DNA of 64,000 nt, from NCBI RefSeq assembly GCF_031458235.1, contig NZ_JAVDYB010000001.1, forward strand, positions 496,001 through 560,000. The letters are read 5' to 3'. Below the pieces are notes generated by a model. That model worked only from the letters and a program-made list of their open reading frames with translations. It searched no databases and was not told the DNA's origin. Position 1 is the first letter of the stretch. The number at the start of each line of letters is the position of its first letter. The stretch is from Catenuloplanes atrovinosus (lineage in GTDB: Bacteria > Actinomycetota > Actinomycetes > Mycobacteriales > Micromonosporaceae). Made by a program: the position numbers and the translations under genes. Positions 1 through 64,000 of this stretch are shown one piece after another.

Positions 1-232
1 CGCTGGTCAGGCCCAGCGTGCTGGCCACGCTCAGGTCGATCTCGCCGGTGATCACGATCATCGTCATCGGCAGCGCGATCAGCGCGATCGGCAGCAGATC
101 CAGGATCAGGAACGTGAAGTTCGTGCTGTTGCCGAAGTTCTCCACGCCGATTGACGCGCCGGCCAGCACCGCGACGGTGATCAGGATGATCACGCTGTCC
201 CAGCTCGCGAGCCGGCCCCTCAGCTCAGACAT
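1..232 (-). CDS. rhaQ: Sugar ABC transporter permease, partial (RhaQ-type)
   Basis: Inner-membrane permease of a ribose/rhamnose-class ABC importer; only the first 77 residues are in the window and the gene runs off the left edge. The ATG at 232 overlaps the end of the preceding permease gene by 8 nt, so the two are translationally coupled. Hydrophobic segments are visible at about residues 14-30 and 42-60, followed by ITGEIDLSVAS, the conserved motif of the BPD_transp_2 (RbsC/AraH) family. Rhamnose specificity is inferred from the neighbouring catabolic genes and shared operators. The periplasmic binding protein expected for such a transporter is not in the window and probably lies further left. 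Confidence 0.85.
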   Translation of the reverse strand, partial: MSELRGRLASWDSVIILITVAVLAGASIGVENFGNSTNFTFLILDLLPIALIALPMTMIVITGEIDLSVASTLGLTS

Positions 233-1253
233 GCGAGTCCCTCTTCCTCAGCGAGCGGGCGATCCGGACGGCGACCAGCCGATCCGCGCCGATGGCCAGC
301 ACGATCAGCGCGCCGACGATGGCCTGCTGCCAGAACTGGTTGATGTCCAGCACCGCGAGCGCGCTGCCGATCACGGTCAGCAGCAGCGCGCCGAGGCCCG
401 CGCCCCAGATCGTGCCGCTGCCGCCGAACACCGCCACGCCGCCGACCACCACGGCCGCCACCACCTGCAGCTCGTAGCCGTTGCCGGAGGACGCGTCGAC
501 GGTGCCGAACCGGGACGCGTAGAGCACGCCGCCGAGCCCGGCCAGCGAGCCGCTGATCACGAACGCGACCAGCGTGTTGCGGGCGATCCCGATGCCGGCC
601 AGGCCGGCCGCCTGCGGGCTGGAGCCCATCGCGTACAGCTCGCGGCCGATCCGGTAGTTGCGCATCATCAGGCCGACGCCGGCGATCACCACCAGGGCGA
701 TCAGGACCAGCCACGGTACGCCGAGCAGGTCCGCGTTCGCGAAGCGCAGGAAGTGGCGCGGCACCTCGTCCGCGGTGACCTGCTGCCCACCGGCCCAGGA
801 GTAGGTGATGCCGCGGTAGGCGTACATGGTGCCGAGCGTGACCACCAGCGCCGGCACGTTGCCGAAGTGCACCAGCGCGCCGTTGACCACGCCGGCCACC
901 GCGCCGATCGCCAGGCCCAGCCCGATCGCCGCGACCATCGGCAGGCCCTGGTTGTGCTGCATGACCGTGGCCACGGTGAACGCGCTGAGGCCGAGCACCG
1001 AGCCGACGCTCAGGTCGATGTGCCGGGTGATCACCACGACCGCCATGCCGGCGGCGACCACGGCCAGGATCGCGGTGTTGAGCAGGATGTCCCGGACGCT
1101 CTGCGAGGACAGGAACCGGGGCTGGTTGATCGCGGTGAACGCGACCAGGGCCAGCAGCGCGAGCACGATGCCCAGCTCGCGCTGCTTCAGGATGTCTCCG
1201 GGCCGGAACCGCGGCGCCTTGGGTGCCTCGGTCACGGGCGCTGCCACGGTCAT
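225..1253 (-). CDS. rhaP: Sugar ABC transporter permease (RhaP-type)
   Basis: 342-aa permease of the BPD_transp_2 family, of normal length, with roughly 8-10 hydrophobic segments. ITRHIDLSVGS near residue 80 is the family signature after the third helix. It would pair with the second permease gene that overlaps its 3' end, giving a heterodimeric channel for a monosaccharide. It lies 37 nt downstream of the ATPase gene in the same leftward operon, controlled by the LacI-type operator at 2843-2856. The assignment to L-rhamnose rests on the divergent aldolase/kinase operon sharing that operator type; a related deoxysugar cannot be excluded. Confidence 0.88.
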   Translation of the reverse strand: MTVAAPVTEAPKAPRFRPGDILKQRELGIVLALLALVAFTAINQPRFLSSQSVRDILLNTAILAVVAAGMAVVVITRHIDLSVGSVLGLSAFTVATVMQHNQGLPMVAAIGLGLAIGAVAGVVNGALVHFGNVPALVVTLGTMYAYRGITYSWAGGQQVTADEVPRHFLRFANADLLGVPWLVLIALVVIAGVGLMMRNYRIGRELYAMGSSPQAAGLAGIGIARNTLVAFVISGSLAGLGGVLYASRFGTVDASSGNGYELQVVAAVVVGGVAVFGGSGTIWGAGLGALLLTVIGSALAVLDINQFWQQAIVGALIVLAIGADRLVAVRIARSLRKRDSHV

Positions 1254-1290
1254 GCCGGCTTCCCCTCGACGCTGCGGTGCCGCCTCCTGG

Positions 1291-2814
1291 TCATGCGGCC
1301 ACCTGCTGTCCCATCGCGGCGTACATCACGGACTCCTCGGTGGCGTCCTCGCGGGAGATCTCCGCGACCAGGTGGCCCTCGCGGAGCACCAGCACGCGGT
1401 CGGCCATGCCCAGCACCTCGGGCAGCTCGGACGACACCATCACCACGGCCATGCCGTCCGCCGCGAGCTGCGACATCAGGCGGTGCACCTCGGCCTTGGT
1501 GCCGACGTCGATGCCGCGCGTGGGCTCGTCCACGATCAGCAGCCTCGGCCCGGTGGCCAGCCACTTCGCGAGCACGACCTTCTGCTGATTGCCGCCGGAG
1601 AGCGTGCCGACCGCGTCGGATAGCCGGCCGAACTTCGTCCGCAGCCGCTCGGTCCAGTCGGTCGCCTCGCGCCGCTCGGCGCCGCCGAACAGCAGGCCCA
1701 GCCGCGCCAGCGCGCCGGAGCGGGGGAGCGTCACGTTCCGCTCGATCGACAGCTCCATCACCAGGCCCTGCTGGCGGCGGTCCTCCGGCACCAGCGCCAT
1801 GCCCGCGGCCATCGCGGCGCGCGGGTTGCCCGGCTTGAGGCGCTTGCCGCCGAACGTGACGGTGCCCCGGTCGTACGGATCGACGCCGAACACGGCCTGC
1901 ATGACCTCGGAGCGGCCGGAGCCGACCAGCCCGGCGAGCGCCACGATCTCACCGGCGCGCACCGTGAAGCTGATGTCCCGGAACACGCCCTCCCGGCTCA
2001 GCCCCTCGACGCGCAGCACCTCCTCGCCGGGCGTGACGTCCTGCTTGGGGAAGAGCGCGGAGAGGTCGCGGCCGACCATCCGCCGGATCATGTCGTCGAC
2101 CGTGAGGTCCTCGACCCGCTCCGTGCAGACGTGCCGGCCGTCCCGCATGATCGTGACGCGCTGGCAGAGCGCGGTGATCTCCTCGAACCGGTGCGAGATG
2201 AACATGATCGCGGCGCCCTCGTCGCGCAGCGACCGCACCACGGAGAACAGCCGTTCGACCTCCACGCCGGAGAGCGCGGCGGTCGGCTCGTCCATGATCA
2301 GCACCCGGGCCCGCATGGAGAGAGCCTTGGCGATCTCGACGATCTGCTGATCCGCGATGGAGAGGCCGCGCGCCGGCCGGTCCGGGTCGACGCGCACGCC
2401 GAGCCGCGCGAACAGCCGCTCCGCCGTGGCTCGCATGGTCTTCCGGTCGATCTGGCGCAGCCGGGTCAGCGGCGCGTTGCCCATCGCGATGTTCTCCGCG
2501 ACGGACAGGTCCGGGAAGAGCGTGGGCTCCTGGTAGATGACCGCGATGCCGGCGGCCTTGGCGTCCGCGGGGGAGTGGAACACCACGTCCCGGCCGTCTG
2601 CCCGGAGCGTGCCGGTGTCGGGCCGGTGCACGCCGGCCAGCATCTTGACGATCGTGGACTTGCCCGCACCGTTCTCACCGACCAGCGCGTGCGCCTCGCC
2701 GGCGTACAGCGGGAAGCCGACGCCCTGCACGGCGGCCACGGCGCCGAAGGACTTCGTGACGTCGATGACCTCAAGTAACGCCGGGCCTGACGACGCGCTT
2801 CGATCTGTCGTCAC
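1291..2814 (-). CDS. rhaT: Sugar ABC transporter ATP-binding protein (RhaT-type, two nucleotide-binding domains)
   Basis: 507-aa duplicated ATPase of the RbsA/MglA class that energises monosaccharide import. The N-terminal domain has Walker A VGENGAGKST near residue 40 and Walker B VLIMDEPTAAL. The C-terminal domain has a degenerate P-loop (LVGSGRSEV), LSGGNQQK and a second Walker B LLIVDEPTRG, the usual arrangement in this family. I place the start at GTG 2814, because GGAGG sits 5-6 nt upstream on the minus strand; the open frame extends upstream to 2856, but that part is the operator sequence. It is the first gene of the leftward transport operon, followed by two permeases. Confidence 0.9.
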   Translation of the reverse strand: MTTDRSASSGPALLEVIDVTKSFGAVAAVQGVGFPLYAGEAHALVGENGAGKSTIVKMLAGVHRPDTGTLRADGRDVVFHSPADAKAAGIAVIYQEPTLFPDLSVAENIAMGNAPLTRLRQIDRKTMRATAERLFARLGVRVDPDRPARGLSIADQQIVEIAKALSMRARVLIMDEPTAALSGVEVERLFSVVRSLRDEGAAIMFISHRFEEITALCQRVTIMRDGRHVCTERVEDLTVDDMIRRMVGRDLSALFPKQDVTPGEEVLRVEGLSREGVFRDISFTVRAGEIVALAGLVGSGRSEVMQAVFGVDPYDRGTVTFGGKRLKPGNPRAAMAAGMALVPEDRRQQGLVMELSIERNVTLPRSGALARLGLLFGGAERREATDWTERLRTKFGRLSDAVGTLSGGNQQKVVLAKWLATGPRLLIVDEPTRGIDVGTKAEVHRLMSQLAADGMAVVMVSSELPEVLGMADRVLVLREGHLVAEISREDATEESVMYAAMGQQVAA

Positions 2815-2842
2815 GGGCCACCTCCGCGTCTCGTCGTGTCGT

Positions 2843-2856
2843 TTGAAACATTTCAA
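2843..2856. promoter_or_regulatory. LacI-type operator O1 (transport operon)
   Basis: TTGAAACATTTCAA is a near-perfect palindrome (TTGAAA-N2-TTTCAA) of the LacI/CcpA class. It lies 13 bp downstream of the -10 box of the transport promoter, where a bound repressor would block initiation. It closely matches the perfect operator at 4190-4205. Confidence 0.8.
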
Positions 2857-2869
2857 GGTGTGTACGGCG

Positions 2870-2899
2870 ACGCTAGGTGTCGCCGGTCACAGGTGTCAA
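2870..2899 (-). promoter_or_regulatory. Promoter of the rhamnose transport operon
   Basis: On the minus strand TTGACA (2899-2894), an 18-nt spacer and TAGCGT (2875-2870) form a strong sigma-70-like promoter. The start of transcription would fall next to operator 2843-2856, and the ATPase GTG is at 2814. Confidence 0.75.
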
Positions 2900-2962
2900 G
2901 CCTGCGCGGGAAATCGTTAGGAAACATGACGTTCGCACGGATGTGCGTACCGTAAGGTGTCT

Positions 2963-2976
2963 CTACAACGTTTCAA
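2963..2976. promoter_or_regulatory. Half-conserved LacI-type operator O2 (repressor gene)
   Basis: The right half ACGTTTCAA matches the operators at 2843 and 4190 exactly while the left half is degenerate (10 of 14 positions). It lies 20 bp before the repressor start, just after a TAAGGT box at 2953-2958, which suggests weak autoregulation. Confidence 0.6.
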
Positions 2977-2996
2977 AGCGTCAGGAGTGCGCCTTG

Positions 2997-4040
2997 GTGA
3001 GCCAGCAACGTGCCCGGCCGGGTTCCCGCACGCCCTCGGTCAAGGACGTGGCCGCCGCCGCGGACGTCTCGCTCGGCACCGTCTCGAACGTGCTCAACCG
3101 GCCCGAGCGGGTCAGCCCGGCCACCCGCGAGCGCGTCGAACGGGCCATGTCCGAGCTGGGTTTCGTGCGCAACGAGTCCGCGCGGCAGCTGCGCGCCGGG
3201 ACCAGCCGCACGCTCGCCTACGTGATGCTGGACGCCACCAACCCGTTCTTCAACGACGTGGCGCAGGGCATCGAGCTGGCCGCGGAGGACGCGGACCTGT
3301 CGCTGTTCATCTGCAACAGCAACGGCCGTGCCGAGCGCGAGGAGGCGCACCTCGACCGCCTGCTCCAGCAGCGCGTGCAGGGCATCCTGATCACGCCGGT
3401 GAACGCGGACGCGCCGTACCTGGACGAGATATCCCGGCGCGGCATCCCGGTCGTGATCGTGGACCGGCATCGGGACGCCGGCACGTTCTGCTCGGTCGGC
3501 GTGGACGACGTGCTCGGCGGGCGCATCGCGGTGGAGCACCTGATCGAGCAGGGTCACTCCCGGGTCGCGTTCGTCGGCGGCCCCGACTCGATCGGCCAGG
3601 TCCGCGAGCGCCTCGAGGGCGCGCGCCAGATCTGGGCCGAGTTCGGCCGCAACCCCGATGACCTGGTGTGGCTGCCCACGGACGCGGTCACGGTCAGCGA
3701 GGGCCGGTCCGCCGGAGAGCGCCTGGCCGGCATCGCGGCGCGCCGCCGTCCCACCGCCGCGTTCTGCGCCAACGACCTGCTCGCGCTCGGGCTGTTGCAG
3801 CAGGCGGTCGGCGCGGGTGCGCGGGTGCCGGAGGACCTGGCGATCGTCGGCTTCGACGACATCGAGTTCGCCGCCGCGGCCGCGGTGCCGCTGACCTCGG
3901 TGCGGCAGCCGCGCCAGGAGCTGGGCCGCGCGGCCGCGAAACTGCTGCTGGACGAGGCGACCAATCCGCAGCACCGGCACGAGCAGGCCACGTTCATCCC
4001 GGAGCTGGTGGCGCGCGCGTCCACGGCCAACCGCTCATGA
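2997..4040 (+). CDS. LacI-family transcriptional repressor of the rhamnose genes
   Basis: 347-aa LacI/GalR regulator. Residues about 14-60 form the helix-turn-helix (SVKDVAAAADVSLGTVSNVL), followed by the hinge helix ESARQLRAG and a periplasmic-binding-protein-like effector domain (DATNPFFNDVAQGIE near 80, GFDDIEFA near 285). Start chosen at GTG 2997, 9 nt after AGGAG; TTG 2994 is an alternative. It lies between the leftward importer and the rightward catabolic operon, and the same palindrome occurs before all three units, so I infer it represses all of them and itself, with rhamnose or an intermediate as inducer. A LacI-type rhamnose repressor differs from the AraC-type RhaS/RhaR of enterobacteria. 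Confidence 0.9.
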   Translation: MSQQRARPGSRTPSVKDVAAAADVSLGTVSNVLNRPERVSPATRERVERAMSELGFVRNESARQLRAGTSRTLAYVMLDATNPFFNDVAQGIELAAEDADLSLFICNSNGRAEREEAHLDRLLQQRVQGILITPVNADAPYLDEISRRGIPVVIVDRHRDAGTFCSVGVDDVLGGRIAVEHLIEQGHSRVAFVGGPDSIGQVRERLEGARQIWAEFGRNPDDLVWLPTDAVTVSEGRSAGERLAGIAARRRPTAAFCANDLLALGLLQQAVGAGARVPEDLAIVGFDDIEFAAAAAVPLTSVRQPRQELGRAAAKLLLDEATNPQHRHEQATFIPELVARASTANRS

Positions 4041-4120
4041 CCGGTGTTGCCTTCGCCATGGGTAGCTCGACCCGCGCCTGCCGCTGACCACGCCCTGGCG
4101 GGTGTGTCGCGGCCGGACTT

Positions 4121-4134
4121 CTTGAACGTTTCAT
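4121..4134. promoter_or_regulatory. Partial LacI-type operator O3
   Basis: The right half AACGTTTCA is conserved and the left half degraded (10 of 14 matches to the consensus). It sits 69 bp upstream of the perfect operator at 4190-4205, so two repressor dimers may cooperate or loop across the catabolic promoter. Confidence 0.5.
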
Positions 4135-4149
4135 ACGCCGGGCCGGGGG

Positions 4150-4179
4150 TTGACCGGGCCGCAGCGCGGGCCGTAACCT
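4150..4179 (+). promoter_or_regulatory. Promoter of the rhamnose catabolic operon
   Basis: TTGACC (4150-4155), an 18-nt spacer and TAACCT (4174-4179). The perfect operator begins 11 nt after the -10 box, matching the layout of the transport promoter. Confidence 0.65.
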
Positions 4180-4189
4180 GTCCGAAATT

Positions 4190-4205
4190 CATGAAACGTT
4201 TCATG
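4190..4205. promoter_or_regulatory. Perfect LacI-type operator O4
   Basis: CATGAAACGTTTCATG is a perfect 16-bp palindrome located between the -10 box at 4174 and the aldolase start at 4247. It is the best copy in the locus and defines the consensus for the sites at 2843, 2963 and 4121. Confidence 0.85.
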
Positions 4206-4246
4206 GCGTATTCGAGAGTCCCGGCCACCTCCGCGAGAAGGACACC

Positions 4247-6304
4247 ATGACGAACCCCGCAGTGCGCGACCTGCTGACCCGCAGCAACCGGCTGGGCGCG
4301 GACCCGCGCAACACCAACTACGCCGGCGGCAACACCTCCGCGAAGGCGACCGACACCGACCCGGTGACCGGCGCGCCGACGGAGCTCGTCTGGGTGAAGG
4401 GCTCGGGTGGTGACCTCGGCACGCTGACCGAGGGGGGCCTCGCGGTGCTGCGGCTGGACCGGTTGCGGGCGCTCGTGGACGTGTACCCGGGTGACGCCGG
4501 CACCGCCGGCCCCGTCGACTCGGCGCGCGAGGACGAGATGGTGTCCTTGTTCGACTACTGCCTGCACGGGCGCGGGGGTGCGGCGCCGTCGATCGACACG
4601 GCCATGCACGGGCTGGTGGAGGCCGCGCACGTCGACCACCTGCACCCGGACGCGGGCATCGCGATCGCCACCGCGGCGGACGGGCCGGCGCTGACCAAGG
4701 AGATCTTCGGCGACCGCGTGGTCTGGGTGCCGTGGCGGCGGCCCGGCTTCCAGCTCGGCCTGGACATCGCGGCCGTGCAGAAGGCGAATCCGCAGGCGAT
4801 CGGCTGCGTCCTCGGCGGGCACGGCATCACGGCCTGGGGCGCGACCAGCGAGGAGTGCGAGCGCAATTCGCTGACCATCATCGAGACCGCGGCGGCATAC
4901 ATCGAGGCGAACGGGCGGCCGGACCCGTTCGGCGCGACCGTGGTCGAGCCGCTCCCCGAGGCGGAGCGCCACGCCCGCGCGGCGGCGCTGTTCCCGGTGG
5001 TCCGTGGCCTGGCGTCCACCGACCGGCCGCAGGTCGGGCACTACACGGACGTGCCGGAGGTGCTCGACTTCGTGGGCCGGGAGCGGCTGGCGGAGTTGGC
5101 CGAGAAGGGCACCTCCTGCCCGGACCACTTCCTGCGTACCAAGGTGAAGCCCCTGGTGTTGGATCTGGGTCCGGACGCGTCCATCGAGGACACCGTCGCG
5201 CGGCTGAAGGAGCTGCACGAGGCGTACCGGGAGGACTACCGCGCCTACTACGAGCGGCACGCCGCGCCGGACAGCCCGGCCATGCGCGGCGCGGACCCGG
5301 CGATCGTGCTGGTGCCGGGCGTGGGCATGTTCTCCTTCGGGGCGAACAAGCAGACCGCGCGGGTGGCCGGCGAGTTCTACGTCAACGCGATCAACGTGAT
5401 GCGCGGCGCCGAGGCGCTGTCCACCTACACGCCGATCGACGAGGCGGAGAAGTTCCGGATCGAGTACTGGGCGCTGGAGGAGGCGAAGCTGCGGCGCATG
5501 CCGAAGCCGAAGCCGCTGGCCACCCGGGTCGCGTTCGTGACCGGCGGCGGCTCCGGCATCGGGCGCGCGATCGCGCTGCGCCTCGCGGCCGAGGGCGCCT
5601 GCGTGGTGGTCGCGGACCGCAACCTGGACACCGCGCGGACGGTGGCGGGCGAGATCGGCGGCACCGACGCGGCGATCGCGGTCGAGGCGGACGTGACGGA
5701 CGGCGACGCGGTCGCCAGGGCGCTGGCCACGGCGACGCGCGCGTTCGGCGGCGTCGACCTGGTCGTCAACAACGCCGGGCTCTCCGTCTCCAAGCCGCTG
5801 CTGGAGACCACGGAGGCGGACTGGGACCTGCAGCACGACGTGATGGCGAAGGGCTCCTTCCTGGTCTCCCGCGAGGCCGCGAAGATCCTGATCGCGCAGG
5901 GCATGGGCGGCGACATCGTCTACATCTCCTCGAAGAACTCGCTGTTCGCCGGTCCGAACAACGTGGCGTACGGCGCGGCCAAGGCCGACCAGGCGCACCA
6001 GGTGCGGCTGCTCGCGGCGGAGCTGGGCGGCCACGGCATCCGGGTCAACGGCATCAACCCGGACGGCGTGGTCCGCGGCTCGGGCATCTTCGCCGGCGGC
6101 TGGGGCGCGAAGCGGGCCGCGGTCTACGGCGTGCCGGAGGAGGAACTGGGCGCCTATTACGCGCAGCGCACGCTGCTCAAGCGCGAGGTGCTGCCGGAGC
6201 ACGTGGCGAACGCCGTGTTCGTGCTGACCGCGGGCGAGCTGTCGCACACCACCGGCCTGCACGTCCCGGTCGACGCCGGCGTGGCCGCGGCCTTCCTCCG
6301 ATGA
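4247..6304 (+). CDS. rhaEW: Bifunctional rhamnulose-1-phosphate aldolase / short-chain dehydrogenase
   Basis: 685-aa fusion. Residues 1-420 are a class II aldolase/adducin domain that cleaves L-rhamnulose 1-phosphate to dihydroxyacetone phosphate and L-lactaldehyde; YAGGNTSAK near 25 and GHGITAWG near 194 are family features. Residues 430-685 are a short-chain dehydrogenase with TGGGSGIGRA (NAD binding, ~431), NNAG (~507) and catalytic YxxxK (YGAAK, ~574), which would act on lactaldehyde. The length matches the known RhaEW/YuxG fusion family. Start ATG 4247 is preceded by GAGAAGGA. Its stop overlaps the kinase start as ATGA, so the two are translationally coupled. No rhamnose isomerase gene is present in the window; it is probably left of position 1 or elsewhere. 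Confidence 0.92.
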   Translation: MTNPAVRDLLTRSNRLGADPRNTNYAGGNTSAKATDTDPVTGAPTELVWVKGSGGDLGTLTEGGLAVLRLDRLRALVDVYPGDAGTAGPVDSAREDEMVSLFDYCLHGRGGAAPSIDTAMHGLVEAAHVDHLHPDAGIAIATAADGPALTKEIFGDRVVWVPWRRPGFQLGLDIAAVQKANPQAIGCVLGGHGITAWGATSEECERNSLTIIETAAAYIEANGRPDPFGATVVEPLPEAERHARAAALFPVVRGLASTDRPQVGHYTDVPEVLDFVGRERLAELAEKGTSCPDHFLRTKVKPLVLDLGPDASIEDTVARLKELHEAYREDYRAYYERHAAPDSPAMRGADPAIVLVPGVGMFSFGANKQTARVAGEFYVNAINVMRGAEALSTYTPIDEAEKFRIEYWALEEAKLRRMPKPKPLATRVAFVTGGGSGIGRAIALRLAAEGACVVVADRNLDTARTVAGEIGGTDAAIAVEADVTDGDAVARALATATRAFGGVDLVVNNAGLSVSKPLLETTEADWDLQHDVMAKGSFLVSREAAKILIAQGMGGDIVYISSKNSLFAGPNNVAYGAAKADQAHQVRLLAAELGGHGIRVNGINPDGVVRGSGIFAGGWGAKRAAVYGVPEEELGAYYAQRTLLKREVLPEHVANAVFVLTAGELSHTTGLHVPVDAGVAAAFLR

Positions 6305-7731
6305 CCGCGCGATCGTTCGCCGCCGTCGACCTGGGCGCCTCGTCCGGCCGGGTGATCAGGGCGCGCCTGGACGGCGGCACGCTCACGCTGGACGAGGTGC
6401 ACCGCTTCCCGAACGAGCCGGTCCCGGTCGGCGGCACGCTGCACTGGGACATCCTGGCGCTGTACCGAGGCGTGCTGGACGGACTGCGCGCGGCCGGGCC
6501 GGTGGACAGCATCGGCATCGACTCGTGGGCGGTCGACTACGGCCTGCTGGACTCCACCGGTGCGCTGCTCGGCAACCCGGTGCACTACCGGGACGCGCGC
6601 ACCACCGGCGTCTGGCGGGACGTGGCCGCGCGGATCGGCGAGGAGCGGCTGTACGCGGTCACCGGCCTGCAACAGCTGCCCTTCAACACCCTGTACCAGT
6701 TGTCCGCCGCGATCGGCACCCCGCAGCTGGCCGCCGCGCACCGGTTCCTGATGATCCCCGACCTGATCGCCTACTGGCTGACCGGCGAGATCGGCGCGGA
6801 GATCACCAACGCGTCCACCACCCAGCTCTACGACCTGCGGAAACGTGCCTGGTCCAGCGAGCTGATCGCACAGGCCGGGCTGGACGAGCGGCTGTTCCCG
6901 CCGCTGCGCGAGCCGGGCACCGTGATCGGGCGGGCACGGGACCTCGACGGCGGGCCGGCCGTGGTCGCGGTCGGCTCGCACGACACCGCCTCCGCGGTGG
7001 TGGCGGTGCCGGCGGCGGACGCGCACTTCGCGTACATCTCCTGCGGCACCTGGTCGCTGGTCGGCGTGGAGCTCGACGAGCCGGTGCTCACCGAGGCCGG
7101 CCGCGCCGCCAACTTCACCAACGAGGGCGGCGTCGACGGCACCATCCGCTACCTGCGCAACGTGATGGGCCTCTGGCTGCTCCAGGAGTCCTGCCGCGTC
7201 TGGGGCGGGCCCGACCTGCCGGGCCTGCTGGCCGAGGCCGCGGTGCGCGAGCCGTTCGCCTCCGTGGTCGACCCGGATCACCCGGACTTCCTGGCGCCCG
7301 GCGACATGCCGGCCCGGATCGCGGAGTTCTGCCGCCGTACCGGCCAGCCGGTCCCGGCCGACCCGCCCGCGGTGGTCCGGACCGTCGTGGACAGCCTGGC
7401 GCTCGCCCACCGCCGCACGGTCCGCGAGGCCGCCGCGCTCTCCGGCCGGCGCGTCGACGTGGTCCACGTGGTCGGCGGCGGCGCCCGCAACGCGCTGCTC
7501 TGCCAGCTCACCGCGGACGCCTGCGGGCTCCCGGTGCTGGCCGGGCCGGTCGAGGCGACCGCGCTCGGCAACGTGCTGGTGCAGGCGCGCGCGGCGGGCG
7601 CGGCCGGTCCCGGCCTGGCCGAGCTGCGCGCGCTGCTGCGCGAGACGCAGCCGCTCACCCGCTACGAGCCGCGCGGCGGTCAGGACGCGTGGTCCGCCGC
7701 AGCCTCCCGGCTGGGCTGGGACGAGCCCTAG
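6301..7731 (+). CDS. rhaB: Rhamnulokinase
   Basis: 476-aa FGGY-family sugar kinase phosphorylating L-rhamnulose at O1, close to the usual ~490 aa. The N-terminal AVDLGASSGRV is the phosphate-1 ATP loop, the substrate-site segment IDSWAVDYGLLD is conserved near residue 75, and the C-terminal VVGGGARNALLCQLTAD is the adenosine motif. ATG 6301 overlaps the aldolase stop by 4 nt. It supplies the substrate of the upstream aldolase, so the order here is aldolase/dehydrogenase then kinase. A promoter and operator for the next gene begin about 85 nt after its stop, so the operon probably ends here. Confidence 0.92.
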   Translation: MTARSFAAVDLGASSGRVIRARLDGGTLTLDEVHRFPNEPVPVGGTLHWDILALYRGVLDGLRAAGPVDSIGIDSWAVDYGLLDSTGALLGNPVHYRDARTTGVWRDVAARIGEERLYAVTGLQQLPFNTLYQLSAAIGTPQLAAAHRFLMIPDLIAYWLTGEIGAEITNASTTQLYDLRKRAWSSELIAQAGLDERLFPPLREPGTVIGRARDLDGGPAVVAVGSHDTASAVVAVPAADAHFAYISCGTWSLVGVELDEPVLTEAGRAANFTNEGGVDGTIRYLRNVMGLWLLQESCRVWGGPDLPGLLAEAAVREPFASVVDPDHPDFLAPGDMPARIAEFCRRTGQPVPADPPAVVRTVVDSLALAHRRTVREAAALSGRRVDVVHVVGGGARNALLCQLTADACGLPVLAGPVEATALGNVLVQARAAGAAGPGLAELRALLRETQPLTRYEPRGGQDAWSAAASRLGWDEP

Positions 7732-7815
7732 AAGCACCACACGGTACGGACGGCGGCGCGGCCCGCTCGGCACGGGAGTCCGAGGGGGCCGCGGTCGCCT
7801 CATCGACGTCCACCA

Positions 7816-7868
7816 TTGCGTACGCAGCGAGCGCGCTCTATAAACAGTCCTAATTGAAAGCGCTCTCT
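7816..7868 (+). promoter_or_regulatory. Promoter plus LacI-type operator of the GH2 gene
   Basis: TTGCGT (7816-7821), a 17-nt spacer and TATAAA (7839-7844), followed at 7855-7868 by TGAAAGCGCTCTCT, a near-palindrome around AGCGCT typical of actinobacterial glycoside-hydrolase repressor sites (CebR type). This differs from the AACGTT-centred rhamnose operators, so another LacI-family regulator probably acts here. Confidence 0.65.
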
Positions 7869-7884
7869 CCGTAGGAGCAGGCCG

Positions 7885-10614
7885 ATGAAGAAGGTCCTGA
7901 CCTGGCTGGCGGCAGCCGTCCTCGCCGCCGGTTCCGCGATCCTCGTGCACCCGGGCGCCGCGAACGCCGCCTACGTCCCCAAGACGCCGCCGCTGTCCAC
8001 GCCGTGGACCTCGCAGGTGTCGCTGACCAACCCGCTGCCGGAGTACCCGCGGCCGCAGCTGACCCGGCCGGACTGGCAGAGTCTCAACGGGCAGTGGCAG
8101 TTCACCGCGTCGTCGCAGATCACCACGCCGCCGGTCGGGCAGACGCTGCCGGAGACCGTGCTGGTGCCGTACCCGATCGAGTCGGCGCTGTCCGGCATCA
8201 TGCGGCACGAGAACCTCATGTTCTACAAGCGCACGTTCACCGTGCCCGCGTCCTGGTCCGGCCGGCGCGTGCAGCTCAACTTCGGCGCGGTCACCTGGCG
8301 GGCGAACGTGTGGGTCAACGGCGTCAGCGCCGGCTCGCACACCGGCGGGTACGACGCGTGGTCGCTGGACGTCACGCCCCACCTCAACGGCGGCACGAAC
8401 GAGCTGATCGTCGGCGTGCACTCGCCGGTGGACGCGGCCGGCATCCCGCTCGGCAAGCAGCGGCTCAACCCGAGCGGCATCTTCTACACGGCCGCGTCCG
8501 GGATCTGGCAGAGCGTCTGGCTGGAGCCGACCGCGCCGGGACGGATCACCCGGTTGGACACCACTCCGGACGTACCCGGGCAGGCCCTCGACCTGGATGT
8601 GCGGACTGCCGGCGCGTCCGGCCAGACCGTCACCGCGACCGTCTCCACCGGCGGCACCACGGTGGCCACCGCGTCCGCGCCGGTCGGCACGCGACTGCGC
8701 ATCCCGCTGCCGAACGCGCGCCTGTGGAGCCCGGACGACCCGTTCCTCTACGACCTGCGCGTCACGCTCTCCGGCGGCGACAGCGTGGGCGGATATTTCG
8801 GCATGCGGTCCATCTCGACCGCGGTCGTCAACGGCTTCCTGCGCCCGGTGGTGAACGGCCGGTTCTACTTCCAGATGGGCACGCTGGACCAGGGCTACTG
8901 GCCGGACGGCATCTACACCGCGCCCACGGACGAGGCGCTGCGCTTCGACCTGGAGCGGCAGAAGGCGCTCGGCTACAACACCGTCCGCAAGCACATCAAG
9001 GTGGAGCCGGCGCGCTGGTTCTACCACGCGGACCGGCTCGGGCTGCTGGTCATGCAGGACATGCCGTCCATGCGCACCGGCGTCAACCCGTCCGCCGCCG
9101 ACCGCACCACCTTCGAGGACGAGCTGCGGCGCATGATCGACCAGCTGCGCGGCATCACGTCGATCGTGCAGTGGATCCCGTTCAACGAGGGCTGGGGCGA
9201 GTACGACGAGGCCCGGATCACCGACCTGGTCAAGGCGTACGACCCGACCCGGCTGGTGAACGGCAACTCCGGCTCCAACTGCTGCGGGCGCGACCCGGGC
9301 AACGGCGACGTGGTCGACGACCACATCTACGTCGGCCCCGGCGTCACCGCGCTGCCCAGCGCCACCCGGATCGCGCAGCTCGGCGAGTTCGGCGGCCTCG
9401 GCCTGCGCGTGGCCGGGCACGAGTGGCAGCCGGGCGCCGGCTTCAGCTACGAGATGACCGCGGACCCGGCCGCGCTGACCCGGCGGTACGTGGAGGTCAC
9501 CGACACGCTGCAGGGGCTGATCCGGTCGCGCGGGCTGTCCGGATCGATCTACACCGAGCCGACGGACGTGGAGAACGAGCTCAACGGCCTCTACACGTAC
9601 GACCGGCAGGTCTTCAAGATGAACGAGGCCCAGGTCCGGGCCGCCCACCAGGCCGTGCAGGGCGCCGCCGCCTGGCTGCGGCCCGGCGAGTCGATCTCGC
9701 TCGGCGTGACCACGCCCGGCTTCACCGACCGCTACCTGCGCCACTCCGCGTCGCTCGGCGTCACCGCGCCGATCTCGGACCCGCTGTCCCGCCAGGACAC
9801 CACGTTCCGGGTACGGCCGGGCCTGGCCGGCTCCGGCTGCTGGTCGTTCGAGTCGCGCAACCTGCCGGGCCGCTACCTGCGGCACGCGAACTCCCGGCTG
9901 CGCCTGGACGCCTCCGACGGCAGCGCGCTGTTCGCCGCGGACGCCACGTTCTGCGCGCGGACCGGCAAGACCGCCGCGGGCATCTCGTTCGAGGCCTACA
10001 ACCAGCCGGGCCGGTTCCTGCGCCACTACAACGGCGAGGTCTGGATCGCGGCGTCCGGCGGCGGTAACCCGTGGGACGGCGCCGCCTCGTTCGCCGCGGA
10101 CACCACCTGGCAGGTGGCCTCCCCGTGGTGGCGCAGCGGCGCGGACCTGGCCGCGGGCGCGCGCGTGTCGCTCGGCGTGACCACGCCCGGCTTCACCGAC
10201 CGCTACCTGCGCCACCAGGACTCGCTCGGCGTGACGTCCGTGGTCACCGCGTCCTCGGACGCCACCAGCCGGGCGGACGCCACGTTCACGGTCCGGCCCG
10301 GCCTGGCGGACCCGTCCTGCTACTCGCTCGAATCGGTCAACTATCCGGGCCGCTACCTGCGCCACTCCAACTTCCGCCTGCGCCTGGACGCCTCCGACGG
10401 CGGCACGGTCTTCCCGTGGGACGCCACGTTCTGCGCGGAGCCGGGCACGGGCGGCGGCGTGACGCTGTGGTCCTACAACATGGCCGGCCACGCGGTCCGG
10501 CACTACTCGGCGCAGGTGTGGATCGCCGCGTCCGGCGGCCCGCACACGCCGCAGGACTCCGCGGCCGGCTACGCCGCCGACACCTCCTGGCGGGTCGCCG
10601 CGCCGCTCGGGTGA
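7885..10614 (+). CDS. Secreted glycoside hydrolase family 2 with two C-terminal AbfB (CBM42) domains
   Basis: 909 aa. The signal peptide covers about residues 1-29, with cleavage around ANAA. GH2 sugar-binding, immunoglobulin-like and TIM-barrel domains follow (about 45-590). WIPFNEGWGEYD near 433 carries the likely acid/base Glu, and LGEFGGLG near 495 the likely nucleophile. From about 595 to the end are two homologous AbfB repeats, each with RYLRH motifs, which bind arabinofuranose side chains. A role in plant polysaccharide (arabinan, arabinogalactan or rhamnogalacturonan) breakdown outside the cell is inferred, and fits the adjacent rhamnose locus. AGGAG lies 7 nt before ATG. The exact substrate is not predictable from sequence. 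Confidence 0.85.
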   Translation: MKKVLTWLAAAVLAAGSAILVHPGAANAAYVPKTPPLSTPWTSQVSLTNPLPEYPRPQLTRPDWQSLNGQWQFTASSQITTPPVGQTLPETVLVPYPIESALSGIMRHENLMFYKRTFTVPASWSGRRVQLNFGAVTWRANVWVNGVSAGSHTGGYDAWSLDVTPHLNGGTNELIVGVHSPVDAAGIPLGKQRLNPSGIFYTAASGIWQSVWLEPTAPGRITRLDTTPDVPGQALDLDVRTAGASGQTVTATVSTGGTTVATASAPVGTRLRIPLPNARLWSPDDPFLYDLRVTLSGGDSVGGYFGMRSISTAVVNGFLRPVVNGRFYFQMGTLDQGYWPDGIYTAPTDEALRFDLERQKALGYNTVRKHIKVEPARWFYHADRLGLLVMQDMPSMRTGVNPSAADRTTFEDELRRMIDQLRGITSIVQWIPFNEGWGEYDEARITDLVKAYDPTRLVNGNSGSNCCGRDPGNGDVVDDHIYVGPGVTALPSATRIAQLGEFGGLGLRVAGHEWQPGAGFSYEMTADPAALTRRYVEVTDTLQGLIRSRGLSGSIYTEPTDVENELNGLYTYDRQVFKMNEAQVRAAHQAVQGAAAWLRPGESISLGVTTPGFTDRYLRHSASLGVTAPISDPLSRQDTTFRVRPGLAGSGCWSFESRNLPGRYLRHANSRLRLDASDGSALFAADATFCARTGKTAAGISFEAYNQPGRFLRHYNGEVWIAASGGGNPWDGAASFAADTTWQVASPWWRSGADLAAGARVSLGVTTPGFTDRYLRHQDSLGVTSVVTASSDATSRADATFTVRPGLADPSCYSLESVNYPGRYLRHSNFRLRLDASDGGTVFPWDATFCAEPGTGGGVTLWSYNMAGHAVRHYSAQVWIAASGGPHTPQDSAAGYAADTSWRVAAPLG

Positions 10615-10622
10615 TGACGCTC

Positions 10623-10650
10623 CGGGCCGGCGGGTCCGCCCGCCGGCCCG
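10623..10650. terminator. Bidirectional hairpin terminator
   Basis: A 12-bp GC-only stem (CGGGCCGGCGGG / CCCGCCGGCCCG) with a 4-nt loop lies between the convergent GH2 and VWA genes. There is no U-tract, which is common for actinobacterial terminators. Confidence 0.65.
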
Positions 10651-10654
10651 GGCC

Positions 10655-12403
10655 TCAGAAGTTCGACAGGACGTCCCGCATGACGGCCTCGATGGTGATC
10701 GGGTCGGTCGCGTCGTAGGACAGCGCCCGCGTGGCCGCGGAGATCTTGCCGAGCGTGACCGCGTCGGCCTCCTCGCCGTACGCGATGGTGAAGACGCGGA
10801 CCGCGCGGTCCGGGTCCTGCTCGCTCAGGCCGGTGAGCAGCGTCTCCAGGTTGTCGTCCGCCGGGTACTCGTTCTCCCCGTCGGAGATCAGGATGACCGC
10901 GCTGATCCGGTCCGGGTCGGCGCGTGCGGTCATCTCCCGCACCGCGGCGCGGGTGGTGGCGTAGAGCGCGGTCGGCCCGGCGGCCCGCAACGCCTGCACC
11001 TCGCTCCCGAACTCGCCGGAGACGTCCGCGACCGGCCCCGGCGCCAGCAGCGGGCGCCACGGCGTGGGCCCGGCCCCCAACTCGCCGCTGAACTCCCACA
11101 GCCCGACCCGGTCGTCCGCGGTGAGGTGGCGAGGCACCTGCGCGGCCGCGGACCGGGCCAGCGCCAGCTTCGACCGGCCGGCCGCCTCGACCATCGTGTT
11201 CATCGAGGCCGAGGTGTCCATCACCACCAGCACGTCGGCGCGCCGGCGGGTCTGCTCCCACAGCTCCGTCACGCCGTCGATCACCCCGATGTCCGGCGTA
11301 CGCACCGGCTGGTAGACCGGCGTGGGCACGGTCCCGGCCTCGGTGGTGTGCGGCGTGCCGGGCTTGCCCTCCGCGTCCCGGAACCCGGCGTCCGTGAACA
11401 TCTCCGCGTTCTCCCCGGCGAAGGCGAGGAAGTCCTCCGCGGCCAGCCGGCGCTCGGGCGTCACCCACGCGGCGTCCAGCACCAGCGCGGGATGGTCCTG
11501 GACGATCGTGCCGTCGCTCGGGAAGACGGCCGCGAGCGGCTGCCGCGGCGCGGTCTCCTGGCGCGGCGGGTCGTCGAGGATGGTGCCCTGGTTGTAGTCG
11601 AGCACCACCTTCTCCTCCAGCGCGACGGCGCTGATGTACCCGAGGCCGTCGTCCTCCTGAGCGGCGTTGTACAGGTTGCCGAGGAACGCGTGCGGCTGGC
11701 TGCCGTAGTGCACCGTGGCAAGCTCCAGGTCGCGCAGGTCGCCGGCGACGCCGGGCAGCGTGTCCGTGGTGAGCGACGGTGCGCCGCTGAGCGCGGAGGC
11801 GCTCGCGACCGTGGCGAGCAGGCCGGTCGTGGACTCCAGCGGATTCGTCTTGCCGAACCGGAATCGGCCCCACTCCGGGTGCCCCTTCGCACCCCAGCCG
11901 TTCGGGTCGCGGGCCAGTGCCAGCAGGTCGCGCCAGCCGATCGGGGTCTCCGGCCAGCCGAGCGCGCGGGCCATCGGCTGCGGCATCGCGATCACCACCG
12001 GCGTGGTGGCGAGGCTGCGGGCGGCGCCGACGCCGGTGACCCGGCCGGGCCGCTCCGCGACCGAGGCGCGCAGCCGCTCGACCCACACGCTGGACGACGG
12101 GCTCCAGATGTCCGGCCGTTCCGCGTCGCTCCAGGTGGCACCCGGCTGGCCGGCCAGCGCCTGGTACGCACCACGCGAGTCGTTGATCGTGAGCTGGACG
12201 GAGACGCACCGGTCCGCGACCCGCCGGCCGGATCGGCCGTAGCCGTCGGTCAGGTCCTTGAGCTGCACGAACTTCTCTTCGGAGGTCCACATCCGCAGCT
12301 CGATGCACTTCTCCTGCCGCATCACCGCGGTGATCATCAAGCTCACCACGACGATCACCGCGACCGCGGCCGCCAGCAGTGGGATCAGGCGCCGTGCCCG
12401 CAT
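10655..12403 (-). CDS. Membrane-anchored substrate-binding and VWA domain protein
   Basis: 582 aa. An N-terminal transmembrane anchor (residues about 7-28) leaves the rest outside the cell. Residues about 35-330 resemble an extracellular solute-binding protein (RPDIWSPSSSVW, QPMARALGWPETPIGWRDL). Residues about 385-580 are a von Willebrand A domain with MIDAS motif DTSAS, the conserved Thr in GPTALYATT and ISDGENEYP. Start ATG 12403 has AGGAG 5 nt upstream; the open frame continues upstream but loses coding character. It overlaps the 3' end of a small upstream gene by 19 nt. The function of this actinobacterial architecture is unknown; metal-dependent ligand or surface-protein binding is plausible. 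Confidence 0.82.
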   Translation of the reverse strand: MRARRLIPLLAAAVAVIVVVSLMITAVMRQEKCIELRMWTSEEKFVQLKDLTDGYGRSGRRVADRCVSVQLTINDSRGAYQALAGQPGATWSDAERPDIWSPSSSVWVERLRASVAERPGRVTGVGAARSLATTPVVIAMPQPMARALGWPETPIGWRDLLALARDPNGWGAKGHPEWGRFRFGKTNPLESTTGLLATVASASALSGAPSLTTDTLPGVAGDLRDLELATVHYGSQPHAFLGNLYNAAQEDDGLGYISAVALEEKVVLDYNQGTILDDPPRQETAPRQPLAAVFPSDGTIVQDHPALVLDAAWVTPERRLAAEDFLAFAGENAEMFTDAGFRDAEGKPGTPHTTEAGTVPTPVYQPVRTPDIGVIDGVTELWEQTRRRADVLVVMDTSASMNTMVEAAGRSKLALARSAAAQVPRHLTADDRVGLWEFSGELGAGPTPWRPLLAPGPVADVSGEFGSEVQALRAAGPTALYATTRAAVREMTARADPDRISAVILISDGENEYPADDNLETLLTGLSEQDPDRAVRVFTIAYGEEADAVTLGKISAATRALSYDATDPITIEAVMRDVLSNF

Positions 12404-12618
12404 CGCCGCTCCTCGTCCTCGGTGGGCGCGTCCGTCCCGGGAAGCCACCGCGAGGTGCTTGTGACGCTGCTGACCACCGACATCGCCCCCCGCGCCCGGA
12501 CCACCCGCTCCGTCTCGGCCTGCACCCGCTCGACCATAGCCGCGGTGCGCGCCCGGGTCGCCCGGGTTTCCACGAGGACGAGCCCCGCGACCGCCCGGCA
12601 CAGCGTACCGGCGATCAC
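12385..12618 (-). CDS. Small hypothetical protein coupled to the VWA gene
   Basis: 77 aa from GTG 12618. Nearly every codon ends in G or C, as in neighbouring real genes, which supports coding. A short hydrophobic stretch (AGTLCRAVAGLVLV) is followed by an Arg/Glu-rich amphipathic segment and an acidic tail. The 3' end overlaps the VWA gene start by 19 nt in another frame, suggesting translational coupling and a joint role at the membrane. I recognise no family. The start is uncertain; an internal ATG (AAMVERVQ) is an alternative. Confidence 0.6.
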   Translation of the reverse strand: MIAGTLCRAVAGLVLVETRATRARTAAMVERVQAETERVVRARGAMSVVSSVTSTSRWLPGTDAPTEDEERRCGHGA

Positions 12619-12740
12619 TCCGGGCCACCCGCGGTCCCCACCCGGGTTCGTTCCGGCACGGCGCGAAGCGTAGCCCAGACGGATCGGTGGCGGGCGTCCC
12701 CCGCACCTCGGCCTCCACAGTGTCCGTTTCGGCCACACCC

Positions 12741-12755
12741 TACGATCAACCGGTG
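12741..12755 (+). promoter_or_regulatory. -10 element of a leaderless transcript
   Basis: TACGAT (12741-12746) ends 6 nt before GTG 12753, the geometry of an actinobacterial leaderless mRNA; no ribosome-binding site is present. It sets the start of the following gene. Confidence 0.55.
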
Positions 12756-13271
12756 CGAATCGAGTTCACGTACGCGCGTCCCCGCGAGTACTTCCGCGAC
12801 CAGCAGGCGCAGGCGGCCCGCGCCGCCGCGATGCCGAGCCTGCTCGGTGCCGTGGCGCTGATCGCGGTCGGGCCCTCCTGGGCCGCGTTCGCCCTGCTGT
12901 CGCCGGACGTCACGGACGAGCTGGCGCTGGCCGGGCTCGCGCTGATGCTGATCGCGGTGGGGCTCGCCATCCGGGCGCACGACCAGTGGCAGGAGGGCAT
13001 GACCGTGCCCGCGTCCTGGTGCCTGCCGCGCGAGTGGCTGATCACGGAGGAGGCGCTGGAGTCCACCACGCCGATCGGCAGCACCACGTGGAACTGGGCG
13101 GGCATCCGCTACGCGGTGCGCATCCCGAACGCGTACTTCTTCCGCGCGGAGGTCGGCGGACGCTCCTTCGACGTGCCGCGCGAGCCGCTCACCGAGGAGC
13201 AGGAACAGGCGCTGGAGGACTTCATGGTCGAGCGCGGCCTGGTCATCGACGAGCCGGTCCGGGCGCGCTGA
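12753..13271 (+). CDS. YcxB-like membrane protein
   Basis: 172 aa. Two transmembrane helices at about residues 28-48 and 55-72 are followed by a C-terminal soluble domain (LITEEALESTTPIGSTTWNW, then DVPREPLTEEQ) resembling the YcxB-like family, whose function is unknown. The open frame starts at 12687, but GTG 12753 is preferred because it falls 6 nt after TACGAT and removes a non-conserved Ser/Thr-rich head. It is transcribed divergently from the VWA-protein operon. Confidence 0.7.
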   Translation: MRIEFTYARPREYFRDQQAQAARAAAMPSLLGAVALIAVGPSWAAFALLSPDVTDELALAGLALMLIAVGLAIRAHDQWQEGMTVPASWCLPREWLITEEALESTTPIGSTTWNWAGIRYAVRIPNAYFFRAEVGGRSFDVPREPLTEEQEQALEDFMVERGLVIDEPVRAR

Positions 13272-13585
13272 CCGGTGTCATGAACCTGGCGGGTGTCAGG
13301 ATCCTGCTTCACTCAGGCGGCGTGGCCGGACCACCGCTGGTGCTTGTCTCGCCCAGGTCGGGCGGCCCGAGAGTCCATCTCTAGGTGTTCATTAGGTGAC
13401 TGCTACGGCACGATCGATGCTGGTCGTGCTGCGATGCCTGGCCAGCAGACGCAACAATCTTCAAGACGCTGGAGGCTTGAGGGCCCGGAAGAGCTCGCAT
13501 CATCCTGCCGAGAACAACTGTGCACTGATGACTTCCGAATCCGGCTCGCCTACCGTAGGTCTCAGGGCGACGATTGGAGGGACGG
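13272..13585. other. Gene-free stretch before the accessory island
   Basis: 314 bp with no convincing coding sequence. Base composition falls towards the island, and short frames here use mixed codons unlike the neighbours. The end carries GGAGGG at 13576-13581, the ribosome-binding site of the STAND gene. I see no attachment-site repeat. Confidence 0.5.
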
Positions 13586-16500
13586 GTGGGCGGCCAAGAG
13601 GCGATACGCGGGTTCGAGTATCAGTTTCTACGCACTCTCGAATACGCTTTCGAAGCGATGCTGGACACGTCCTCCGCGGTTACCGGCATCTACGTCGAAA
13701 GTCCACCGCCGAGCGGTCCGGATGACGATAGTGAAGCGGTTGACTTCGCCGTCTATCGTAATGCCGAGTGCCTCATCAAGGCGCAGGTGAAGACCACTGG
13801 CGCCGCGCAATTTACAGCGTCGGCCGCAGTAGCGGTTCTGTTGCGACTCATAAGCGGGCCAGCGGACACTTACCTTCTTCTCGTCACTAGGCCTGCTACG
13901 GGCGAGTTCGGGAATTTGTGTGCCGCCCTAGAGGGTTCCGGCGGGTCGGATAAACACTTCAAAGATTCGTTGTTGTCGCTGGTGCGTCGATCGAACTCTG
14001 TGGCCGAGAAGCTTCGCCAGCTCGACGAGGAAGGCTGGCGTAGACTACGGCGATGCCGTATCGCGATCGATAATCGCTCGGTATTCGAGATAAGACGTCA
14101 GATGCGCGAGACTGTCCGGCACTTGCGCCGAAAGTATCGCACCGGCTCGCCTGGCTGGGATGCCGCAGGACTTCTTCTCGGGCATCTCCTTTGGGACGTG
14201 CTGTCTGCTGCGGCCGATCCCGGCGTGCCGCTGATTCCGCTGGATTCAATTCGAAATGCGTTGGCGATGGACGATGCGTCGCTCGCGGCCGCCGTGGCCG
14301 GACGCAAGTGGGCGCTCAACGTGGGGGCCCCACCACGTCTCACCGATGTCGCTCGTCCGGAGCTCATCGACCGAATCGCCGAAACGCTCGTTGTGCCTAA
14401 TCCCACCCCGCAGGTTCCCGTATGCGTTCTTCATGGACTGTCAGGAATTGGCAAAACTAGCCTGGCAGCGGCATGGGCGAATGACCGTAGCGACGATTAC
14501 GCCGTGATTTTCTGGATTGATTCAGCAACTGCAGAATCCATCGACGGTTCATTCCGGAATGTCGACAGATGGATTCAAGCGAACGTGCAGCCACAACCTG
14601 TAGAACAGCGACTGCATGCTCGTATTCAGGCTGGGCTGGCAAGGATTACTGTCCCATGGTTGATCGTATTCGACAATGCGCCCGACTCGCGTCATATCAA
14701 GCGTTGGCTGCCGAGTGCTGGAGTGGGCCACGGAATAGTGACTACGACGGACCCATCCTCATGGAATGGCGCCCACATTTTCAAACTTGAGGTGCCGACG
14801 ATGACTGAGAGTCAAGCCATAACGCTGCTCTTGCGGCGGATGAGGATGGGCTTGGAATCAATGCCGCCGAAAGCTCAGGTGATCAAGCTCGCTGACCACT
14901 TGCTACGGTGGCCGCTGGCGCTCGAACTGGCTTCCGCATATCTGGTCGACACCCATGAAGGGCTTGCCGGGATGGCGGATTACGAACGCTTGGTGCGGCG
15001 AGCGCTCGACGATGACGATTCGATACCGCCGGGGTATCCCAGCACCTTGGTTGGCGCCGTGCTGCTCGCCATGCGTCGCATGGAGCGACGCGGTGAGACC
15101 GACGACGCGGCAAGCGTCGCGCGCATGGCTTTACGCTTTGCTGCCTTTATGCAGCCACGACATATACCCTTTCACTTGCTTATGGCAAATGTATTTGTCC
15201 ATCCCGAGGAGGATGTTCGCGAAGTTGCACACTCATTTGCGGCCTACAGTGGTGCCGACCCGCCTGCCGGCGAGATTCTGCGAGAGATGCTCAGAGGTTC
15301 ACTGGTTGCCATCGACGCGCCCATATTCGGTGGTGTGGACGAGCGTGTGACGGTGCAGTCGTTCGACTTCTCGGTCGGCATGAACGAGATCGTGCAAGAG
15401 GTAATCCGCAATGATGTTTCCAGAGAGAACGCGGTCGCATTCGTCGTCACTCAAGCCGGCTACCACTCGCAGCGCTGGCTGCAGCATCTGATCGATGCAG
15501 ATCGACATGACTTGGCCCTGGTTTTCAAAGGCCACTGTGTCTATCTAGCGAGGGCTGCACTTCGGCATGACATCAGCAACTACGCTACTGCGCTGCTATG
15601 GGGGAATGCGGCAACTGCGTTGGGGCTCGCCGAAGAATGGCGTGAGGCGGAAGTTTACCTGCGTGCGGAGCTGGCGTACCTCAGATCCACCAACGACAGG
15701 CTATCGCCGACGATGGCGGTCGGTACATACGCTCAGCTCGCACTGGCGATCATGCGTCAAGCTGCTCGTGCAATCGACATCGTAGATGAAGTGTGCGATC
15801 TACTGGACGAGGTGGTTGCCTGGCACGCGAGGGCGACACCGGCGGATGGCGCCAGCGCGAGGACTCCCACGTTCGGTGCCTTTCAGGTGGCATACAACCT
15901 CGGGGTCGATCTTCCGGATCATCGGCGAGTCAAGGATTTGGCGGGCGTCTTGCTTGCCCTAGTGTCGAGGGACGACTCTGCGGATCCGAAGGCTTCTGTC
16001 GCGATGGATGTTCACAGCCTGGGCGAAAGACTGCGGGCGAATGATAACCTGAATCAATTGATCACTGACATCGAGCTCCGCCTGCAAGATTCTGCGTATA
16101 TGTTGCACTGGACGACTTTGCGGCGATTTAGTGTCGAGGCGCGCATGTACAAGAATCAGTATGGCGCGGCTGCTGCGATAGTGCGTGATATGAGTCGATA
16201 TGCCGCCCTGGAAACGTTCCAATATAGCGATGTAGAGACGCTGCTCTCCAATGTGGCGCATCATTGCTTGAGCTTCGCTGCTGAAGGATCCGCCGATGCG
16301 CTGGAAGTACTCGTTGAGACCTGCAATCTCGCAGAGAGGTATTTGGCTGGAGGTAGGGCCTTGCGGCCGGGCGACCAAGCCAGGCTGGACATCGTTCGAG
16401 CCTACCTGGCTCTATACCAGACCGATTTTCTGGCGATGATAGAACGTCTAGAAGGTGTGAACCGACGAGACGTCGAGGCGATCGAGTCCGGGCGAAAAGT

Positions 16501-16591
16501 CGGCGTGGCTGATGTGCACTGGCTCATGTGTCGATGGGTAGAGACATTGCCGGAACCCGTTGCTCGAGCAGTGGGACGGTCTCGTGACTAA
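13586..16591 (+). CDS. Nuclease-STAND NTPase with C-terminal helical repeats, probable anti-phage defence protein
   Basis: 1001 aa. Residues about 3-160 resemble a Cap4/DUF4297-type PD-(D/E)xK endonuclease: GFEYQF at 9-14, then D53 and Q67-V-K69 as the D...QxK core. Residues about 255-560 are an NB-ARC-like STAND module with Walker A HGLSGIGKTS (~283) and Walker B PWLIVFDNA (~356). The remainder is alpha-helical, probably TPR-like sensor repeats. Many codons end in A or T, unlike neighbours, a sign of transfer. GTG 13586 follows GGAGGG by 4 nt. This layout matches Avs-type defence proteins, in which repeats sense a phage protein and the nuclease cuts DNA after oligomerisation; that role is inferred. 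It overlaps the next gene by 8 nt. Confidence 0.8.
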   Translation: MGGQEAIRGFEYQFLRTLEYAFEAMLDTSSAVTGIYVESPPPSGPDDDSEAVDFAVYRNAECLIKAQVKTTGAAQFTASAAVAVLLRLISGPADTYLLLVTRPATGEFGNLCAALEGSGGSDKHFKDSLLSLVRRSNSVAEKLRQLDEEGWRRLRRCRIAIDNRSVFEIRRQMRETVRHLRRKYRTGSPGWDAAGLLLGHLLWDVLSAAADPGVPLIPLDSIRNALAMDDASLAAAVAGRKWALNVGAPPRLTDVARPELIDRIAETLVVPNPTPQVPVCVLHGLSGIGKTSLAAAWANDRSDDYAVIFWIDSATAESIDGSFRNVDRWIQANVQPQPVEQRLHARIQAGLARITVPWLIVFDNAPDSRHIKRWLPSAGVGHGIVTTTDPSSWNGAHIFKLEVPTMTESQAITLLLRRMRMGLESMPPKAQVIKLADHLLRWPLALELASAYLVDTHEGLAGMADYERLVRRALDDDDSIPPGYPSTLVGAVLLAMRRMERRGETDDAASVARMALRFAAFMQPRHIPFHLLMANVFVHPEEDVREVAHSFAAYSGADPPAGEILREMLRGSLVAIDAPIFGGVDERVTVQSFDFSVGMNEIVQEVIRNDVSRENAVAFVVTQAGYHSQRWLQHLIDADRHDLALVFKGHCVYLARAALRHDISNYATALLWGNAATALGLAEEWREAEVYLRAELAYLRSTNDRLSPTMAVGTYAQLALAIMRQAARAIDIVDEVCDLLDEVVAWHARATPADGASARTPTFGAFQVAYNLGVDLPDHRRVKDLAGVLLALVSRDDSADPKASVAMDVHSLGERLRANDNLNQLITDIELRLQDSAYMLHWTTLRRFSVEARMYKNQYGAAAAIVRDMSRYAALETFQYSDVETLLSNVAHHCLSFAAEGSADALEVLVETCNLAERYLAGGRALRPGDQARLDIVRAYLALYQTDFLAMIERLEGVNRRDVEAIESGRKVGVADVHWLMCRWVETLPEPVARAVGRSRD

Positions 16592-17279
16592 GCGGCGGAA
16601 GGCTCCGATCCGCCGGCCGATTACCCGAAACGCTGCTGTGGTTCGGACTCTCACATATCCGACCCTGCCGAAATCGGCGCTTACCGGATGGTTGTCACCC
16701 GAGATGGCCGCCGACGTCCGGCCGCTGTTTGTTACTGTGCTCGCGCATCGACGAGTGGTGAGCGGAAGGCGATATCATTCACCTCTGGTCACCTGCTATG
16801 AGGTGCTACGTGCGTTTTCCCTACTCGGATACCGAGCCGGTCTCCTCGAGGTTGATGTCACCGTTGTTGACCTGGACCGCGGTGGAAAGCGAATCGCATC
16901 GGTGGGTGGCCACGTCGTTGTCGATGCGACGTCATTCAACCGGATCGTCGACCCGGCCCTCTTTCTTCGACGCGAGATCAGGCGTGCGGTCGGCCCGGCG
17001 ACGCCCACGACCCCTGTTGTGTTCCCGAGGACGGAAGCCCTGAGGAGGCCTGGCAATGCGGTCGCGCGACCGCCTCACGCGATGCTGTACGACTTCGCGC
17101 CGGGCTCATTGAGCGCGGATATGATCGAGCGCGGTGACGCTCTTCTGGAGGCGGAGCGCAACGCACTTCTCACTGCTTCCCAGGCCCTCTCCATCATCTT
17201 GGCGCTGTGGAATCTCGACTCTAGTCGAATTGGGCTCAATCCTTTGCTGCAAGGATATGCAGACCGTGGGCCCGAATAG
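16584..17279 (+). CDS. Transglutaminase-like protein coupled to the STAND gene
   Basis: 231 aa from GTG 16584, which overlaps the STAND stop by 8 nt, so the two proteins are co-translated. Residues 68-124 fit a transglutaminase-like (papain-fold) triad: Cys71 in LVTCYEVLRAF, then the GYRAGLLEVDV strand, His110 in GGHVVVD and Asp123 in RIVDPAL, with the normal spacing of His to Asp. A basic N-terminus (KRRKAPIRR) could bind nucleic acid or phosphate. Codon use is AT-richer, like its partner. It could be a protease or transferase effector, an activator of the STAND protein, or a regulator; sequence does not decide. I know no described system with exactly this pair. Confidence 0.65.
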   Translation: MTKRRKAPIRRPITRNAAVVRTLTYPTLPKSALTGWLSPEMAADVRPLFVTVLAHRRVVSGRRYHSPLVTCYEVLRAFSLLGYRAGLLEVDVTVVDLDRGGKRIASVGGHVVVDATSFNRIVDPALFLRREIRRAVGPATPTTPVVFPRTEALRRPGNAVARPPHAMLYDFAPGSLSADMIERGDALLEAERNALLTASQALSIILALWNLDSSRIGLNPLLQGYADRGPE

Positions 17280-17433
17280 AATTTTCCCCTATCAGTCTAT
17301 CTATCTATTTAGACCTATCCGCGCGCTCGAAGGGCCGCTTGAGTAATCCGGAGGACGCGCCCCCTCCCTTGTGGCGTCCGCGTGTCGGCCCGAGAGTCGA
17401 CTCGCTGCAGTAATCAATTAATGTCAGGCTTCG

Positions 17434-17506
17434 TGGAGTCGGCGGGGCTCGAACCCGCCACCTCTGCCGTGCGAAGACAGCGCTCTTCCCGATGAGCTAC
17501 GACCCC
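17434..17506 (-). tRNA. tRNA-Ala (anticodon CGC)
   Basis: 73 nt without CCA. The acceptor GGGGTCG pairs with CGACTCC including a G3-U70 wobble, the alanine identity element. The anticodon stem is CTGTC/GGCAG with loop TTCGCAC, giving anticodon CGC. The T arm GCGGG-TTCGAGC-CCCGC is perfect and the discriminator base is A. Last of three tandem minus-strand tRNAs. Confidence 0.88.
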
Positions 17507-17509
17507 TCG

Positions 17510-17584
17510 TACCCGGAGTGCGATTTGAACGCACACTGTCGCCGCGCTGAACGGCGTGCCTCCTGCCAGTTGGGCTACCCGGGC
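17510..17584 (-). tRNA. tRNA with Leu anticodon CAG but class I variable loop
   Basis: 75 nt. The acceptor GCCCGGG/TCCGGGT has wobbles at both ends, the anticodon stem is CGCCG/CGGCG with loop TTCAGCG (anticodon CAG, unusual C at 37), and the T arm GTGCG-TTCAAAT-CGCAC is perfect. The variable region is only 5 nt, whereas bacterial tRNA-Leu carries a long extra arm. The D arm has a 3-bp stem and an enlarged loop. It may be a divergent element-borne tRNA. Confidence 0.65.
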
Positions 17585-17598
17585 TTGAAATGATTGCG

Positions 17599-17672
17599 TG
17601 CCTCCGGCGCGACTCGAACGCGCAACCACGGCGTCCTCAACGCCGTTCCTCTGCCAATTGGGATACGAAGGC
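17599..17672 (-). tRNA. tRNA with Leu anticodon GAG but class I variable loop
   Basis: 74 nt. The acceptor GCCTTCG/CGGAGGC pairs fully with one wobble; the anticodon stem is CGGCG/CGCCG with loop TTGAGGA (anticodon GAG); the T arm is GCGCG-TTCGAGT-CGCGC; the discriminator is A. The variable loop is about 4-5 nt, again lacking the long arm of normal tRNA-Leu. First of the three tRNAs, 29 nt after a terminator. Confidence 0.68.
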
Positions 17673-17700
17673 ATGGCGAATGAAGAATTGTCGGGAAGGC

Positions 17701-17737
17701 AAAGAAAAACCGCCCGATCCCGATGCGGGGAGGGCGG
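17701..17737 (-). terminator. Rho-independent terminator in the leader of the tRNA operon
   Basis: On the minus strand CCGCCCTCCC (17737-17728), a 6-nt loop and GGGATCGGGCGG (ending 17710) form a stem of about 10 bp with a 2-nt bulge, followed by TTTTTCTTT. It lies between a mini-ORF and the first tRNA, so tRNA transcription needs read-through or antitermination. Confidence 0.8.
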
Positions 17738-17759
17738 CGTGGTCTCGCGCTGACGCTGG

Positions 17760-17849
17760 TCAGTGCGGACGACCGCCCGATGCGGCAAGGAGGGCCGGAT
17801 AGAGACAGTCCAGGCCCAGCGGTGCGGCGAGAAGCGCCTGACCCGACAT
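17760..17849 (-). CDS. Leu/Ala-rich mini-ORF, candidate leader peptide
   Basis: 29 aa from ATG 17849 (or 32 aa from GTG 17858), with AGGAGGGG at 17866-17859. It contains 7 Leu codons (CTT, CTC and CTG) and 6 Ala codons, the amino acids implied by the downstream tRNA anticodons. Its last codons contain GGGCGG (17778-17773), complementary to the 5' arm of the terminator 35 nt further on, so ribosome position could choose between terminator and antiterminator. Leu and Ala are common residues in high-GC genomes, so the enrichment alone is weak evidence. No known family. Confidence 0.5.
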   Translation of the reverse strand: MSGQALLAAPLGLDCLYPALLAASGGRPH

Positions 17850-17901
17850 GACCGTCACCCCCTCCTGATCATCGCCCCCGGACCTCCCGGAGCCGATTCA
17901 T

Positions 17902-17931
17902 ACGTTAATCCTTCGCCGTCGCCAATCGCAA
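17902..17931 (-). promoter_or_regulatory. Promoter of the leader/tRNA operon
   Basis: On the minus strand TTGCGA (17931-17926), an 18-nt spacer and TAACGT (17907-17902). An overlapping alternative is TTGGCG (17925-17920), 17 nt, TATGAA (17902-17897). Both would transcribe the mini-ORF, the terminator and the three tRNAs. Confidence 0.6.
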
Positions 17932-17983
17932 CCATTTATTCGTGGCATTCTCCGGGTGGCGCGGCGGCCGTATCGTGGCCCGC

Positions 17984-19738
17984 GTGACCGCAGCCCGGCT
18001 CGGAATCGACTTCGGCACCTCCAGCACCGTCGCGCTCATCTCGATCGACGGCCGTGCTCCGGTGCCGCTCCTCTTCGACGGCTCGCCGCTGCTGCCGTCC
18101 GCGGTCTGGGCCGATCCGCACGGCCGGCTGGTCGTCGGCCGCGACGCGCTGCAGGCCGCGCAGGCCGATCCGGCCGCGTTCGAGCCGTCGCCGAAGCGGC
18201 ACATCGACGACGACACGCTGTTCCTCGGCGTCGCGCAGCCGTCCATCGTGGATGTCATCACGGCCGTGTTCGCACGCGTGGCGGCGGAGGCGCACCAGGT
18301 CGCGGGCGCGCCGGTAGCCAGTGCGGCGATCACGTACCCGGCCGCCTGGGCCGCGCCGCGCCGGGCCCGGCTGGAGGCGGCCGCGCGCCGCGTCTTCCCG
18401 TACGTGACGCTGGTCAGCGAGCCGATCGCGGCCGCCAGCTACGTGGTGCGCCGCGCCGCCGCGAAGATCCCGCCGGGCGGCACCGTGCTGGTCTACGACT
18501 TCGGCGCCGGCACGTTCGACGCGTCCCTGGTCCGGGCGGACGCGCACGGGCTGACCGTCGCCGCGACCGAGGGCCTGGACGACACCGGCGGGCTGGACGT
18601 GGACGCGGCGATCGTGGCGCACCTGGAGTCGGTGTACGGGCCGGGGGACCCGGCGGCCTGGGCGCGGCTGTCCATGCCGGCGACGCGCGCGGACCGGCGG
18701 GCCCGGCGCGCGCTGTGGGACGCCGCGCGGGACGCCAAGGAGGTGCTGAGCCGCGCGCCGTCCACCGTGATCGCGCTGCCGGGCGACCGCGAGGCGCCGC
18801 TGGGCCGGGAGCAACTGGACGAGCTGGCCCGGCCGGTGCTGGCCCGGACGGTGAGCACCGCGGCGCGGGTGACCGCGGCCGTGGGACGGCCCGGCGGTGT
18901 GTTCCTGGTCGGCGGCGCCAGCCGGATGCCGCTGGCCGCGTCGCTGCTGCACCGGGCGCTGGGCGTGGCGCCGTCGCTGCTGGATCAGCCGGAGCTGGTG
19001 GTGGCCGAGGGCGCGCTCTACGCCACCGAGCCGCCCCCGGCACCGGTGCCGGCGCCGACCGTGGTGTTCCCGGCGGCTCGCACCGCCTCGGCACCGGCGA
19101 GCGGCCGGGGCCGGCGGATGCCGCTGATCGTCGCGAGCGTCGCCGTGGTGCTGGCGATCGCGGCCGCGGCCGCCAGCCCGATGCTGCTGCGCCCGGACAC
19201 GCCGGTCGCCGATCCGACGGGCACGCCCACCGGGCGGCCCGCCACCGAGGGCGCGGAGACCGCCGCGCCGGGCGGCGCGCGCCCGACGGGGCGACCGGCC
19301 GATCCCTCGACCGGCGGGTCGTCCTGCCTGGTCGGCACCTGGACGAAGATCGAGCACCGGGAGGAGACCCTCTTCGGCGAGGACGAGGACGAGGTGGAGG
19401 CGATCGGGAAGGGCGGCGGCACCCTCGTGCTCCGGCCGGACGGCACCTATACACACAGCTTCCAGGGCAGCAAGCCGCTGGTCGTCGAGTACGGCGGTGA
19501 CACCTGGGAGTACGTGTACGGCGGCGAGGTCACCGGGCGTTACGAGGCGCTGGACACCGGCGTCATGGCGATGACCGACGAGAAGGCGACGGGTGAGGTG
19601 ATCACCCGGCGTGACGGCGCCACGGTGGAGACCGAGCCGATGCCGACCAGTGAGCGCGAGTACGACTACTACTGCGACGGGCCGGACGAACTGCAGCTCT
19701 ACGGAGGCGAGATCACGTACCACCTCCGCCGCGCGTGA
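17984..19738 (+). CDS. Hsp70-like protein with membrane segment and external C-terminal domain
   Basis: 584 aa. Residues about 1-350 are an Hsp70/actin-fold ATPase: LGIDFGTSSTVA (phosphate 1), VYDFGAGTFDASL (phosphate 2) and FLVGGASRMPL (adenosine). The usual DnaK substrate-binding domain is absent. Instead a linker leads to a transmembrane helix (about 380-400), a Pro/Thr-rich spacer and an external beta-rich tail (CLVGTWTKIEHREE... to the end) resembling a lipocalin-like fold. GTG 17984 follows TATCGT by 7 nt, consistent with a leaderless mRNA. It is divergent from the tRNA leader and convergent with the next large regulator. A sensor or signalling role is more likely than folding. Confidence 0.78.
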   Translation: MTAARLGIDFGTSSTVALISIDGRAPVPLLFDGSPLLPSAVWADPHGRLVVGRDALQAAQADPAAFEPSPKRHIDDDTLFLGVAQPSIVDVITAVFARVAAEAHQVAGAPVASAAITYPAAWAAPRRARLEAAARRVFPYVTLVSEPIAAASYVVRRAAAKIPPGGTVLVYDFGAGTFDASLVRADAHGLTVAATEGLDDTGGLDVDAAIVAHLESVYGPGDPAAWARLSMPATRADRRARRALWDAARDAKEVLSRAPSTVIALPGDREAPLGREQLDELARPVLARTVSTAARVTAAVGRPGGVFLVGGASRMPLAASLLHRALGVAPSLLDQPELVVAEGALYATEPPPAPVPAPTVVFPAARTASAPASGRGRRMPLIVASVAVVLAIAAAAASPMLLRPDTPVADPTGTPTGRPATEGAETAAPGGARPTGRPADPSTGGSSCLVGTWTKIEHREETLFGEDEDEVEAIGKGGGTLVLRPDGTYTHSFQGSKPLVVEYGGDTWEYVYGGEVTGRYEALDTGVMAMTDEKATGEVITRRDGATVETEPMPTSEREYDYYCDGPDELQLYGGEITYHLRRA

Positions 19739-19752
19739 ACCCGTACCCGGGC

Positions 19753-21900
19753 TCAGTCCTCGCCCAGCCACAGCCGGTCGCAGAGCGCCGACAGCCCGAG
19801 GGTGAGGTGGCGGCGGTAGGTGCTGAACGGCAGGCCCAACCGCCGTGCCGCCGCCTCCTGCGTCGGCGCCCCGCTCAGGAACGTGGTGGTCAGCACGCGG
19901 TGCTGCTTCACGGTCCGGGTCTGCCGGCCCAGCGCCTCCACCGCGGACGCCAGCGTGCGGCGCAGCGCCTCGACCGGGTCGGCCGCGTCCCGGACCAGGC
20001 CGGTGCGCAGCAGCGGGCTCTCCGTCAGCCGCTCCGGGCGGCGCCAGGCGCGCAGCGCGGACCGTACCTCCGCGTCGAACTCGGCCCTGGTGAGCACGGT
20101 CAGCCCGGGGTCCGGGCGGGGCGGCAGTTCCGCCACCGGGCGCACCGAGTTGCCGGCCAGCCACTGCGCCGGCGGTGCCGCGCGCCAGTCGTGCGCGAAC
20201 AGGTGCCGCTCCCGGCCGCCGGTGGTCGCGGTCAGCCCGGTGCCCGGCATGTCGAAGTAGCGCAGCGCGCCGATCCACCGCGACGGCGCGTCCGTGGCCA
20301 GGAACGTCCATCCAGGACGGTCCCGGCGCACGATCCGGCCGAGCACCCGGTAGACCGCGAGGTCCTGCACGGCCGCGGCCCGGCGGCGCTCCATCGGGCC
20401 GGCCAGGCGCTCGCCGGCCGGGCGTTCCGCGGCCGGCGCGCCCGCGGACGGACGGGCCACGAAGCGCAGCACGTCCAGCTCCTCGCCGGCGGCCAGCGGC
20501 GCGGCCGTGTGCGTGTACGCCCAGGCGGCGGCCAGCACCGGGTCCCGCTCGCACTCGGCCGCGTCCTCCGCGCCGAGCCGCAGCAGCGCGGAGAAGCCGA
20601 TCAGCTCGCCACGCGCGGCCCGCGGCTCCAGCGGGTGGAGCGGGCCGACGCGTGCGGTGTCCAGCAGCGGGATCGGCTCCTCGCGGCGGTACGCCCGGAA
20701 CGCGGACGGCTGCCGCGCGAACCAGAACTCGACCAGCTCGGGCTCGTCGCTGAGCGCCAGCAGCGCGGGCAGTTCGGACGGGTCGACCGCGTCCTCGTAC
20801 ACGCCGCTGGTGGTCGGCATCGCGGCCGCGTCGTCCGGCGCGCCGCTCGGCATGCCGAGGATCGCGTCGTAGAACGCGGTGGCGCCGAACCGGCGGTGCA
20901 GGTAGCCGAGCATCACCATGGCCGGCATGATCGCGTCGCCGGCCGCGACCCGGGCGCGCTCGTACAGGTAGTCGCGGATGCGGTCGTGCAGTGCGCGGTG
21001 GCCGTCCGGGTCGCGGTGGGCGAAGTGCGCGTCCACCGAGTGCCGGATCGCGCCGTTCGGCACCAGGCCGAACGGGGAGGCGTGCATGAACGACTGGGTA
21101 CGCAGCCACTCGAACATGGCGGAGGCCTCGTCGCCGACCACGGCGCGCAGCAGGTCCTCGGTGATCACCACCGAGTGCGCGGCGGCCCGCAGCGCGAGCC
21201 GGTGCGTGGCGGACGGCAGCGGGCCGGCCAGCGACTCGACCACGCGGTCCAGCAGTTCCGGCGTCGGTGACCAGCCCGCGCCGTCGCGGATCGTGGCCTG
21301 CGCGGTGCGGGCCGCGAGCGCGAGCGCGGACGGGTTGCCGCCGGAGAACGCGACCATCGCCTGGCGCAGGTGCGGCGCGACGCCGAAGCGGTGCAGCAGC
21401 GAGCCGGAGTCCGGCCGGCTCAGCGGGCCGAGCGGCAGCGGGCGGATCGCCTGGGACCAGCCGGGATCGGCGCTCCACCGGGTGATCGGCGACCGGCGCG
21501 CGGCCAGCACCACGCGCGCGTCCATCGGCAGCCGCGGCAGCAGCCGGTCGCACAGCCACGCCTCCAGCGCGGGGATGCGGTCCGCGTCGTCGATCAGCAC
21601 CACGGGCGCGCCGGGCCCGGCCGCGTCCGCGCGCTCCTCGTCGCCGTCCCGGCCGTCCACCCGCAGCACGGTGCGGCCGGCCGTGCGTGCCTCGTCGGCG
21701 AACCGGGCCAGCAGCGCGGTCTTGCCGATGCCGGCCGGGCCCTCGACCACCAGCAGCGCGTGCGGACTGTCCGGCCGCAACAGCTCGTGGAACGCCGCCA
21801 TCTCCGGCTGCCGGCCCAGGAACGTCTGCCGTTGGGACGCGCGCAGGCGGTCCGCGACGGATCGGATCGGCAGGGAGCTCAGCGATCTCACGGCACTCAC
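19753..21900 (-). CDS. Large STAND-type ATPase regulator with C-terminal HTH
   Basis: 715 aa. AAA/STAND module near the N-terminus: FLGRQPEMAAFHELL, Walker A VEGPAGIGKTALL (~55) and Walker B VVLIDDADR (~103). A long helical middle follows. The C-terminus (TQEAAARRLGLPFSTYRRHL) is a sigma-70 region 4/LuxR-like helix-turn-helix preceded by EALRRTLASAVEAL. It resembles MalT/LAL-type transcriptional regulators (usually 850-950 aa, so this is shorter). Start GTG 21900 lies 7 nt after TACGGT, itself 17 nt after TTGAAC, so a leaderless mRNA is likely. The target genes are unknown; the divergent phosphatase is one candidate. Confidence 0.78.
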   Translation of the reverse strand: MSAVRSLSSLPIRSVADRLRASQRQTFLGRQPEMAAFHELLRPDSPHALLVVEGPAGIGKTALLARFADEARTAGRTVLRVDGRDGDEERADAAGPGAPVVLIDDADRIPALEAWLCDRLLPRLPMDARVVLAARRSPITRWSADPGWSQAIRPLPLGPLSRPDSGSLLHRFGVAPHLRQAMVAFSGGNPSALALAARTAQATIRDGAGWSPTPELLDRVVESLAGPLPSATHRLALRAAAHSVVITEDLLRAVVGDEASAMFEWLRTQSFMHASPFGLVPNGAIRHSVDAHFAHRDPDGHRALHDRIRDYLYERARVAAGDAIMPAMVMLGYLHRRFGATAFYDAILGMPSGAPDDAAAMPTTSGVYEDAVDPSELPALLALSDEPELVEFWFARQPSAFRAYRREEPIPLLDTARVGPLHPLEPRAARGELIGFSALLRLGAEDAAECERDPVLAAAWAYTHTAAPLAAGEELDVLRFVARPSAGAPAAERPAGERLAGPMERRRAAAVQDLAVYRVLGRIVRRDRPGWTFLATDAPSRWIGALRYFDMPGTGLTATTGGRERHLFAHDWRAAPPAQWLAGNSVRPVAELPPRPDPGLTVLTRAEFDAEVRSALRAWRRPERLTESPLLRTGLVRDAADPVEALRRTLASAVEALGRQTRTVKQHRVLTTTFLSGAPTQEAAARRLGLPFSTYRRHLTLGLSALCDRLWLGED

Positions 21901-21907
21901 GCGACAC

Positions 21908-21936
21908 ACCGTAGAGTGACGGGCCACGCGGTTCAA
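21908..21936 (-). promoter_or_regulatory. Leaderless promoter of the STAND regulator
   Basis: TTGAAC (21936-21931), 17 nt, TACGGT (21913-21908) on the minus strand, then 7 nt to GTG 21900. It fixes the start codon of the regulator. Confidence 0.65.
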
Positions 21937-22070
21937 TCTCCCGAAAGTCATACGGGGCGTGACAGAAACGCATACTTCGGCTACCCGTAGTCATAATCCC
22001 CGGTAGTGGCCGTCACGATATGTGCACCCGCCGGTCCGCGCGTCGGTCCAGAAGGGACGAAGACAACATC

Positions 22071-22622
22071 ATGACAGGCCGTTTCGTGCACCTGGTCCGG
22101 CACGGCGAGGCGGCCGGCGGCGCGTTGACCGAGACCGGCCGCCGCCAGGCCGCGGCCGTCGGTGCCCGGATGGCCTCGCTGCCCATCGCGGCGCTGCACC
22201 ACGGCCCGCTGCCGCGCGCGGCCGAGACGGCCCGGATCGTGGCGTCGCACCTGCCGGGCGTACCGGTGCGGGAGTCGGAGGTCTGTGGCGACTACATCCC
22301 GCCGGTCGGCGACCCGGCCGCGCTGCCGCGCGTCTTCCGGGACTTCCTGGCCGAGGTGACCGAGGAGGAGTACGCGCACGGCGCGGCGCTGGCCCGGGCG
22401 GCGCTGGCCACGTTCGCGCGGCCGTCGGAGACGGAGACGCACGACCTGATCGTCACGCACGCGTTCACGGTCGGCTGGTTCCTCCGGGACGCGCTGGGCG
22501 CGCCGGAGCCGCGCTGGCTCGGTCAGAACGCGTCCAACTGCGCGCTGACCACGATCCTCTACCGGCCCGGCCGGCCGCCCGCGCTGGTCGCGTTCAACGA
22601 GGCCAGCCATCTTGTGATCTAG
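22071..22622 (+). CDS. Histidine phosphatase family protein
   Basis: 183 aa with the LVRHGEA motif at residues 7-13, whose His would be phosphorylated, and a second conserved His in VTHAFTVGWFL near 128. Both are normal for the phosphoglycerate-mutase-like branch 1 family. ATG 22071 follows a purine-rich GAAGGGACGAAGAC. It probably hydrolyses a small phosphorylated metabolite; the substrate cannot be read from sequence. Divergent from the STAND regulator with a 170-bp shared intergenic region. Confidence 0.85.
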   Translation: MTGRFVHLVRHGEAAGGALTETGRRQAAAVGARMASLPIAALHHGPLPRAAETARIVASHLPGVPVRESEVCGDYIPPVGDPAALPRVFRDFLAEVTEEEYAHGAALARAALATFARPSETETHDLIVTHAFTVGWFLRDALGAPEPRWLGQNASNCALTTILYRPGRPPALVAFNEASHLVI

Positions 22623-22696
22623 CGCTCACCCGGATCGGCATCTTGACAAACGCGCGCAACGTCAGGTGTCGCCGGGGTGCCGTATCCTTCCGAGCC

Positions 22697-23191
22697 ATGC
22701 AAGAGACAGCCCGCTTAGCTGGGTTCTTCGCAGCGCACGGCATCTGGAGCGTGTCCGCCGGCGACAAGCTCGTCCCGCTGATGGGTTACGAGCACGCCGA
22801 CGGCGACCGCGCCATGGCCCGCTTCGCCGACGACGACCCGGGCATCTCGGCCCTGACCGGCCAGGAGGCGCTCGAGTCCAACGAGTTCGCGGCCACGCGT
22901 GCCGCGCTCGTCGTCGAGGGGTTCATCCACCTGGCCGCCACGCCGCGCATCGACGCGCTGATCGTGCGCGCCGTCTCCTACTTCCCGGAGCGGAGCGCCA
23001 TGGCCGTGGCCGTCCCGTACCGTCCGAACACCGACAGTGACGGATTCGCCGTGCATCGCCCGAGATTCCTCGGCTTCGACAACGTCGAGCGTGAGGAGTT
23101 CCTCAAGATCGCGGATGCCTTCCACGAGGGCGTCAGCTCCCACGAGGAGGCCGCCGAGGTCTGGCACACGGCCCTCGACGAGTCGATCTGA
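22697..23191 (+). CDS. Conserved hypothetical protein
   Basis: 164 aa, no signal peptide or membrane segment. Mixed alpha/beta sequence (HGIWSVSAGDKLVPLMGYEH; VVEGFIHLAATPRIDALIVRAVSYF). No family recognised. ATG 22697 lies 8 nt after TATCCT (22683-22688), so a leaderless mRNA is plausible; no Shine-Dalgarno sequence is seen. It ends before the bidirectional hairpin at 23205-23248. Confidence 0.7.
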   Translation: MQETARLAGFFAAHGIWSVSAGDKLVPLMGYEHADGDRAMARFADDDPGISALTGQEALESNEFAATRAALVVEGFIHLAATPRIDALIVRAVSYFPERSAMAVAVPYRPNTDSDGFAVHRPRFLGFDNVEREEFLKIADAFHEGVSSHEEAAEVWHTALDESI

Positions 23192-23204
23192 CAGGCAGAT
23201 CATC

Positions 23205-23248
23205 CGGGGGTACGGCCGGGAGCATCGCGGCTCCGGGCCGTACCCCCG
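23205..23248. terminator. Bidirectional hairpin terminator
   Basis: A 13-bp stem CGGGGGTACGGCC (23205-23217) pairs with GGCCGTACCCCCG (23236-23248), with further pairing inside (GGGAGC/GCTCC). It separates two convergent genes and shares the GGGGGTACG core with the hairpin at 49918. Confidence 0.7.
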
Positions 23249-23266
23249 AACGGGTTCGATCGTGAC

Positions 23267-23488
23267 TTACTTGGCGTCGAGCAGGTCGACGATCGCCGCG
23301 GAGGCGCGGAAGTACTTGTTCCGGCCGAGCTCGCCGATCGTGCGGATGCCCAGGGCGTCGCGCAGGAACTTCGCGCCGTTCTCGCTGATGCCGGCGAGGG
23401 CCGCGACCGGAGCGGCCGCGATCTCCTCCAGGCTCTTGTCCTGGTACTCCTTGTCGACGATCTTGCTCAGATCACCGGTGACAGCCAT
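23267..23488 (-). CDS. Small helix-hairpin-helix-like conserved protein
   Basis: 73 aa. The pattern SLEEIAAAPVAALAGISENGAKFL then ALGIRTIGELGRNKYFRAA resembles small proteins built from a helix-hairpin-helix (DUF4332-like) unit, seen in actinobacteria and cyanobacteria. GGAGG lies 6 nt before ATG 23488. Nucleic-acid binding is possible but not shown. It is monocistronic, convergent with 22697-23191. Confidence 0.72.
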   Translation of the reverse strand: MAVTGDLSKIVDKEYQDKSLEEIAAAPVAALAGISENGAKFLRDALGIRTIGELGRNKYFRASAAIVDLLDAK

Positions 23489-23594
23489 GGATCCTCCAGG
23501 TTCGCAGGCGTTCCACTATGGAAAACCGCGCGAAGGCTAGCAGACCGATCTTGACGGGTGGCGGGGACGATCGCGCCCCCGCCACCCGTGCTCC

Positions 23595-24341
23595 CTACCG
23601 GCGCATCAGCGCGAACATCGCCCAGCCGAGGTACGGCCGCTGCCAGCGCACGTGCTGCGATTGCGACCGGGTCAGCTCGGCCCGGATCTCCGGCGCCAGC
23701 TCGTCGTCCGGGTTCGCGTCCAGCCACCGCCGCATGCTGAGCCAGCTGGCCGCCACGTAGCGGTCCCAGCCGCGCTCGTCCGCCGCGACCAGCTCGACCA
23801 CGTCGTACCCCAGCTCGTGGAACCGCTCCACGGCCCCCGGCAGCGACAGACAGTCGACGCCCCGCAGATCGCCGAAGATCGCCTCGACCGCCTCGCGCGG
23901 CGGATCCACCCGCCAGAAGACGTCGCCGACCAGCAGCATCCCGCCCGGCCGCACGCTGCGCTCCATCAGCCGCACCGTGCCCGGCGTGTCCCCGGCGATC
24001 CAGGTCGCGCCGACGCACGCCACCAGGTCCACCGGCTCGTCCGCGACGTACCGCCCGGCGTCGCCGTGCACGAACCCGACCCGGTCCGCGACACCCAGGT
24101 CGGCCGCCCGCGCGCGGGCGTCGGCCAGGAACGCGGTGCTGAGGTCCACGCCGGTGCCGGTCACGCCGTGGTCCCGCGCCCAGGTGCACAGCAGCTCACC
24201 CTTGCCGCAGGCCAGATCCAGGACCGTGCTGCCCGCCGGCAGCCGCAGCGCGTCCCCCAGCGTCGCCAACTGCGCCGGCTCGACCGGATTCAGAACCCGG
24301 TGACTACTCTCTCGAATGACGAAGTGCCTCGGTATATCCAC
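23595..24341 (-). CDS. Class I SAM-dependent methyltransferase
   Basis: 248 aa with motif I VLDLACGKGELL (about 40-51), the acidic ribose-binding residue in GTGVDLS (~65) and a post-I HGDAGRY segment, the order expected for the Rossmann-fold methyltransferases. The N-terminal HFVIRESSHRVLNP resembles a family of small-molecule methyltransferases. Start GTG 24341 is the first good codon. The substrate is unknown and it is not in an obvious operon. Confidence 0.85.
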   Translation of the reverse strand: MDIPRHFVIRESSHRVLNPVEPAQLATLGDALRLPAGSTVLDLACGKGELLCTWARDHGVTGTGVDLSTAFLADARARAADLGVADRVGFVHGDAGRYVADEPVDLVACVGATWIAGDTPGTVRLMERSVRPGGMLLVGDVFWRVDPPREAVEAIFGDLRGVDCLSLPGAVERFHELGYDVVELVAADERGWDRYVAASWLSMRRWLDANPDDELAPEIRAELTRSQSQHVRWQRPYLGWAMFALMRR

Positions 24342-24690
24342 AGTCGTGTGTCCTCACGTCTCGATTCCTGACAACCCTGTCGACTCCGGAACCGACGACG
24401 GTCATAGGTCACCACACTCCCACTTCGGCGTTCCGCGCAGGCTAACGACGTCCGCCCGTACCCGCGAGCGAGTTTTTATGGACCGCCGGCCTCCCATTCG
24501 CCGGGCGACACCCGGCCCCGGCGCGCGACCGCCGGACGAATCTCCGCACCGTAGCGTCGTGGACCACCGGGCCGGGCCAGGCCCGGAACGGTGGACCGCG
24601 CCGGCCGGGCTACTGTGGCCCGGATTCCGGGGGCATGGACGTGTCGTGGGACCGCGTATCGTGCCGGAGCCGTCGAGAGGGGACAGGGTC
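24342..24690. other. Gene-free divergent intergenic stretch
   Basis: 349 bp between the divergent methyltransferase and DUF4232 genes. No convincing ORF; frames here are low in coding character. GAGAGGGGA at 24675-24683 serves as ribosome-binding site of the lipoprotein gene. No strong hairpin seen. Confidence 0.5.
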
Positions 24691-25272
24691 ATGAGGCGTC
24701 CATTGCGGGGCATCGTGTCGGCCGCGGTGCTGTGTGCGGTCGCCGCGTGCACGTCGCCGTCGCCGGCACCGAGGGAGGCCCCGGCCGGGCCGGCCCCGGC
24801 CGAGTCGGCGGGCGGGACCGTGACCGGTGCGCCCGGTGACGCCTGCACCGGCGAGGACATCACGGCGGAGGCGACCGTGCAGAAGGCGGGGGTCGCGCTG
24901 CTCACGATCACGAACACCTCCGCGGCGCCGTGCCGGCTCACCGGCTGGCCCAAGCTCGGCCTGCTGGCGGCGGACGGCAGCGCGCTGACCGTGCCCGTGC
25001 GGGAGGTGCCGCAGCCCGGCCCGGCCACGCCGGCCGACGTCGCCCCGGGTCAGAGCGCGTACGCCGGCTTCAGGTGGACGAGCTGCGACAAGAGCGCCAC
25101 GGACTGCGCGGTCGCGACCACGCTCACCGTCGCGCCGGAGGGCGGCGGTGCGCCGGTCACGGCCACGTTCACCGGGGTGGCGGGCGGCACGCAGACCGTC
25201 GACGAGCTGCCGTTGTCCGCGCTCACGGTCGGCACGCTCCAGCCCTCCCCGCAGGGGGTCGTCGCCTGGTGA
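24691..25272 (+). CDS. DUF4232 lipoprotein
   Basis: 193 aa. Signal peptide with lipobox AVAAC (Cys at about residue 21) followed by a Pro/Ala-rich linker, then a DUF4232 beta-sandwich: ACTGEDITAEA, LTITNTSAAPCRLTGWP, FRWTSC and DCAVATTLTVAP with paired cysteines. It is anchored on the outer face of the membrane; the family's function is unknown. ATG 24691 follows GAGAGGGGA. Confidence 0.85.
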   Translation: MRRPLRGIVSAAVLCAVAACTSPSPAPREAPAGPAPAESAGGTVTGAPGDACTGEDITAEATVQKAGVALLTITNTSAAPCRLTGWPKLGLLAADGSALTVPVREVPQPGPATPADVAPGQSAYAGFRWTSCDKSATDCAVATTLTVAPEGGGAPVTATFTGVAGGTQTVDELPLSALTVGTLQPSPQGVVAW

Positions 25273-25377
25273 CCGCGCCGGAGCGGTGAGCGCCGCGTTC
25301 CCGGGCGCACCGGTCCACGGGCCGATGATCGCCTGAACGGGCCGGGCCGGTGGATGGTATCGATCTGCGTCGGTCGA

Positions 25378-25392
25378 TATCCTGCCGGCATG
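25378..25392 (+). promoter_or_regulatory. -10 element of a leaderless transcript
   Basis: TATCCT (25378-25383) ends 6 nt before ATG 25390. Its presence suggests the short methyltransferase-like gene is expressed in its present form. Confidence 0.45.
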
Positions 25393-25710
25393 GAGCAGGT
25401 GTCCCCGGAGCGGATCGTAGCGAACGTGCTGCACCTGATGACGCCGGAGCGGTGCGTGAGGCTGCTGGGCCGGCTGCGCGACGTCGTGCGGCCGGGCGGG
25501 CGGCTGCTGCTGGTCGACTGGTGGCGGGACCCGGTCTCGCCGCATCGGGACAGCGTCAATGGCGCCTCCGAGTTCCTGATGTTCAGCGGCGGCGACACGT
25601 ACGAGGTGAGCGAGGTGGCCGAGTGGCTGACCGACACCGGCTGGCGGCTGCTGGAGGTGCGGGAGGTGCTGCCGCCGACCGGCCTGGTGATCGCGGAACC
25701 GGTCAGGTGA
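25390..25710 (+). CDS. C-terminal fragment of an O-methyltransferase-like protein
   Basis: 106 aa matching only the end of a class I methyltransferase of the acetylserotonin/plant O-methyltransferase type: LLGRLRDVVRPGGRLLLVDW, then EFLMFSGGDTYEVSEVAEWLTDTGW. The SAM-binding motif I and the dimerisation domain (about 220 residues) are missing, and no upstream remnant is seen in other frames. The TATCCT box 6 nt before ATG argues that it may be transcribed. Either a decayed pseudogene or a small protein reusing the fold edge. Its 3' end overlaps the convergent activase gene by 8 bp. Confidence 0.6.
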   Translation: MEQVSPERIVANVLHLMTPERCVRLLGRLRDVVRPGGRLLLVDWWRDPVSPHRDSVNGASEFLMFSGGDTYEVSEVAEWLTDTGWRLLEVREVLPPTGLVIAEPVR

Positions 25711-26437
25711 CGGTGAGGCCGTGGGCGCGGAAGGCGTCGCGGGCCGCCTCGACCGCGTCGGGGGACGGCGGCAGGGTGTCGCGCAGCGGGAAATCCAGGC
25801 CGATCGCCTCGTACTTGTGCTGGCCGAGGCGGTGGAAGGGGAGCACCTCGACGCGTTCGACGGAGGGTAGCCCGGCGACGTAGCCGGCGATGCCGCGCAC
25901 GTTGTCGATGTCGTCGGTGAGGCCGGGGACCAGCACGAAACGTACCCACACGGGTTTGCCGAGCGTGGCGAGCCGGCGGCCGAAGCGGAGCGTCGGCGCG
26001 ATCTCGCCGGTGCCGGTGACCCGGCGGTAGGTGGCCGGGTCCCAGGACTTGATGTCCAGCAGCACCAGGTCGACCGCGTCCAGCAGGGTGTCCGGGGCGC
26101 GGTCGCCGAGGAAGCCGGAGGTGTCCAGCGCGGTGTGCAGGCCGCGGGCCTTGCAGGCGCGCAGGAACGCCTCCGCGAAGCGGGGCTGGTGCAGCGGCTC
26201 GCCGCCGCTGAGGGTGACGCCGCCACCGCTGATCTTGATGAACCGCTCGTAGCGGCTCACCTCGGCCATCAGCTCGTCGACGGTCATCGGCGTGCCGCTG
26301 CGCCGGTACCAGGTGTCGGGGGAGTGGCAGTAGCGGCAGCGGAGCGGGCATCCGGCCAGGAACGCCACGAAGCGGGTGCCCGGGCCGTCCACGCCGATCG
26401 ACGTGTCGAACGAGTGGACGGCCCCCTGGAGCGTCAC
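25703..26437 (-). CDS. pflA: Pyruvate formate-lyase activating enzyme
   Basis: 244-aa radical SAM protein that installs the glycyl radical on PflB. The cluster-binding CxxxCxxC is at Cys30-Cys34-Cys37 (GCPLRCRYC), SGGEP near 81 contacts SAM, and the length matches E. coli PflA (246). It overlaps the pflB stop by 4 nt (ATGA), so the two are translationally coupled. Active only under anoxia in known systems, because the glycyl radical is destroyed by oxygen. Confidence 0.93.
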
Positions 26438-28692
26438 AGCGACTCGTGGAACGTGCGCGAGATGACGTCGCGCTGCTGCTCTCGCGTCAGCCGCACGAAG
26501 TTCACCGCGTACCCGGACACCCGCACGGTGAGCTGCGGGTACTTCTCCGGGTGCGCCATCGCGTCCTCCAGCGTGGCGCGGTCGAGCACGTTGACGTTCA
26601 TGTGGAAGCCGCCGAGTTCGGTGTACCCGTCCAGCACGCCGGCCAGGTCGGTGATCCGGTCCTCGCGCGTGTGCCCGAGGCCGTCCGGCGTGACCGTGCA
26701 GGTCAGCGAGATGCCGTCGCGGGCCGAGGCGTAGGGCAGCTTCGCCACCGAGAGCGCGGCGGCCACCAGGCCGTGCCGGTCCCGGCCGTTCATCGGGTTG
26801 GCGCCCGGCGCGAACGGCTCACCGGCGCGGCGGCCGTCCGGCGTGTTGCCGGTGTGCTTGCCGTAGACCACGTTCGACGTGATGGTCAGCACGCTCATGG
26901 TCGGCTCCGCGCCCCGGTACGCCGGCTGCCGCCGGATCCGGGCCATGAACTCCTCCACCAGCCACGTCGCCATCGCGTCGACCCGGTCGTCGTTGTTGCC
27001 GAAGCTCGGATACTCACCGTCGATCTCGTAGTCGACGGCCAGGCCGGTCTCGTCGCGGATCACCCGGACCGTGGCGTACCGGATGGCGGAGAGGCTGTCC
27101 ACGGCCACGCTCAGGCCGGCGATGCCGGTCGCCAGGAAGCGGTGCACGGGATAGTCGTGCAGCGCCATCTCCAGCCGCTCGTACGCGTACCGGTCGTGCA
27201 TGGCGTGGATGACGTTGAGGGCGTCCACATAGGTCTCGGCCAGCCAATCCAGCGTCCGCTCGTACGCGGAGACCACCTCGCCGAACTCGAGCACGTCGCC
27301 GGTCAGCGGCGGGGACGCCGGCGCGACCTGGTCGCCGGTGATCTCGTCCCGGCCGCCGTTGATCGCGTAGAGCAGCGCCTTCGCCACGTTCGCCCGGGCG
27401 CCGAAGAACTGCATCTGCTTGCCGACCCGCATGCCGGAGACGCAGCAGGCGATCGCGGTGTCCTCGCCGTATTCGCGGCGCAGCGCGTCGTCGTTCTCGT
27501 ACTGGATCGCGCTGGTGTCCAGCGACACCTGCGCGCAGAACCGCTTGAAGCCCTCGGGCAGCGCGCGGGACCAGAGCACGGTCAGGTTCGGCTCCGGCGC
27601 CGGGCCCAGGTTGTAGAGCGTCTGGAGGTAGCGGAAGCTGGTCCGGGTCACCAGCGGGCGCCCGTCCCCGCCGAGGCCGCCGAGGCTCTCCGTCACCCAG
27701 GTCGGGTCGCCGGAGAACAGCGCGTCATACTCCGGCGTGCGCAGGAACCGGATGATCCGCAGCTTGATCACGAAGTCGTCGACCAGTTCCTGCGCGTCCA
27801 TCTCGGTGAGCGTGCCCTCGGTCAGGTCGCGCTGGAGGTAGACGTCGACGAACGTGGCGGTGCGGCCCAGCGACATCGCGGCGCCGTTCTGCTCCTTGGT
27901 CGCGGCCAGGTACGCGAAGTACAGCCACTGGATCGCCTCGCGGCCGTTCGTGGCCGGCCCCGAGACGTCGTAGCCGTACGAGGCGGCCATCTCCTTCAGC
28001 TCGCGCAGCGCGCGGATCTGCTCGGCCAGTTCCTCGCGGTCCCTGATCACGTGCTCGGTGGACCGGGCGTGGTCCAGCGAGCGCTTGACCCGCTGCCGGT
28101 CGTCGATCAGCCGGTCCACGCCGTAGAGCGCCACCCGCCGATAGTCGCCGATGATCCGGCCGCGGCCGTAGGCGTCCGGCAGGCCGGTGATGATGTGCGA
28201 CCGCCGGGCCCTCAGGACCGCCTCCGGGTACGCGTCGAACACCGCGTCGTTGTGCGTCTTGCGGTACCTGCCGAACGTCTCCCGGACGGCCGGGTCCAGC
28301 ACGTACCCGTAGGCCTGGAGCCCGTTCTCCACCATCCGCAGGCCGCCGTTCGGCATGATCGCCCGGCGCAGCGGCGCGTCCGTCTGCAACCCGACGATCA
28401 GCTCGGCGTCCCGGTCGATGTAGCCGGGCCGGTGACTCGTGATGGTGGACGGCGTGCTCGCGTCCACGTCGTAGATGCCGCGCTCGCGCTCCACCGGGAA
28501 CATCGCCCGCAGCCGCGACCAGACGCCGATCGTGCGGACCGTCGGGCCGGCGAGGAAGTGGTGGTCACCCTCGTACGGCGTGTAGTTGTCCCGGATGAAC
28601 GCGGCCACGTCGATCGCCCGGCGCCAGTCGCCGCCGGTGAAACCTCGCCAGGGCTCCGCCGCCCGCGGCCGTACCGCCACCTGTGCCGTCAT
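26434..28692 (-). CDS. pflB: Pyruvate formate-lyase (formate C-acetyltransferase)
   Basis: 752 aa, close to E. coli PflB (760). It cleaves pyruvate with CoA to acetyl-CoA and formate. The catalytic Cys pair is in IACCVSG (about 415) and the radical Gly in RVSGYAV (about 727); the N-terminal [22 protein letters not shown] is also conserved. GGGAGG lies 8 nt before ATG 28692. Organised as pflB-pflA with no FocA formate channel in the window. Fermentative enzymes of this kind are uncommon in aerobic actinomycetes and point to survival under oxygen limitation. Confidence 0.95.
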
Positions 28693-28785
28693 CTCGCCGG
28701 CCTCCCTTCACCGTCACGACCAGCGTCGTCCCGGCGGCGCGCGGCGGACAGGGCCGGAGGTCCCGGGCGGTACGGCCGCTGTGCC

Positions 28786-30941
<2,156 letters not shown>

Positions 30942-30950
30942 CGACCCCTC

Positions 30951-30978
30951 GGTGGACCGCGCCCCGGCGCGGTCCGCC
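30951..30978. terminator. Bidirectional hairpin terminator
   Basis: GGTGGACCGCGCC (30951-30963) pairs with GGCGCGGTCCGCC (30966-30978) with one G-T wobble and a tight turn. It lies between argG and a convergent methyltransferase gene. Confidence 0.6.
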
Positions 30979-30988
30979 GGCGGCGTCG

Positions 30989-31801
30989 CTACGGCTTGCG
31001 GAGCACCCCGCACCACTGGTCGACCTCGACCGGCAGGCCGCCGTCGGCCAGCGGCTCCGGCCGCCAGCGCGAGCACGACACCCAGCCCGGCTCGATCACC
31101 TCCAGGCCCGGGAAGAACGCCGCGATCCGTTCCGGCGTACGCAGTTTCAGCTTCGGCTGCGCGTCGATGTTCCAGACCCGTACCGCCTCCGCGGTCGTCG
31201 CGCCGTTGACCGCGGTGGTGGTGTTCGCGACCGCCACGTAGCTGCCGGACGGCACCGCCTCCAGCAGCCGGTCGATGATCCGCTGCAACTCGTCGTCGTC
31301 GCCGATGAAGTGCATGATGCCGAGCAGCATGATCGCCACCGGCCGGGCGAAGTCGAGCGTCTCCGCCGCCCGGCGCAGGATCGCGTCCGGATCGCGCAGG
31401 TCCGCGTGCAGGTAGGCGGTGGACCCCGCCGGCGAACTGGTCAGCAGGGCGCGCGCGTGCGCCAGCACCAGCGGGTCGTTGTCGACGTAGACGATCCGGC
31501 TCTCCGGGGCGAGCTGCTGGGCGACCTCGTGCGTGTTGTCCTGGGTCGGCAGCCCGGTGCCGATGTCCAGGAACTGGCGGATGCCCGCCTCGGCGGTCAG
31601 GTAGCGCACCGCCCTGCCGAGGAACTCCCGGTCCGCCCGCGCCAGCTCGATCACCACCGGGAAGATCTCCCGCACCCGATCGCCGACCTGCCGGTCCGCC
31701 GCGAAGTTGTCCTTGCCGCCGAGCCAGTAGTTCCAGATGCGCGCCGTGTGCGGCACGTCGGCGCGGACGTCGTCACCGTCCACGACGGGTTCGTCAGTCA
31801 T
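30989..31801 (-). CDS. PF04672-family SAM-dependent methyltransferase
   Basis: 270 aa of the actinobacterial S-adenosyl methyltransferase family (DUF574). Signatures: ARIWNYWLGGKDNFAADR near the N-terminus, FLDIGTGLPTQDNTHEVAQ (motif I region, ~95), YVDNDPLVLAHARAL (ribose-binding Asp) and LGIMHFI. ATG 31801 is preceded by GGAAGG. Substrate unknown. A paralogue lies at 51196-51978. Confidence 0.88.
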   Translation of the reverse strand: MTDEPVVDGDDVRADVPHTARIWNYWLGGKDNFAADRQVGDRVREIFPVVIELARADREFLGRAVRYLTAEAGIRQFLDIGTGLPTQDNTHEVAQQLAPESRIVYVDNDPLVLAHARALLTSSPAGSTAYLHADLRDPDAILRRAAETLDFARPVAIMLLGIMHFIGDDDELQRIIDRLLEAVPSGSYVAVANTTTAVNGATTAEAVRVWNIDAQPKLKLRTPERIAAFFPGLEVIEPGWVSCSRWRPEPLADGGLPVEVDQWCGVLRKP

Positions 31802-32043
31802 GATCAACCTTCCCCGGCCTCGCTCGCAAAGCGACCACAGTGGAGCATCGATGCGGGCGATGGTATCGACAGTCGCCGAGAAGCGCGATCACCAGAGGAC
31901 TCGTGGGCCGCAGCGACCCCGGCGGGGGCGGGGGCCGCTGCGGCCGGCGAGGAAGGGCGCCATCCGGGGGAGGATCGCGTGTCCTACTTGTACCCCGGCG
32001 TCCGCTTGGGAAACCACCCGCGCCGATCTCGAAGACGTGTGCG

Positions 32044-32505
32044 TCACCCGTCCTGGTGTTCGGCGCGAGCGATCTCGCCGAACGCCAGCGACAGGTACTC
32101 CGCGAACGGCCGCGCACCGAGCAGGCTGGCGATCAGCAGCGCGCCGTGCCGGGCCTGGGCCAGCGCCTTCGGCGGCGCGTCGTCGCCCTCCGGGTCGTAG
32201 ACGCCCAGCGCGCCGGCCAGCAGCACCAGCACCACCTGCGGGTCCACGTCCGCCTGCCAGGTCATCGCCTCGCGCACGCAGCGCGCCAGCACCGCGCGCA
32301 CGTCGTCGCTGTCCACGCCGTCCGCGTGCGACTCCTCCACCAGCATGCGCACCACCGCGCCGAGCACCCGGCCGACCCGCTCCTGGTCCAGCGCCGCCAG
32401 CGCCTCGGCCGCGGGGTCGAACGCCGCCGCATCCCGCGCCCGGGCCGCACCGACCGCGTCCGAGGCGGCGACGGCGATGGCACGGGCGGCGGGAGGCAGA
32501 CTCAT
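32044..32505 (-). CDS. Conserved hypothetical helical protein
   Basis: 153 aa, predicted almost entirely helical, acidic, no signal or membrane segment. Contains FDPAAEALAALDQERVGRVL and VDPQVVLVLLAGALGV. No known family recognised. It lies 20 bp downstream of the long inverted repeat at 32526-32576, which may isolate it from the metallophosphoesterase gene or process a shared transcript. Confidence 0.68.
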   Translation of the reverse strand: MSLPPAARAIAVAASDAVGAARARDAAAFDPAAEALAALDQERVGRVLGAVVRMLVEESHADGVDSDDVRAVLARCVREAMTWQADVDPQVVLVLLAGALGVYDPEGDDAPPKALAQARHGALLIASLLGARPFAEYLSLAFGEIARAEHQDG

Positions 32506-32525
32506 GCGCCGAGCGTAGTCGCTAC

Positions 32526-32576
32526 GGTGTGTCTGGTGGATCTCGCCTCGGCTCGACGAGATCCACCAGACACGCC
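32526..32576. terminator. Long perfect inverted repeat between two genes
   Basis: A 17-bp perfect stem (32529-32545 with 32557-32573) extends to about 20 bp with one wobble and has an 11-nt loop. The right end touches the stop of the metallophosphoesterase. No U-tract. It may be a terminator, an RNA-processing hairpin or a remnant of a small mobile element. Confidence 0.6.
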
Positions 32577-33337
32577 TAGACCAGGACCGTGGCGTCGCGC
32601 AGGTACAGCGGTGACCACTCCGGCGCGCCGTCCCGGCCGTGCCGCGGATCCACGCCGATGAACGGCATCCGCTTGATCACCGTGGTGGTGTGCCGTGCGG
32701 CCCAGTCCACCGTCGTACGGTGCCGCAGTCGGTCCCCGCAGCGCCACCGCCGGGTGCCGAAGTCCACGATCGAGTCGTGCCCGTGCACCTGCCCGAACGG
32801 CGGGAACACGGTCTCGGTCAGCCACCCGTGGTACAGGTCCGTCCCCGCCTCCGCCCACAGCGGCCCGCCGAGGTCGGCCAGCAGTGCCTCCGGCCGCGTG
32901 TTCAGCAGCTCGGCCGTGGTGCCCGCGGTCACCGGCTCACCCAGCTCCCGCCACGCCCGCACGGTCAGCCCCGCGTGCGTGACCAGCAACTCCTCGCCCT
33001 GCGCGGTTCGTACCGCCGCCGCCACCCGCATCCGGTCCCGCAGCCACCAGTCCCGCAGCCGCGCCGCGTCCGCCTCGTCCAGCGGCTCAGGCCAGAACGG
33101 CTCGCCGATCCCGGCGTACGGCGCCTCATGATTGCCGATCAATTGGATCCACCGGCCCGGCGCCTCGCGCAGCCGCTCCGCCACCAGCTTCAGCACGCCC
33201 GGACTGTCCGGCCCCCGATCCACCAGGTCCCCGGCCTGGATCACGGTGATCTCCGGATCCTCGGCCAGCGCGGGCAGCACGGCGGCCAGCCGATCCGCGC
33301 ACCCGCCCACATCCCCGACGATCACCACGGTAGCCAT
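32576..33337 (-). CDS. Metallophosphoesterase
   Basis: 253 aa of the calcineurin-like/PrpE-ApaH class. Metal-binding motifs are in order: GDVGG near 8, GDLVDRG near 38, GNHE near 67, and later His residues in VTHAGLTV and VHGHDSI. Such enzymes act on phosphoproteins or diadenosine polyphosphates; the target here is unknown. I chose ATG 33337, which starts MATVVIVGD; the open frame runs 9 codons further upstream. Confidence 0.85.
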   Translation of the reverse strand: MATVVIVGDVGGCADRLAAVLPALAEDPEITVIQAGDLVDRGPDSPGVLKLVAERLREAPGRWIQLIGNHEAPYAGIGEPFWPEPLDEADAARLRDWWLRDRMRVAAAVRTAQGEELLVTHAGLTVRAWRELGEPVTAGTTAELLNTRPEALLADLGGPLWAEAGTDLYHGWLTETVFPPFGQVHGHDSIVDFGTRRWRCGDRLRHRTTVDWAARHTTTVIKRMPFIGVDPRHGRDGAPEWSPLYLRDATVLV

Positions 33338-33780
33338 CCGGTCCCTTTCGGTAGCGTCCGCCAAACGTACCCACGTCGTCCTTCGCCGGCGTGCCGGGCG
33401 GCGCTACCGGGGGACAGGTGGCAGCCCGCGCGGTCCTCCGCGGGGAGGACGATGGGCCGCGCGGCGCGGCGCGAAGAGCCGGAAGGGCTTGATCTTCCCG
33501 CTCCCGGCGTGGTGCGGCCCGCATGCTCCCGCGGGCCAACCTCCGGCTCCCCTCCGACTCCGCTGGCGCTCCGCTCCGGTCCGCCGTTCGAAAGCCGGTC
33601 CCGCCGCCGCTCCCGGAGAACCACGCGATCATCGGCGCGGCCGAGACCGCCGCCGCGCCGCCGCCGGCGCTCGCCGCGATCCGCCGGGAGCGGCGCCTGT
33701 CGCGATCGGCTAGGGAGCGCGGGTGTCGCGAGTCGCCGGGTCGTGCGAGACCTGGATATGCCGGAAGGCGCCAGACGCGC
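33338..33780. other. Gene-free stretch with a dispersed intergenic motif
   Basis: No coding sequence that I can support; open frames here have mixed codon use. It contains GCATGCTCCCGCGGGC at 33521-33536 and CGCTGGCGCTCC at 33561-33572, both of which recur at 57680-57716, suggesting a dispersed intergenic repeat. Confidence 0.5.
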
Positions 33781-33815
33781 ATATGGGGGTGCGGCGCCCC
33801 ACCGCACCCCCATAT
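33781..33815. terminator. Hairpin downstream of the DUF3817 gene
   Basis: 14-bp perfect stem ATATGGGGGTGCGG (33781-33794) with CCGCACCCCCATAT (33802-33815) and a 7-nt loop. It lies 68 bp past the stop of the leftward membrane-protein operon and probably ends its transcript. Confidence 0.6.
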
Positions 33816-33882
33816 CCCCCGTCCCCCCCCGGGAGTCACAACGGTCATCCTGCCGTGCGGATCGACGGTCGAGAATCCGGCT

Positions 33883-34173
33883 TCACCCGGGATTTCGGGT
33901 CTGCCGAGTGCGGGGAAAACCCCTAAGCCGTAGTACCAGGAGGCCCCCGATCCCGGGCACGAGCGAGGAGAGACGCGCGGCGCGGGTGAGGCCGGGGAGC
34001 CGGAACGCCGCGATGATCACGAAGAGGTAGGCGCAGCCGTGGATCGGGCCCATCAGCGAGGCGACGCCGTCGATGTGCACGGTGGCGAGGTTGGCGAGCA
34101 GCACGAGCAGTGACAGGGCCTCGACCGCGGCGGCGACGCGCAACAGGGTACGGATGTCGAAGCCCACGATCAC
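33883..34173 (-). CDS. DUF3817 membrane protein
   Basis: 96 aa with three hydrophobic helices (VAAAVEALSLLVLLAN; GCAYLFVIIAAF; LVPGIGGLLVL) and the conserved MGPIHG motif at the start of the second helix, characteristic of DUF3817. GTG 34173 overlaps the stop of the upstream gene by 4 nt (GTGA), so the two form an operon. Function unknown. Confidence 0.78.
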   Translation of the reverse strand: MIVGFDIRTLLRVAAAVEALSLLVLLANLATVHIDGVASLMGPIHGCAYLFVIIAAFRLPGLTRAARLSSLVPGIGGLLVLRLRGFPRTRQTRNPG

Positions 34174-34643
34174 GCGCCCGTGGTGGAGCCGGGGCGGACG
34201 ATCATCAGTACGGTGACGATCGCCCACAGCAGGTTGAACAGGCCGGTGACCATCCCCAGCCGGGAGATGGCACGGCCGGTGGGCGCGGCCGGTCCGGGTG
34301 GCGTGTCCAGGCCGGCGGCGAGTGCGGCCTGACGGGGTAGCACGGCGAGGATCAGCAGGAGCGCGGCGATCGCGGTGAGGGCCATCGAGGTCAGTAGCCA
34401 GGCGTCGGTGAGTACGCCGAGGCTGCTGGCGGTGGCCAGGCCGAAGACCGGGACGGCGACGCCGACGACCGCGTAGACGCGGCAGATGCGGTGCAGCAGG
34501 CGGGCCCAGGACGCGGCCTGCGGGTCGGGCGGGTCGGCGAGCGCGCGCCGCAGCACGGCCGGGAACATGCTGGCCGCCACCGTGATCGGCCCGATGGCGA
34601 TGATCGCGGCCAGCACGTGTACGGCGAGGAGGAACTTCGTCAC
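34170..34643 (-). CDS. Four-helix membrane protein, DUF2269-like
   Basis: 157 aa with four predicted transmembrane helices (FLLAVHVLAAIIAIG; YAVVGVAVPVFGL; LTAIAALLLILAVL; LFNLLWAIVTVLMIV). The N-terminal His in LAVHVLAA and GP pair resemble DUF2269 integral membrane proteins. First gene of a two-gene leftward operon with DUF3817, divergent from a GlxA-type regulator that could control it. Confidence 0.7.
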   Translation of the reverse strand: MTKFLLAVHVLAAIIAIGPITVAASMFPAVLRRALADPPDPQAASWARLLHRICRVYAVVGVAVPVFGLATASSLGVLTDAWLLTSMALTAIAALLLILAVLPRQAALAAGLDTPPGPAAPTGRAISRLGMVTGLFNLLWAIVTVLMIVRPGSTTGA

Positions 34644-34773
34644 CGCGCCGACGGTAGGCCAGCGGGAGGCGCACGGGGAGTGGCGAAAATGCCGTATACC
34701 AACGGATTCGAGCCAACAAGGAACAGCAGGTCAGTGGAGGAGAGCCGCACCCGCGCATGGTTGAATTCTCGCC

Positions 34774-35724
34774 ATGCATACCGTGGCCGTGCTGGCCCTG
34801 GACGGCGTCGTGCCGTTCGATCTCGCGACGCCGCTGGAGGTGTTCGGGCGCACCCGCCTGCCGGACGGGCGCACGCCGTACCGCGTGCTGGTCTGTGCTG
34901 TGGGCGGCGAGGTCGAGACCGGCGCCTTCACGCTGCGGGCGCCGCACGGGCCGGCCGAGCTGGCCGCGGCGGACACGATCATCGTGCCGGGCGTCGCGGA
35001 TGTGGACGCGCCGGTGCCGGAGGAGGCGCTGGCGGCGCTGCGGGCGGCGGCGGCGCGCGGCACCCGGATCGCGTCGATCTGCTCGGGCGCGCTGGTGCTG
35101 GCCCGGACCGGACTGCTGGACGGGCTGCGCGCCACCACCCACTGGCTGGCCGCCCCGGTGCTGGCCGCGCGGCATCCGGCGATCGAGGTCGACCCGGACG
35201 TGCTCTACGTGGACGAGGGGCAGTTCCTGACCTCCGCTGGTGCGGCCGCGGGGCTGGACCTGTGCCTGCACCTGATCCGCCGCGATCACGGCTCCGCGGT
35301 GGCGGCGGACGCGGCGCGGCTGTCCGTGATGCCGCTGGAGCGGGAGGGCGGCCAAGCGCAGTTCATCGTGGGACCGCTGCCGGCCACGCCGCGCGGCTCC
35401 GAACTGGAGCCGCTGCTGCGCTGGCTGGAGGAGCACGCGCACCGTGAGCTGACGCTGGACGACATGGCGCGCCGGGCCGGGATGAGCACGCGCACGCTGA
35501 ACCGGCACTTCCGCGAGCAGTTGGGCAGCACGCCGTTGCAGTGGCTGTTGCGGGCCCGGATTCGGCGCGCGCAGCATCTGCTGGAGACCACCGGGCACCC
35601 GGTGGACCGGATCGCGGGGCAGGTCGGCTTCGGCTCGCCGACCGCGTTCCGCGAGCGGTTCCGGCGGACCGTGGGCACCAGCCCGGCCGCGTACCGCTCG
35701 GCGTTCCGGGACCATACCCGCTAG
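34774..35724 (+). CDS. GlxA-type AraC-family transcriptional regulator
   Basis: 316 aa. Residues about 1-190 are a DJ-1/PfpI amidotransferase-like domain (MHTVAVLALDGVVPFDLATPLEVF; IASICSGALVLARTGLLDG with the conserved Cys). Residues about 210-316 are two AraC helix-turn-helix units (LDDMARRAGMSTRTLNRHF; PVDRIAGQVGFGSPTAFRERFRR). Normal length for the family. Divergent from the two-gene membrane operon at 33883-34643, its likely target. Confidence 0.9.
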   Translation: MHTVAVLALDGVVPFDLATPLEVFGRTRLPDGRTPYRVLVCAVGGEVETGAFTLRAPHGPAELAAADTIIVPGVADVDAPVPEEALAALRAAAARGTRIASICSGALVLARTGLLDGLRATTHWLAAPVLAARHPAIEVDPDVLYVDEGQFLTSAGAAAGLDLCLHLIRRDHGSAVAADAARLSVMPLEREGGQAQFIVGPLPATPRGSELEPLLRWLEEHAHRELTLDDMARRAGMSTRTLNRHFREQLGSTPLQWLLRARIRRAQHLLETTGHPVDRIAGQVGFGSPTAFRERFRRTVGTSPAAYRSAFRDHTR

Positions 35725-35819
35725 AGGCCGGGTTGGCGCGATTGTTGCGAATCCCGGCTCACCGGCGGTGATCGCCGCCCAGAATGCTGCTGTTCGCAGC
35801 CGTTCTCTGGGGGGTACCG

Positions 35820-36482
35820 GTGAAGGTCCGCTCGTTCGCCACCGCCGTCGTCACGGCCGTCCTGGTCGCCGTCGCGGCGCCGCCACCGGCGGCCGCGGCC
35901 GTCTCCGGGCCCTGCCGCGCGGGTACGCCGCCGGCCGCTGAGCCGACCGACGAGTTCTACGCGGACCGGGGCGAGCTGGGCCCGGAGCAACTGCCGTCGG
36001 AGGAGCCGGCCGGGTCGCTGATGACCGGGTACCGGCGGTTCGGCGGAATGAGCAAGGAGACGTTCACCGACCGGTACCGCGCCGCCGGCGGCTGGGTCCA
36101 TCCGCCGGAGGACGGCTTCCTGATCCTGCGCGGCGTCGCGGTCCGCTACCAGCAGACGCTGGTCGAGGGCATGCGGGTGGACCGGTTCGGCTACCCGAGC
36201 GGGCGCTACCTGGCGCCGGTCGACACGCTCTATCTGCAACGCGCGCTGCCGCCGGAGCGGCTGAACACGCCGGTGGGCGCGCCGCAGGGCAACTACCACG
36301 TCTACTGCGTGCTGCGCGCGTTCACCGTGGAGGCCGGCCCGATCGCGCCCTGGTTCGGCCAGCCCGGCCTGGGCCTGCAGTACCGGCTGGACGACCGGTT
36401 CCTGCCCGCGGCCGGCGACCGCGTCTCGGTGGGCTGGCTGGTCGATCACGGCTACCTGGTCGAGGAGGATCCGGCTCGCTGA
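35820..36482 (+). CDS. Secreted TNT-domain protein (NAD+ glycohydrolase-type toxin domain)
   Basis: 220 aa. A signal peptide (about 1-25, ending PPAAAA) precedes a tuberculosis-necrotizing-toxin (PF14021) domain covering nearly all the rest: FTDRYRAAGGWVHPPEDGF, VDRFGYPSGRYLAPVDTLYLQRALPP, YHVYCVLRAF and APWFGQPGLGLQY, the last holding the Gln expected in the catalytic pocket. Known TNT domains hydrolyse NAD+. GTG 35820 follows a GGGGGG tract. No immunity-factor gene is recognisable nearby, and there is no Esx, PE/PPE or long repeat carrier, so this is a free-standing exported domain. Confidence 0.78.
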   Translation: MKVRSFATAVVTAVLVAVAAPPPAAAAVSGPCRAGTPPAAEPTDEFYADRGELGPEQLPSEEPAGSLMTGYRRFGGMSKETFTDRYRAAGGWVHPPEDGFLILRGVAVRYQQTLVEGMRVDRFGYPSGRYLAPVDTLYLQRALPPERLNTPVGAPQGNYHVYCVLRAFTVEAGPIAPWFGQPGLGLQYRLDDRFLPAAGDRVSVGWLVDHGYLVEEDPAR

Positions 36483-36553
36483 CTTTTTCGGTCGATGAAA
36501 TAAACAAGGCCGATTGCGGACCGTGGCGTTCACCGCGCGTAGCGTCACGAGAC

Positions 36554-37321
36554 ATGCGGGTCATCGGGGTCGGATTCGGACGGACCGGCACGGCGTCGCT
36601 GAGGGTCGCGCTGGAGCGCCTCGGCTATGGACCGTGCTACCACATGTTCTCCGTGCTGGCGGAGCCCGCGCGCGCCCGGGGCTGGCTGGCCGCGGCCAAG
36701 GCCGTGGAAGCCGCGGACGGCGCCGTCGACCCGCCGTGGGAGGAGATCTTCGACGGGTACGACAGCACGCTCGACTGGCCCGGCGTGGCGTTCTGGCGGG
36801 AGTTGGTCGAGGCGTACCCGGACGCGCGCGTGATCCTGACCGTGCGCGACCCGTACCGCTGGCACCAGAGCATGGACGAGACCATCCTCCGCGCGCTGCG
36901 CAACAGCCGCAGTCCGGTGCTCGGCCGGCTGATGCAGTTCGGCGCGCGGCTGCGGCCGGACCTGGGGGCGTTCTGGGAGATGATCGACCGGGTCGTGGTG
37001 CGGCGGTCGTTCGGCGGCGACGTCGGCGGTGGCCCGGAGCGATTCGTGCGGATGTTCGACGAGCACTCCGCCGAGGTGATCGCGGCGGTCCCGGCCGAGC
37101 GGCTGCTGGTCTTCGAGGTCGCGGACGGCTGGAAACCGCTCTGCGACTTCCTCGGCACGACCGCGCCGGACGAGCCGTTCCCGCACGTGAACGAGCGCGC
37201 GGAGTTCGCCCGGATCGCCGGCACGCAGCAGCGCAAGGTGGTGGTGCCGGCGCTCGCGGGCGTGGTCACCGCGCTGGCCGCGGCGGTGATCGCGACCCGG
37301 GCGCTGCGGCGCCGGCACTGA
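36554..37321 (+). CDS. Sulfotransferase-family protein with C-terminal membrane helix
   Basis: 255 aa of the sulfotransferase_4 type: GVGFGRTGTASLRVAL is the 5'-phosphosulfate loop, with GYGPCYHM, the conserved FWREL segment and the 3'-phosphate motif LTVRDPYRWHQSM. A helix at about 230-250 (VPALAGVVTALAAAVIATRAL) could anchor it. ATG 36554 follows TAGCGT by 8 nt. The PAPS substrate and the acceptor are not known. Confidence 0.8.
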   Translation: MRVIGVGFGRTGTASLRVALERLGYGPCYHMFSVLAEPARARGWLAAAKAVEAADGAVDPPWEEIFDGYDSTLDWPGVAFWRELVEAYPDARVILTVRDPYRWHQSMDETILRALRNSRSPVLGRLMQFGARLRPDLGAFWEMIDRVVVRRSFGGDVGGGPERFVRMFDEHSAEVIAAVPAERLLVFEVADGWKPLCDFLGTTAPDEPFPHVNERAEFARIAGTQQRKVVVPALAGVVTALAAAVIATRALRRRH

Positions 37322-37325
37322 CCCG

Positions 37326-38204
37326 TCAGTCGCGCGGCAGGCCGGCGCGGCGGCGGGAGACCTCCGCGACCGCGCCCCAGTCCAGGTCCGCGTCGCCGTG
37401 CGCGATCGCGTCCAGGAACTGATCGCGCAGCACCCCCGCGAACGGCATCGGCACCCGCGCGTCGAAGCCGGCGGTCAGGCCGAGCGTGACGTCCTTGAGC
37501 CCGAGCGGCAGCCGGAAGTTGGCCGGCTCGTACCGCCGGTCCCGGACCATCGCGCCGTACGTGCTGTAGACCACGCCGGGGAAGATGCTGTTGGTGAGCA
37601 GGTCGATCAGCGTGCCGGAGTCCACGCCGTACGCCTCGGTCAGCGCGGACGCCTCGCCCGTCGCCTCGATCGCCGACGCGATCATGAAGTTGGCCGCGAT
37701 CTTCGTGATCACCGCCTGCTCCGGGCCGTCGCCGAGCGGCCAGGTCCGCTGCCCCATCGCGGCGAACAGCGGCTCCACCCGCTCCAGCAGCGCGGCCGGG
37801 CCGGACGCGAGGATGTTGAGCTTGCCGGCCGTGGCCACCTCGATGCGGCCGAGCACGGGCGCGGAGACGTACCCGATGCCGTGCGCGGCGTGCAGATCCG
37901 CGGCCTCGCGCGCCAGCGCCACCGAGACCGTGGCCATGTTGACGTGCACGGTCGCGTCCGCGCCGGCCAGCAGCGCCTCGTCGAGCAGCACCGCGCGCAC
38001 GGACGCGTCGTCGGCCAGCATGGAGATCACCACGTCGGCCCGCCAGGCCTCGGCGACGGACCCGGCCTCGGTGGCGCCGTCCGCGACCGCGGCCCGCACC
38101 GGCTCCGGCGACCTGTTCCACACCCGCACCGTGTGACCGGCCCGGACCAGGTTGGCGACCATCGGCCGCCCCATCCCGCCGAGCCCGATGAAACCGACGT
38201 CCAT
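37326..38204 (-). CDS. 3-hydroxyisobutyrate dehydrogenase-family NAD(P) oxidoreductase
   Basis: 292 aa. The N-terminal Rossmann motif GFIGLGGMGRPMVANL is the beta-hydroxyacid dehydrogenase signature, with substrate-binding VSAPVLG (~120) and catalytic Lys in ITKIAANFMIAS (~170). Family members reduce tartronate semialdehyde, succinic semialdehyde or methylmalonate semialdehyde; which applies is not clear. Convergent with the sulfotransferase gene (4 bp gap) and divergent from the GH53 gene. Confidence 0.85.
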   Translation of the reverse strand: MDVGFIGLGGMGRPMVANLVRAGHTVRVWNRSPEPVRAAVADGATEAGSVAEAWRADVVISMLADDASVRAVLLDEALLAGADATVHVNMATVSVALAREAADLHAAHGIGYVSAPVLGRIEVATAGKLNILASGPAALLERVEPLFAAMGQRTWPLGDGPEQAVITKIAANFMIASAIEATGEASALTEAYGVDSGTLIDLLTNSIFPGVVYSTYGAMVRDRRYEPANFRLPLGLKDVTLGLTAGFDARVPMPFAGVLRDQFLDAIAHGDADLDWGAVAEVSRRRAGLPRD

Positions 38205-38292
38205 GGGTTCCTCACTCTCGTGTCGCCGCAGACGTTACCCGTCATGATCCTCGGCGCCGGGCTGGGAACGCTCACACCGTACCCACAGGACC

Positions 38293-38334
38293 TTTTGCTC
38301 TTGGGTCTTCGCGGTCTACTGTGAGCGCTCACAG
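38293..38334 (+). promoter_or_regulatory. GH53 promoter with perfect LacI-type operator
   Basis: TTTTGC (38293-38298), 18 nt, TACTGT (38317-38322). The perfect 16-bp palindrome CTGTGAGCGCTCACAG (38319-38334) overlaps the -10 and start site, so a LacI-family repressor would block it. The regulator gene is not in the window. Confidence 0.72.
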
Positions 38335-38371
38335 ATACATCGACGTTCATCGTCATGAGGAGGCAGACCTC

Positions 38372-39469
38372 ATGTCCCTGCGAACCGTCCTGGGCGCGCT
38401 CGTGGCCGTCACGCTCGGCGCCACGCCGCTGGTCGCGTCGCCCGCGCGGGCCAGCACGCTCTCCATGCGCGGCGCCGACGTGTCCACCCTCCAGCGCGCC
38501 ACCGACCTCGGCGCGCGGTACTACACGGCCGCCGGCGCGCAGGCCGACCCGCTCGACATCCTGGCCGGCGCGGGCGTCAACTACGTCCGGCTGCGCGTGT
38601 GGGTGAACCCGGCCAGCGGCTACAACAACGCGGCGAAGGTGCTGGCGTACGCGCGGACCGTCAAGGCGAAGGGCTTCAAGCTGCTGATCGACTTCCACTA
38701 CTCGGACACCTGGGCCGATCCGGGCGTGCAGACCAAGCCCGCGGCCTGGGCGAGTCACGGCCTGAGCCGGCTGGCCACGGACGTCTACGACCACACGTAC
38801 GGGCTGTGCACCGCGCTGAAGGCGCAGGGCACCACGCCGGACAGCATGCAGATCGGCAACGAGATCAACGTCGGCATGCTGTGGAACGACGGGAAGATCG
38901 TGAACAACGACTTCCGGCCGCTCGCCACGCTGCTCACCTCCGGCTACAACGCGGTCAAGGCCTGTAACGGCGGCACCCAGGTGCTGATCCACACCGCGAA
39001 CTCGGACAGTCTCGCGCACGCGCGCTGGTTCTACGACGGCATCCGCGCCGCCGGCGTGACCTGGGACGTCACCGCGCTGTCGTACTACTGCAACTGGCAC
39101 GGCACGATGGCCAACCTGACCACGGTCATCAGGGACATGATCTCGCGGTACGGCAGGCCGGTGGTGCTCGCGGAGACGGCCACGCCGTTCACGCTGGACG
39201 ACGCGGACGGCACCGGGAACAGCATCACCACCGCCTGCCCGGGCTACCCGGCGACCTGGGCCGGGCAGGGCGAGGCCTTCACCGCCGTGCAGAACGCGGC
39301 GAAGGCGGGCGGCGCGATCGGCGTCTTCTACTGGGAGCCCACCTGGTACGCGGTCCCCGGCAACGGCTGGGACCCGCGCGACATCCAGAACTCCGGCGAC
39401 GGCTGGGACAACATGGCGGTCTTCAACTGGACCGGCGTCTTCAACGCGGCGGTCCGCTGGATCGGCTGA
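38372..39469 (+). CDS. Secreted arabinogalactan endo-1,4-beta-galactosidase (GH53)
   Basis: 365 aa. Signal peptide about 1-26 (ending PARAS). GH53 TIM barrel: MRGADVSTLQRATDLGARYY, GVNYVRLRVWVNP, LLIDFHYSDTWADP, acid/base Glu in IGNEINVGML (~170) and nucleophile Glu in VVLAETATPF (~268). Cleaves beta-1,4-galactan side chains of type I arabinogalactan and pectin outside the cell. GAGGAGG lies upstream of ATG 38372. No carbohydrate-binding module or anchor. Matches the plant cell-wall theme of the rhamnose and GH2 genes. Confidence 0.92.
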   Translation: MSLRTVLGALVAVTLGATPLVASPARASTLSMRGADVSTLQRATDLGARYYTAAGAQADPLDILAGAGVNYVRLRVWVNPASGYNNAAKVLAYARTVKAKGFKLLIDFHYSDTWADPGVQTKPAAWASHGLSRLATDVYDHTYGLCTALKAQGTTPDSMQIGNEINVGMLWNDGKIVNNDFRPLATLLTSGYNAVKACNGGTQVLIHTANSDSLAHARWFYDGIRAAGVTWDVTALSYYCNWHGTMANLTTVIRDMISRYGRPVVLAETATPFTLDDADGTGNSITTACPGYPATWAGQGEAFTAVQNAAKAGGAIGVFYWEPTWYAVPGNGWDPRDIQNSGDGWDNMAVFNWTGVFNAAVRWIG

Positions 39470-39591
39470 CCGGATGGTCGCAGTGTCCACATGGCGTCAT
39501 GTCGCCTTCACGGCAGCGGCTGCGGTGGGCGCCGCCGGGCTCGCGCTTACAGACTGTCGTCAAGAGGCAGTGACAGTCGGAGGTGAGCCCG

Positions 39592-39783
39592 GTGACCCCC
39601 TTCAGTGGCGACGAGTACGACCCGTGGACGCCGGGCGCGGGATCGCCGCCCGCCGACGCGGCGCCGCCACCTGCGCCGGTGTCGCGCCGCTCGTTCGCGC
39701 CGCGCCGGCCGTGGGCGTCCCGCACCTGGTACCGGCCGGCGCCCGGCACGCCCTGCTGCTGCGGGTGCCGTCCCAGACCGTAG
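39592..39783 (+). CDS. Small Pro-rich, Cys-tailed hypothetical protein
   Basis: 63 aa from GTG 39592, with GGAGG 8 nt upstream. High G/C in third positions supports coding. The sequence is acidic/Pro-rich at first (FSGDEYDPWTPGAG), then Ala/Pro-rich, and ends with PCCCGCRPRP, four cysteines within five residues. Its TAG stop is the first part of the -10 element of the next gene. Other frames across this region are also open, so the call is tentative. Confidence 0.45.
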   Translation: MTPFSGDEYDPWTPGAGSPPADAAPPPAPVSRRSFAPRRPWASRTWYRPAPGTPCCCGCRPRP

Positions 39784-39795
39784 GGTCGGACCGTG
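39781..39795 (+). promoter_or_regulatory. -10 element of a leaderless transcript
   Basis: TAGGGT (39781-39786) ends 6 nt before GTG 39793 of the PfkB gene. Confidence 0.5.
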
Positions 39796-40662
39796 GCCCA
39801 CGCCGTCTTCGCAGGTCTGTGCACGCTCGACGTCATCCAGTCGGTGGCGCGCGTCCCCGCCGAGGACGAGAAGGTGACCGCGCTGCGGCAGACCGTCGCG
39901 GCCGGCGGCCCGGCCACCAACGCGGCCGTCACGTTCGCCCACCTCGGCGGCGCGGCGACGCTGCTCACCGGCATCGGCCGGCATCCGCTGGCGGCCGGCG
40001 TCCGGGCCGACCTGGCGGCCCGCGGCGTGCGCGTGCGGGACCTGGCGCCCGAGCACGACGGCCCGCCGGCGGTGTCCAGCGTGCTGGTCACGGCCGGGAC
40101 CGGCTCGCGCGCGGTGGCGTCGACGAACGCGGCCGGCGCTCACCTCGTACCGCCGGATGATCTGGACCTCGCCGGGGTGGCGGCGCTCGAGGTGGACGGG
40201 CATCACCCGGCGCTGGCGGAGGCGGCGCTGACCGAGGCACGGCGGCGCGGCATCCCGGCGATCCTGGACGCGGGCAGCTGGAAGGACGGCACCGCGCGAC
40301 TGCTGCCGCTGCTGGACGTGGTCGCCGCCTCGGCCGACTTCCGGCCGCCCGGCGACGGCCCGGTCGAGAAGATCATCCGGGGGTACGGCGTGCCGTGGAT
40401 CGCGATCACCGCGGGCGCGGCACCGATCCGGTGGTGGGGTCCCGGCGGCGTCTCCGGCGAGGTCACGGTGCCCGCGGTGTCCGTCGTGGACACGCTCGGC
40501 GCCGGCGACGTCTTCCACGGCGCGCTCACCCACGCGGTCGCGACCGGCGGCCGTCCCACGCCCGCCACGTTCCCCGGCATGCTCGACTTCGCGGCCCGGA
40601 TCGCGGCCCGGGCGTGCGGCTCCTTCGGCACCCGGGCGTGGATGCACCATGCAGGCACATGA
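39793..40662 (+). CDS. PfkB-family carbohydrate kinase
   Basis: 289-aa ribokinase-like kinase. AGGPATNAAVTFAHLGG (about 38-54) is PfkB signature 1, and VVDTLGAGDVFHGAL (about 237-251) is signature 2 with the catalytic Asp. Slightly short of typical ribokinase. Substrate unclear: a sugar or nucleoside. GTG 39793 is placed by the TAGGGT box 6 nt upstream. No partner genes adjacent, so the pathway is not evident. Confidence 0.88.
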   Translation: MAHAVFAGLCTLDVIQSVARVPAEDEKVTALRQTVAAGGPATNAAVTFAHLGGAATLLTGIGRHPLAAGVRADLAARGVRVRDLAPEHDGPPAVSSVLVTAGTGSRAVASTNAAGAHLVPPDDLDLAGVAALEVDGHHPALAEAALTEARRRGIPAILDAGSWKDGTARLLPLLDVVAASADFRPPGDGPVEKIIRGYGVPWIAITAGAAPIRWWGPGGVSGEVTVPAVSVVDTLGAGDVFHGALTHAVATGGRPTPATFPGMLDFAARIAARACGSFGTRAWMHHAGT

Positions 40663-40700
40663 TGACCGGGGCGGTATGACCGTAATGCGAGCGCCCTTCG

Positions 40701-40715
40701 TAGAGTGTGGTCATG
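40701..40715 (+). promoter_or_regulatory. -10 element of a leaderless transcript
   Basis: TAGAGT (40701-40706) ends 6 nt before ATG 40713. Confidence 0.5.
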
Positions 40716-41687
40716 GAGGACGGGGCGCTGCTGGATCCCGAGCACGACCGGGTCTACCGGGCGCTGATCAGGCTCGGCTCGGCCCGCGTCGGTGAGGTCG
40801 CCCGGCGCGCCGAACTGCGCGACGACGACGCGGCTAGCGCGCTGCGCGCCCTGCGGGACCAGGGACTCGCGGCCGAGCGCGCGGGCGACGCGACCGTCTA
40901 CGTGGCACTCGCGCCGGACGTGGCGCTCGGCGACCGGCTGCTGCGCCGCCAGGCCGCGCTGGAGGAGGCACGCCGCGCGGTCGCCGCGCTGTCCGAGGAG
41001 TTCCGCGACACCGCCCGCCGCCGCGACGCGGACCGGCTGGTCGAGATCGTGCACGGCCGGGCCGCGCTGCGCAGCCGGCTGGCCACCGTGCAGGCCGAGG
41101 CGCGCGAGGAGATCCTCTGGTTCTGCCGCGCCAACCCGCTCGCCATGCCCGGCACGGAGAACACGGAGGAGCCGGGCGCGCTCGGCCGCGGCGTGCGGTA
41201 CCGGGCGATCTACGAGCGCGGCCTGCTCACCGACCCCGGCGAGCTGACCGGCATCACGGACAGCGTCCGCCTCGGCGAGGAGGCCCGCACGCTGCCCGCG
41301 CTGCCGGTGCGCCTCGCGATAGCGGACCGGCGCACCGCGATCTGCCCGCTCGTCCCGGACGGCGAGCGCGGCTTCGTCGAGCCCACCGCCGCGCTGGTCC
41401 GCCGCAGCGAGCTGCTGGACGCGCTGCTCGCGCTCTTCGAGTCCCACTGGGAGCGCGCGACGCCGCTGCGCCTGGCCGGCGGCGTGATCGAGGAGGCCGA
41501 GGCGGATGCGTCGGAGAAGCACCTGCTGTCGCTGTTCGTGGCCGGGCTGCCGGACAAGTCGATCGCGTCCCAGCTCGGCGTGAGCCGCCGCACGGTGCAG
41601 CGCCGGCTGGACCGGCTGATGTCGATCGCGGGCGTCGACACCCGTACCGGCCTCGCCTTCCAGGCCGCGCGGCGCGGCTGGCTCTAG
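40713..41687 (+). CDS. TrmB/LuxR-type transcriptional regulator
   Basis: 324 aa. The N-terminus (LLDPEHDRVYRALIRLGSARVGEVARRAELRDDDAASALRALRDQGL) is a TrmB-like winged helix, followed by a coiled stretch, an effector-like middle, and a C-terminal LuxR helix-turn-helix (FVAGLPDKSIASQLGVSRRTVQRRLDRLM). This two-HTH layout is common in actinobacteria. ATG 40713 follows TAGAGT by 6 nt. Targets unknown. Confidence 0.85.
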   Translation: MEDGALLDPEHDRVYRALIRLGSARVGEVARRAELRDDDAASALRALRDQGLAAERAGDATVYVALAPDVALGDRLLRRQAALEEARRAVAALSEEFRDTARRRDADRLVEIVHGRAALRSRLATVQAEAREEILWFCRANPLAMPGTENTEEPGALGRGVRYRAIYERGLLTDPGELTGITDSVRLGEEARTLPALPVRLAIADRRTAICPLVPDGERGFVEPTAALVRRSELLDALLALFESHWERATPLRLAGGVIEEAEADASEKHLLSLFVAGLPDKSIASQLGVSRRTVQRRLDRLMSIAGVDTRTGLAFQAARRGWL

Positions 41688-41932
41688 GTGTGCTGTCCCA
41701 CCGTGGGCTGACCGGCCGGCGGCGGAACGAGGTGCGTCCCGGGACGCCCGCACCGCCCTCCGGGGCCAGGTGCGCCGGGCAGCGAGGAGCGCCGGTCGGG
41801 TCGCTGCACCGGCCCGCGCGTCAGCGAGTTCTCCGTCCCGGCCGCATCGAGCGGCCGCGGCGTTTCGAGGCGATTAGGGCGGGTATGCCCTAGCGCTGTC
41901 CACGGAACATCTCGGGGGGAAGGACGTGGCTC

Positions 41933-42508
41933 ATGGACGCGGTTGAGGCGATCAAGCAGGACCATCAGCGGATGGAGGAGGTCTTCGCGCGGCTGGAGGC
42001 CGGGGACGGGGACCGGCGGGCGCTGCTCGAGGAGGTCGAGCGGCGGCTGGAGGCGCACTCGCGGGCGGAGGAGCAGGAGGTGTACCCGGCGATCACGAAG
42101 GCGGCGCCGGACGAGGCGGACGAGGTCGAGCACGGGTACGACGAGCACGCCGAGGCCGAGTCGCTGCTGCACCGGGCGCTGAGCCTGGTCGACTCGCCGG
42201 ACTTCGACGACGCGCTCCAGGAGTTCCTGGAGGCGGTGCGGCACCACGTCAGCGAGGAGGAGAGCGAGATCCTGCCGGCGCTGGCGGACGCGGTGGACGA
42301 GGCCGAACTGGCGCGGCTCGGCGAGGCCTTCGAGCAACTGCGGCTGGCGGAGCTGGGCGAGTCCGCCCCCGACGCCGGGGGCGGCGGGGCCGCGGATCTG
42401 GATGAGATGACGCGCGCGGAGCTCTACGAGGAGGCGAAGCGCGCGGAGGTGCCGGGCCGGTCGCACATGAACAAGGACGAGCTCAAGGACGCGCTCCAGC
42501 ACGCGTGA
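41933..42508 (+). CDS. Hemerythrin-domain protein with C-terminal Rho-N/SAP-like module
   Basis: 191 aa. Residues about 5-145 form a four-helix hemerythrin bundle with metal-ligand pattern: QDHQRMEEVF (His11), AHSRAEEQEVYP (His, Glu), HGYDEHAEAE (His...His) and VRHHVSEEESEILP. A Gly-rich linker leads to about 160-191 (EMTRAELYEEAKRAEVPGRSHMNKDELKDAL), a Rho-N/SAP-like helical module. The bundle binds a di-iron centre for oxygen or nitric-oxide sensing or iron storage. The fusion suggests nucleic-acid contact. GGAAGGA precedes ATG 41933. Confidence 0.85.
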   Translation: MDAVEAIKQDHQRMEEVFARLEAGDGDRRALLEEVERRLEAHSRAEEQEVYPAITKAAPDEADEVEHGYDEHAEAESLLHRALSLVDSPDFDDALQEFLEAVRHHVSEEESEILPALADAVDEAELARLGEAFEQLRLAELGESAPDAGGGGAADLDEMTRAELYEEAKRAEVPGRSHMNKDELKDALQHA

Positions 42509-44353
42509 TCAAGGGGTGCGGGCGCTCAGGTAGGCGTCCGTGATGAGCGCGGAGAGCGCCTCGGTGGCGGTGTCCCGGTGGACGCCGCCACCGCCCGTTC
42601 CGGCGAGGTAGGCGGCGGCCACCCGGGTGGCCTCGGCGACCTCGGTCTCGGTCGCCTCCACCAGCGGCTGTGCGAGCAGCCGGTCGGCGAGGTCCCGGAC
42701 GGCGTCGGGCCGCGGCGTCCCACCGGAGCGATCCGAATGATCACCGGCCGTGCCCGAGCCGGCCGTGCCCGAGCCGGCCGTGCCCGAGCCGGCCGTGCCC
42801 GAGCCGGCGGAGGTCGCGGACCGTGCCCCGGCGGCGCGGGCCGCGTCGTCGGAGATGGCGGACAGGGAGAAGCGGGTCGCGGGCAGCGGCACCGGATCGA
42901 GCGGTTCCGGCTCGCCCGTGTCGTCCGGACCGGCGGCTGCGGCGGGCAGCGGGGCGCGAGCCGTGGACAACGCCCGCCCATACCCGGTGATCCGCAGCAG
43001 TGGCGCGGCGTCGCCGGCGGTCAGCGTGACCGCGTCGCCGGAGTGGGCGGTTCCGCCCGCCGAGTCCGGGGCGAGTGCCTCGCGGAGCTCGTCCGTCCTG
43101 GTCAGCAGCTCGCGGTAGGACTCGTGGGTGAGCACGTCGAGCGAGTCGACGGCGGCCACGCCGGTGCGTCGGCCGTACGGGAGCCGCAGGCCGCGGCCGA
43201 GGATCTGTTCGGTGAGCGTCTCCGAGGCGAGCGCGCGCAGCGCCAGGATCACGCCCACGTTCGGCACGTCCCAGCCGGCGCTGAGTTTGCCGACCGCGAC
43301 CACCGCGCGTACCGGCGAATCGGCCTCGGACACGCGGGTCAGCGCGCGCAGCGCGTCGTCGCTGGAGCGGGACGTCACCAGCAGTGCGCGCCCGGCGCCG
43401 GGCAGCAGGCCGGCCAGCGCGTCCGCCACCTGCCCGGCGTCGTCGATCGCCCGGCACACCACGAAGATCAACGGCGTCACCGGGGGTACGCCGTGCGCGG
43501 CGGCCCACGCGTGCCAGGCGCTCTCCTTGGCCTCCCGCAGCCGGCACGCGTCCCGCAGCCGGCCCTCCCAGTCCGCCGAGCCGGTCCCCGAGCCGGTCCC
43601 CGAGCCGGTCCCCGAGCCGATCTCCGAGCCGATCTCCGAGCCGGAGTCCGAGCCGGAGTCCGTGCCGACCAGCACCGGCACCGACACCAGCCCGTCCGTG
43701 ATCGCGGAGGCCAGGGGGTAGCGGAACACCACGCGGTCCCGGTCGGCCCGGTCCGGCGTGGCGGTGAAGCCGATCAGCGCGCGCGGCGCCAGGTCGCGCA
43801 CGGCCGCCGCGAACGCGCGCGCCGCCTCCCGGTAGACGTGGTGCTCGTCCGCGATCACCACCAGGTCGTCCCTGGCCGCCAGGTGCTGATACAGGCCGGT
43901 GCCGAGCGACTCGTCGACGGACCGCAGCCGCCGGCTGACCGTGGCGCCGGGACGGATCAGCTGCTGCACCGTGAAGACGTAGACCGTCAGCGCGTCCGGT
44001 GGCGGCGCCGGGCCGCGCGCCCGGCCGGTCACGATCACGGGCGGGTGGTCCGCGCCCGGAACGTACCGTGGGTGGCCCGGGGTGAAGTTGCCGACCGTCT
44101 TCTCGTGGACCGCGGTGCCGGGCGTGACGATCAGGACGGTACGCACGCCGCGCGCGGCCAGGTAGTCGACCAGCGCGGCGCACACGTACGACTTGCCGAC
44201 GCCGGTCGCCAGCTCGCAGACCGCCTCGCGTCCGTCGCCCGGCGCCACCGCGCGCGCCGCGGCCGCCAGCGCCGCCGCGTTCGGCGCGCGCAGGTCCATC
44301 GCGGCGGCGATCTGCGCGACCAGGTCGGCGTCGTACGGCAGCCAGTCGCTCAC
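42509..44353 (-). CDS. res: Type III restriction-like helicase subunit (Res), short, no visible nuclease domain
   Basis: 614 aa superfamily 2 helicase: Walker A LATGVGKSY (~47), DEHH box (~168), GFTATP, and motif VI ILGRGLRLPYG. Classical Type III Res proteins have about 900-1000 aa with a C-terminal PD-(D/E)xK nuclease; here the C-terminus ends after a low-complexity linker and short helical tail. Two in-frame repeat linkers are present (GSGT/GSEI/GSDS units near 235-262 and GSGTA units near 517-536). GTG 44353 overlaps the mod stop as GTGA. Its stop directly abuts that of the hemerythrin gene. It may translocate on DNA with Mod; cleavage by itself is doubtful. Confidence 0.82.
   Translation of the reverse strand: MSDWLPYDADLVAQIAAAMDLRAPNAAALAAAARAVAPGDGREAVCELATGVGKSYVCAALVDYLAARGVRTVLIVTPGTAVHEKTVGNFTPGHPRYVPGADHPPVIVTGRARGPAPPPDALTVYVFTVQQLIRPGATVSRRLRSVDESLGTGLYQHLAARDDLVVIADEHHVYREAARAFAAAVRDLAPRALIGFTATPDRADRDRVVFRYPLASAITDGLVSVPVLVGTDSGSDSGSEIGSEIGSGTGSGTGSGTGSADWEGRLRDACRLREAKESAWHAWAAAHGVPPVTPLIFVVCRAIDDAGQVADALAGLLPGAGRALLVTSRSSDDALRALTRVSEADSPVRAVVAVGKLSAGWDVPNVGVILALRALASETLTEQILGRGLRLPYGRRTGVAAVDSLDVLTHESYRELLTRTDELREALAPDSAGGTAHSGDAVTLTAGDAAPLLRITGYGRALSTARAPLPAAAAGPDDTGEPEPLDPVPLPATRFSLSAISDDAARAAGARSATSAGSGTAGSGTAGSGTAGSGTAGDHSDRSGGTPRPDAVRDLADRLLAQPLVEATETEVAEATRVAAAYLAGTGGGGVHRDTATEALSALITDAYLSARTP
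42746..42805. repeat. Four perfect 15-bp tandem repeats inside res
   Basis: Unit GGCCGTGCCCGAGCC repeated four times without change. In the reading frame it encodes GSGTA repeats. A unit length divisible by three means copy-number change lengthens or shortens the linker without frameshift. Confidence 0.9.
43578..43661. repeat. Seven 12-bp tandem repeats of three types inside res
   Basis: Three copies of GAGCCGGTCCCC, two of GAGCCGATCTCC and two of GAGCCGGAGTCC in a row (84 bp). The nested order suggests stepwise duplication. Encodes a Gly/Ser/Thr/Glu/Asp linker between the two helicase lobes. Confidence 0.9.
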
Positions 44354-46110
44354 CGCACCACCCGCCGGTGCCGGAGCAGGTCGTCCGGCGCCTTCAGCAC
44401 GCGCGAGCCGGGCCGCAGCGCGCGCAGCAGCGCGGGGGTGCCGGGCAGCACGGCCCGGCCGACGATCGTGACGGTCTCGTCCGCGCGCAGCGCCGCCACC
44501 GCGACGGCCGCCACCCGGTCGTCGACCACGCCGTCCGCGACCGCGAGCCGCACCCGGCCACGGACCCCGGCGAACGGGCCGCGCGGCGCGACGTGGAAGC
44601 CGAGCTGCGCCGCGACGAACTCGGGCGGCAGCGCGTCCAGCAGCACCCGGCCGCCGGCCAGCCGGTAGCGCGCGGGCGCGACCGCGAGCGTGCGGAACCC
44701 GCCGCCGCCACGCCACTCGCGCACCACCACGCGCCGCGACCGGGACGCGGCACCGAGCCGCCGGTGCAGCGTGCCGAGCGGGTCCGGACCGACGTCGTCC
44801 AGCAGCCCGCGCCCGGCGAGCGCGGCCACGGTACGCCGCGCGGCCGCCACCTCGGCCGGGGTGACGCCGTCCGGCAGCGGCTCGACCGGCGCGGCCACCT
44901 CCTCGCGGGTGACGCCGCCCGGGTCCGCGCCGTCGACCACCATCCGCAGCCGGGGACCCGTGAACGCGGCGATCGTGGCCGCGCTCCGCTCGATCGCGAT
45001 CCAGCGGCGGCCGAGCTTGTGCGCCACGGCCGCGGTGGTGCCGGAGCCGGCGAACGCGTCCACGACCAGGTCGCCGGGGGAGGTGGCGATCTCGATGATC
45101 CGGCGCAGCAGCGGCTCCGGCTTCGGGGTGGCGAACGGTTCCGCACCGGGGAAGAGGCGGCGCAGGTGGTCGCGCTTGGCGTCCTGGTTGGTGCCGACCT
45201 CGTCGGCCGGCCACCAGGTGCGCGGGACCAGGCCCGGCTGCACCTCGTGCCGGTACCGCTTGATCACCGGGAGGCTGTCGCCGGTGCGGCCGAACCAGAC
45301 GCGGCCCTCCGCGCGCGCCAGGTCGAGCGTGGCCGGGCTGAACCGCCAGTACGACCCGGCCGGCGGGCGGACCACGCGGCCGGACGGCAGCTCGACCGCG
45401 AACCGGTTGCGCTCGCCGCCGCTCTTGGCGGTGCCGTTGTCGCCCTGCAGCCAGGGGCCGCGCGGGTCGCCGTCCGGGTTGCGGTAGCGGCCGTCGACCG
45501 ACGCGGTGCGCGGCAACAGGTTCCGCACGGTGCGCCAGCCCGGCCCGGACGGCGCGTAGACGTGGATGTAGTCGTGGGCGGAGGAGAGGTCGGTGTCGTT
45601 GCGCCGGCCGCGGTCCTTCTCCCACACCACGGTGCCGACGAATCCGGAGCGGCCGAAGATCTCGTCCAGCAGCACCTTGCAGTACGCGCTCTCGGCGTCG
45701 TCCAGATGCACCCAGAGCGAGCCGTCCGGTGCCAGCAGATCGCGGGCCAGCAGCAGCCGCTCGCGCATCATGGACAGCCAGATGGAATGGTCGAGGCCGT
45801 CGTCGTACTGCGCGAAGGTCTGGCCGGTGTTGAACGGCGGGTCGAGGTAGACGAGTTTCGCCGCGCCCCGGCACGCCGCGGCCCACTCCGGAACGCGGGT
45901 CAGCGCGCGCAGCGCGTCCCGGCAGTCGCCCTGGATGAGCAGATTGTCGCGCGGCCCGCCGGTGACCTCGCCGACCCGCCCGGTCTCGGTCAGCAGCCGC
46001 ACCTCGGCCAGGCGCGGATCGTCCGCATCCGCCCAGGAATAGCCGCCATTTCCATCGCACAGCAGAGCGCGGTCCCGATGGACCCAGGAAAGGTGCAGGC
46101 GACCGCTCAC
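44350..46110 (-). CDS. mod: Type III-like DNA methyltransferase (Mod)
   Basis: 586 aa site-specific DNA adenine methyltransferase. Motif IV DPPFNTG (~88-94) precedes motif I DAFAGSGTT (~350), the order of the beta class to which Type III Mod proteins belong. YLDPPFNTGQTFAQYDDGLDHSIWLSMM and LLAPDGSLWVHLDDAE are conserved. The central part probably includes the target-recognition domain and the C-terminus is Arg/Val-rich. GTG 46110 lies about 9 nt after TAGGGT. Coupled to res. Base composition is like the chromosome, so the pair has probably been resident a long time. Confidence 0.9.
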   Translation of the reverse strand: MSGRLHLSWVHRDRALLCDGNGGYSWADADDPRLAEVRLLTETGRVGEVTGGPRDNLLIQGDCRDALRALTRVPEWAAACRGAAKLVYLDPPFNTGQTFAQYDDGLDHSIWLSMMRERLLLARDLLAPDGSLWVHLDDAESAYCKVLLDEIFGRSGFVGTVVWEKDRGRRNDTDLSSAHDYIHVYAPSGPGWRTVRNLLPRTASVDGRYRNPDGDPRGPWLQGDNGTAKSGGERNRFAVELPSGRVVRPPAGSYWRFSPATLDLARAEGRVWFGRTGDSLPVIKRYRHEVQPGLVPRTWWPADEVGTNQDAKRDHLRRLFPGAEPFATPKPEPLLRRIIEIATSPGDLVVDAFAGSGTTAAVAHKLGRRWIAIERSAATIAAFTGPRLRMVVDGADPGGVTREEVAAPVEPLPDGVTPAEVAAARRTVAALAGRGLLDDVGPDPLGTLHRRLGAASRSRRVVVREWRGGGGFRTLAVAPARYRLAGGRVLLDALPPEFVAAQLGFHVAPRGPFAGVRGRVRLAVADGVVDDRVAAVAVAALRADETVTIVGRAVLPGTPALLRALRPGSRVLKAPDDLLRHRRVVR

Positions 46111-46222
46111 AAATTGATTACCCTAGCCGTACCGGCCGCAGGTTTTTGCCCGGAAACGCGCAATCGCGCGTCACCTGAAAGCCGAGTCGGATTTCCGTCG
46201 GATGCGGGTAAAGGCGTTGACC

Positions 46223-47632
<1,410 letters not shown>

Positions 47633-47661
47633 GGCGCCGCGGGCCGGGACGGCGGCGGGGA

Positions 47662-47886
47662 TCAGGGGGCGCGGCGGATCGCGGCGATCCGGGCCAGCAC
47701 CTCGCGCTCCTTGATCTCGCGGCCGTCCTCGGCGAGTTGGACGCCGCGCAGCTGGATCCAGTCGCGGCGGGTGCCGTTGCCGATCGCGGTTATCCGCAGC
47801 GTGAGCGTGCCCAGGCCGTAGCAGTAGTCGGGCTCCGGGATCGAGACGGTGTCGCCGATGCGCAGTGGTGCCGATGGGCCGGTCAC
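47662..47886 (-). CDS. Small conserved hypothetical protein
   Basis: 74 aa from GTG 47886, with AAGGAG 9 nt upstream. Predicted beta-rich: RIGDTVSIPEPDYCYGLGTLTLRITAIG then WIQLRGVQLAEDGREIKEREVLARI, resembling a small SH3-like barrel. No signal peptide. No family recognised. It lies 121 bp downstream of the methyltransferase gene on the same strand. Confidence 0.7.
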   Translation of the reverse strand: MTGPSAPLRIGDTVSIPEPDYCYGLGTLTLRITAIGNGTRRDWIQLRGVQLAEDGREIKEREVLARIAAIRRAP

Positions 47887-48007
47887 GGCAGCCAGCTCCT
47901 TCGAGGTACGGGGGAACCGCCGCGCGGGCGCGGCAGGCTGTCGGCGGGACGTGTGGATACAGCGCCAACGAGCCAGCCCGGCCCCGAGTGATCGGAGCAG
48001 GTGACAC

Positions 48008-48664
48008 CTAATCGGGGGTCGATGGACGCAGCACGGTGGCGTGCTTGGTGTCCGCGTTCTCCAGCGCGCCGACCATCGGCACGTCGTACCCGGCGACCAC
48101 GGTGAGCCGGTCGTGCGGCAGGTACGCCCGCCCCGGGTCCCCGGCCAGCACGTCCGTGCCGCGCGCGGCGGCCCGCTCCAGGAACGCCAGCATGCGCGTG
48201 GACATCTCTCGGCTGTAGAAGACGTCGCCGGCGAGGAGCACGTCCACGTCCGGGCTCAGCGGAGAGGCCAGCAGATCCTCGCCGTTCGGCGCCACCGTTC
48301 CATGTACCGCGTTCGCCCGTGCGTTGAGCCCGATCGCGGCCACCGCGTACGGGTCGATGTCGTTGGCGATCACATGGCGCGCGCCGGCCAGCGCGGCCGC
48401 GATCGCCACCAGCCCGGACCCGGACGCCAGGTCCAGGACGACCTTGCCGCGGACCAGCTCGGGGGTGTCCAGCACGTACCGCGCCACCGCCTGGCCGCCG
48501 GCCCACGCGAACGCCCAGAACGGCGGCGGCTGGGACTCGCCGGTGTGCGACTCCGTGTCCTCCCACAGCCCGATCGCGTCCTGCGCCAGGTGCAGGCGCA
48601 CCTCGGGGACGAACGGGACGGGCGCCGGCCGGGTGTGCGCCAGCACGAACTCGGTCGTGGACAC
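48008..48664 (-). CDS. Class I methyltransferase (EtfB/PrmA-like)
   Basis: 218 aa. Motif I VVLDLASGSGLVAIAAALAGA (~80-100) and IANDIDPYAVAAIGLNARAN match the lysine methyltransferase 16/PrmA-like group; LLAGDVFYSREMSTRML carries the post-III segment. The N-terminal RLHLAQDAIGLWEDTE...PPFWAFAWAGGQAVARYVLD is conserved in actinobacterial members. GTG 48664 is the best start, though AGGAGG is 10 nt away. The target may be a protein lysine; not certain. Confidence 0.82.
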   Translation of the reverse strand: MSTTEFVLAHTRPAPVPFVPEVRLHLAQDAIGLWEDTESHTGESQPPPFWAFAWAGGQAVARYVLDTPELVRGKVVLDLASGSGLVAIAAALAGARHVIANDIDPYAVAAIGLNARANAVHGTVAPNGEDLLASPLSPDVDVLLAGDVFYSREMSTRMLAFLERAAARGTDVLAGDPGRAYLPHDRLTVVAGYDVPMVGALENADTKHATVLRPSTPD

Positions 48665-48751
48665 GCGCGTGGATCCTCCTCGCCGAGCGCGGGAACCGAG
48701 CGGGCTCCCGATGAACCGGGTAGGAAGAAGGAAACCACGCGGGAGGTGGGC

Positions 48752-49912
48752 ATGACGCAGCGGGCGGGAATCAGCCTCGGGCTGGCACTGACGGTGGCGC
48801 TGGCGGCGGGCTGCGGCGGGGACGAGGAACCCCCGGCGCCGGCCGCCACGTCCGGCCCACCGGCGGTGACGTCCGCGCCGGCACCGGCGGCGTCCTCCGC
48901 GTCGCCGCGCCCGGCCGGGCCGCCCGACCTGGGCGCGGACCCGCAGGCCGTGGCGACCGGGCTGGAGGTGCCGTGGGGCCTGGCGTTCCTGCCGGACGGC
49001 TCCGCGTTCGTGGCGGAGCGGGAGAGCGCCAGGATCAGGCTCGTGCCGGCCGGCGGCGGCGAGGCGACCGAGATCTACGAGGTCCCCGGCGTGGAGCCGG
49101 GCGGCGAGGGCGGCCTGCTCGGGCTCGCGGTCGGCCCGGACTTCGCCACCGACCGCTGGCTGTACGCGTACTTCACGGCCGCGGACGACAACCGGATCGT
49201 GCGGGTGAGGGTGAACGCGGACAACCGGGGCGTCGACGGTGACCCGGAGGAGGTGTTCACCGGCATCGCCAAGGCGAACATCCACAACGGCGGCCGGATC
49301 GCGTTCGGCCCGGACGGCATGCTCTACGCCGGCACCGGCGACGCGAACGTGAAGCCGCGCTCCCAGGACCCGCGCAGCCCGAACGGCAAGATCCTGCGGC
49401 TGACGCCGGACGGCGACGCCGCGCCCGGCAACCCGACCGAGGGCTCGCCGGTCTACTCGCTCGGCCACCGCAACGTGCAGGGCCTGGCCTGGGACGCGGA
49501 CGGCAAGCTGTGGGCCACCGAGTTCGGCCAGAACCGGCTGGACGAGGTCAACCAGATCGAGCCGGGCCGCAACTACGGCTGGCCGGACGTGGAGGGCGAG
49601 GCGGACACGGCCGGCGGGAAGTACACGAATCCGAAGGTCACCTGGGGCACCTCGGAGGCGTCGCCGTCCGGGATGGCGATCGCCGGCGACACCATCTTCG
49701 TGGCCGCGCTGCGCGGCGAGCGGCTGTGGACCATCCCGCTGAACGGCCAGGACACCGGCGAGCCGCGCGCGGAGTTCAGCGGCGAGTACGGCCGGATCCG
49801 CACGGTCGAGGTGGCACCGGACGGCGCGCTCTGGATGAGCACGTCCAACACGGACGGCCGCGGCGACCCCCGCGATGACGACGACCGCATCCTGCGCTTC
49901 CCGGCCTCCTGA
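48752..49912 (+). CDS. PQQ-type sugar dehydrogenase lipoprotein
   Basis: 386 aa. Lipoprotein signal with lipobox LAAGC (Cys ~21), Pro/Ala linker, then a six-bladed beta-propeller of the GSDH/aldose sugar dehydrogenase family: VPWGLAFLPDGSAFVAER, GEGGLLGLAVGPDF, NIHNGGRIAFGPDGMLYAGTGD (the His expected to act as base), SLGHRNVQGLAWD and NYGWPDVEG. Oxidises aldoses on the outer membrane face using PQQ; PQQ supply genes are not in the window. GGGAGGTGGG precedes ATG 48752. Confidence 0.9.
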   Translation: MTQRAGISLGLALTVALAAGCGGDEEPPAPAATSGPPAVTSAPAPAASSASPRPAGPPDLGADPQAVATGLEVPWGLAFLPDGSAFVAERESARIRLVPAGGGEATEIYEVPGVEPGGEGGLLGLAVGPDFATDRWLYAYFTAADDNRIVRVRVNADNRGVDGDPEEVFTGIAKANIHNGGRIAFGPDGMLYAGTGDANVKPRSQDPRSPNGKILRLTPDGDAAPGNPTEGSPVYSLGHRNVQGLAWDADGKLWATEFGQNRLDEVNQIEPGRNYGWPDVEGEADTAGGKYTNPKVTWGTSEASPSGMAIAGDTIFVAALRGERLWTIPLNGQDTGEPRAEFSGEYGRIRTVEVAPDGALWMSTSNTDGRGDPRDDDDRILRFPAS

Positions 49913-49917
49913 GAAAG

Positions 49918-49950
49918 GCGTCGCGGGGGTACGCCGTACCCCCGCGACGC
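49918..49950. terminator. Bidirectional hairpin terminator
   Basis: A perfect 15-bp stem GCGTCGCGGGGGTAC (49918-49932) with GTACCCCCGCGACGC (49936-49950) and a 3-nt loop, between convergent genes. Confidence 0.75.
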
Positions 49951-49956
49951 GCCCGG

Positions 49957-51063
49957 TCAGCGGCAGAACGCGGTGTCCACCGCGTCGATCACGTGCTGGT
50001 GCTGCTCCACCCGGTCCGGCGTGCTGGTCAGCGCGATCGCCACCGCGCGGCCGTCCTCGGTGGCGCCGCCGCGCGTCTCGAAGCCGGGGATGTCGCCGCC
50101 GTGTCCCCAGTAGAGGCCGCCGCAGCTCAGCGGCGTGCTCGCCAGGCCGAGACCGTATCGGGCGCCGGGCCACATCCCCTCGGACGCGTCGACCGTGCGG
50201 CGCATCTCGGCGAGTTCGGCCGGGCGCAGCAGCCGGCCGCCGAGCAGCGCGCGGAAGAACGCGTTCAGGTCACTGGGCGTGGCGATCATCTGGCCGGCCG
50301 CCCAGCCCCACGACGGGTCCTGCTCGGTGACGTCGACGCGGTCCGCGCCGAGGTAGCCGCGCGGATGCGGCGTGCGGATCGCCTCGTCGCCGACGCCGGG
50401 GAAGTACGTCTCGCGCAGCCCGGCCCGATCGATCACCCGCTCGGTGATCTGCTCGGCCAGCGGCCGGCCGGTGACCCGCTGGACGAGCAGGCCCAGCACC
50501 ACGTACCCGGTGTTGCTGTACCTCCAGCCGGCGCCGGGCGCGAAGTCCGGCGCGTGCGCGAACGCGATGTCCAGCAGCTCGCGCGGCTCCCGGTAGCGGT
50601 GCCGGCCCTCGGTGAACTCCTCGTCCCCCAGGTGATCGGTGTAGTTGGCCAGCCCGCTGGTGTGCTGCAACAGCTGCCGGACCGTGATGTGCTCGCCGTC
50701 CGGCACCAGGCCCGGCAGGTAGGTCTCGACCGGCCGGTCCAGCCCGACCCGGCCCTCGCCGACCAGCTGGAGCACCACCACGGCGGTGAACGTCTTGGTG
50801 TTGCTGCCGATCCGGACGTATCCGTCGGCCGGCGGGCGCTTGCCGGTGCGCAGGTCGCCGACGCCCGCCGTGAGGTCGCGGGTACGGCCGGCGCGGTCCC
50901 GGACCGCGGCCAGCGCGCCGGGGAAGCCGTCCGTGCGCACCAGCGCGTCCAGCGCCCGCTGCGCCTCGCCGCCGGTCCGGGCCGACGCCGGCGCGGGCGC
51001 CGTGATCAGGGTGAGGCCGGTGAGCAGCGCCAGCGCGGCGGCGGTGCGTCTGAGGTTCGTCAT
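49957..51063 (-). CDS. Secreted serine hydrolase (class C beta-lactamase / DD-peptidase family)
   Basis: 368 aa. Signal peptide about 1-28 (APAPASA). Catalytic motifs in order: SxxK in IGSNTKTFTA (~88), YSN in WRYSNTGYVV (~186) and HxG in YWGHGGD (~328). The best match is the D-alanyl-D-alanine carboxypeptidase/esterase branch rather than true AmpC. It acts outside the membrane, possibly on cell-wall peptides or esters. ATG 51063 is the start that provides the signal peptide. Confidence 0.88.
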   Translation of the reverse strand: MTNLRRTAAALALLTGLTLITAPAPASARTGGEAQRALDALVRTDGFPGALAAVRDRAGRTRDLTAGVGDLRTGKRPPADGYVRIGSNTKTFTAVVVLQLVGEGRVGLDRPVETYLPGLVPDGEHITVRQLLQHTSGLANYTDHLGDEEFTEGRHRYREPRELLDIAFAHAPDFAPGAGWRYSNTGYVVLGLLVQRVTGRPLAEQITERVIDRAGLRETYFPGVGDEAIRTPHPRGYLGADRVDVTEQDPSWGWAAGQMIATPSDLNAFFRALLGGRLLRPAELAEMRRTVDASEGMWPGARYGLGLASTPLSCGGLYWGHGGDIPGFETRGGATEDGRAVAIALTSTPDRVEQHQHVIDAVDTAFCR

Positions 51064-51195
51064 GGCATCAGCCTCGCCGGGCCGGCGCGCGAAGACGATG
51101 GGCGTGGCCCCCGTTCCCGGGGTAGGGGTGGCCCTACCCACGGGTCTCGATCTCCGGGTAAGGTCGCCGCGACCGCGATGCCGAGGGAGGCCACC

Positions 51196-51978
51196 GTGCG
51201 GGCACCGGAGGGTGTGGACCTGGAGCGGCCCAACGCGGCCCGGGTGTACGACTACTACCTGGGCGGCGCGCACAACTGGGCGGCCGACCGGCGGATGGGC
51301 GACGAGGCGATGGCGGCCTGGCCCGAGCTGCCGATGATCATGCGGGCCAACCGGGCGTTCCTGCGCCGCGCCGTGCGCTTCCTGGTCGGTGCGGGCATCC
51401 GGCAGTTCCTGGACCTGGGCTCCGGCATCCCGACCGCGGGCAACGTGCACGAGGTGGCCGGCCCGTCCTGCCGGGTCGCCTATGTGGACGTGGACCCGGT
51501 CGCGGTGGCGCACGGCCGGGAGCTGCTGCGCGACGTGCCGGGCGCGGTCGCGGTGCGCGCCGACCTGCGCGAGCCGGAGACCGTGCTGTCCCATCCGGAC
51601 GTGCTCTCGGTGATCGACCTGTCCCAGCCGGTGGCCGTGCTGATGATCGCGGTGCTGCACTTCGTGCCGGAGGCCGACGACCCGGCCCGGATCGTCGCCG
51701 CCTACCGAGACGCCTCCGCGCCCGGCAGCTACCTGGCGCTCTGCCACGCCACCCAGGGCGAGCGCGGCGAGCGGGCCGCCGGGCACCGCGCGCTCTACGA
51801 CCGGACCGCCACGCCGATGACCATGCGGTCCCGGGAGCGGGTCGCGGAGCTGCTGGACGGGTACGACCTGGTCGAGCCCGGGCTGGTCTGGATGGCGTCG
51901 TGGCGGCCGGACGAGGGCGAGCCGGCCCGGCCCGAGGTCTTCCCCGGTCTCGCGGCCGTGGGCCGGATCGCGGGCTGA
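51196..51978 (+). CDS. PF04672-family SAM-dependent methyltransferase
   Basis: 260 aa, paralogue of the gene at 30989-31801. Signatures: NAARVYDYYLGGAHNWAADR, FLDLGSGIPTAGNVHEVA (motif I), YVDVDPVAVAHGRELL and AVLHFVPE. GTG 51196 has GGGAGG 5 nt upstream; ATG 51178 is in frame but leaves the ribosome site inside the gene. Substrate unknown. Confidence 0.88.
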   Translation: MRAPEGVDLERPNAARVYDYYLGGAHNWAADRRMGDEAMAAWPELPMIMRANRAFLRRAVRFLVGAGIRQFLDLGSGIPTAGNVHEVAGPSCRVAYVDVDPVAVAHGRELLRDVPGAVAVRADLREPETVLSHPDVLSVIDLSQPVAVLMIAVLHFVPEADDPARIVAAYRDASAPGSYLALCHATQGERGERAAGHRALYDRTATPMTMRSRERVAELLDGYDLVEPGLVWMASWRPDEGEPARPEVFPGLAAVGRIAG

Positions 51979-52026
51979 CGGCACGCCGCGATGGCGCGCC
52001 GGCCGGTCCGGGGTGAGGATGGGGAC

Positions 52027-52809
52027 ATGACGGTTCCCACGGCCTCCCTTCCGCTGCCGGACGGCTCCACCGCCGCGATGCCGATGATCGGCTTCGGCAC
52101 CTGGCGGATGCGGGGTCAGCAGGCGTACGAGGCGACCCGCGCCGCGCTCGAGGTCGGCTACCGGCACATCGACACCGCCACCATGTACGGCAACGAGGCC
52201 GAGGTCGGCCGCGCGCTGCGGGACAGCGGCGTCGCGCGCGAGGACGTCTTCATCACCACGAAGCTGCTGTCCGAGGACGCCGGCCGGGAGAAGCGGGCGC
52301 TCGCCGACAGCCTGCGCAACCTGGGCGTGCAGCAGGTCGACCTGTGGCTGATCCACTGGCCGCCCGGCGGGATGGCCGCGCCCGAGGTGTGGCGCGAGCT
52401 GATCAGCGCGCAGGACACCGGGTTCGTGCGCGCGATCGGCGTCAGCAACTACTCGCCGGAGCAGATCGACGAGCTGGTCCGGGCCACCGGGCGGGCGCCG
52501 GTGGTGGACCAGATCCCGTGGAGCCCGGCCCGGCACGACGCGGCGCTGCTGGCCGACCTGCGCTCGCGGAACGTGGTGGTCGAGGGCTACAGCCCGATCA
52601 AGCGGACGCCGATGGACTCGCCGGTGCTGGCCGAGATCGCCGGCCGGCACGGCCGGACGCCCGCGCAGGTGGTGCTGCGCTGGCACCTCCAGCACGACAT
52701 CGTGATCATCCCGAAGTCGGCGCACGCGGACCGCATCGCGGAGAACTTCGACCTGTTCGGCTTCACGCTCACCGATGACGAGATGCGCGCGCTCGACTAC
52801 TGGAAGTGA
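52027..52809 (+). CDS. Aldo/keto reductase
   Basis: 260 aa NADPH-dependent reductase with the full AKR tetrad: Asp in YRHIDTATMYGNE, Tyr of the same segment, Lys in FITTKL (~78) and His in WLIHWPP (~112). The C-terminal IIPKSAHADRIAENFDLF is the NADP-binding signature. Family 5-like, slightly short. Substrate unknown. Its 3' end overlaps the convergent glycosyltransferase gene by 13 bp. Confidence 0.9.
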   Translation: MTVPTASLPLPDGSTAAMPMIGFGTWRMRGQQAYEATRAALEVGYRHIDTATMYGNEAEVGRALRDSGVAREDVFITTKLLSEDAGREKRALADSLRNLGVQQVDLWLIHWPPGGMAAPEVWRELISAQDTGFVRAIGVSNYSPEQIDELVRATGRAPVVDQIPWSPARHDAALLADLRSRNVVVEGYSPIKRTPMDSPVLAEIAGRHGRTPAQVVLRWHLQHDIVIIPKSAHADRIAENFDLFGFTLTDDEMRALDYWK

Positions 52810-54137
52810 TCCTCCGCCAGCCGGCGTCGCCGCTCGTCGCGCAGCCCGGCCAGGTACGCGCGCGGCCCGGACAGCAGGCCCTCCCGCGTCGCGCCGTGCA
52901 GCTCGGCCGGTGCGTCGCCGGGCACGGCCAGCGCGCGCAGCATGGCCCGGACCTGGCCGAGCAGCGGCACGATCAGCATCGGCTCGGCCATCACGATCGC
53001 GGTGCAGACCGCGGCCAGGCCGGTGCTGTGGCCGACCAGGTGCGCGCGCAGGCCGGCCAGGTCGCGCCGGTGCACGCGCCGGACCAGCACGGACGGCTCG
53101 TACGCGATGGTGCCGCCGTGCAGCCGCACCTGCGTGAACGCCAGCGTCTCCTCCGCGCGCCGGGCCGGCGTGCCCGCGCCGAGCGCCACGTCCCAGCCGC
53201 CGATCCGCTCGATCACGCCGGGCCGGAACACCATGTTCGTGCCGGAGCCGGCCGGCGGGACCGCGGCCAGCGGGTGCCGCAGCCGCTCGGTCGCCGGCCC
53301 GAACCGCTCCGGCGTGAAGGACGGCTCGCTCAGCCGCTGGCTCCACAGTTGCGCGTCCGTCTCCAGCTCCGCGGGGACGACCGCGCCGGTGATCACGTCC
53401 GCGTCCGGGTGCCGTGCGAGCGCCCGGGCGATCTCGGCCAGCCAGTGCACGTCCGGCACCGCGTCGTCGTCGATCCAGGCCAGCGTCTCGCCCGGCGCCG
53501 CGGCCACGGCCCGGTTCCGCGCGTGCGACCGGCCCGGCGGGTCCGCCCGCAGGTAGTCGACCCTGATCCGGCCCGGCGACGCGGCGGCCCGCGCGGCGTC
53601 CAGCACCACCTCGGCGGTCTCGCCCGTGTCCGGCGCGCTGTCCACGACCAGGATTCGGAAGCGCGGGTACTGCTGCGCGAGCAGCCCGTCCAGGCAGCGC
53701 GCGAGCTGGTCCGGCCGGCCGTGCGCGCAGACCACGACGGTCAGCTCCGGCGCGTCCGCCAGCACCGCGACCCGTTCGGACAGATACGGCGGTACGGCGT
53801 GCGGCACCGCGCCGTCGAGCGGCAGCGGGCCGGTGCCGTCGATGCCGGCCGCGGCCAGCCGGCTCCGGACCGCGTCGCCGAGCCGCGCGTCGATCGCGTC
53901 CGCGACCGCCTCCGGCGTCAGCCCACCGTCCGGCACCTCCAGCAGCAGCGCGCCGACCGGCTCGGTGAACGCGCGGACCAGCAGCCAGGCGTGCGCGACC
54001 CGGCGGCCGTCGGCGTCGATCGCCGGGATGTGCGGGAGCGGGTCGTACAGCTCGACGTCGCGGACCAGCGCGGGCCGGGTGAGCCGGACCGGGCGCAGGA
54101 TCTCGCGGATCGCGTGTTCCATGCCGGCCAGGCTCAT
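52797..54137 (-). CDS. Family 2 glycosyltransferase with N-terminal extension
   Basis: 446 aa. Residues about 1-125 are an extra domain of unknown role. About 126-330 is a GT-A fold: VVVCAHGRPDQLARCLDGLLAQ, the metal-binding DxD-like WIDDDAVPD (~210) and acceptor region GGWDVALGAGTPARRAEETLAF. The C-terminal part has hydrophobic segments (GLAAVCTAIVMAEPMLIVPLL) that may touch the membrane. ATG 54137 overlaps the stop of the upstream glycosyltransferase as ATGA, so both enzymes probably build the same glycan. Confidence 0.83.
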   Translation of the reverse strand: MSLAGMEHAIREILRPVRLTRPALVRDVELYDPLPHIPAIDADGRRVAHAWLLVRAFTEPVGALLLEVPDGGLTPEAVADAIDARLGDAVRSRLAAAGIDGTGPLPLDGAVPHAVPPYLSERVAVLADAPELTVVVCAHGRPDQLARCLDGLLAQQYPRFRILVVDSAPDTGETAEVVLDAARAAASPGRIRVDYLRADPPGRSHARNRAVAAAPGETLAWIDDDAVPDVHWLAEIARALARHPDADVITGAVVPAELETDAQLWSQRLSEPSFTPERFGPATERLRHPLAAVPPAGSGTNMVFRPGVIERIGGWDVALGAGTPARRAEETLAFTQVRLHGGTIAYEPSVLVRRVHRRDLAGLRAHLVGHSTGLAAVCTAIVMAEPMLIVPLLGQVRAMLRALAVPGDAPAELHGATREGLLSGPRAYLAGLRDERRRRLAEDHFQ

Positions 54138-55099
54138 CGCCGTACCCCCGCGGTGATCTTCGGGGCCGGCCGGGCCGGGACCGGCAGCGGCGTGGGCTGC
54201 CGCGTGGTCAGCTCCAGCAGGCCGCCGGCCGCGGCGGCGGTCGCGCCGGCGGCGACCGCACCGGCCCGGCGCAGCGCGCCGGAGCCGCCGCCGGTCATCG
54301 CCCGGCGCAGGTGCCGGGTCAGCGCGCCGGGCAGCGCCAGCCGCAGGTGGCCGCCGCCGGAGACGGCGACGAGCTGGCCCTCGCGGAAGCAGCGGCGCAG
54401 GAAGTGGCGGAACGTCATCCGGTCCGCGCCCACCGGGTGGTGGACGCGCGCGCCCGGCACGAACATCCAGGTGCCGCCCTGCTCGGCCATCCGCCGGCAC
54501 AGCTCGGCGTCGCGGGCCAGCACCCGGTCGGTGACCCGGCCGTAGGTCTCCCGGAAACCGCCGACGGCCAGGAACGACTCGCGGCGTACGGCCATGCCGG
54601 CGCACCAGACCTCCGGTGCGGGCGCGGTTTCGGCCGGCATCCGGGTGTGGCTGGCGCCGACCGTCCAGAGGAACTCGTCCGGGAACCACGCCGGGCGGCC
54701 GTCGCCGCTCCACGCGGGCAGGACCGCGCCGCCGGTGCCGACCACGGTCCGGTCCGCGAACGGCGCGAGCAGGCCGGCCAGCCAGCCGGCGTGGGCGCGG
54801 GCGTCGTCGTCGAGGAACGCGACCAGCGGCGTGATCGCGTGGAACGCGCCGGTGTTGCGGGTGCCGGCCACGCCGCGGCGGAACCGGTTCGCCAGCACGG
54901 TCACGCCGTCCAGCTCGTGCGCGGCCTTGTCGTACAGGCGCGCGTTGTGGTCGACCACCACCACGATCTCGGACGGCGCCGGGTCCTGCGCCTTGGCGGA
55001 CTCGACGGCGCGGACCAGCGAGGCCCAGCGGCGCTCGGTGTGGCACGGGATGACCACGGTGACCGGGGAGACGGCGTCAGAGTTCACCGAGGGTGACAT
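54134..55099 (-). CDS. Family 2 glycosyltransferase
   Basis: 321 aa GT-A glycosyltransferase: VTVVIPCHTERRWASLVRAV at the N-terminus, nucleotide-binding VVVDHN, GVAGTRNTGAFHA, metal-binding FLDDDARAHAGWL (~95) and ARDAELCRRMAEQGGTW. The C-terminus after about 265 is Ala/Gly-rich and hydrophobic. First gene of a two-gene operon with the longer paralogue; promoter at 55153-55180. Product unknown; an extracellular polysaccharide or a glycosylated small molecule is possible. Confidence 0.83.
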   Translation of the reverse strand: MSPSVNSDAVSPVTVVIPCHTERRWASLVRAVESAKAQDPAPSEIVVVVDHNARLYDKAAHELDGVTVLANRFRRGVAGTRNTGAFHAITPLVAFLDDDARAHAGWLAGLLAPFADRTVVGTGGAVLPAWSGDGRPAWFPDEFLWTVGASHTRMPAETAPAPEVWCAGMAVRRESFLAVGGFRETYGRVTDRVLARDAELCRRMAEQGGTWMFVPGARVHHPVGADRMTFRHFLRRCFREGQLVAVSGGGHLRLALPGALTRHLRRAMTGGGSGALRRAGAVAAGATAAAAGGLLELTTRQPTPLPVPARPAPKITAGVRR

Positions 55100-55152
55100 G
55101 CGGGTCCCTTCAGCTTGCGGCGGCGCCGGTGGGGGAGTGGCGCGCGGTTAGA

Positions 55153-55180
55153 AACCTAGCCGCCGATCACGAAGAGTCAA
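55153..55180 (-). promoter_or_regulatory. Promoter of the glycosyltransferase operon
   Basis: TTGACT (55180-55175), a 16-nt spacer and TAGGTT (55158-55153) on the minus strand, about 54 nt before ATG 55099; GAAGGGA provides the ribosome-binding site. Confidence 0.55.
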
Positions 55181-55483
55181 CCGCCCGCGATCCCGGCCCG
55201 GCGGACCGAGCGTCACGGTCCTGGTCGCATCGCGTCTCACCAGCTTTTATATGGCGTCACACGGGCCACTTCGGTAACGCTTTACGCCGTTACGGAATGT
55301 GCGCGCCGATGCCGTGGCCGGCGCGTTCCGGGTGGCCGGGGAAGGCGGCGGCAGGCGCGCCCAAATCGGGCAAATTGCCGTCACTGATCGTAATTTTGTG
55401 CGTTGGGTCACAACATCTCAGAACTACTGAGAGTGATCGGCGGGTTGCGGTTGAGCTGCGGTCGTGCTGGATACAGTGCTCAT
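55181..55483. other. Gene-free stretch, relatively AT-rich
   Basis: 303 bp. Contains CTTTTATATGG at 55243-55253 and a small hairpin GTAACG...CGTTAC around 55274-55293. I recognise no riboswitch or coding sequence. The right end carries the -10 box of the mini-gene at 55484. Confidence 0.45.
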
Positions 55484-55486
55484 GTG
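55472..55486 (+). promoter_or_regulatory. -10 element of a leaderless transcript
   Basis: TACAGT (55472-55477) ends 6 nt before GTG 55484; TTGAGC (55451-55456) is a possible -35 at a short 15-nt spacing. Confidence 0.5.
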
Positions 55487-55618
55487 CAGGTCAGGGCATG
55501 CGTCTGCGGGCATCCCAGGGACGCCCACGAGCACTTCCGGCGCGGGTCGGACTGCGCCAGGTGCGGCCCCGAGACGTGTCCGCGCTACCGCCGGCGCCGA
55601 TGGTGGCGACGGTCGTAG
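55484..55618 (+). CDS. Cys/His-rich mini-protein
   Basis: 44 aa. CVCGHPRDAHEHFRRGSDCARC followed by CPRYR gives five cysteines and three histidines arranged like a small zinc-ribbon, then a very basic tail RRRRWWRRS. Similar short CxCGH...HEH...DCxxC proteins occur in actinobacteria without known function. The start at GTG 55484 is supported by TACAGT 6 nt upstream; a longer frame exists but adds unconserved residues. A zinc-binding nucleic-acid or membrane contact role is a guess. Confidence 0.62.
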   Translation: MQVRACVCGHPRDAHEHFRRGSDCARCGPETCPRYRRRRWWRRS

Positions 55619-55622
55619 CCGG

Positions 55623-55660
55623 TTGACCCGTCGCGGCCGACCGGGCATCATCCGGGCGTG
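55623..55660 (+). promoter_or_regulatory. Leaderless promoter of the GNAT gene
   Basis: TTGACC (55623-55628), 17 nt, CATCAT (55646-55651), then 6 nt to GTG 55658. Confidence 0.5.
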
Positions 55661-56194
55661 GAGCCACAGACGATCTCCGCCGGGCCGTACACGCTGCGGC
55701 CGTTCCGCCGGGCCGATGTCGAGTGGGTCTACCAGGTGTCCACCGACCCGGAGACGCGGCACTGGGTGCACCTGCCGATCCCGTACCGGATGGAGCACGC
55801 GGAGTACTTCGTCGACCAGATCGCGACCGCCGGGTGGCGGCGCGGGCGGCGCGCGGAGTTCCTGGTCGAGGACTCGGTCACCGGCGAGCCGCTGGGCCGG
55901 GTCGGGCTCGGGCTGGCGCCGGAGGACGCGGCCACGGTCGGGTTCTGGGTCGATCCGCGGGCGCGCGGGCGCGGCGTGGCGACCGCCTCGGTCCGTACCG
56001 TGTGCGACTGGGGTTTCCGCACGCTGGGCCTCGGGCTGATCGAGTGGCGCGCCGAGGTCGGCAACGCGGCCTCCCGCCGGGTCGCGGAGAAGGCCGGGTT
56101 CCTGGTCGAGGGCGTGCTGCGCAGCCGGCTGGTGCACCGCGGCGAGCGGGTCGACGCGTGGGTCGGCTCGCTGCTGCCCACCGATCCGCATTGA
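55658..56194 (+). CDS. GNAT-family N-acetyltransferase (RimJ-like)
   Basis: 178 aa. YTLRPFRRADVEWVYQ at the N-terminus and VGFWVDPRARGRGVATASV (acetyl-CoA pyrophosphate loop, about 88-106) and EVGNAASRRVAEKAGF mark the RimJ/RimL branch, which acetylates protein N-termini, antibiotics or small amines. Substrate unknown. GTG 55658 is set by the leaderless promoter just upstream. Confidence 0.88.
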   Translation: MEPQTISAGPYTLRPFRRADVEWVYQVSTDPETRHWVHLPIPYRMEHAEYFVDQIATAGWRRGRRAEFLVEDSVTGEPLGRVGLGLAPEDAATVGFWVDPRARGRGVATASVRTVCDWGFRTLGLGLIEWRAEVGNAASRRVAEKAGFLVEGVLRSRLVHRGERVDAWVGSLLPTDPH

Positions 56195-56237
56195 CGGCTA
56201 TGGACTTGGCCGGCCCGGGCGGTCAGAGTGGTGAGTC

Positions 56238-57647
56238 ATGGGCATCGATTCCGGTGGCGTCGGCCGCCGCACCGTGTTGACCGCCGCGGCCACCGCTCCG
56301 CTCGCCGCGACCGCCGTGCCGTCCCCCGCGTCCGCCGTGCCTGCCCCCGCGTCGGCCGTGCAGACCGGTCCCGGGCGGCCCGTCGTGCCGCAGCAGCCGG
56401 ACGCGGAGTTGCGCCGCGCGCTGCGCGAGGTCTCACCGGCCCGGATCGAGGCCATCGTCCGTAAGCTCGCGTCGTTCGGCACCCGGCACACGCTCTCCGT
56501 GCAGGACGACCCGGTGCGCGGCATCGGCGCGGCGCGCGACTGGATCTTCGAGGAGCTCTCCCGGTACGCGGCGGCCTCCGGCGGCCGGATGACCGTGCAG
56601 AAGCAGTCCTACACGCAGCAGCCGGCGAACCGCATCCCGGTGCCGACCGTCATCACGAACGTGCTGGCCACGCTGCGCGGCGACGACGAGCCCGGTCGCG
56701 TCTACGTGGTCTCCGGCCACTACGACTCGCGCGTCACCGACGTCATGAACGCCACCGCCGACGCGCCCGGCGCGGACGACGACGCCTCCGGCGTCGCGGT
56801 CGCCATGGAACTGGCCCGGATCTTCGCGACCCGGCGCGTCAAGGCCACGATCGTCTTCGCCGCCGTGGCCGGCGAGGAGCAGGGCCTCTACGGCGCCGCC
56901 CATCTGGCCGCGCAGCTCAAGGCCGCGGGCGCGGACGTGCAGGGCATGTTCACCGACGACATCGTGGGCGCGCCGAACGAGCCGGGCGGCGCGCACACCG
57001 TGCGGCTGTTCGCCGAGGGCGTGCCCTCGTCCGAGACGCCCGCGCAGGCCGCCACCCGCCAGTCCGTCGGCGGCGAGAACGACTCGCCGGCCCGCCAGCT
57101 CGCCCGCTTCGCGGTCGGCACCGGTGCGAACGCGGCCACCGGCATGTCCATCCGGGTCATCTACCGCCGGGACCGCTACCTGCGCGGCGGCGACCAGATC
57201 CCGTTCCTCCAGCAGGGCTTCCCGGCCGCCCGCTTCACCGAGCCGCGCGAGGACTTCGCCCACCAGCACCAGGACGTCCGCGTCGAGGACGGCGTGCAGT
57301 ACGGCGACCTGCCCGAGTTCTGCGACTTCCCGTACATCGCGCGCGTCGCCCGGGTGAACGGCGCGGTGCTCTGGTCGCTGGCCCAGGGCCCCGGCACGCC
57401 CAAGGGCGCCACGATCGTCACGTCGAACCTGACCAACGACACCACGCTGCGCTGGGAGCCGGGCGCGGCCGGCTACGAGGTCGTCTGGCGCGAGACCACC
57501 GCGCCGGACTGGACCCACGCCATCCCGGTCGGCGCCGCCACCACGGCCACCATCCGCCTCTCCAAGGACAACGTCTTCTTCGGCGTCCGCGCGATCGACG
57601 CGGCCGGCCGCCGCAGCCCGGTCGCGTTCCCCATCCCCGGTTCATAA
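56238..57647 (+). CDS. Tat-exported M28-family metallopeptidase
   Basis: 469 aa. The N-terminal GRRTVLTAAATAPLAATA is a Tat-like signal. Zinc ligands of M28: SGHYDSR (His, Asp ~160), ADDDASG (Asp ~178), catalytic Glu-Glu in VAGEEQGLYGA (~215), further Asp in FTDDIVG and His in FAHQHQD. A C-terminal fibronectin-like segment (TTLRWEPGAAGYEVVWRE) follows at about 390-469. An extracellular aminopeptidase is likely. Confidence 0.9.
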   Translation: MGIDSGGVGRRTVLTAAATAPLAATAVPSPASAVPAPASAVQTGPGRPVVPQQPDAELRRALREVSPARIEAIVRKLASFGTRHTLSVQDDPVRGIGAARDWIFEELSRYAAASGGRMTVQKQSYTQQPANRIPVPTVITNVLATLRGDDEPGRVYVVSGHYDSRVTDVMNATADAPGADDDASGVAVAMELARIFATRRVKATIVFAAVAGEEQGLYGAAHLAAQLKAAGADVQGMFTDDIVGAPNEPGGAHTVRLFAEGVPSSETPAQAATRQSVGGENDSPARQLARFAVGTGANAATGMSIRVIYRRDRYLRGGDQIPFLQQGFPAARFTEPREDFAHQHQDVRVEDGVQYGDLPEFCDFPYIARVARVNGAVLWSLAQGPGTPKGATIVTSNLTNDTTLRWEPGAAGYEVVWRETTAPDWTHAIPVGAATTATIRLSKDNVFFGVRAIDAAGRRSPVAFPIPGS

Positions 57648-57780
57648 GCTCTGTGCCCGCTTCCGGCGGCTCGTTCTCCGCATGCTCCCGCGGGCAACGG
57701 TCGTCGCTGGCGCTCCTCCCTGCACGATCCGAGGCCGCACGACCCGCGGTCCCGTCTTCCGCGCCGTCCGGCCGGTCGGG

Positions 57781-58635
57781 TCAGGTGGTGGGGCAGTAGG
57801 TCCAGATGTCCGGGTAGGTGGTGGGGTCGTCGCGGGCGGCCTCGTCGGTGCAGGAGAGGAAACCGGAGTCGAGGCTGTGCCAGGTGGTGAGCGTGCCGGT
57901 GATCGGCGTCGGATCGGCGCTGCCGCAGGAGACGCGGAACGGCGCCTCGACGATCGTGGTGCCGGTGTAGCCGAGCACCCAGCCGGGCGTGGTGGAACCC
58001 TCCAGCATGGTGTGCAGCTCGGCCAGCTCGTCGGCCGGTGAGGCGGTCTCGCCCAGGTTGAGATTCCGCAGCTCGCCGAGGGAGCGGGCGAGCGGGGGAA
58101 TCCAGGTGGGGTCCGTCTCGTCGCCGGTGACCTCGGGGGTGAACGGCCGGTCCAGCAGGTCACGCCAGGTGGTGATGGACTCGTCCCGGAACCGGGCCAC
58201 CACGTGCAGCAACGACGGCGTGGACCGCGGCTCGCTCCAGTCCACCGTGCCGCCCTCCGGCGTGCAGACCGGTGGCGCCGCCGACGCGGACGGCTCCGGC
58301 GCCGGCTCCCCACCGCACCCGGCCGGGCCGATCCCGAGCACGGCCACGACCGCCGCGGCCAGCCACCGGCCTCCGGTGCCGCGATGCCGCGGGAGTGTCG
58401 CGGCGGCCCGCCGGAACGCCATGCCGCGATGGTGCGGGAGCGTCGCGGCGGCCCGGCCGAACGCCGTGCCGCGATGGTGCGGGAGTGCTGCGGCGATCCA
58501 CCGGGACGCCGTGCCGCGACGACCCGGACGTGCCGCGGTGCTTTCCGGCGCTGGCGGGTGCGGAGGGGTGGGCGGGGGCGTCGTGGGGCCGAGCGCGGTC
58601 GCGTGGCGGGCGACGTACCGGCTCGGGGTATTCAT
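57781..58635 (-). CDS. Putative lipoprotein with N-terminal tandem-repeat region
   Basis: 284 aa as the longest frame. Residues about 42-87 are encoded by 45-bp tandem repeats (RGTAFGRAAATLPHH-type units), followed by a hydrophobic segment and lipobox GPAGC. If translation instead starts at ATG 58422 the product is 213 aa with a more normal lipoprotein signal (MAFRRAAATL...WLAAAVVAVLGIGPAGC). The mature domain has Cys pairs (VCTPEGG, VSCGS, LSCTDE, YCPTT) and no family I recognise. Confidence 0.65.
   Translation of the reverse strand: MNTPSRYVARHATALGPTTPPPTPPHPPAPESTAARPGRRGTASRWIAAALPHHRGTAFGRAAATLPHHRGMAFRRAAATLPRHRGTGGRWLAAAVVAVLGIGPAGCGGEPAPEPSASAAPPVCTPEGGTVDWSEPRSTPSLLHVVARFRDESITTWRDLLDRPFTPEVTGDETDPTWIPPLARSLGELRNLNLGETASPADELAELHTMLEGSTTPGWVLGYTGTTIVEAPFRVSCGSADPTPITGTLTTWHSLDSGFLSCTDEAARDDPTTYPDIWTYCPTT
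58376..58545. repeat. 45-bp tandem repeat, three full copies plus a partial
   Basis: Copies start at 58376, 58421, 58466 and 58511, each opening with (G/A)TGCCGCGA. They diverge slightly and keep the minus-strand reading frame of the lipoprotein gene open. Confidence 0.85.
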
Positions 58636-58798
58636 CTGACCAGGATAAGGCGAAATATCCGACTAAGAGGGCACGAATCAGGGGCATCGACGTGAGTGGA
58701 TGAGATCGGCTACGCTGCCGGGGTCGGCCGGGCGACACAGGGCATCCCCAGCGCCGTGGCATTCCGAGCCGTGGCGCGCAGTCTGACGGAGGATACTC

Positions 58799-59308
58799 AT
58801 GCGCTGGACCAGCGGCCTGCTGGTGGGAGCGGCCACGGTGGTCCTGGCGACCGCCCTGCCCGCCTGCGGCACCGCCCCGGACGCGCCCGGTGGCGGGCCC
58901 GCGGCCCCGGCCACGGCGGCGGCCGTGCCCAAGAGCGCGAACGTGGCGGACGCGCTCGAGGTGGTCGACGCCCAGTTCAAGTCGATCAACGCGGCCGACT
59001 GGTCCGCGGCCTGGGACGCGTGGACGGACGCGGCCAAGGCCGAGATCGCCAAGGACGTCTATGTGAAGACCAACGAGGCGTGCCCCGCGCCGGCGAAGTC
59101 CGTGTTCGAGCTGGAGCGCGTCACGCCGGTCGACGACAGCACGGTCGACGTCGGCTGGCGGCGCGACGGGATCAGTGAGCACGGCACGTCCCGCCTGACC
59201 GGGACGGAGTGGCGATTCGACCCGGGCAGCACGCTGGTGGAGTACGCGGGCGGTGCCGACGCGGCCATCGCCAAGCGCAAGGAGGCCGGGGCGTGCACCA
59301 GGGCCTGA
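58799..59308 (+). CDS. Small lipoprotein of unknown function
   Basis: 169 aa. Signal with lipobox LPAC (Cys ~23). The mature part resembles a small NTF2-like or extracytoplasmic ligand domain (VADALEVVDAQFKSINAADWSAAWDAWT), with a Cys pair (NEACPAP...GACTRA). ATG 58799 has GGAGG 6 nt upstream. No family assigned. Confidence 0.75.
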   Translation: MRWTSGLLVGAATVVLATALPACGTAPDAPGGGPAAPATAAAVPKSANVADALEVVDAQFKSINAADWSAAWDAWTDAAKAEIAKDVYVKTNEACPAPAKSVFELERVTPVDDSTVDVGWRRDGISEHGTSRLTGTEWRFDPGSTLVEYAGGADAAIAKRKEAGACTRA

Positions 59309-59318
59309 GAGCCGGGAT

Positions 59319-59372
59319 CGACGTGCGACGCCGGGCCGCGGCGCGGCCCGGCCGCCGCCTGGCCGCACGTCG
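59319..59372. terminator. Nested double hairpin
   Basis: Outer stem CGACGTGCG (59319-59327) with CGCACGTCG (59364-59372); inner stem GCCGGGCCGC (59330-59339) with GCGGCCCGGC (59343-59352). Lies between convergent genes, so a bidirectional terminator is likely. Confidence 0.6.
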
Positions 59373-59482
59373 CGGAACCCCACAGACAACACCGGTGTGC
59401 GGACTTCCGCGCCGCACACCCGACCTCGCCTCGGTCCGGCCCTCACGTCGATACTCGCTCTAGCCGGCGCGCGCGGCGGGGG

Positions 59483-60775
59483 TCAGCTCCCGCCGCGCAG
59501 CACCCGCAGCACCGTGCCGGGGCGGAGCAGGTCGGCCGCGGGCCGCAGCAGGTGCTGGACCTCCAGCCAGACGCGCCGGACCTCCGGCACCGTGGACGCG
59601 GCCAGCGTCAGCCGGGTGAAGTAGGGCGTGAGCAGCGCGCCCCCGCGCGGGCGTCGGCCGGTGGTCTCCGGATACGCCAGATCCGCGCCGGTGGCGAAGC
59701 GCCACGGCGTAGCGTTGATCCGCGCCAGTTCCGCGTAGAACTCGCGCGCGAACCCGGACGTCGGCGCGGGATGCCCGTCGAGCAGCCGGCCGAGCGCCAG
59801 CGCGTGCATCGCCGCGCACGCCATGCCCTGGCCGTAGACCGGGTTGAAGCTGCAGAACGCGTCGCCCGCGGTCACGTACCCCGAAGGCGGTTTTCGCAGT
59901 TTGTCGAAGCGGCGGCGACGGCTCGCCGGATACCGGTACGACGTCGTGCCGCTCAGCGGCTCTGACCGGGCGGTCAGGTCGGCGAGCAGCGAGACCGGCA
60001 GCTTGCCGAGGCTGTCCTCATAGGAACCGAGGGAGTTGTGCACGCCAGCGACGGAGATGATCCACCGGTCGCCCTCCAGCGGCCACGCGATGCCGGCCAC
60101 CTTCTCGTCCGGCGGGAGCGGCGAGATCAGCACGGCCTTGGCGCCGTCGAAATCGCCGGGGGAGCGCGGGTAGACGCGGGTGGCGTACTCCGTGTCGATC
60201 GTGACCTCCTCCCGCTCCGGCGCGGGGAAGCCCAGCTCCGCGAGCCAGCGGTCGGACCGGGTGCTCCGGCCGGTGCAGTCCACGACCAGCTCGGCCGGCA
60301 CCTGCTCGCCGGAGTCCAGCCGCACGCCACCGGCGCCGCCGGCCGCGGGCAGCAGGCCGGCGACCGCGGTCTCGTCGCGCACACGCACGGTCGCCAGCGC
60401 GAGCACCCGCCGCCGGATCGCGCACTCCAGCAGCGGGCGGCTGGCCGACAGGATGTCCAGCCCGATCGGGAAGCGCGGCCAGAACCGTCCCGCGCGGTGG
60501 ATCAGCATGTCCCCGGCCGAGTCGAGCGGCACCGCGCCCGCGGCGATCAACTCGTCGTCCAGCCCGGGGAACAGCTCCTCCAGCGCGCGCCGGCCGGAGA
60601 TGAGCAGGCCGTGCGCGTGCGCGGCCTGCGGCGTGCCGCGCCGGGCCGAGGCGTCGGCCGGCAGGCGGTCCCGGTCGAGGACGACCACCTCCGCGAACCG
60701 GTCGGCGAGCGCGCGTGCCGCGCAGAGGCCGGCGATCCCGGCGCCGATGACGATGGCTCTCGCCGGTCTGGACAC
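59483..60775 (-). CDS. FAD-dependent oxidoreductase (aromatic hydroxylase / geranylgeranyl-reductase-like)
   Basis: 430 aa. The N-terminal GxGxxG dinucleotide motif is VIGAGIAGLCAARALA; the DG-like motif is VVDCTGRS (~165), and GDAFCSFNPVYGQGM (~285) is the second FAD motif. Homologues of this type tailor natural products or reduce prenyl chains. GTG 60775 has GGGAG 6 nt upstream. No cluster context points to a substrate. Confidence 0.85.
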   Translation of the reverse strand: MSRPARAIVIGAGIAGLCAARALADRFAEVVVLDRDRLPADASARRGTPQAAHAHGLLISGRRALEELFPGLDDELIAAGAVPLDSAGDMLIHRAGRFWPRFPIGLDILSASRPLLECAIRRRVLALATVRVRDETAVAGLLPAAGGAGGVRLDSGEQVPAELVVDCTGRSTRSDRWLAELGFPAPEREEVTIDTEYATRVYPRSPGDFDGAKAVLISPLPPDEKVAGIAWPLEGDRWIISVAGVHNSLGSYEDSLGKLPVSLLADLTARSEPLSGTTSYRYPASRRRRFDKLRKPPSGYVTAGDAFCSFNPVYGQGMACAAMHALALGRLLDGHPAPTSGFAREFYAELARINATPWRFATGADLAYPETTGRRPRGGALLTPYFTRLTLAASTVPEVRRVWLEVQHLLRPAADLLRPGTVLRVLRGGS

Positions 60776-60890
60776 GGTCAGCTCCCTCGCGTTCGCCCTC
60801 GGGCATCCACGTCCATTATTGAGCGTCTATCCGGATCATGAGGTGCCCGCTGTGAGACGGCTTCGAGGATTCGCTGGCAGGGTGCACGTC

Positions 60891-61784
60891 ATGCCACGGA
60901 TTCCGGTCCCGTTCGCCATGCTCACGGCCATCGCGGTGGCGGCGGTGGTGGGCGCGATCTTCACGGTGCCGGAGGTCTCCGGCGACGACGGCGGGCGCGG
61001 GGGCGCGGCGCCCGCGACGAGCGCGCCCGATCCGCTGGCGGAGGCTCGGCGCGCGTGGCAGGTGCGGTCCGACGCGCTGTCCGCGGCGCTGGCGGGGTAC
61101 GCGGCGGGGAACCCGGAGTTCGGCGTCGGGCTGATCGACAACCGCACCGGCTTCACGTACGGCTACCTCGGTGACCGTGCGTTCGAGACGGCCAGCGTGG
61201 CGAAGGTGGACATCCTGGCGGCAGTGCTGCTGACCGCGCAGGACGAGGGGCGCGAGCTGACCGCGCGCGAGTCGCGGCTGGCCGGACTGATGATCGGCGT
61301 CAGCGACAACGCGGCGGCCAGCTCGCTCTACGACCAGATCGGCGGCGCGGACGGGCTGCGGGCGGCGAACGCGCGGCTGGGCCTGACCGGCACCGTGCCG
61401 GACGACAGCTGGGGCCTGACCCGCACCACGCCGTCCGACGCGGCCCGGCTGATCAGCGCGCTGCTGGTGCCGGACGGCGCGGAGGGGCCGTTCAGCGACT
61501 ACTCCCGGCAGACCGCGGAGTCGCTGATGACCTCGGTCGACGCGGACCAGGCCTGGGGGATCAGCGCGGCGGCGAAGGAGGGCGAGCGGGCCGCGCTGAA
61601 GAACGGCTGGCTGAGCCGGGACACCGAGGACGACACCTGGATCGTGAACAGCGCCGGCCGGATCACCGGCGGCGACGTGGACCTGACGCTGGTGGTGCTG
61701 TCGCACGGGAACAAGGGATTCGGCAGTGGCGTGGACCATGTGCGGAAGGTCGCCACGATGACCCGGGAGCGGATCGGCCTCTAA
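60891..61784 (+). CDS. Membrane-anchored serine hydrolase with class A beta-lactamase fold
   Basis: 297 aa. N-terminal helix FAMLTAIAVAAVVGAIF acts as anchor or signal. Catalytic pattern: SVAK (~102), SDN in IGVSDNAAA (~140), and KNG in LKNGW in place of KTG (~243). No clear Glu166 counterpart follows the SDN motif, so hydrolysis of beta-lactams is doubtful and a peptidoglycan-related role more likely. ATG 60891 has AGGG upstream; GTG 60843 would add an Arg-rich head. Confidence 0.82.
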   Translation: MPRIPVPFAMLTAIAVAAVVGAIFTVPEVSGDDGGRGGAAPATSAPDPLAEARRAWQVRSDALSAALAGYAAGNPEFGVGLIDNRTGFTYGYLGDRAFETASVAKVDILAAVLLTAQDEGRELTARESRLAGLMIGVSDNAAASSLYDQIGGADGLRAANARLGLTGTVPDDSWGLTRTTPSDAARLISALLVPDGAEGPFSDYSRQTAESLMTSVDADQAWGISAAAKEGERAALKNGWLSRDTEDDTWIVNSAGRITGGDVDLTLVVLSHGNKGFGSGVDHVRKVATMTRERIGL

Positions 61785-61838
61785 CGGGTACGCTGGACGC
61801 ACTAACGTGCGTATGGCGAACAGTGCGGAGGTCGGATC

Positions 61839-63041
<1,203 letters not shown>

Positions 63042-63069
63042 GGCGGTTCGACACCCGTAGGGCTGTTCC

Positions 63070-63172
63070 CCGCCGGTTCGGCCGCGACCGGGTGAAGCCG
63101 GCTCGCGCGGTCTGTCGCCATTCCGGTCTCCGCTGGTTCGGCTGCGACGACGTGACGGTGGCTCGCGCGATT
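63070..63172. repeat. Direct repeat pair with 60-bp period
   Basis: About 43 bp at 63070 (CCGCCGGTTCGG...GGCTCGCGCG) recur at 63130 (CCGCTGGTTCGG...GGCTCGCGCG) with few changes. Non-coding. Confidence 0.65.
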
Positions 63173-63241
63173 GCGGCCCCGCGCGATTCATCCGCATTTC
63201 GGTGATCGCGGGATTTTTGATCTTGCTGGGATCGTGGCTGA

Positions 63242-63310
63242 TCCCCACTTTGTGAGCCTCAGGCACGTTATTCGGCGTGAATTACGTGCCTGAGGCTCAC
63301 AAAGTGGGGA
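63242..63310. repeat. 27-bp perfect inverted repeat
   Basis: 63242-63268 and 63284-63310 are exact reverse complements beginning TCCCCACTTTGTGAGC, with a 15-nt loop. It lies 200 bp past the thiolase stop. Too long for an ordinary terminator; a MITE-like remnant or structured RNA is possible. Confidence 0.75.
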
Positions 63311-63513
63311 CGGAGATCGGCTGCCGCCGTCAATATGCGGAAATTTCGGGCGCGGAGCGCCCGTCCGCAGCCAGGGTCAAGGGCCAACCGCGAGGCCGTG
63401 CGTGGTTGTACTGTCGCGAGCGGGTCCGAACCTGACCGCACGCTGGACCGGTGCGGAAACTGGTCATCGCTGACGCTTTTCTACCGGTGCCGTTGGTCGC
63501 CGAGCCGAGCCGT

Positions 63514-63735
63514 GCGGCTTTCGTTGCACCGGAAGGAAGTCGCGGCTTCCGCGATGAGTCGTGATGGCTGCGGAAAGTCGCGCGGCTTTCGTGGTGAGTC
63601 GTGATGGTCGGAGAGCCGCGCGGCTTTCGCGGTTAGTCGTGATGGCTGAGGAGACGCGCGGCTTTTGTCGGTCACGTTGTACCTCCGGAAGGCCGGGCGG
63701 CTTTCGCAGCGGGTTGCGACAGCCGCGTGGCGGGG
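63514..63735. repeat. Six degenerate direct repeats, mostly 38-40-bp period
   Basis: The core GCGGCTTTCG begins at 63514, 63542, 63582, 63620, 63658 and 63697; three copies continue into AGTCGTGATGG. The spacing regularity suggests repeated protein binding or a decaying array. No coding potential that I trust; the rest of 63042-63861 holds no gene. Confidence 0.75.
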
Positions 63736-63861
63736 CTCGGCGGCATGCTTCGGAACGTGGCTGGGAGCCGTGAGCTGCGGGAACGCTCGCTTTCGCCATC
63801 GGCGGCGGCTGCCGGGCGAGATATCCGCCGCTGCGGCGGGAAGTGCGGCGAGGCCGGGTCG

Positions 63862-64000
63862 TTAGACGGCGCGGAGGGCGGGGGAGTTGCCGGTGACGCG
63901 GAGGTCGGCCTCGATGCGGGCGGCGGCGGCCAGCAGCGGGGGGAGCAGGTCGCGGCGCAGGGCGTCGACGGACGTGCGGCTGGCGTGGACGGAGACGTTG
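63862..64000 (-). CDS. IclR-family transcriptional regulator, C-terminal fragment
   Basis: The last 45 residues of a gene entering from the right edge. The fragment NVSVHASRTSVDALRRDLLPPL followed by LAAAARIEADL matches the end of the IclR effector-binding domain. The gene is convergent with the thiolase across the repeat-rich gap and may control it or genes further right. Only the C-terminus can be seen, so the assignment is moderate. Confidence 0.65.
   Translation of the reverse strand, partial: NVSVHASRTSVDALRRDLLPPLLAAAARIEADLRVTGNSPALRAV

Follow-up and report, generated by a model that had tools for sequence, protein, structure and literature searches.

A putative nuclease–STAND receptor and its transglutaminase-like partner, encoded by two overlapping, horizontally acquired genes in Catenuloplanes atrovinosus

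Two overlapping genes in a 64,000-nucleotide stretch of the Catenuloplanes atrovinosus genome (hereafter, the window) raise the question of whether they form a functional unit and, if so, what a transglutaminase-like (TG-like) protein might be doing next to a putative nuclease–STAND receptor. The layout of the locus is given in Table 1. GTG is possible as the start of either ORF, and both GTG starts, together with the 8-nt overlap, recur in a homologous locus of Dactylosporangium vinaceum, as found by sequence comparison. The overlap described in the original prediction was thus confirmed (the small gene starts at 16584 and the stop of the large ORF ends at 16591), as was the claim that both genes are AT-richer than their surroundings, their GC contents being 58% (large gene) and 62% (small gene) versus 72.5% for the whole window.

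Table 1. Features of the two-gene locus (positions are those of the window; residue numbers of the large protein are counted from the GTG at 13586)
Feature	Positions	Strand	Description and basis
Large gene	13586..16591	+	1001 aa, GTG start; putative Cap4-type nuclease, STAND/NB-ARC-like NTPase, helical arm; from ORF, translation and domain matches
N-terminal Cap4/DUF4297-like nuclease domain	13586..14035	+	about aa 1-150; GFEYQ motif, D53, Q67, K69; LmuA and Cap4_nuclease matches across the family
STAND NTPase and winged-helix-like tail	14351..15445	+	about aa 256-620; Walker A 284-291, Walker B 359-364; FxSxx_TPR, AAA_16/NB-ARC below cut-off
C-terminal helical arm, presumed sensor	15446..16588	+	about aa 621-1001; evolves rapidly; helical nature and sensor role both presumed
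Small gene	16584..17279	+	231 aa, GTG start, 8-nt overlap; TG-like partner, triad Cys71-His110-Asp123, basic N-terminal tail
Acquired segment	13274..17431	.	homology to congeneric genomes interrupted here; occupies the site of tRNA-Tyr and tRNA-Cys genes
Resident tRNA cluster	17433..17672	-	Ala-CGC, Leu-CAG, Leu-GAG; borders the insertion; outside the system

The N-terminal region of the large protein contains the nuclease motif D53...Q67-V-K69 (sequence DFAVYRNAECLIKAQVK). In PADLOC searches it matched LmuA, with E = 0.003 for the whole protein and 1.8e-4 for the nuclease domain alone. Among seven nuclease-domain sequences (one of which, L059, had been picked for its Cap4_nuclease match), six, including that of the window, matched LmuA at E ≤ 5, with a best value of 2.1e-5, and two matched Pfam Cap4_nuclease (best 1.2e-4). 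Matches to HamA (2/7, best 1.3e-4) and DUF4297 (2/7, best 0.01) were fewer and weaker. The nuclease domain of the window had no Pfam match of its own; for P0003 and P0012, both full-length homologues, PADLOC returned nothing at E ≤ 5. Homology (E of 1e-4 to 1e-5 for relatives) and the D...QxK core place the domain with the Cap4/DUF4297 nucleases, and the large protein presumably has nuclease activity.

Further along the same protein we found a Walker A motif (GLSGIGKT), a Walker B motif (LIVFDN) and a GxP-like RWPLA at 441. The strongest family match was to NCBIfam FxSxx_TPR (NF040586; E = 4.1e-41, residues 257–616 from the GTG, i.e., 261–620 of P0001); at 141.3 bits it stays below the curated cut-off of 300, and it spans the NTPase and tail only. 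Pfam AAA_16 and NB-ARC matched the NTPase below cut-off, and the C-terminal arm had no convincing Pfam match. A STAND NTPase with an N-terminal effector and a C-terminal arm is an Avs-type architecture, and the predicted nuclease–STAND plan is borne out by the LmuA, Cap4_nuclease and FxSxx_TPR matches and by the D...QxK and Walker motifs.

The small protein did not match PF01841, and nothing significant emerged from Pfam, NCBIfam or PDB sequence searches. When the TG-like family was compared by hhalign with five PF01841 proteins of its own genome, the score was 24.95, as against at most 18.44 for 100 column shuffles and 11.74 upon reversal, at a probability of only 5% and with the Cys segment alone aligned, not the His or the Asp. 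A low-confidence AlphaFold2 model built from two sequences, with a mean pLDDT of 37.7, placed a helix at 71–80, starting at Cys71, and strands at 85–96 and 102–114, the latter holding His110. The triad proposed from the window alone, Cys71-His110-Asp123, recurs throughout the family: the Cys is present in 12 of the 12 non-fused members whose ORF covers that position (that of L091 does not reach it, and was left out of this count), the His and the Asp in 13 of 13. A transglutaminase-like fold is therefore a candidate assignment at the level of the motif only, at which the small protein looks like a protein-modifying enzyme.

A search for co-occurring homologue pairs, as had been proposed, yielded both the Dactylosporangium pair and a fused form. 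The former adjoins a thymidine kinase gene, unlike the pair in the window, and shares with it 51% (large protein) and 36% (small protein) identity; by region, identity is 59.3% in the NTPase, 53.1% in the nuclease, 37.3% in the arm and 35.5% in the partner, so that arm and partner are the most diverged parts. The triad is intact in both paired loci even though the surrounding core is only 29% identical, suggesting that catalysis matters in the two-gene form. As the scan of genome contigs used only two peptide patterns, one of them requiring a Met start, its single match stands for at least one.

The fused form is a single nuclease–STAND–helical–TG-like protein, which one genus from another actinobacterial family carries in 2 of 70 genomes. 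It was first detected with a profile of just the two paired small proteins (E = 2e-6, in one genome of 394 searched); against a profile of 10 non-fused members, its C-terminal domain gave 9.3e-15, and that of the second copy 3.6e-13. Paired and fused copies group together in the tree (support 0.953). The two fused copies are close relatives and hence count as one evolutionary event, and absences in the genome searches are soft, because few candidates per genome were scored. That the two genes belong together is supported by the conserved pair and by the natural fusion, the latter an independent proof of linkage.

At the positions of the Cys, His and Asp of non-fused members, the fused copies carry Ala, Gln and Asp. 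The dN/dS values within the fused protein were 0.321 for the TG-like domain, 0.432 for the helical arm, 0.185 for the STAND module and 0.075 for the nuclease; the fused TG-like domain, its catalytic residues lost, remains under purifying selection. Such a loss suggests a role in sensing or regulation.

Homology to four congeneric genomes ends at 13268–13273 and restarts at 17432 (17508 in one), and in two such genomes the flanks lie 195–274 bp apart with tRNA-Tyr and tRNA-Cys in between. The pair was thus acquired as a cassette that borders an ancestral tRNA cluster, and genome comparisons show its distribution to be patchy and horizontally acquired. The idea of a mobile defence island was not supported as worded: acquisition is supported by the two-gene insert and the homology break, but an island is not, since the insert contains two genes only, the tRNAs are ancestral and a scan of six window neighbours recognised no known defence gene. 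The tRNAs themselves (two of the three have Leu anticodons, yet are 75–76 nt long with a short variable arm) were rejected as part of the system; congeneric genomes have them at conserved loci that lack the pair, and neither the Dactylosporangium locus nor the fused loci yielded a tRNA. The cluster is native to the host genus; the pair did not bring it in. An Hsp70-like gene occurs near both paired loci (window 17942–19735; L031 1–1191, 5.7 kb from the pair); we set it aside, as the genus has many related copies, which weakens a possible link.

Outside the pair, none of 12 free-standing TG-like relatives had a nuclease–STAND relative in the fetched flanks (profile search, E ≤ 0.01), meaning that the domain has another life. 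Three of the 12 are borne on actinobacterial plasmids. No neighbour was common to most of the nine free-standing loci compared: L034 and L052 have in common three neighbours with no assigned identity, L044 and L052 one weak neighbour, and L041 shares a recombinase-like neighbour with the Dactylosporangium locus. A Kineococcus locus (L040), considered as another pair, was rejected, its second protein having no TG-like HMM match at E ≤ 1.

What might the pair do? The reading we favour, which we give about an even chance, is that the two genes make up a compact immune-receptor module spread by horizontal transfer. In it, the large protein would be an Avs/NLR-like STAND switch whose C-terminal arm recognises an invader or a damage signal; the NTPase would then oligomerise and the Cap4-type nuclease degrade DNA, halting infection, so that the pair would serve in phage defence. 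The small protein would be a dedicated partner docking on the arm, the end that carries the fused TG-like domain in two other genomes, and might act as a co-sensor, a brake or a guarded protein, helping sensing or keeping the switch off. Sharing in sensing or restraint, it would not be the killing effector. For the two-gene form, a serious rival casts the small protein as a cysteine protease, or a cross-linker, that licenses the switch, either by cutting or modifying the large protein or by being itself released on activation. We regard this as possible rather than probable. In its favour, both paired loci preserve the triad although their small proteins are only 36% identical, and the gating of nucleases by proteases is an established defence strategy (PMC12799240); TG-like thiol peptidases, some STAND-linked, are reported from MoxR-vWA/VMAP, TERNS3, EAD10 and HEPN conflict systems (PMC7159879, PMC8195603, PMC3710099). 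However, both fused copies have lost the Cys and the His, with nuclease and NTPase still the parts under strongest constraint, which also makes the "protease effector" of the original prediction less likely; its brake and its maturation enzyme both stay among the candidate roles. The arrangement in PMC12799240 also differs: there, the nuclease has a gene of its own and the trypsin-like protease is joined to a defence enzyme.

The gene overlap, and the three plasmid-borne free-standing relatives, would also suit a toxin–antitoxin-like or double-effector arrangement, with the small protein neutralising the nuclease or adding a second toxic activity. We find this quite improbable: neither the loss of catalysis in the fusion nor its position at the presumed sensor end suits a second effector well, and the nine free-standing loci compared lack a generally shared neighbour. 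Multicellular actinobacteria carry many STAND regulators, and the FxSxx_TPR match might accordingly indicate a regulatory or developmental protein, related to the TPR proteins of FxSxx-COOH systems and foreign to defence; this is improbable, given a score of less than half the cut-off, confined to NTPase and tail, an N-terminal nuclease and the patchy, horizontally acquired distribution. More speculative is an analogy with plant NLRs that carry integrated decoys. The triad is intact in free-standing and paired proteins and lost in fused ones, a contrast that would fit a bacterial guard or integrated-decoy receptor: free-standing TG-like enzymes would be the original target of an invader factor, the STAND–nuclease would guard its own operon-encoded copy, and the fused copy would be a dead bait. 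We consider it rather unlikely, and neither the target relationship nor the order of events goes beyond conjecture; should the partner prove to be an enzyme that is guarded or serves as a decoy, a bacterial receptor would thereby be shown to use guard logic. The module we favour would add a partner class to bacterial NLR-like nuclease receptors, and with a split form that has the triad and a fused form that lacks it, a small mutant set could separate catalysis from binding.

AVAST (Avs) proteins are bacterial STAND NLR-like receptors, some types of which bear Cap4 nucleases, and the window protein resembles them in its N-terminal nuclease, central STAND NTPase and C-terminal arm. Unlike them, its NTPase is nearest to actinobacterial FxSxx_TPR/NB-ARC-like proteins, and there is an extra TG-like partner; PADLOC at E ≤ 10 returned LmuA only for the large protein, with no Avs or STAND model, and five homologues gave no match at E ≤ 5. 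The likeness to Lamassu LmuA, DUF4297 and Cap4 is in the nuclease domain. In Lamassu LmuB is SMC-like, whereas here the nuclease is fused to STAND and the locus lacks an SMC-type partner; the two-gene insert holds a TG-like partner and an NB-ARC-like ATPase instead of LmuB. Nuclease–protease pairs are known in AVAST, Hachiman, Lamassu and canu, with co-encoded pro-nucleases activated by trypsin-like proteases in AVAST and Hachiman (PMC12799240). Like those, our locus encodes a nuclease with a candidate protease, tied to an immune switch. There, however, the protease is either trypsin-like or caspase-like, and the nuclease that accompanies the trypsin-like one is an MBL-fold protein from a separate gene, whereas here a Cap4-type nuclease and the switch share one polypeptide, with the TG-like protein either apart from it or fused to it and devoid of catalytic residues; neither an MBL-fold pro-nuclease with a trypsin-like protease nor the caspase canu form is present. 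With the systems in the accessible parts of PMC7159879, PMC8195603 and PMC3710099, many from multicellular prokaryotes, the locus has in common a TG-like domain in a conflict setting, there one of several interchangeable or fused modules; those parts contain no description of a Cap4–STAND and TG-like gene pair.

In viral contigs we found no relative of the large protein, of two free-standing TG-like proteins or of the fused protein, which also had no match in phages, and PDB sequence searches gave nothing significant. A plasmid search with the large protein returned 49 records, all of them covering less than 80% of the query, and among the 20 matches listed the similarity was mainly in the NTPase. 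In line with the defence reading, a plasmid of Mycolicibacterium arabiense has Pycsar-annotated genes at a distance of about 1.8 kb from a related nuclease–STAND gene, which has no adjoining TG-like ORF.

Both genes lie where the original prediction had placed them, as two open reading frames (table) whose 3′ and 5′ ends, respectively, have 8 nt in common, as also predicted. Equivalent starts and the same overlap recur for both genes in Dactylosporangium vinaceum (L031/L036), a genome of the same family (f1) as that of the window; the large proteins of the two loci are 51% identical, the small ones 36%. The pair is indeed AT-richer than its surroundings, with a GC content of 58% (large gene) and 62% (small gene) against 72.5% for the window.

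Open reading frames of the gene pair (window coordinates)
Feature	Start	End	Strand	Basis
Large ORF	13586 (possible GTG)	16591 (end of stop)	+	ORF and translation
Small ORF	16584 (possible GTG)	17279 (end of stop)	+	ORF and translation

The first 150 residues of the large protein contain the motifs GFEYQ and D53...Q67-x-K69; taken alone, this region matched LmuA in PADLOC (1.8e-4) and nothing in Pfam. Among seven N-terminal domain sequences, the window's included, six matched LmuA in PADLOC (best 2.1e-5, threshold E ≤ 5) and two matched Pfam Cap4_nuclease (best 1.2e-4), one of the seven, L059, having been chosen because of its match to the latter. With P0003 and P0012, two full-length homologues, PADLOC yielded nothing at E ≤ 5, and a few relatives matched HamA about as well as LmuA. 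These data support, with moderate certainty, the predicted D...QxK nuclease core, which would be of the Cap4 type. Residues 257–616 (261–620 in P0001, the same protein numbered four residues higher) matched NCBIfam FxSxx_TPR (E = 4.1e-41, 141 bits, cut-off 300), AAA_16 and NB-ARC, all below cut-off but in keeping with the P-loop STAND module that had been proposed. For the C-terminal remainder, Pfam offered no convincing match. At the presumed position of the MHD-like His of NB-ARC switches (window 15380–15409, aa 599–608), the window protein reads MNEIVQE and that of Dactylosporangium MNEVVQD, but the fused copies described below read IHRIVQE.

The small protein itself had no match in Pfam, NCBIfam or PADLOC, and no significant one in the PDB. 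An alignment of 15 transglutaminase-like (TG-like) sequences, comprising 2 paired, 2 fused and 11 free-standing (actinobacterial) members, bore out the predicted Cys-His-Asp triad: the Cys was conserved in all 12 non-fused members covering that position (L091 does not), and the His and Asp in 13/13, a twelfth free-standing relative with an in-frame stop (L032) being excluded from the count. A segment that ends in LG comes after the Cys, and the Asp lies 13 residues after the His in a [VI]D[AP]T-like context, which is the pattern of transglutaminase-like enzymes; the resident PF01841 proteins of the window genome served as comparison. When five of these were aligned with the small-protein profile by hhalign, the score was 24.95 (maximum 18.44 in 100 column shuffles; 11.74 for the reversed profile), yet the probability was just 5% and the alignment comprised the Cys segment only. 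AlphaFold2, run with two sequences, gave a model (helix 71–80, strands 85–96 and 102–114) compatible with a TG-like core, but of little weight at a mean pLDDT of 37.7. Given this weak probability and low pLDDT, we grade the transglutaminase-like fold as probable rather than shown.

The two halves also occur as a single protein. A profile built from the two paired small proteins only had one match among 394 genomes of family f4, probably Streptomycetaceae (E = 2e-6 for one genome), within a 1187-codon frame encoding, in order, an N-terminal nuclease motif, a STAND NTPase, another long region and a TG-like domain. Another genome of the same genus has a second copy, with a TG-like domain 86% identical to the first, so that 2/70 genomes of the genus carry the fused gene. 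This gene (L037 7288–11344; L043) adjoins an apparent catechol-siderophore or NRPS cluster (SDR, AMP-ligase), as read from ORFs. The fused domains matched a profile of ten non-fused members with E values of 9.3e-15 and 3.6e-13, and in a FastTree phylogeny they grouped with the paired copies (support 0.953; some deeper splits were weak, to 0.421). At the positions of Cys, His and Asp they have Ala, Gln and Asp. Nei–Gojobori dN/dS for the two fused genes, which are close relatives representing one evolutionary event, was 0.075 for the nuclease, 0.185 for STAND, 0.432 for the helical arm and 0.321 for the TG-like domain. The last value argues that the domain is maintained despite lacking its catalytic residues, at a rate closer to the arm's than to the nuclease's. 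Between the window and Dactylosporangium, the arm (37.3% identity) and the partner (35.5%) are the least similar regions, versus 53.1% for the nuclease, 59.3% for the NTPase and 66.3% for the linker.

STAND immune proteins are described as tripartite (PMC12931631), and the Cap4-like nuclease of HerA-DUF4297 as activated by assembly (PMC12198126). On these grounds the large protein may be a receptor of the STAND immune type, with a Cap4-type nuclease switched on, like that of HerA-DUF4297, by assembly. The partner would act at the sensing end as a co-sensor, brake or guarded protein, its catalysis being either secondary or required only in trans. Alternatively, the small protein could license the nuclease by acting as a protease, in the way shown for trypsin-like partner proteases (PMC12799240); this would account well for the conserved catalytic residues of the separate form, but poorly for their loss in the fusion behind the arm. 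A role at the sensing end would explain all three features, namely the triad kept when separate, its loss when fused behind the arm, and the fast evolution together with the arm.

Each half has relatives of its own. The M. arabiense plasmid pJCM18538 encodes a nuclease-STAND relative (27% identity over aa 162–537 of P0001, the N-terminus also aligning), with Pycsar-annotated genes some 1.8 kb away and no TG-like gene adjoining it, while Kineococcus pKRAD01 and a protein from a further genome (L059) join a similar nuclease to different NTPase modules; the nuclease-switch core thus exists without the partner. The partner family likewise exists without this switch: the fetched flanks of 12 free-standing TG-like copies (L032 included; 3/12 plasmid-borne) held no relative of the large protein (0/12). 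On pKRAD01 of Kineococcus radiotolerans (L040 8001–11635), the nuclease and P-loop NTPase gene overlaps a gene for a 371-aa protein, making a further two-gene unit; a similar large protein is found in L059. One free-standing copy (L051 7352–13667) is preceded, some 0.6 kb upstream, by a large protein that reads by eye as caspase-like, P-loop (STAND-like) and WD40-like, with an apparent transposase remnant in between. Near a contig end, another genome of the family has a short piece of the N-terminal nuclease domain (L089 607–1050; 37% over 78 aa), probably a decayed or partial copy.

TG-like domains occur in other conflict systems (PMC3710099, PMC7159879, PMC8195603). Neither this gene pair nor the fusion was found in the accessible open literature; most subscription papers and bioRxiv fall outside this coverage, so we consider both new only provisionally.

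From its place next to a tRNA cluster, the pair had also been predicted to belong to a mobile defence island, which was not supported as such. Congeneric homology to the window stops at 13268–13273, where the upstream gene terminates, and restarts at 17432 (17508 in one genome), at the tRNA cluster; none of the four congeners has a match to the small protein at E ≤ 0.001. There, the flanks are 274 bp (G004) and 195 bp (G001) apart, with tRNA-Tyr and tRNA-Cys in between, or rearranged (G002 and G003). The cluster, with two Leu genes in 4/4, Ala in 3/4, Tyr in 4/4 and Cys in 3/4 of these genomes, is ancestral; in the window it has no Tyr or Cys gene, their place being taken by a segment (13274–17431) containing just the large and small genes. 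Only one of the six window neighbours scanned was even suggestive of defence, another STAND-like NTPase gene (19756–21951; Pfam nSTAND_NTPase5 and AAA_16, below cut-off) kept in the genus. The Dactylosporangium pair has different neighbours, a thymidine kinase and what reads by eye as an endonuclease/exonuclease/phosphatase-like protein; an Hsp70-like gene is near both paired loci (5.7 kb away in Dactylosporangium), but the genus has many copies. The two-gene insert at a resident tRNA cluster and these different neighbours indicate that the pair moves as one unit, and the six window neighbours scanned that it is not part of a multi-system defence island. Two of the window tRNAs (cluster at 17433–17672) have Leu anticodons (CAG, GAG) but are just 75–76 nt long, with a short variable arm; Leu-anticodon tRNAs of this length are also present at L080–L083, and the array with Ala, Tyr and Cys is kept in the 4 congeneric genomes, making it an odd but conserved tRNA-like array.
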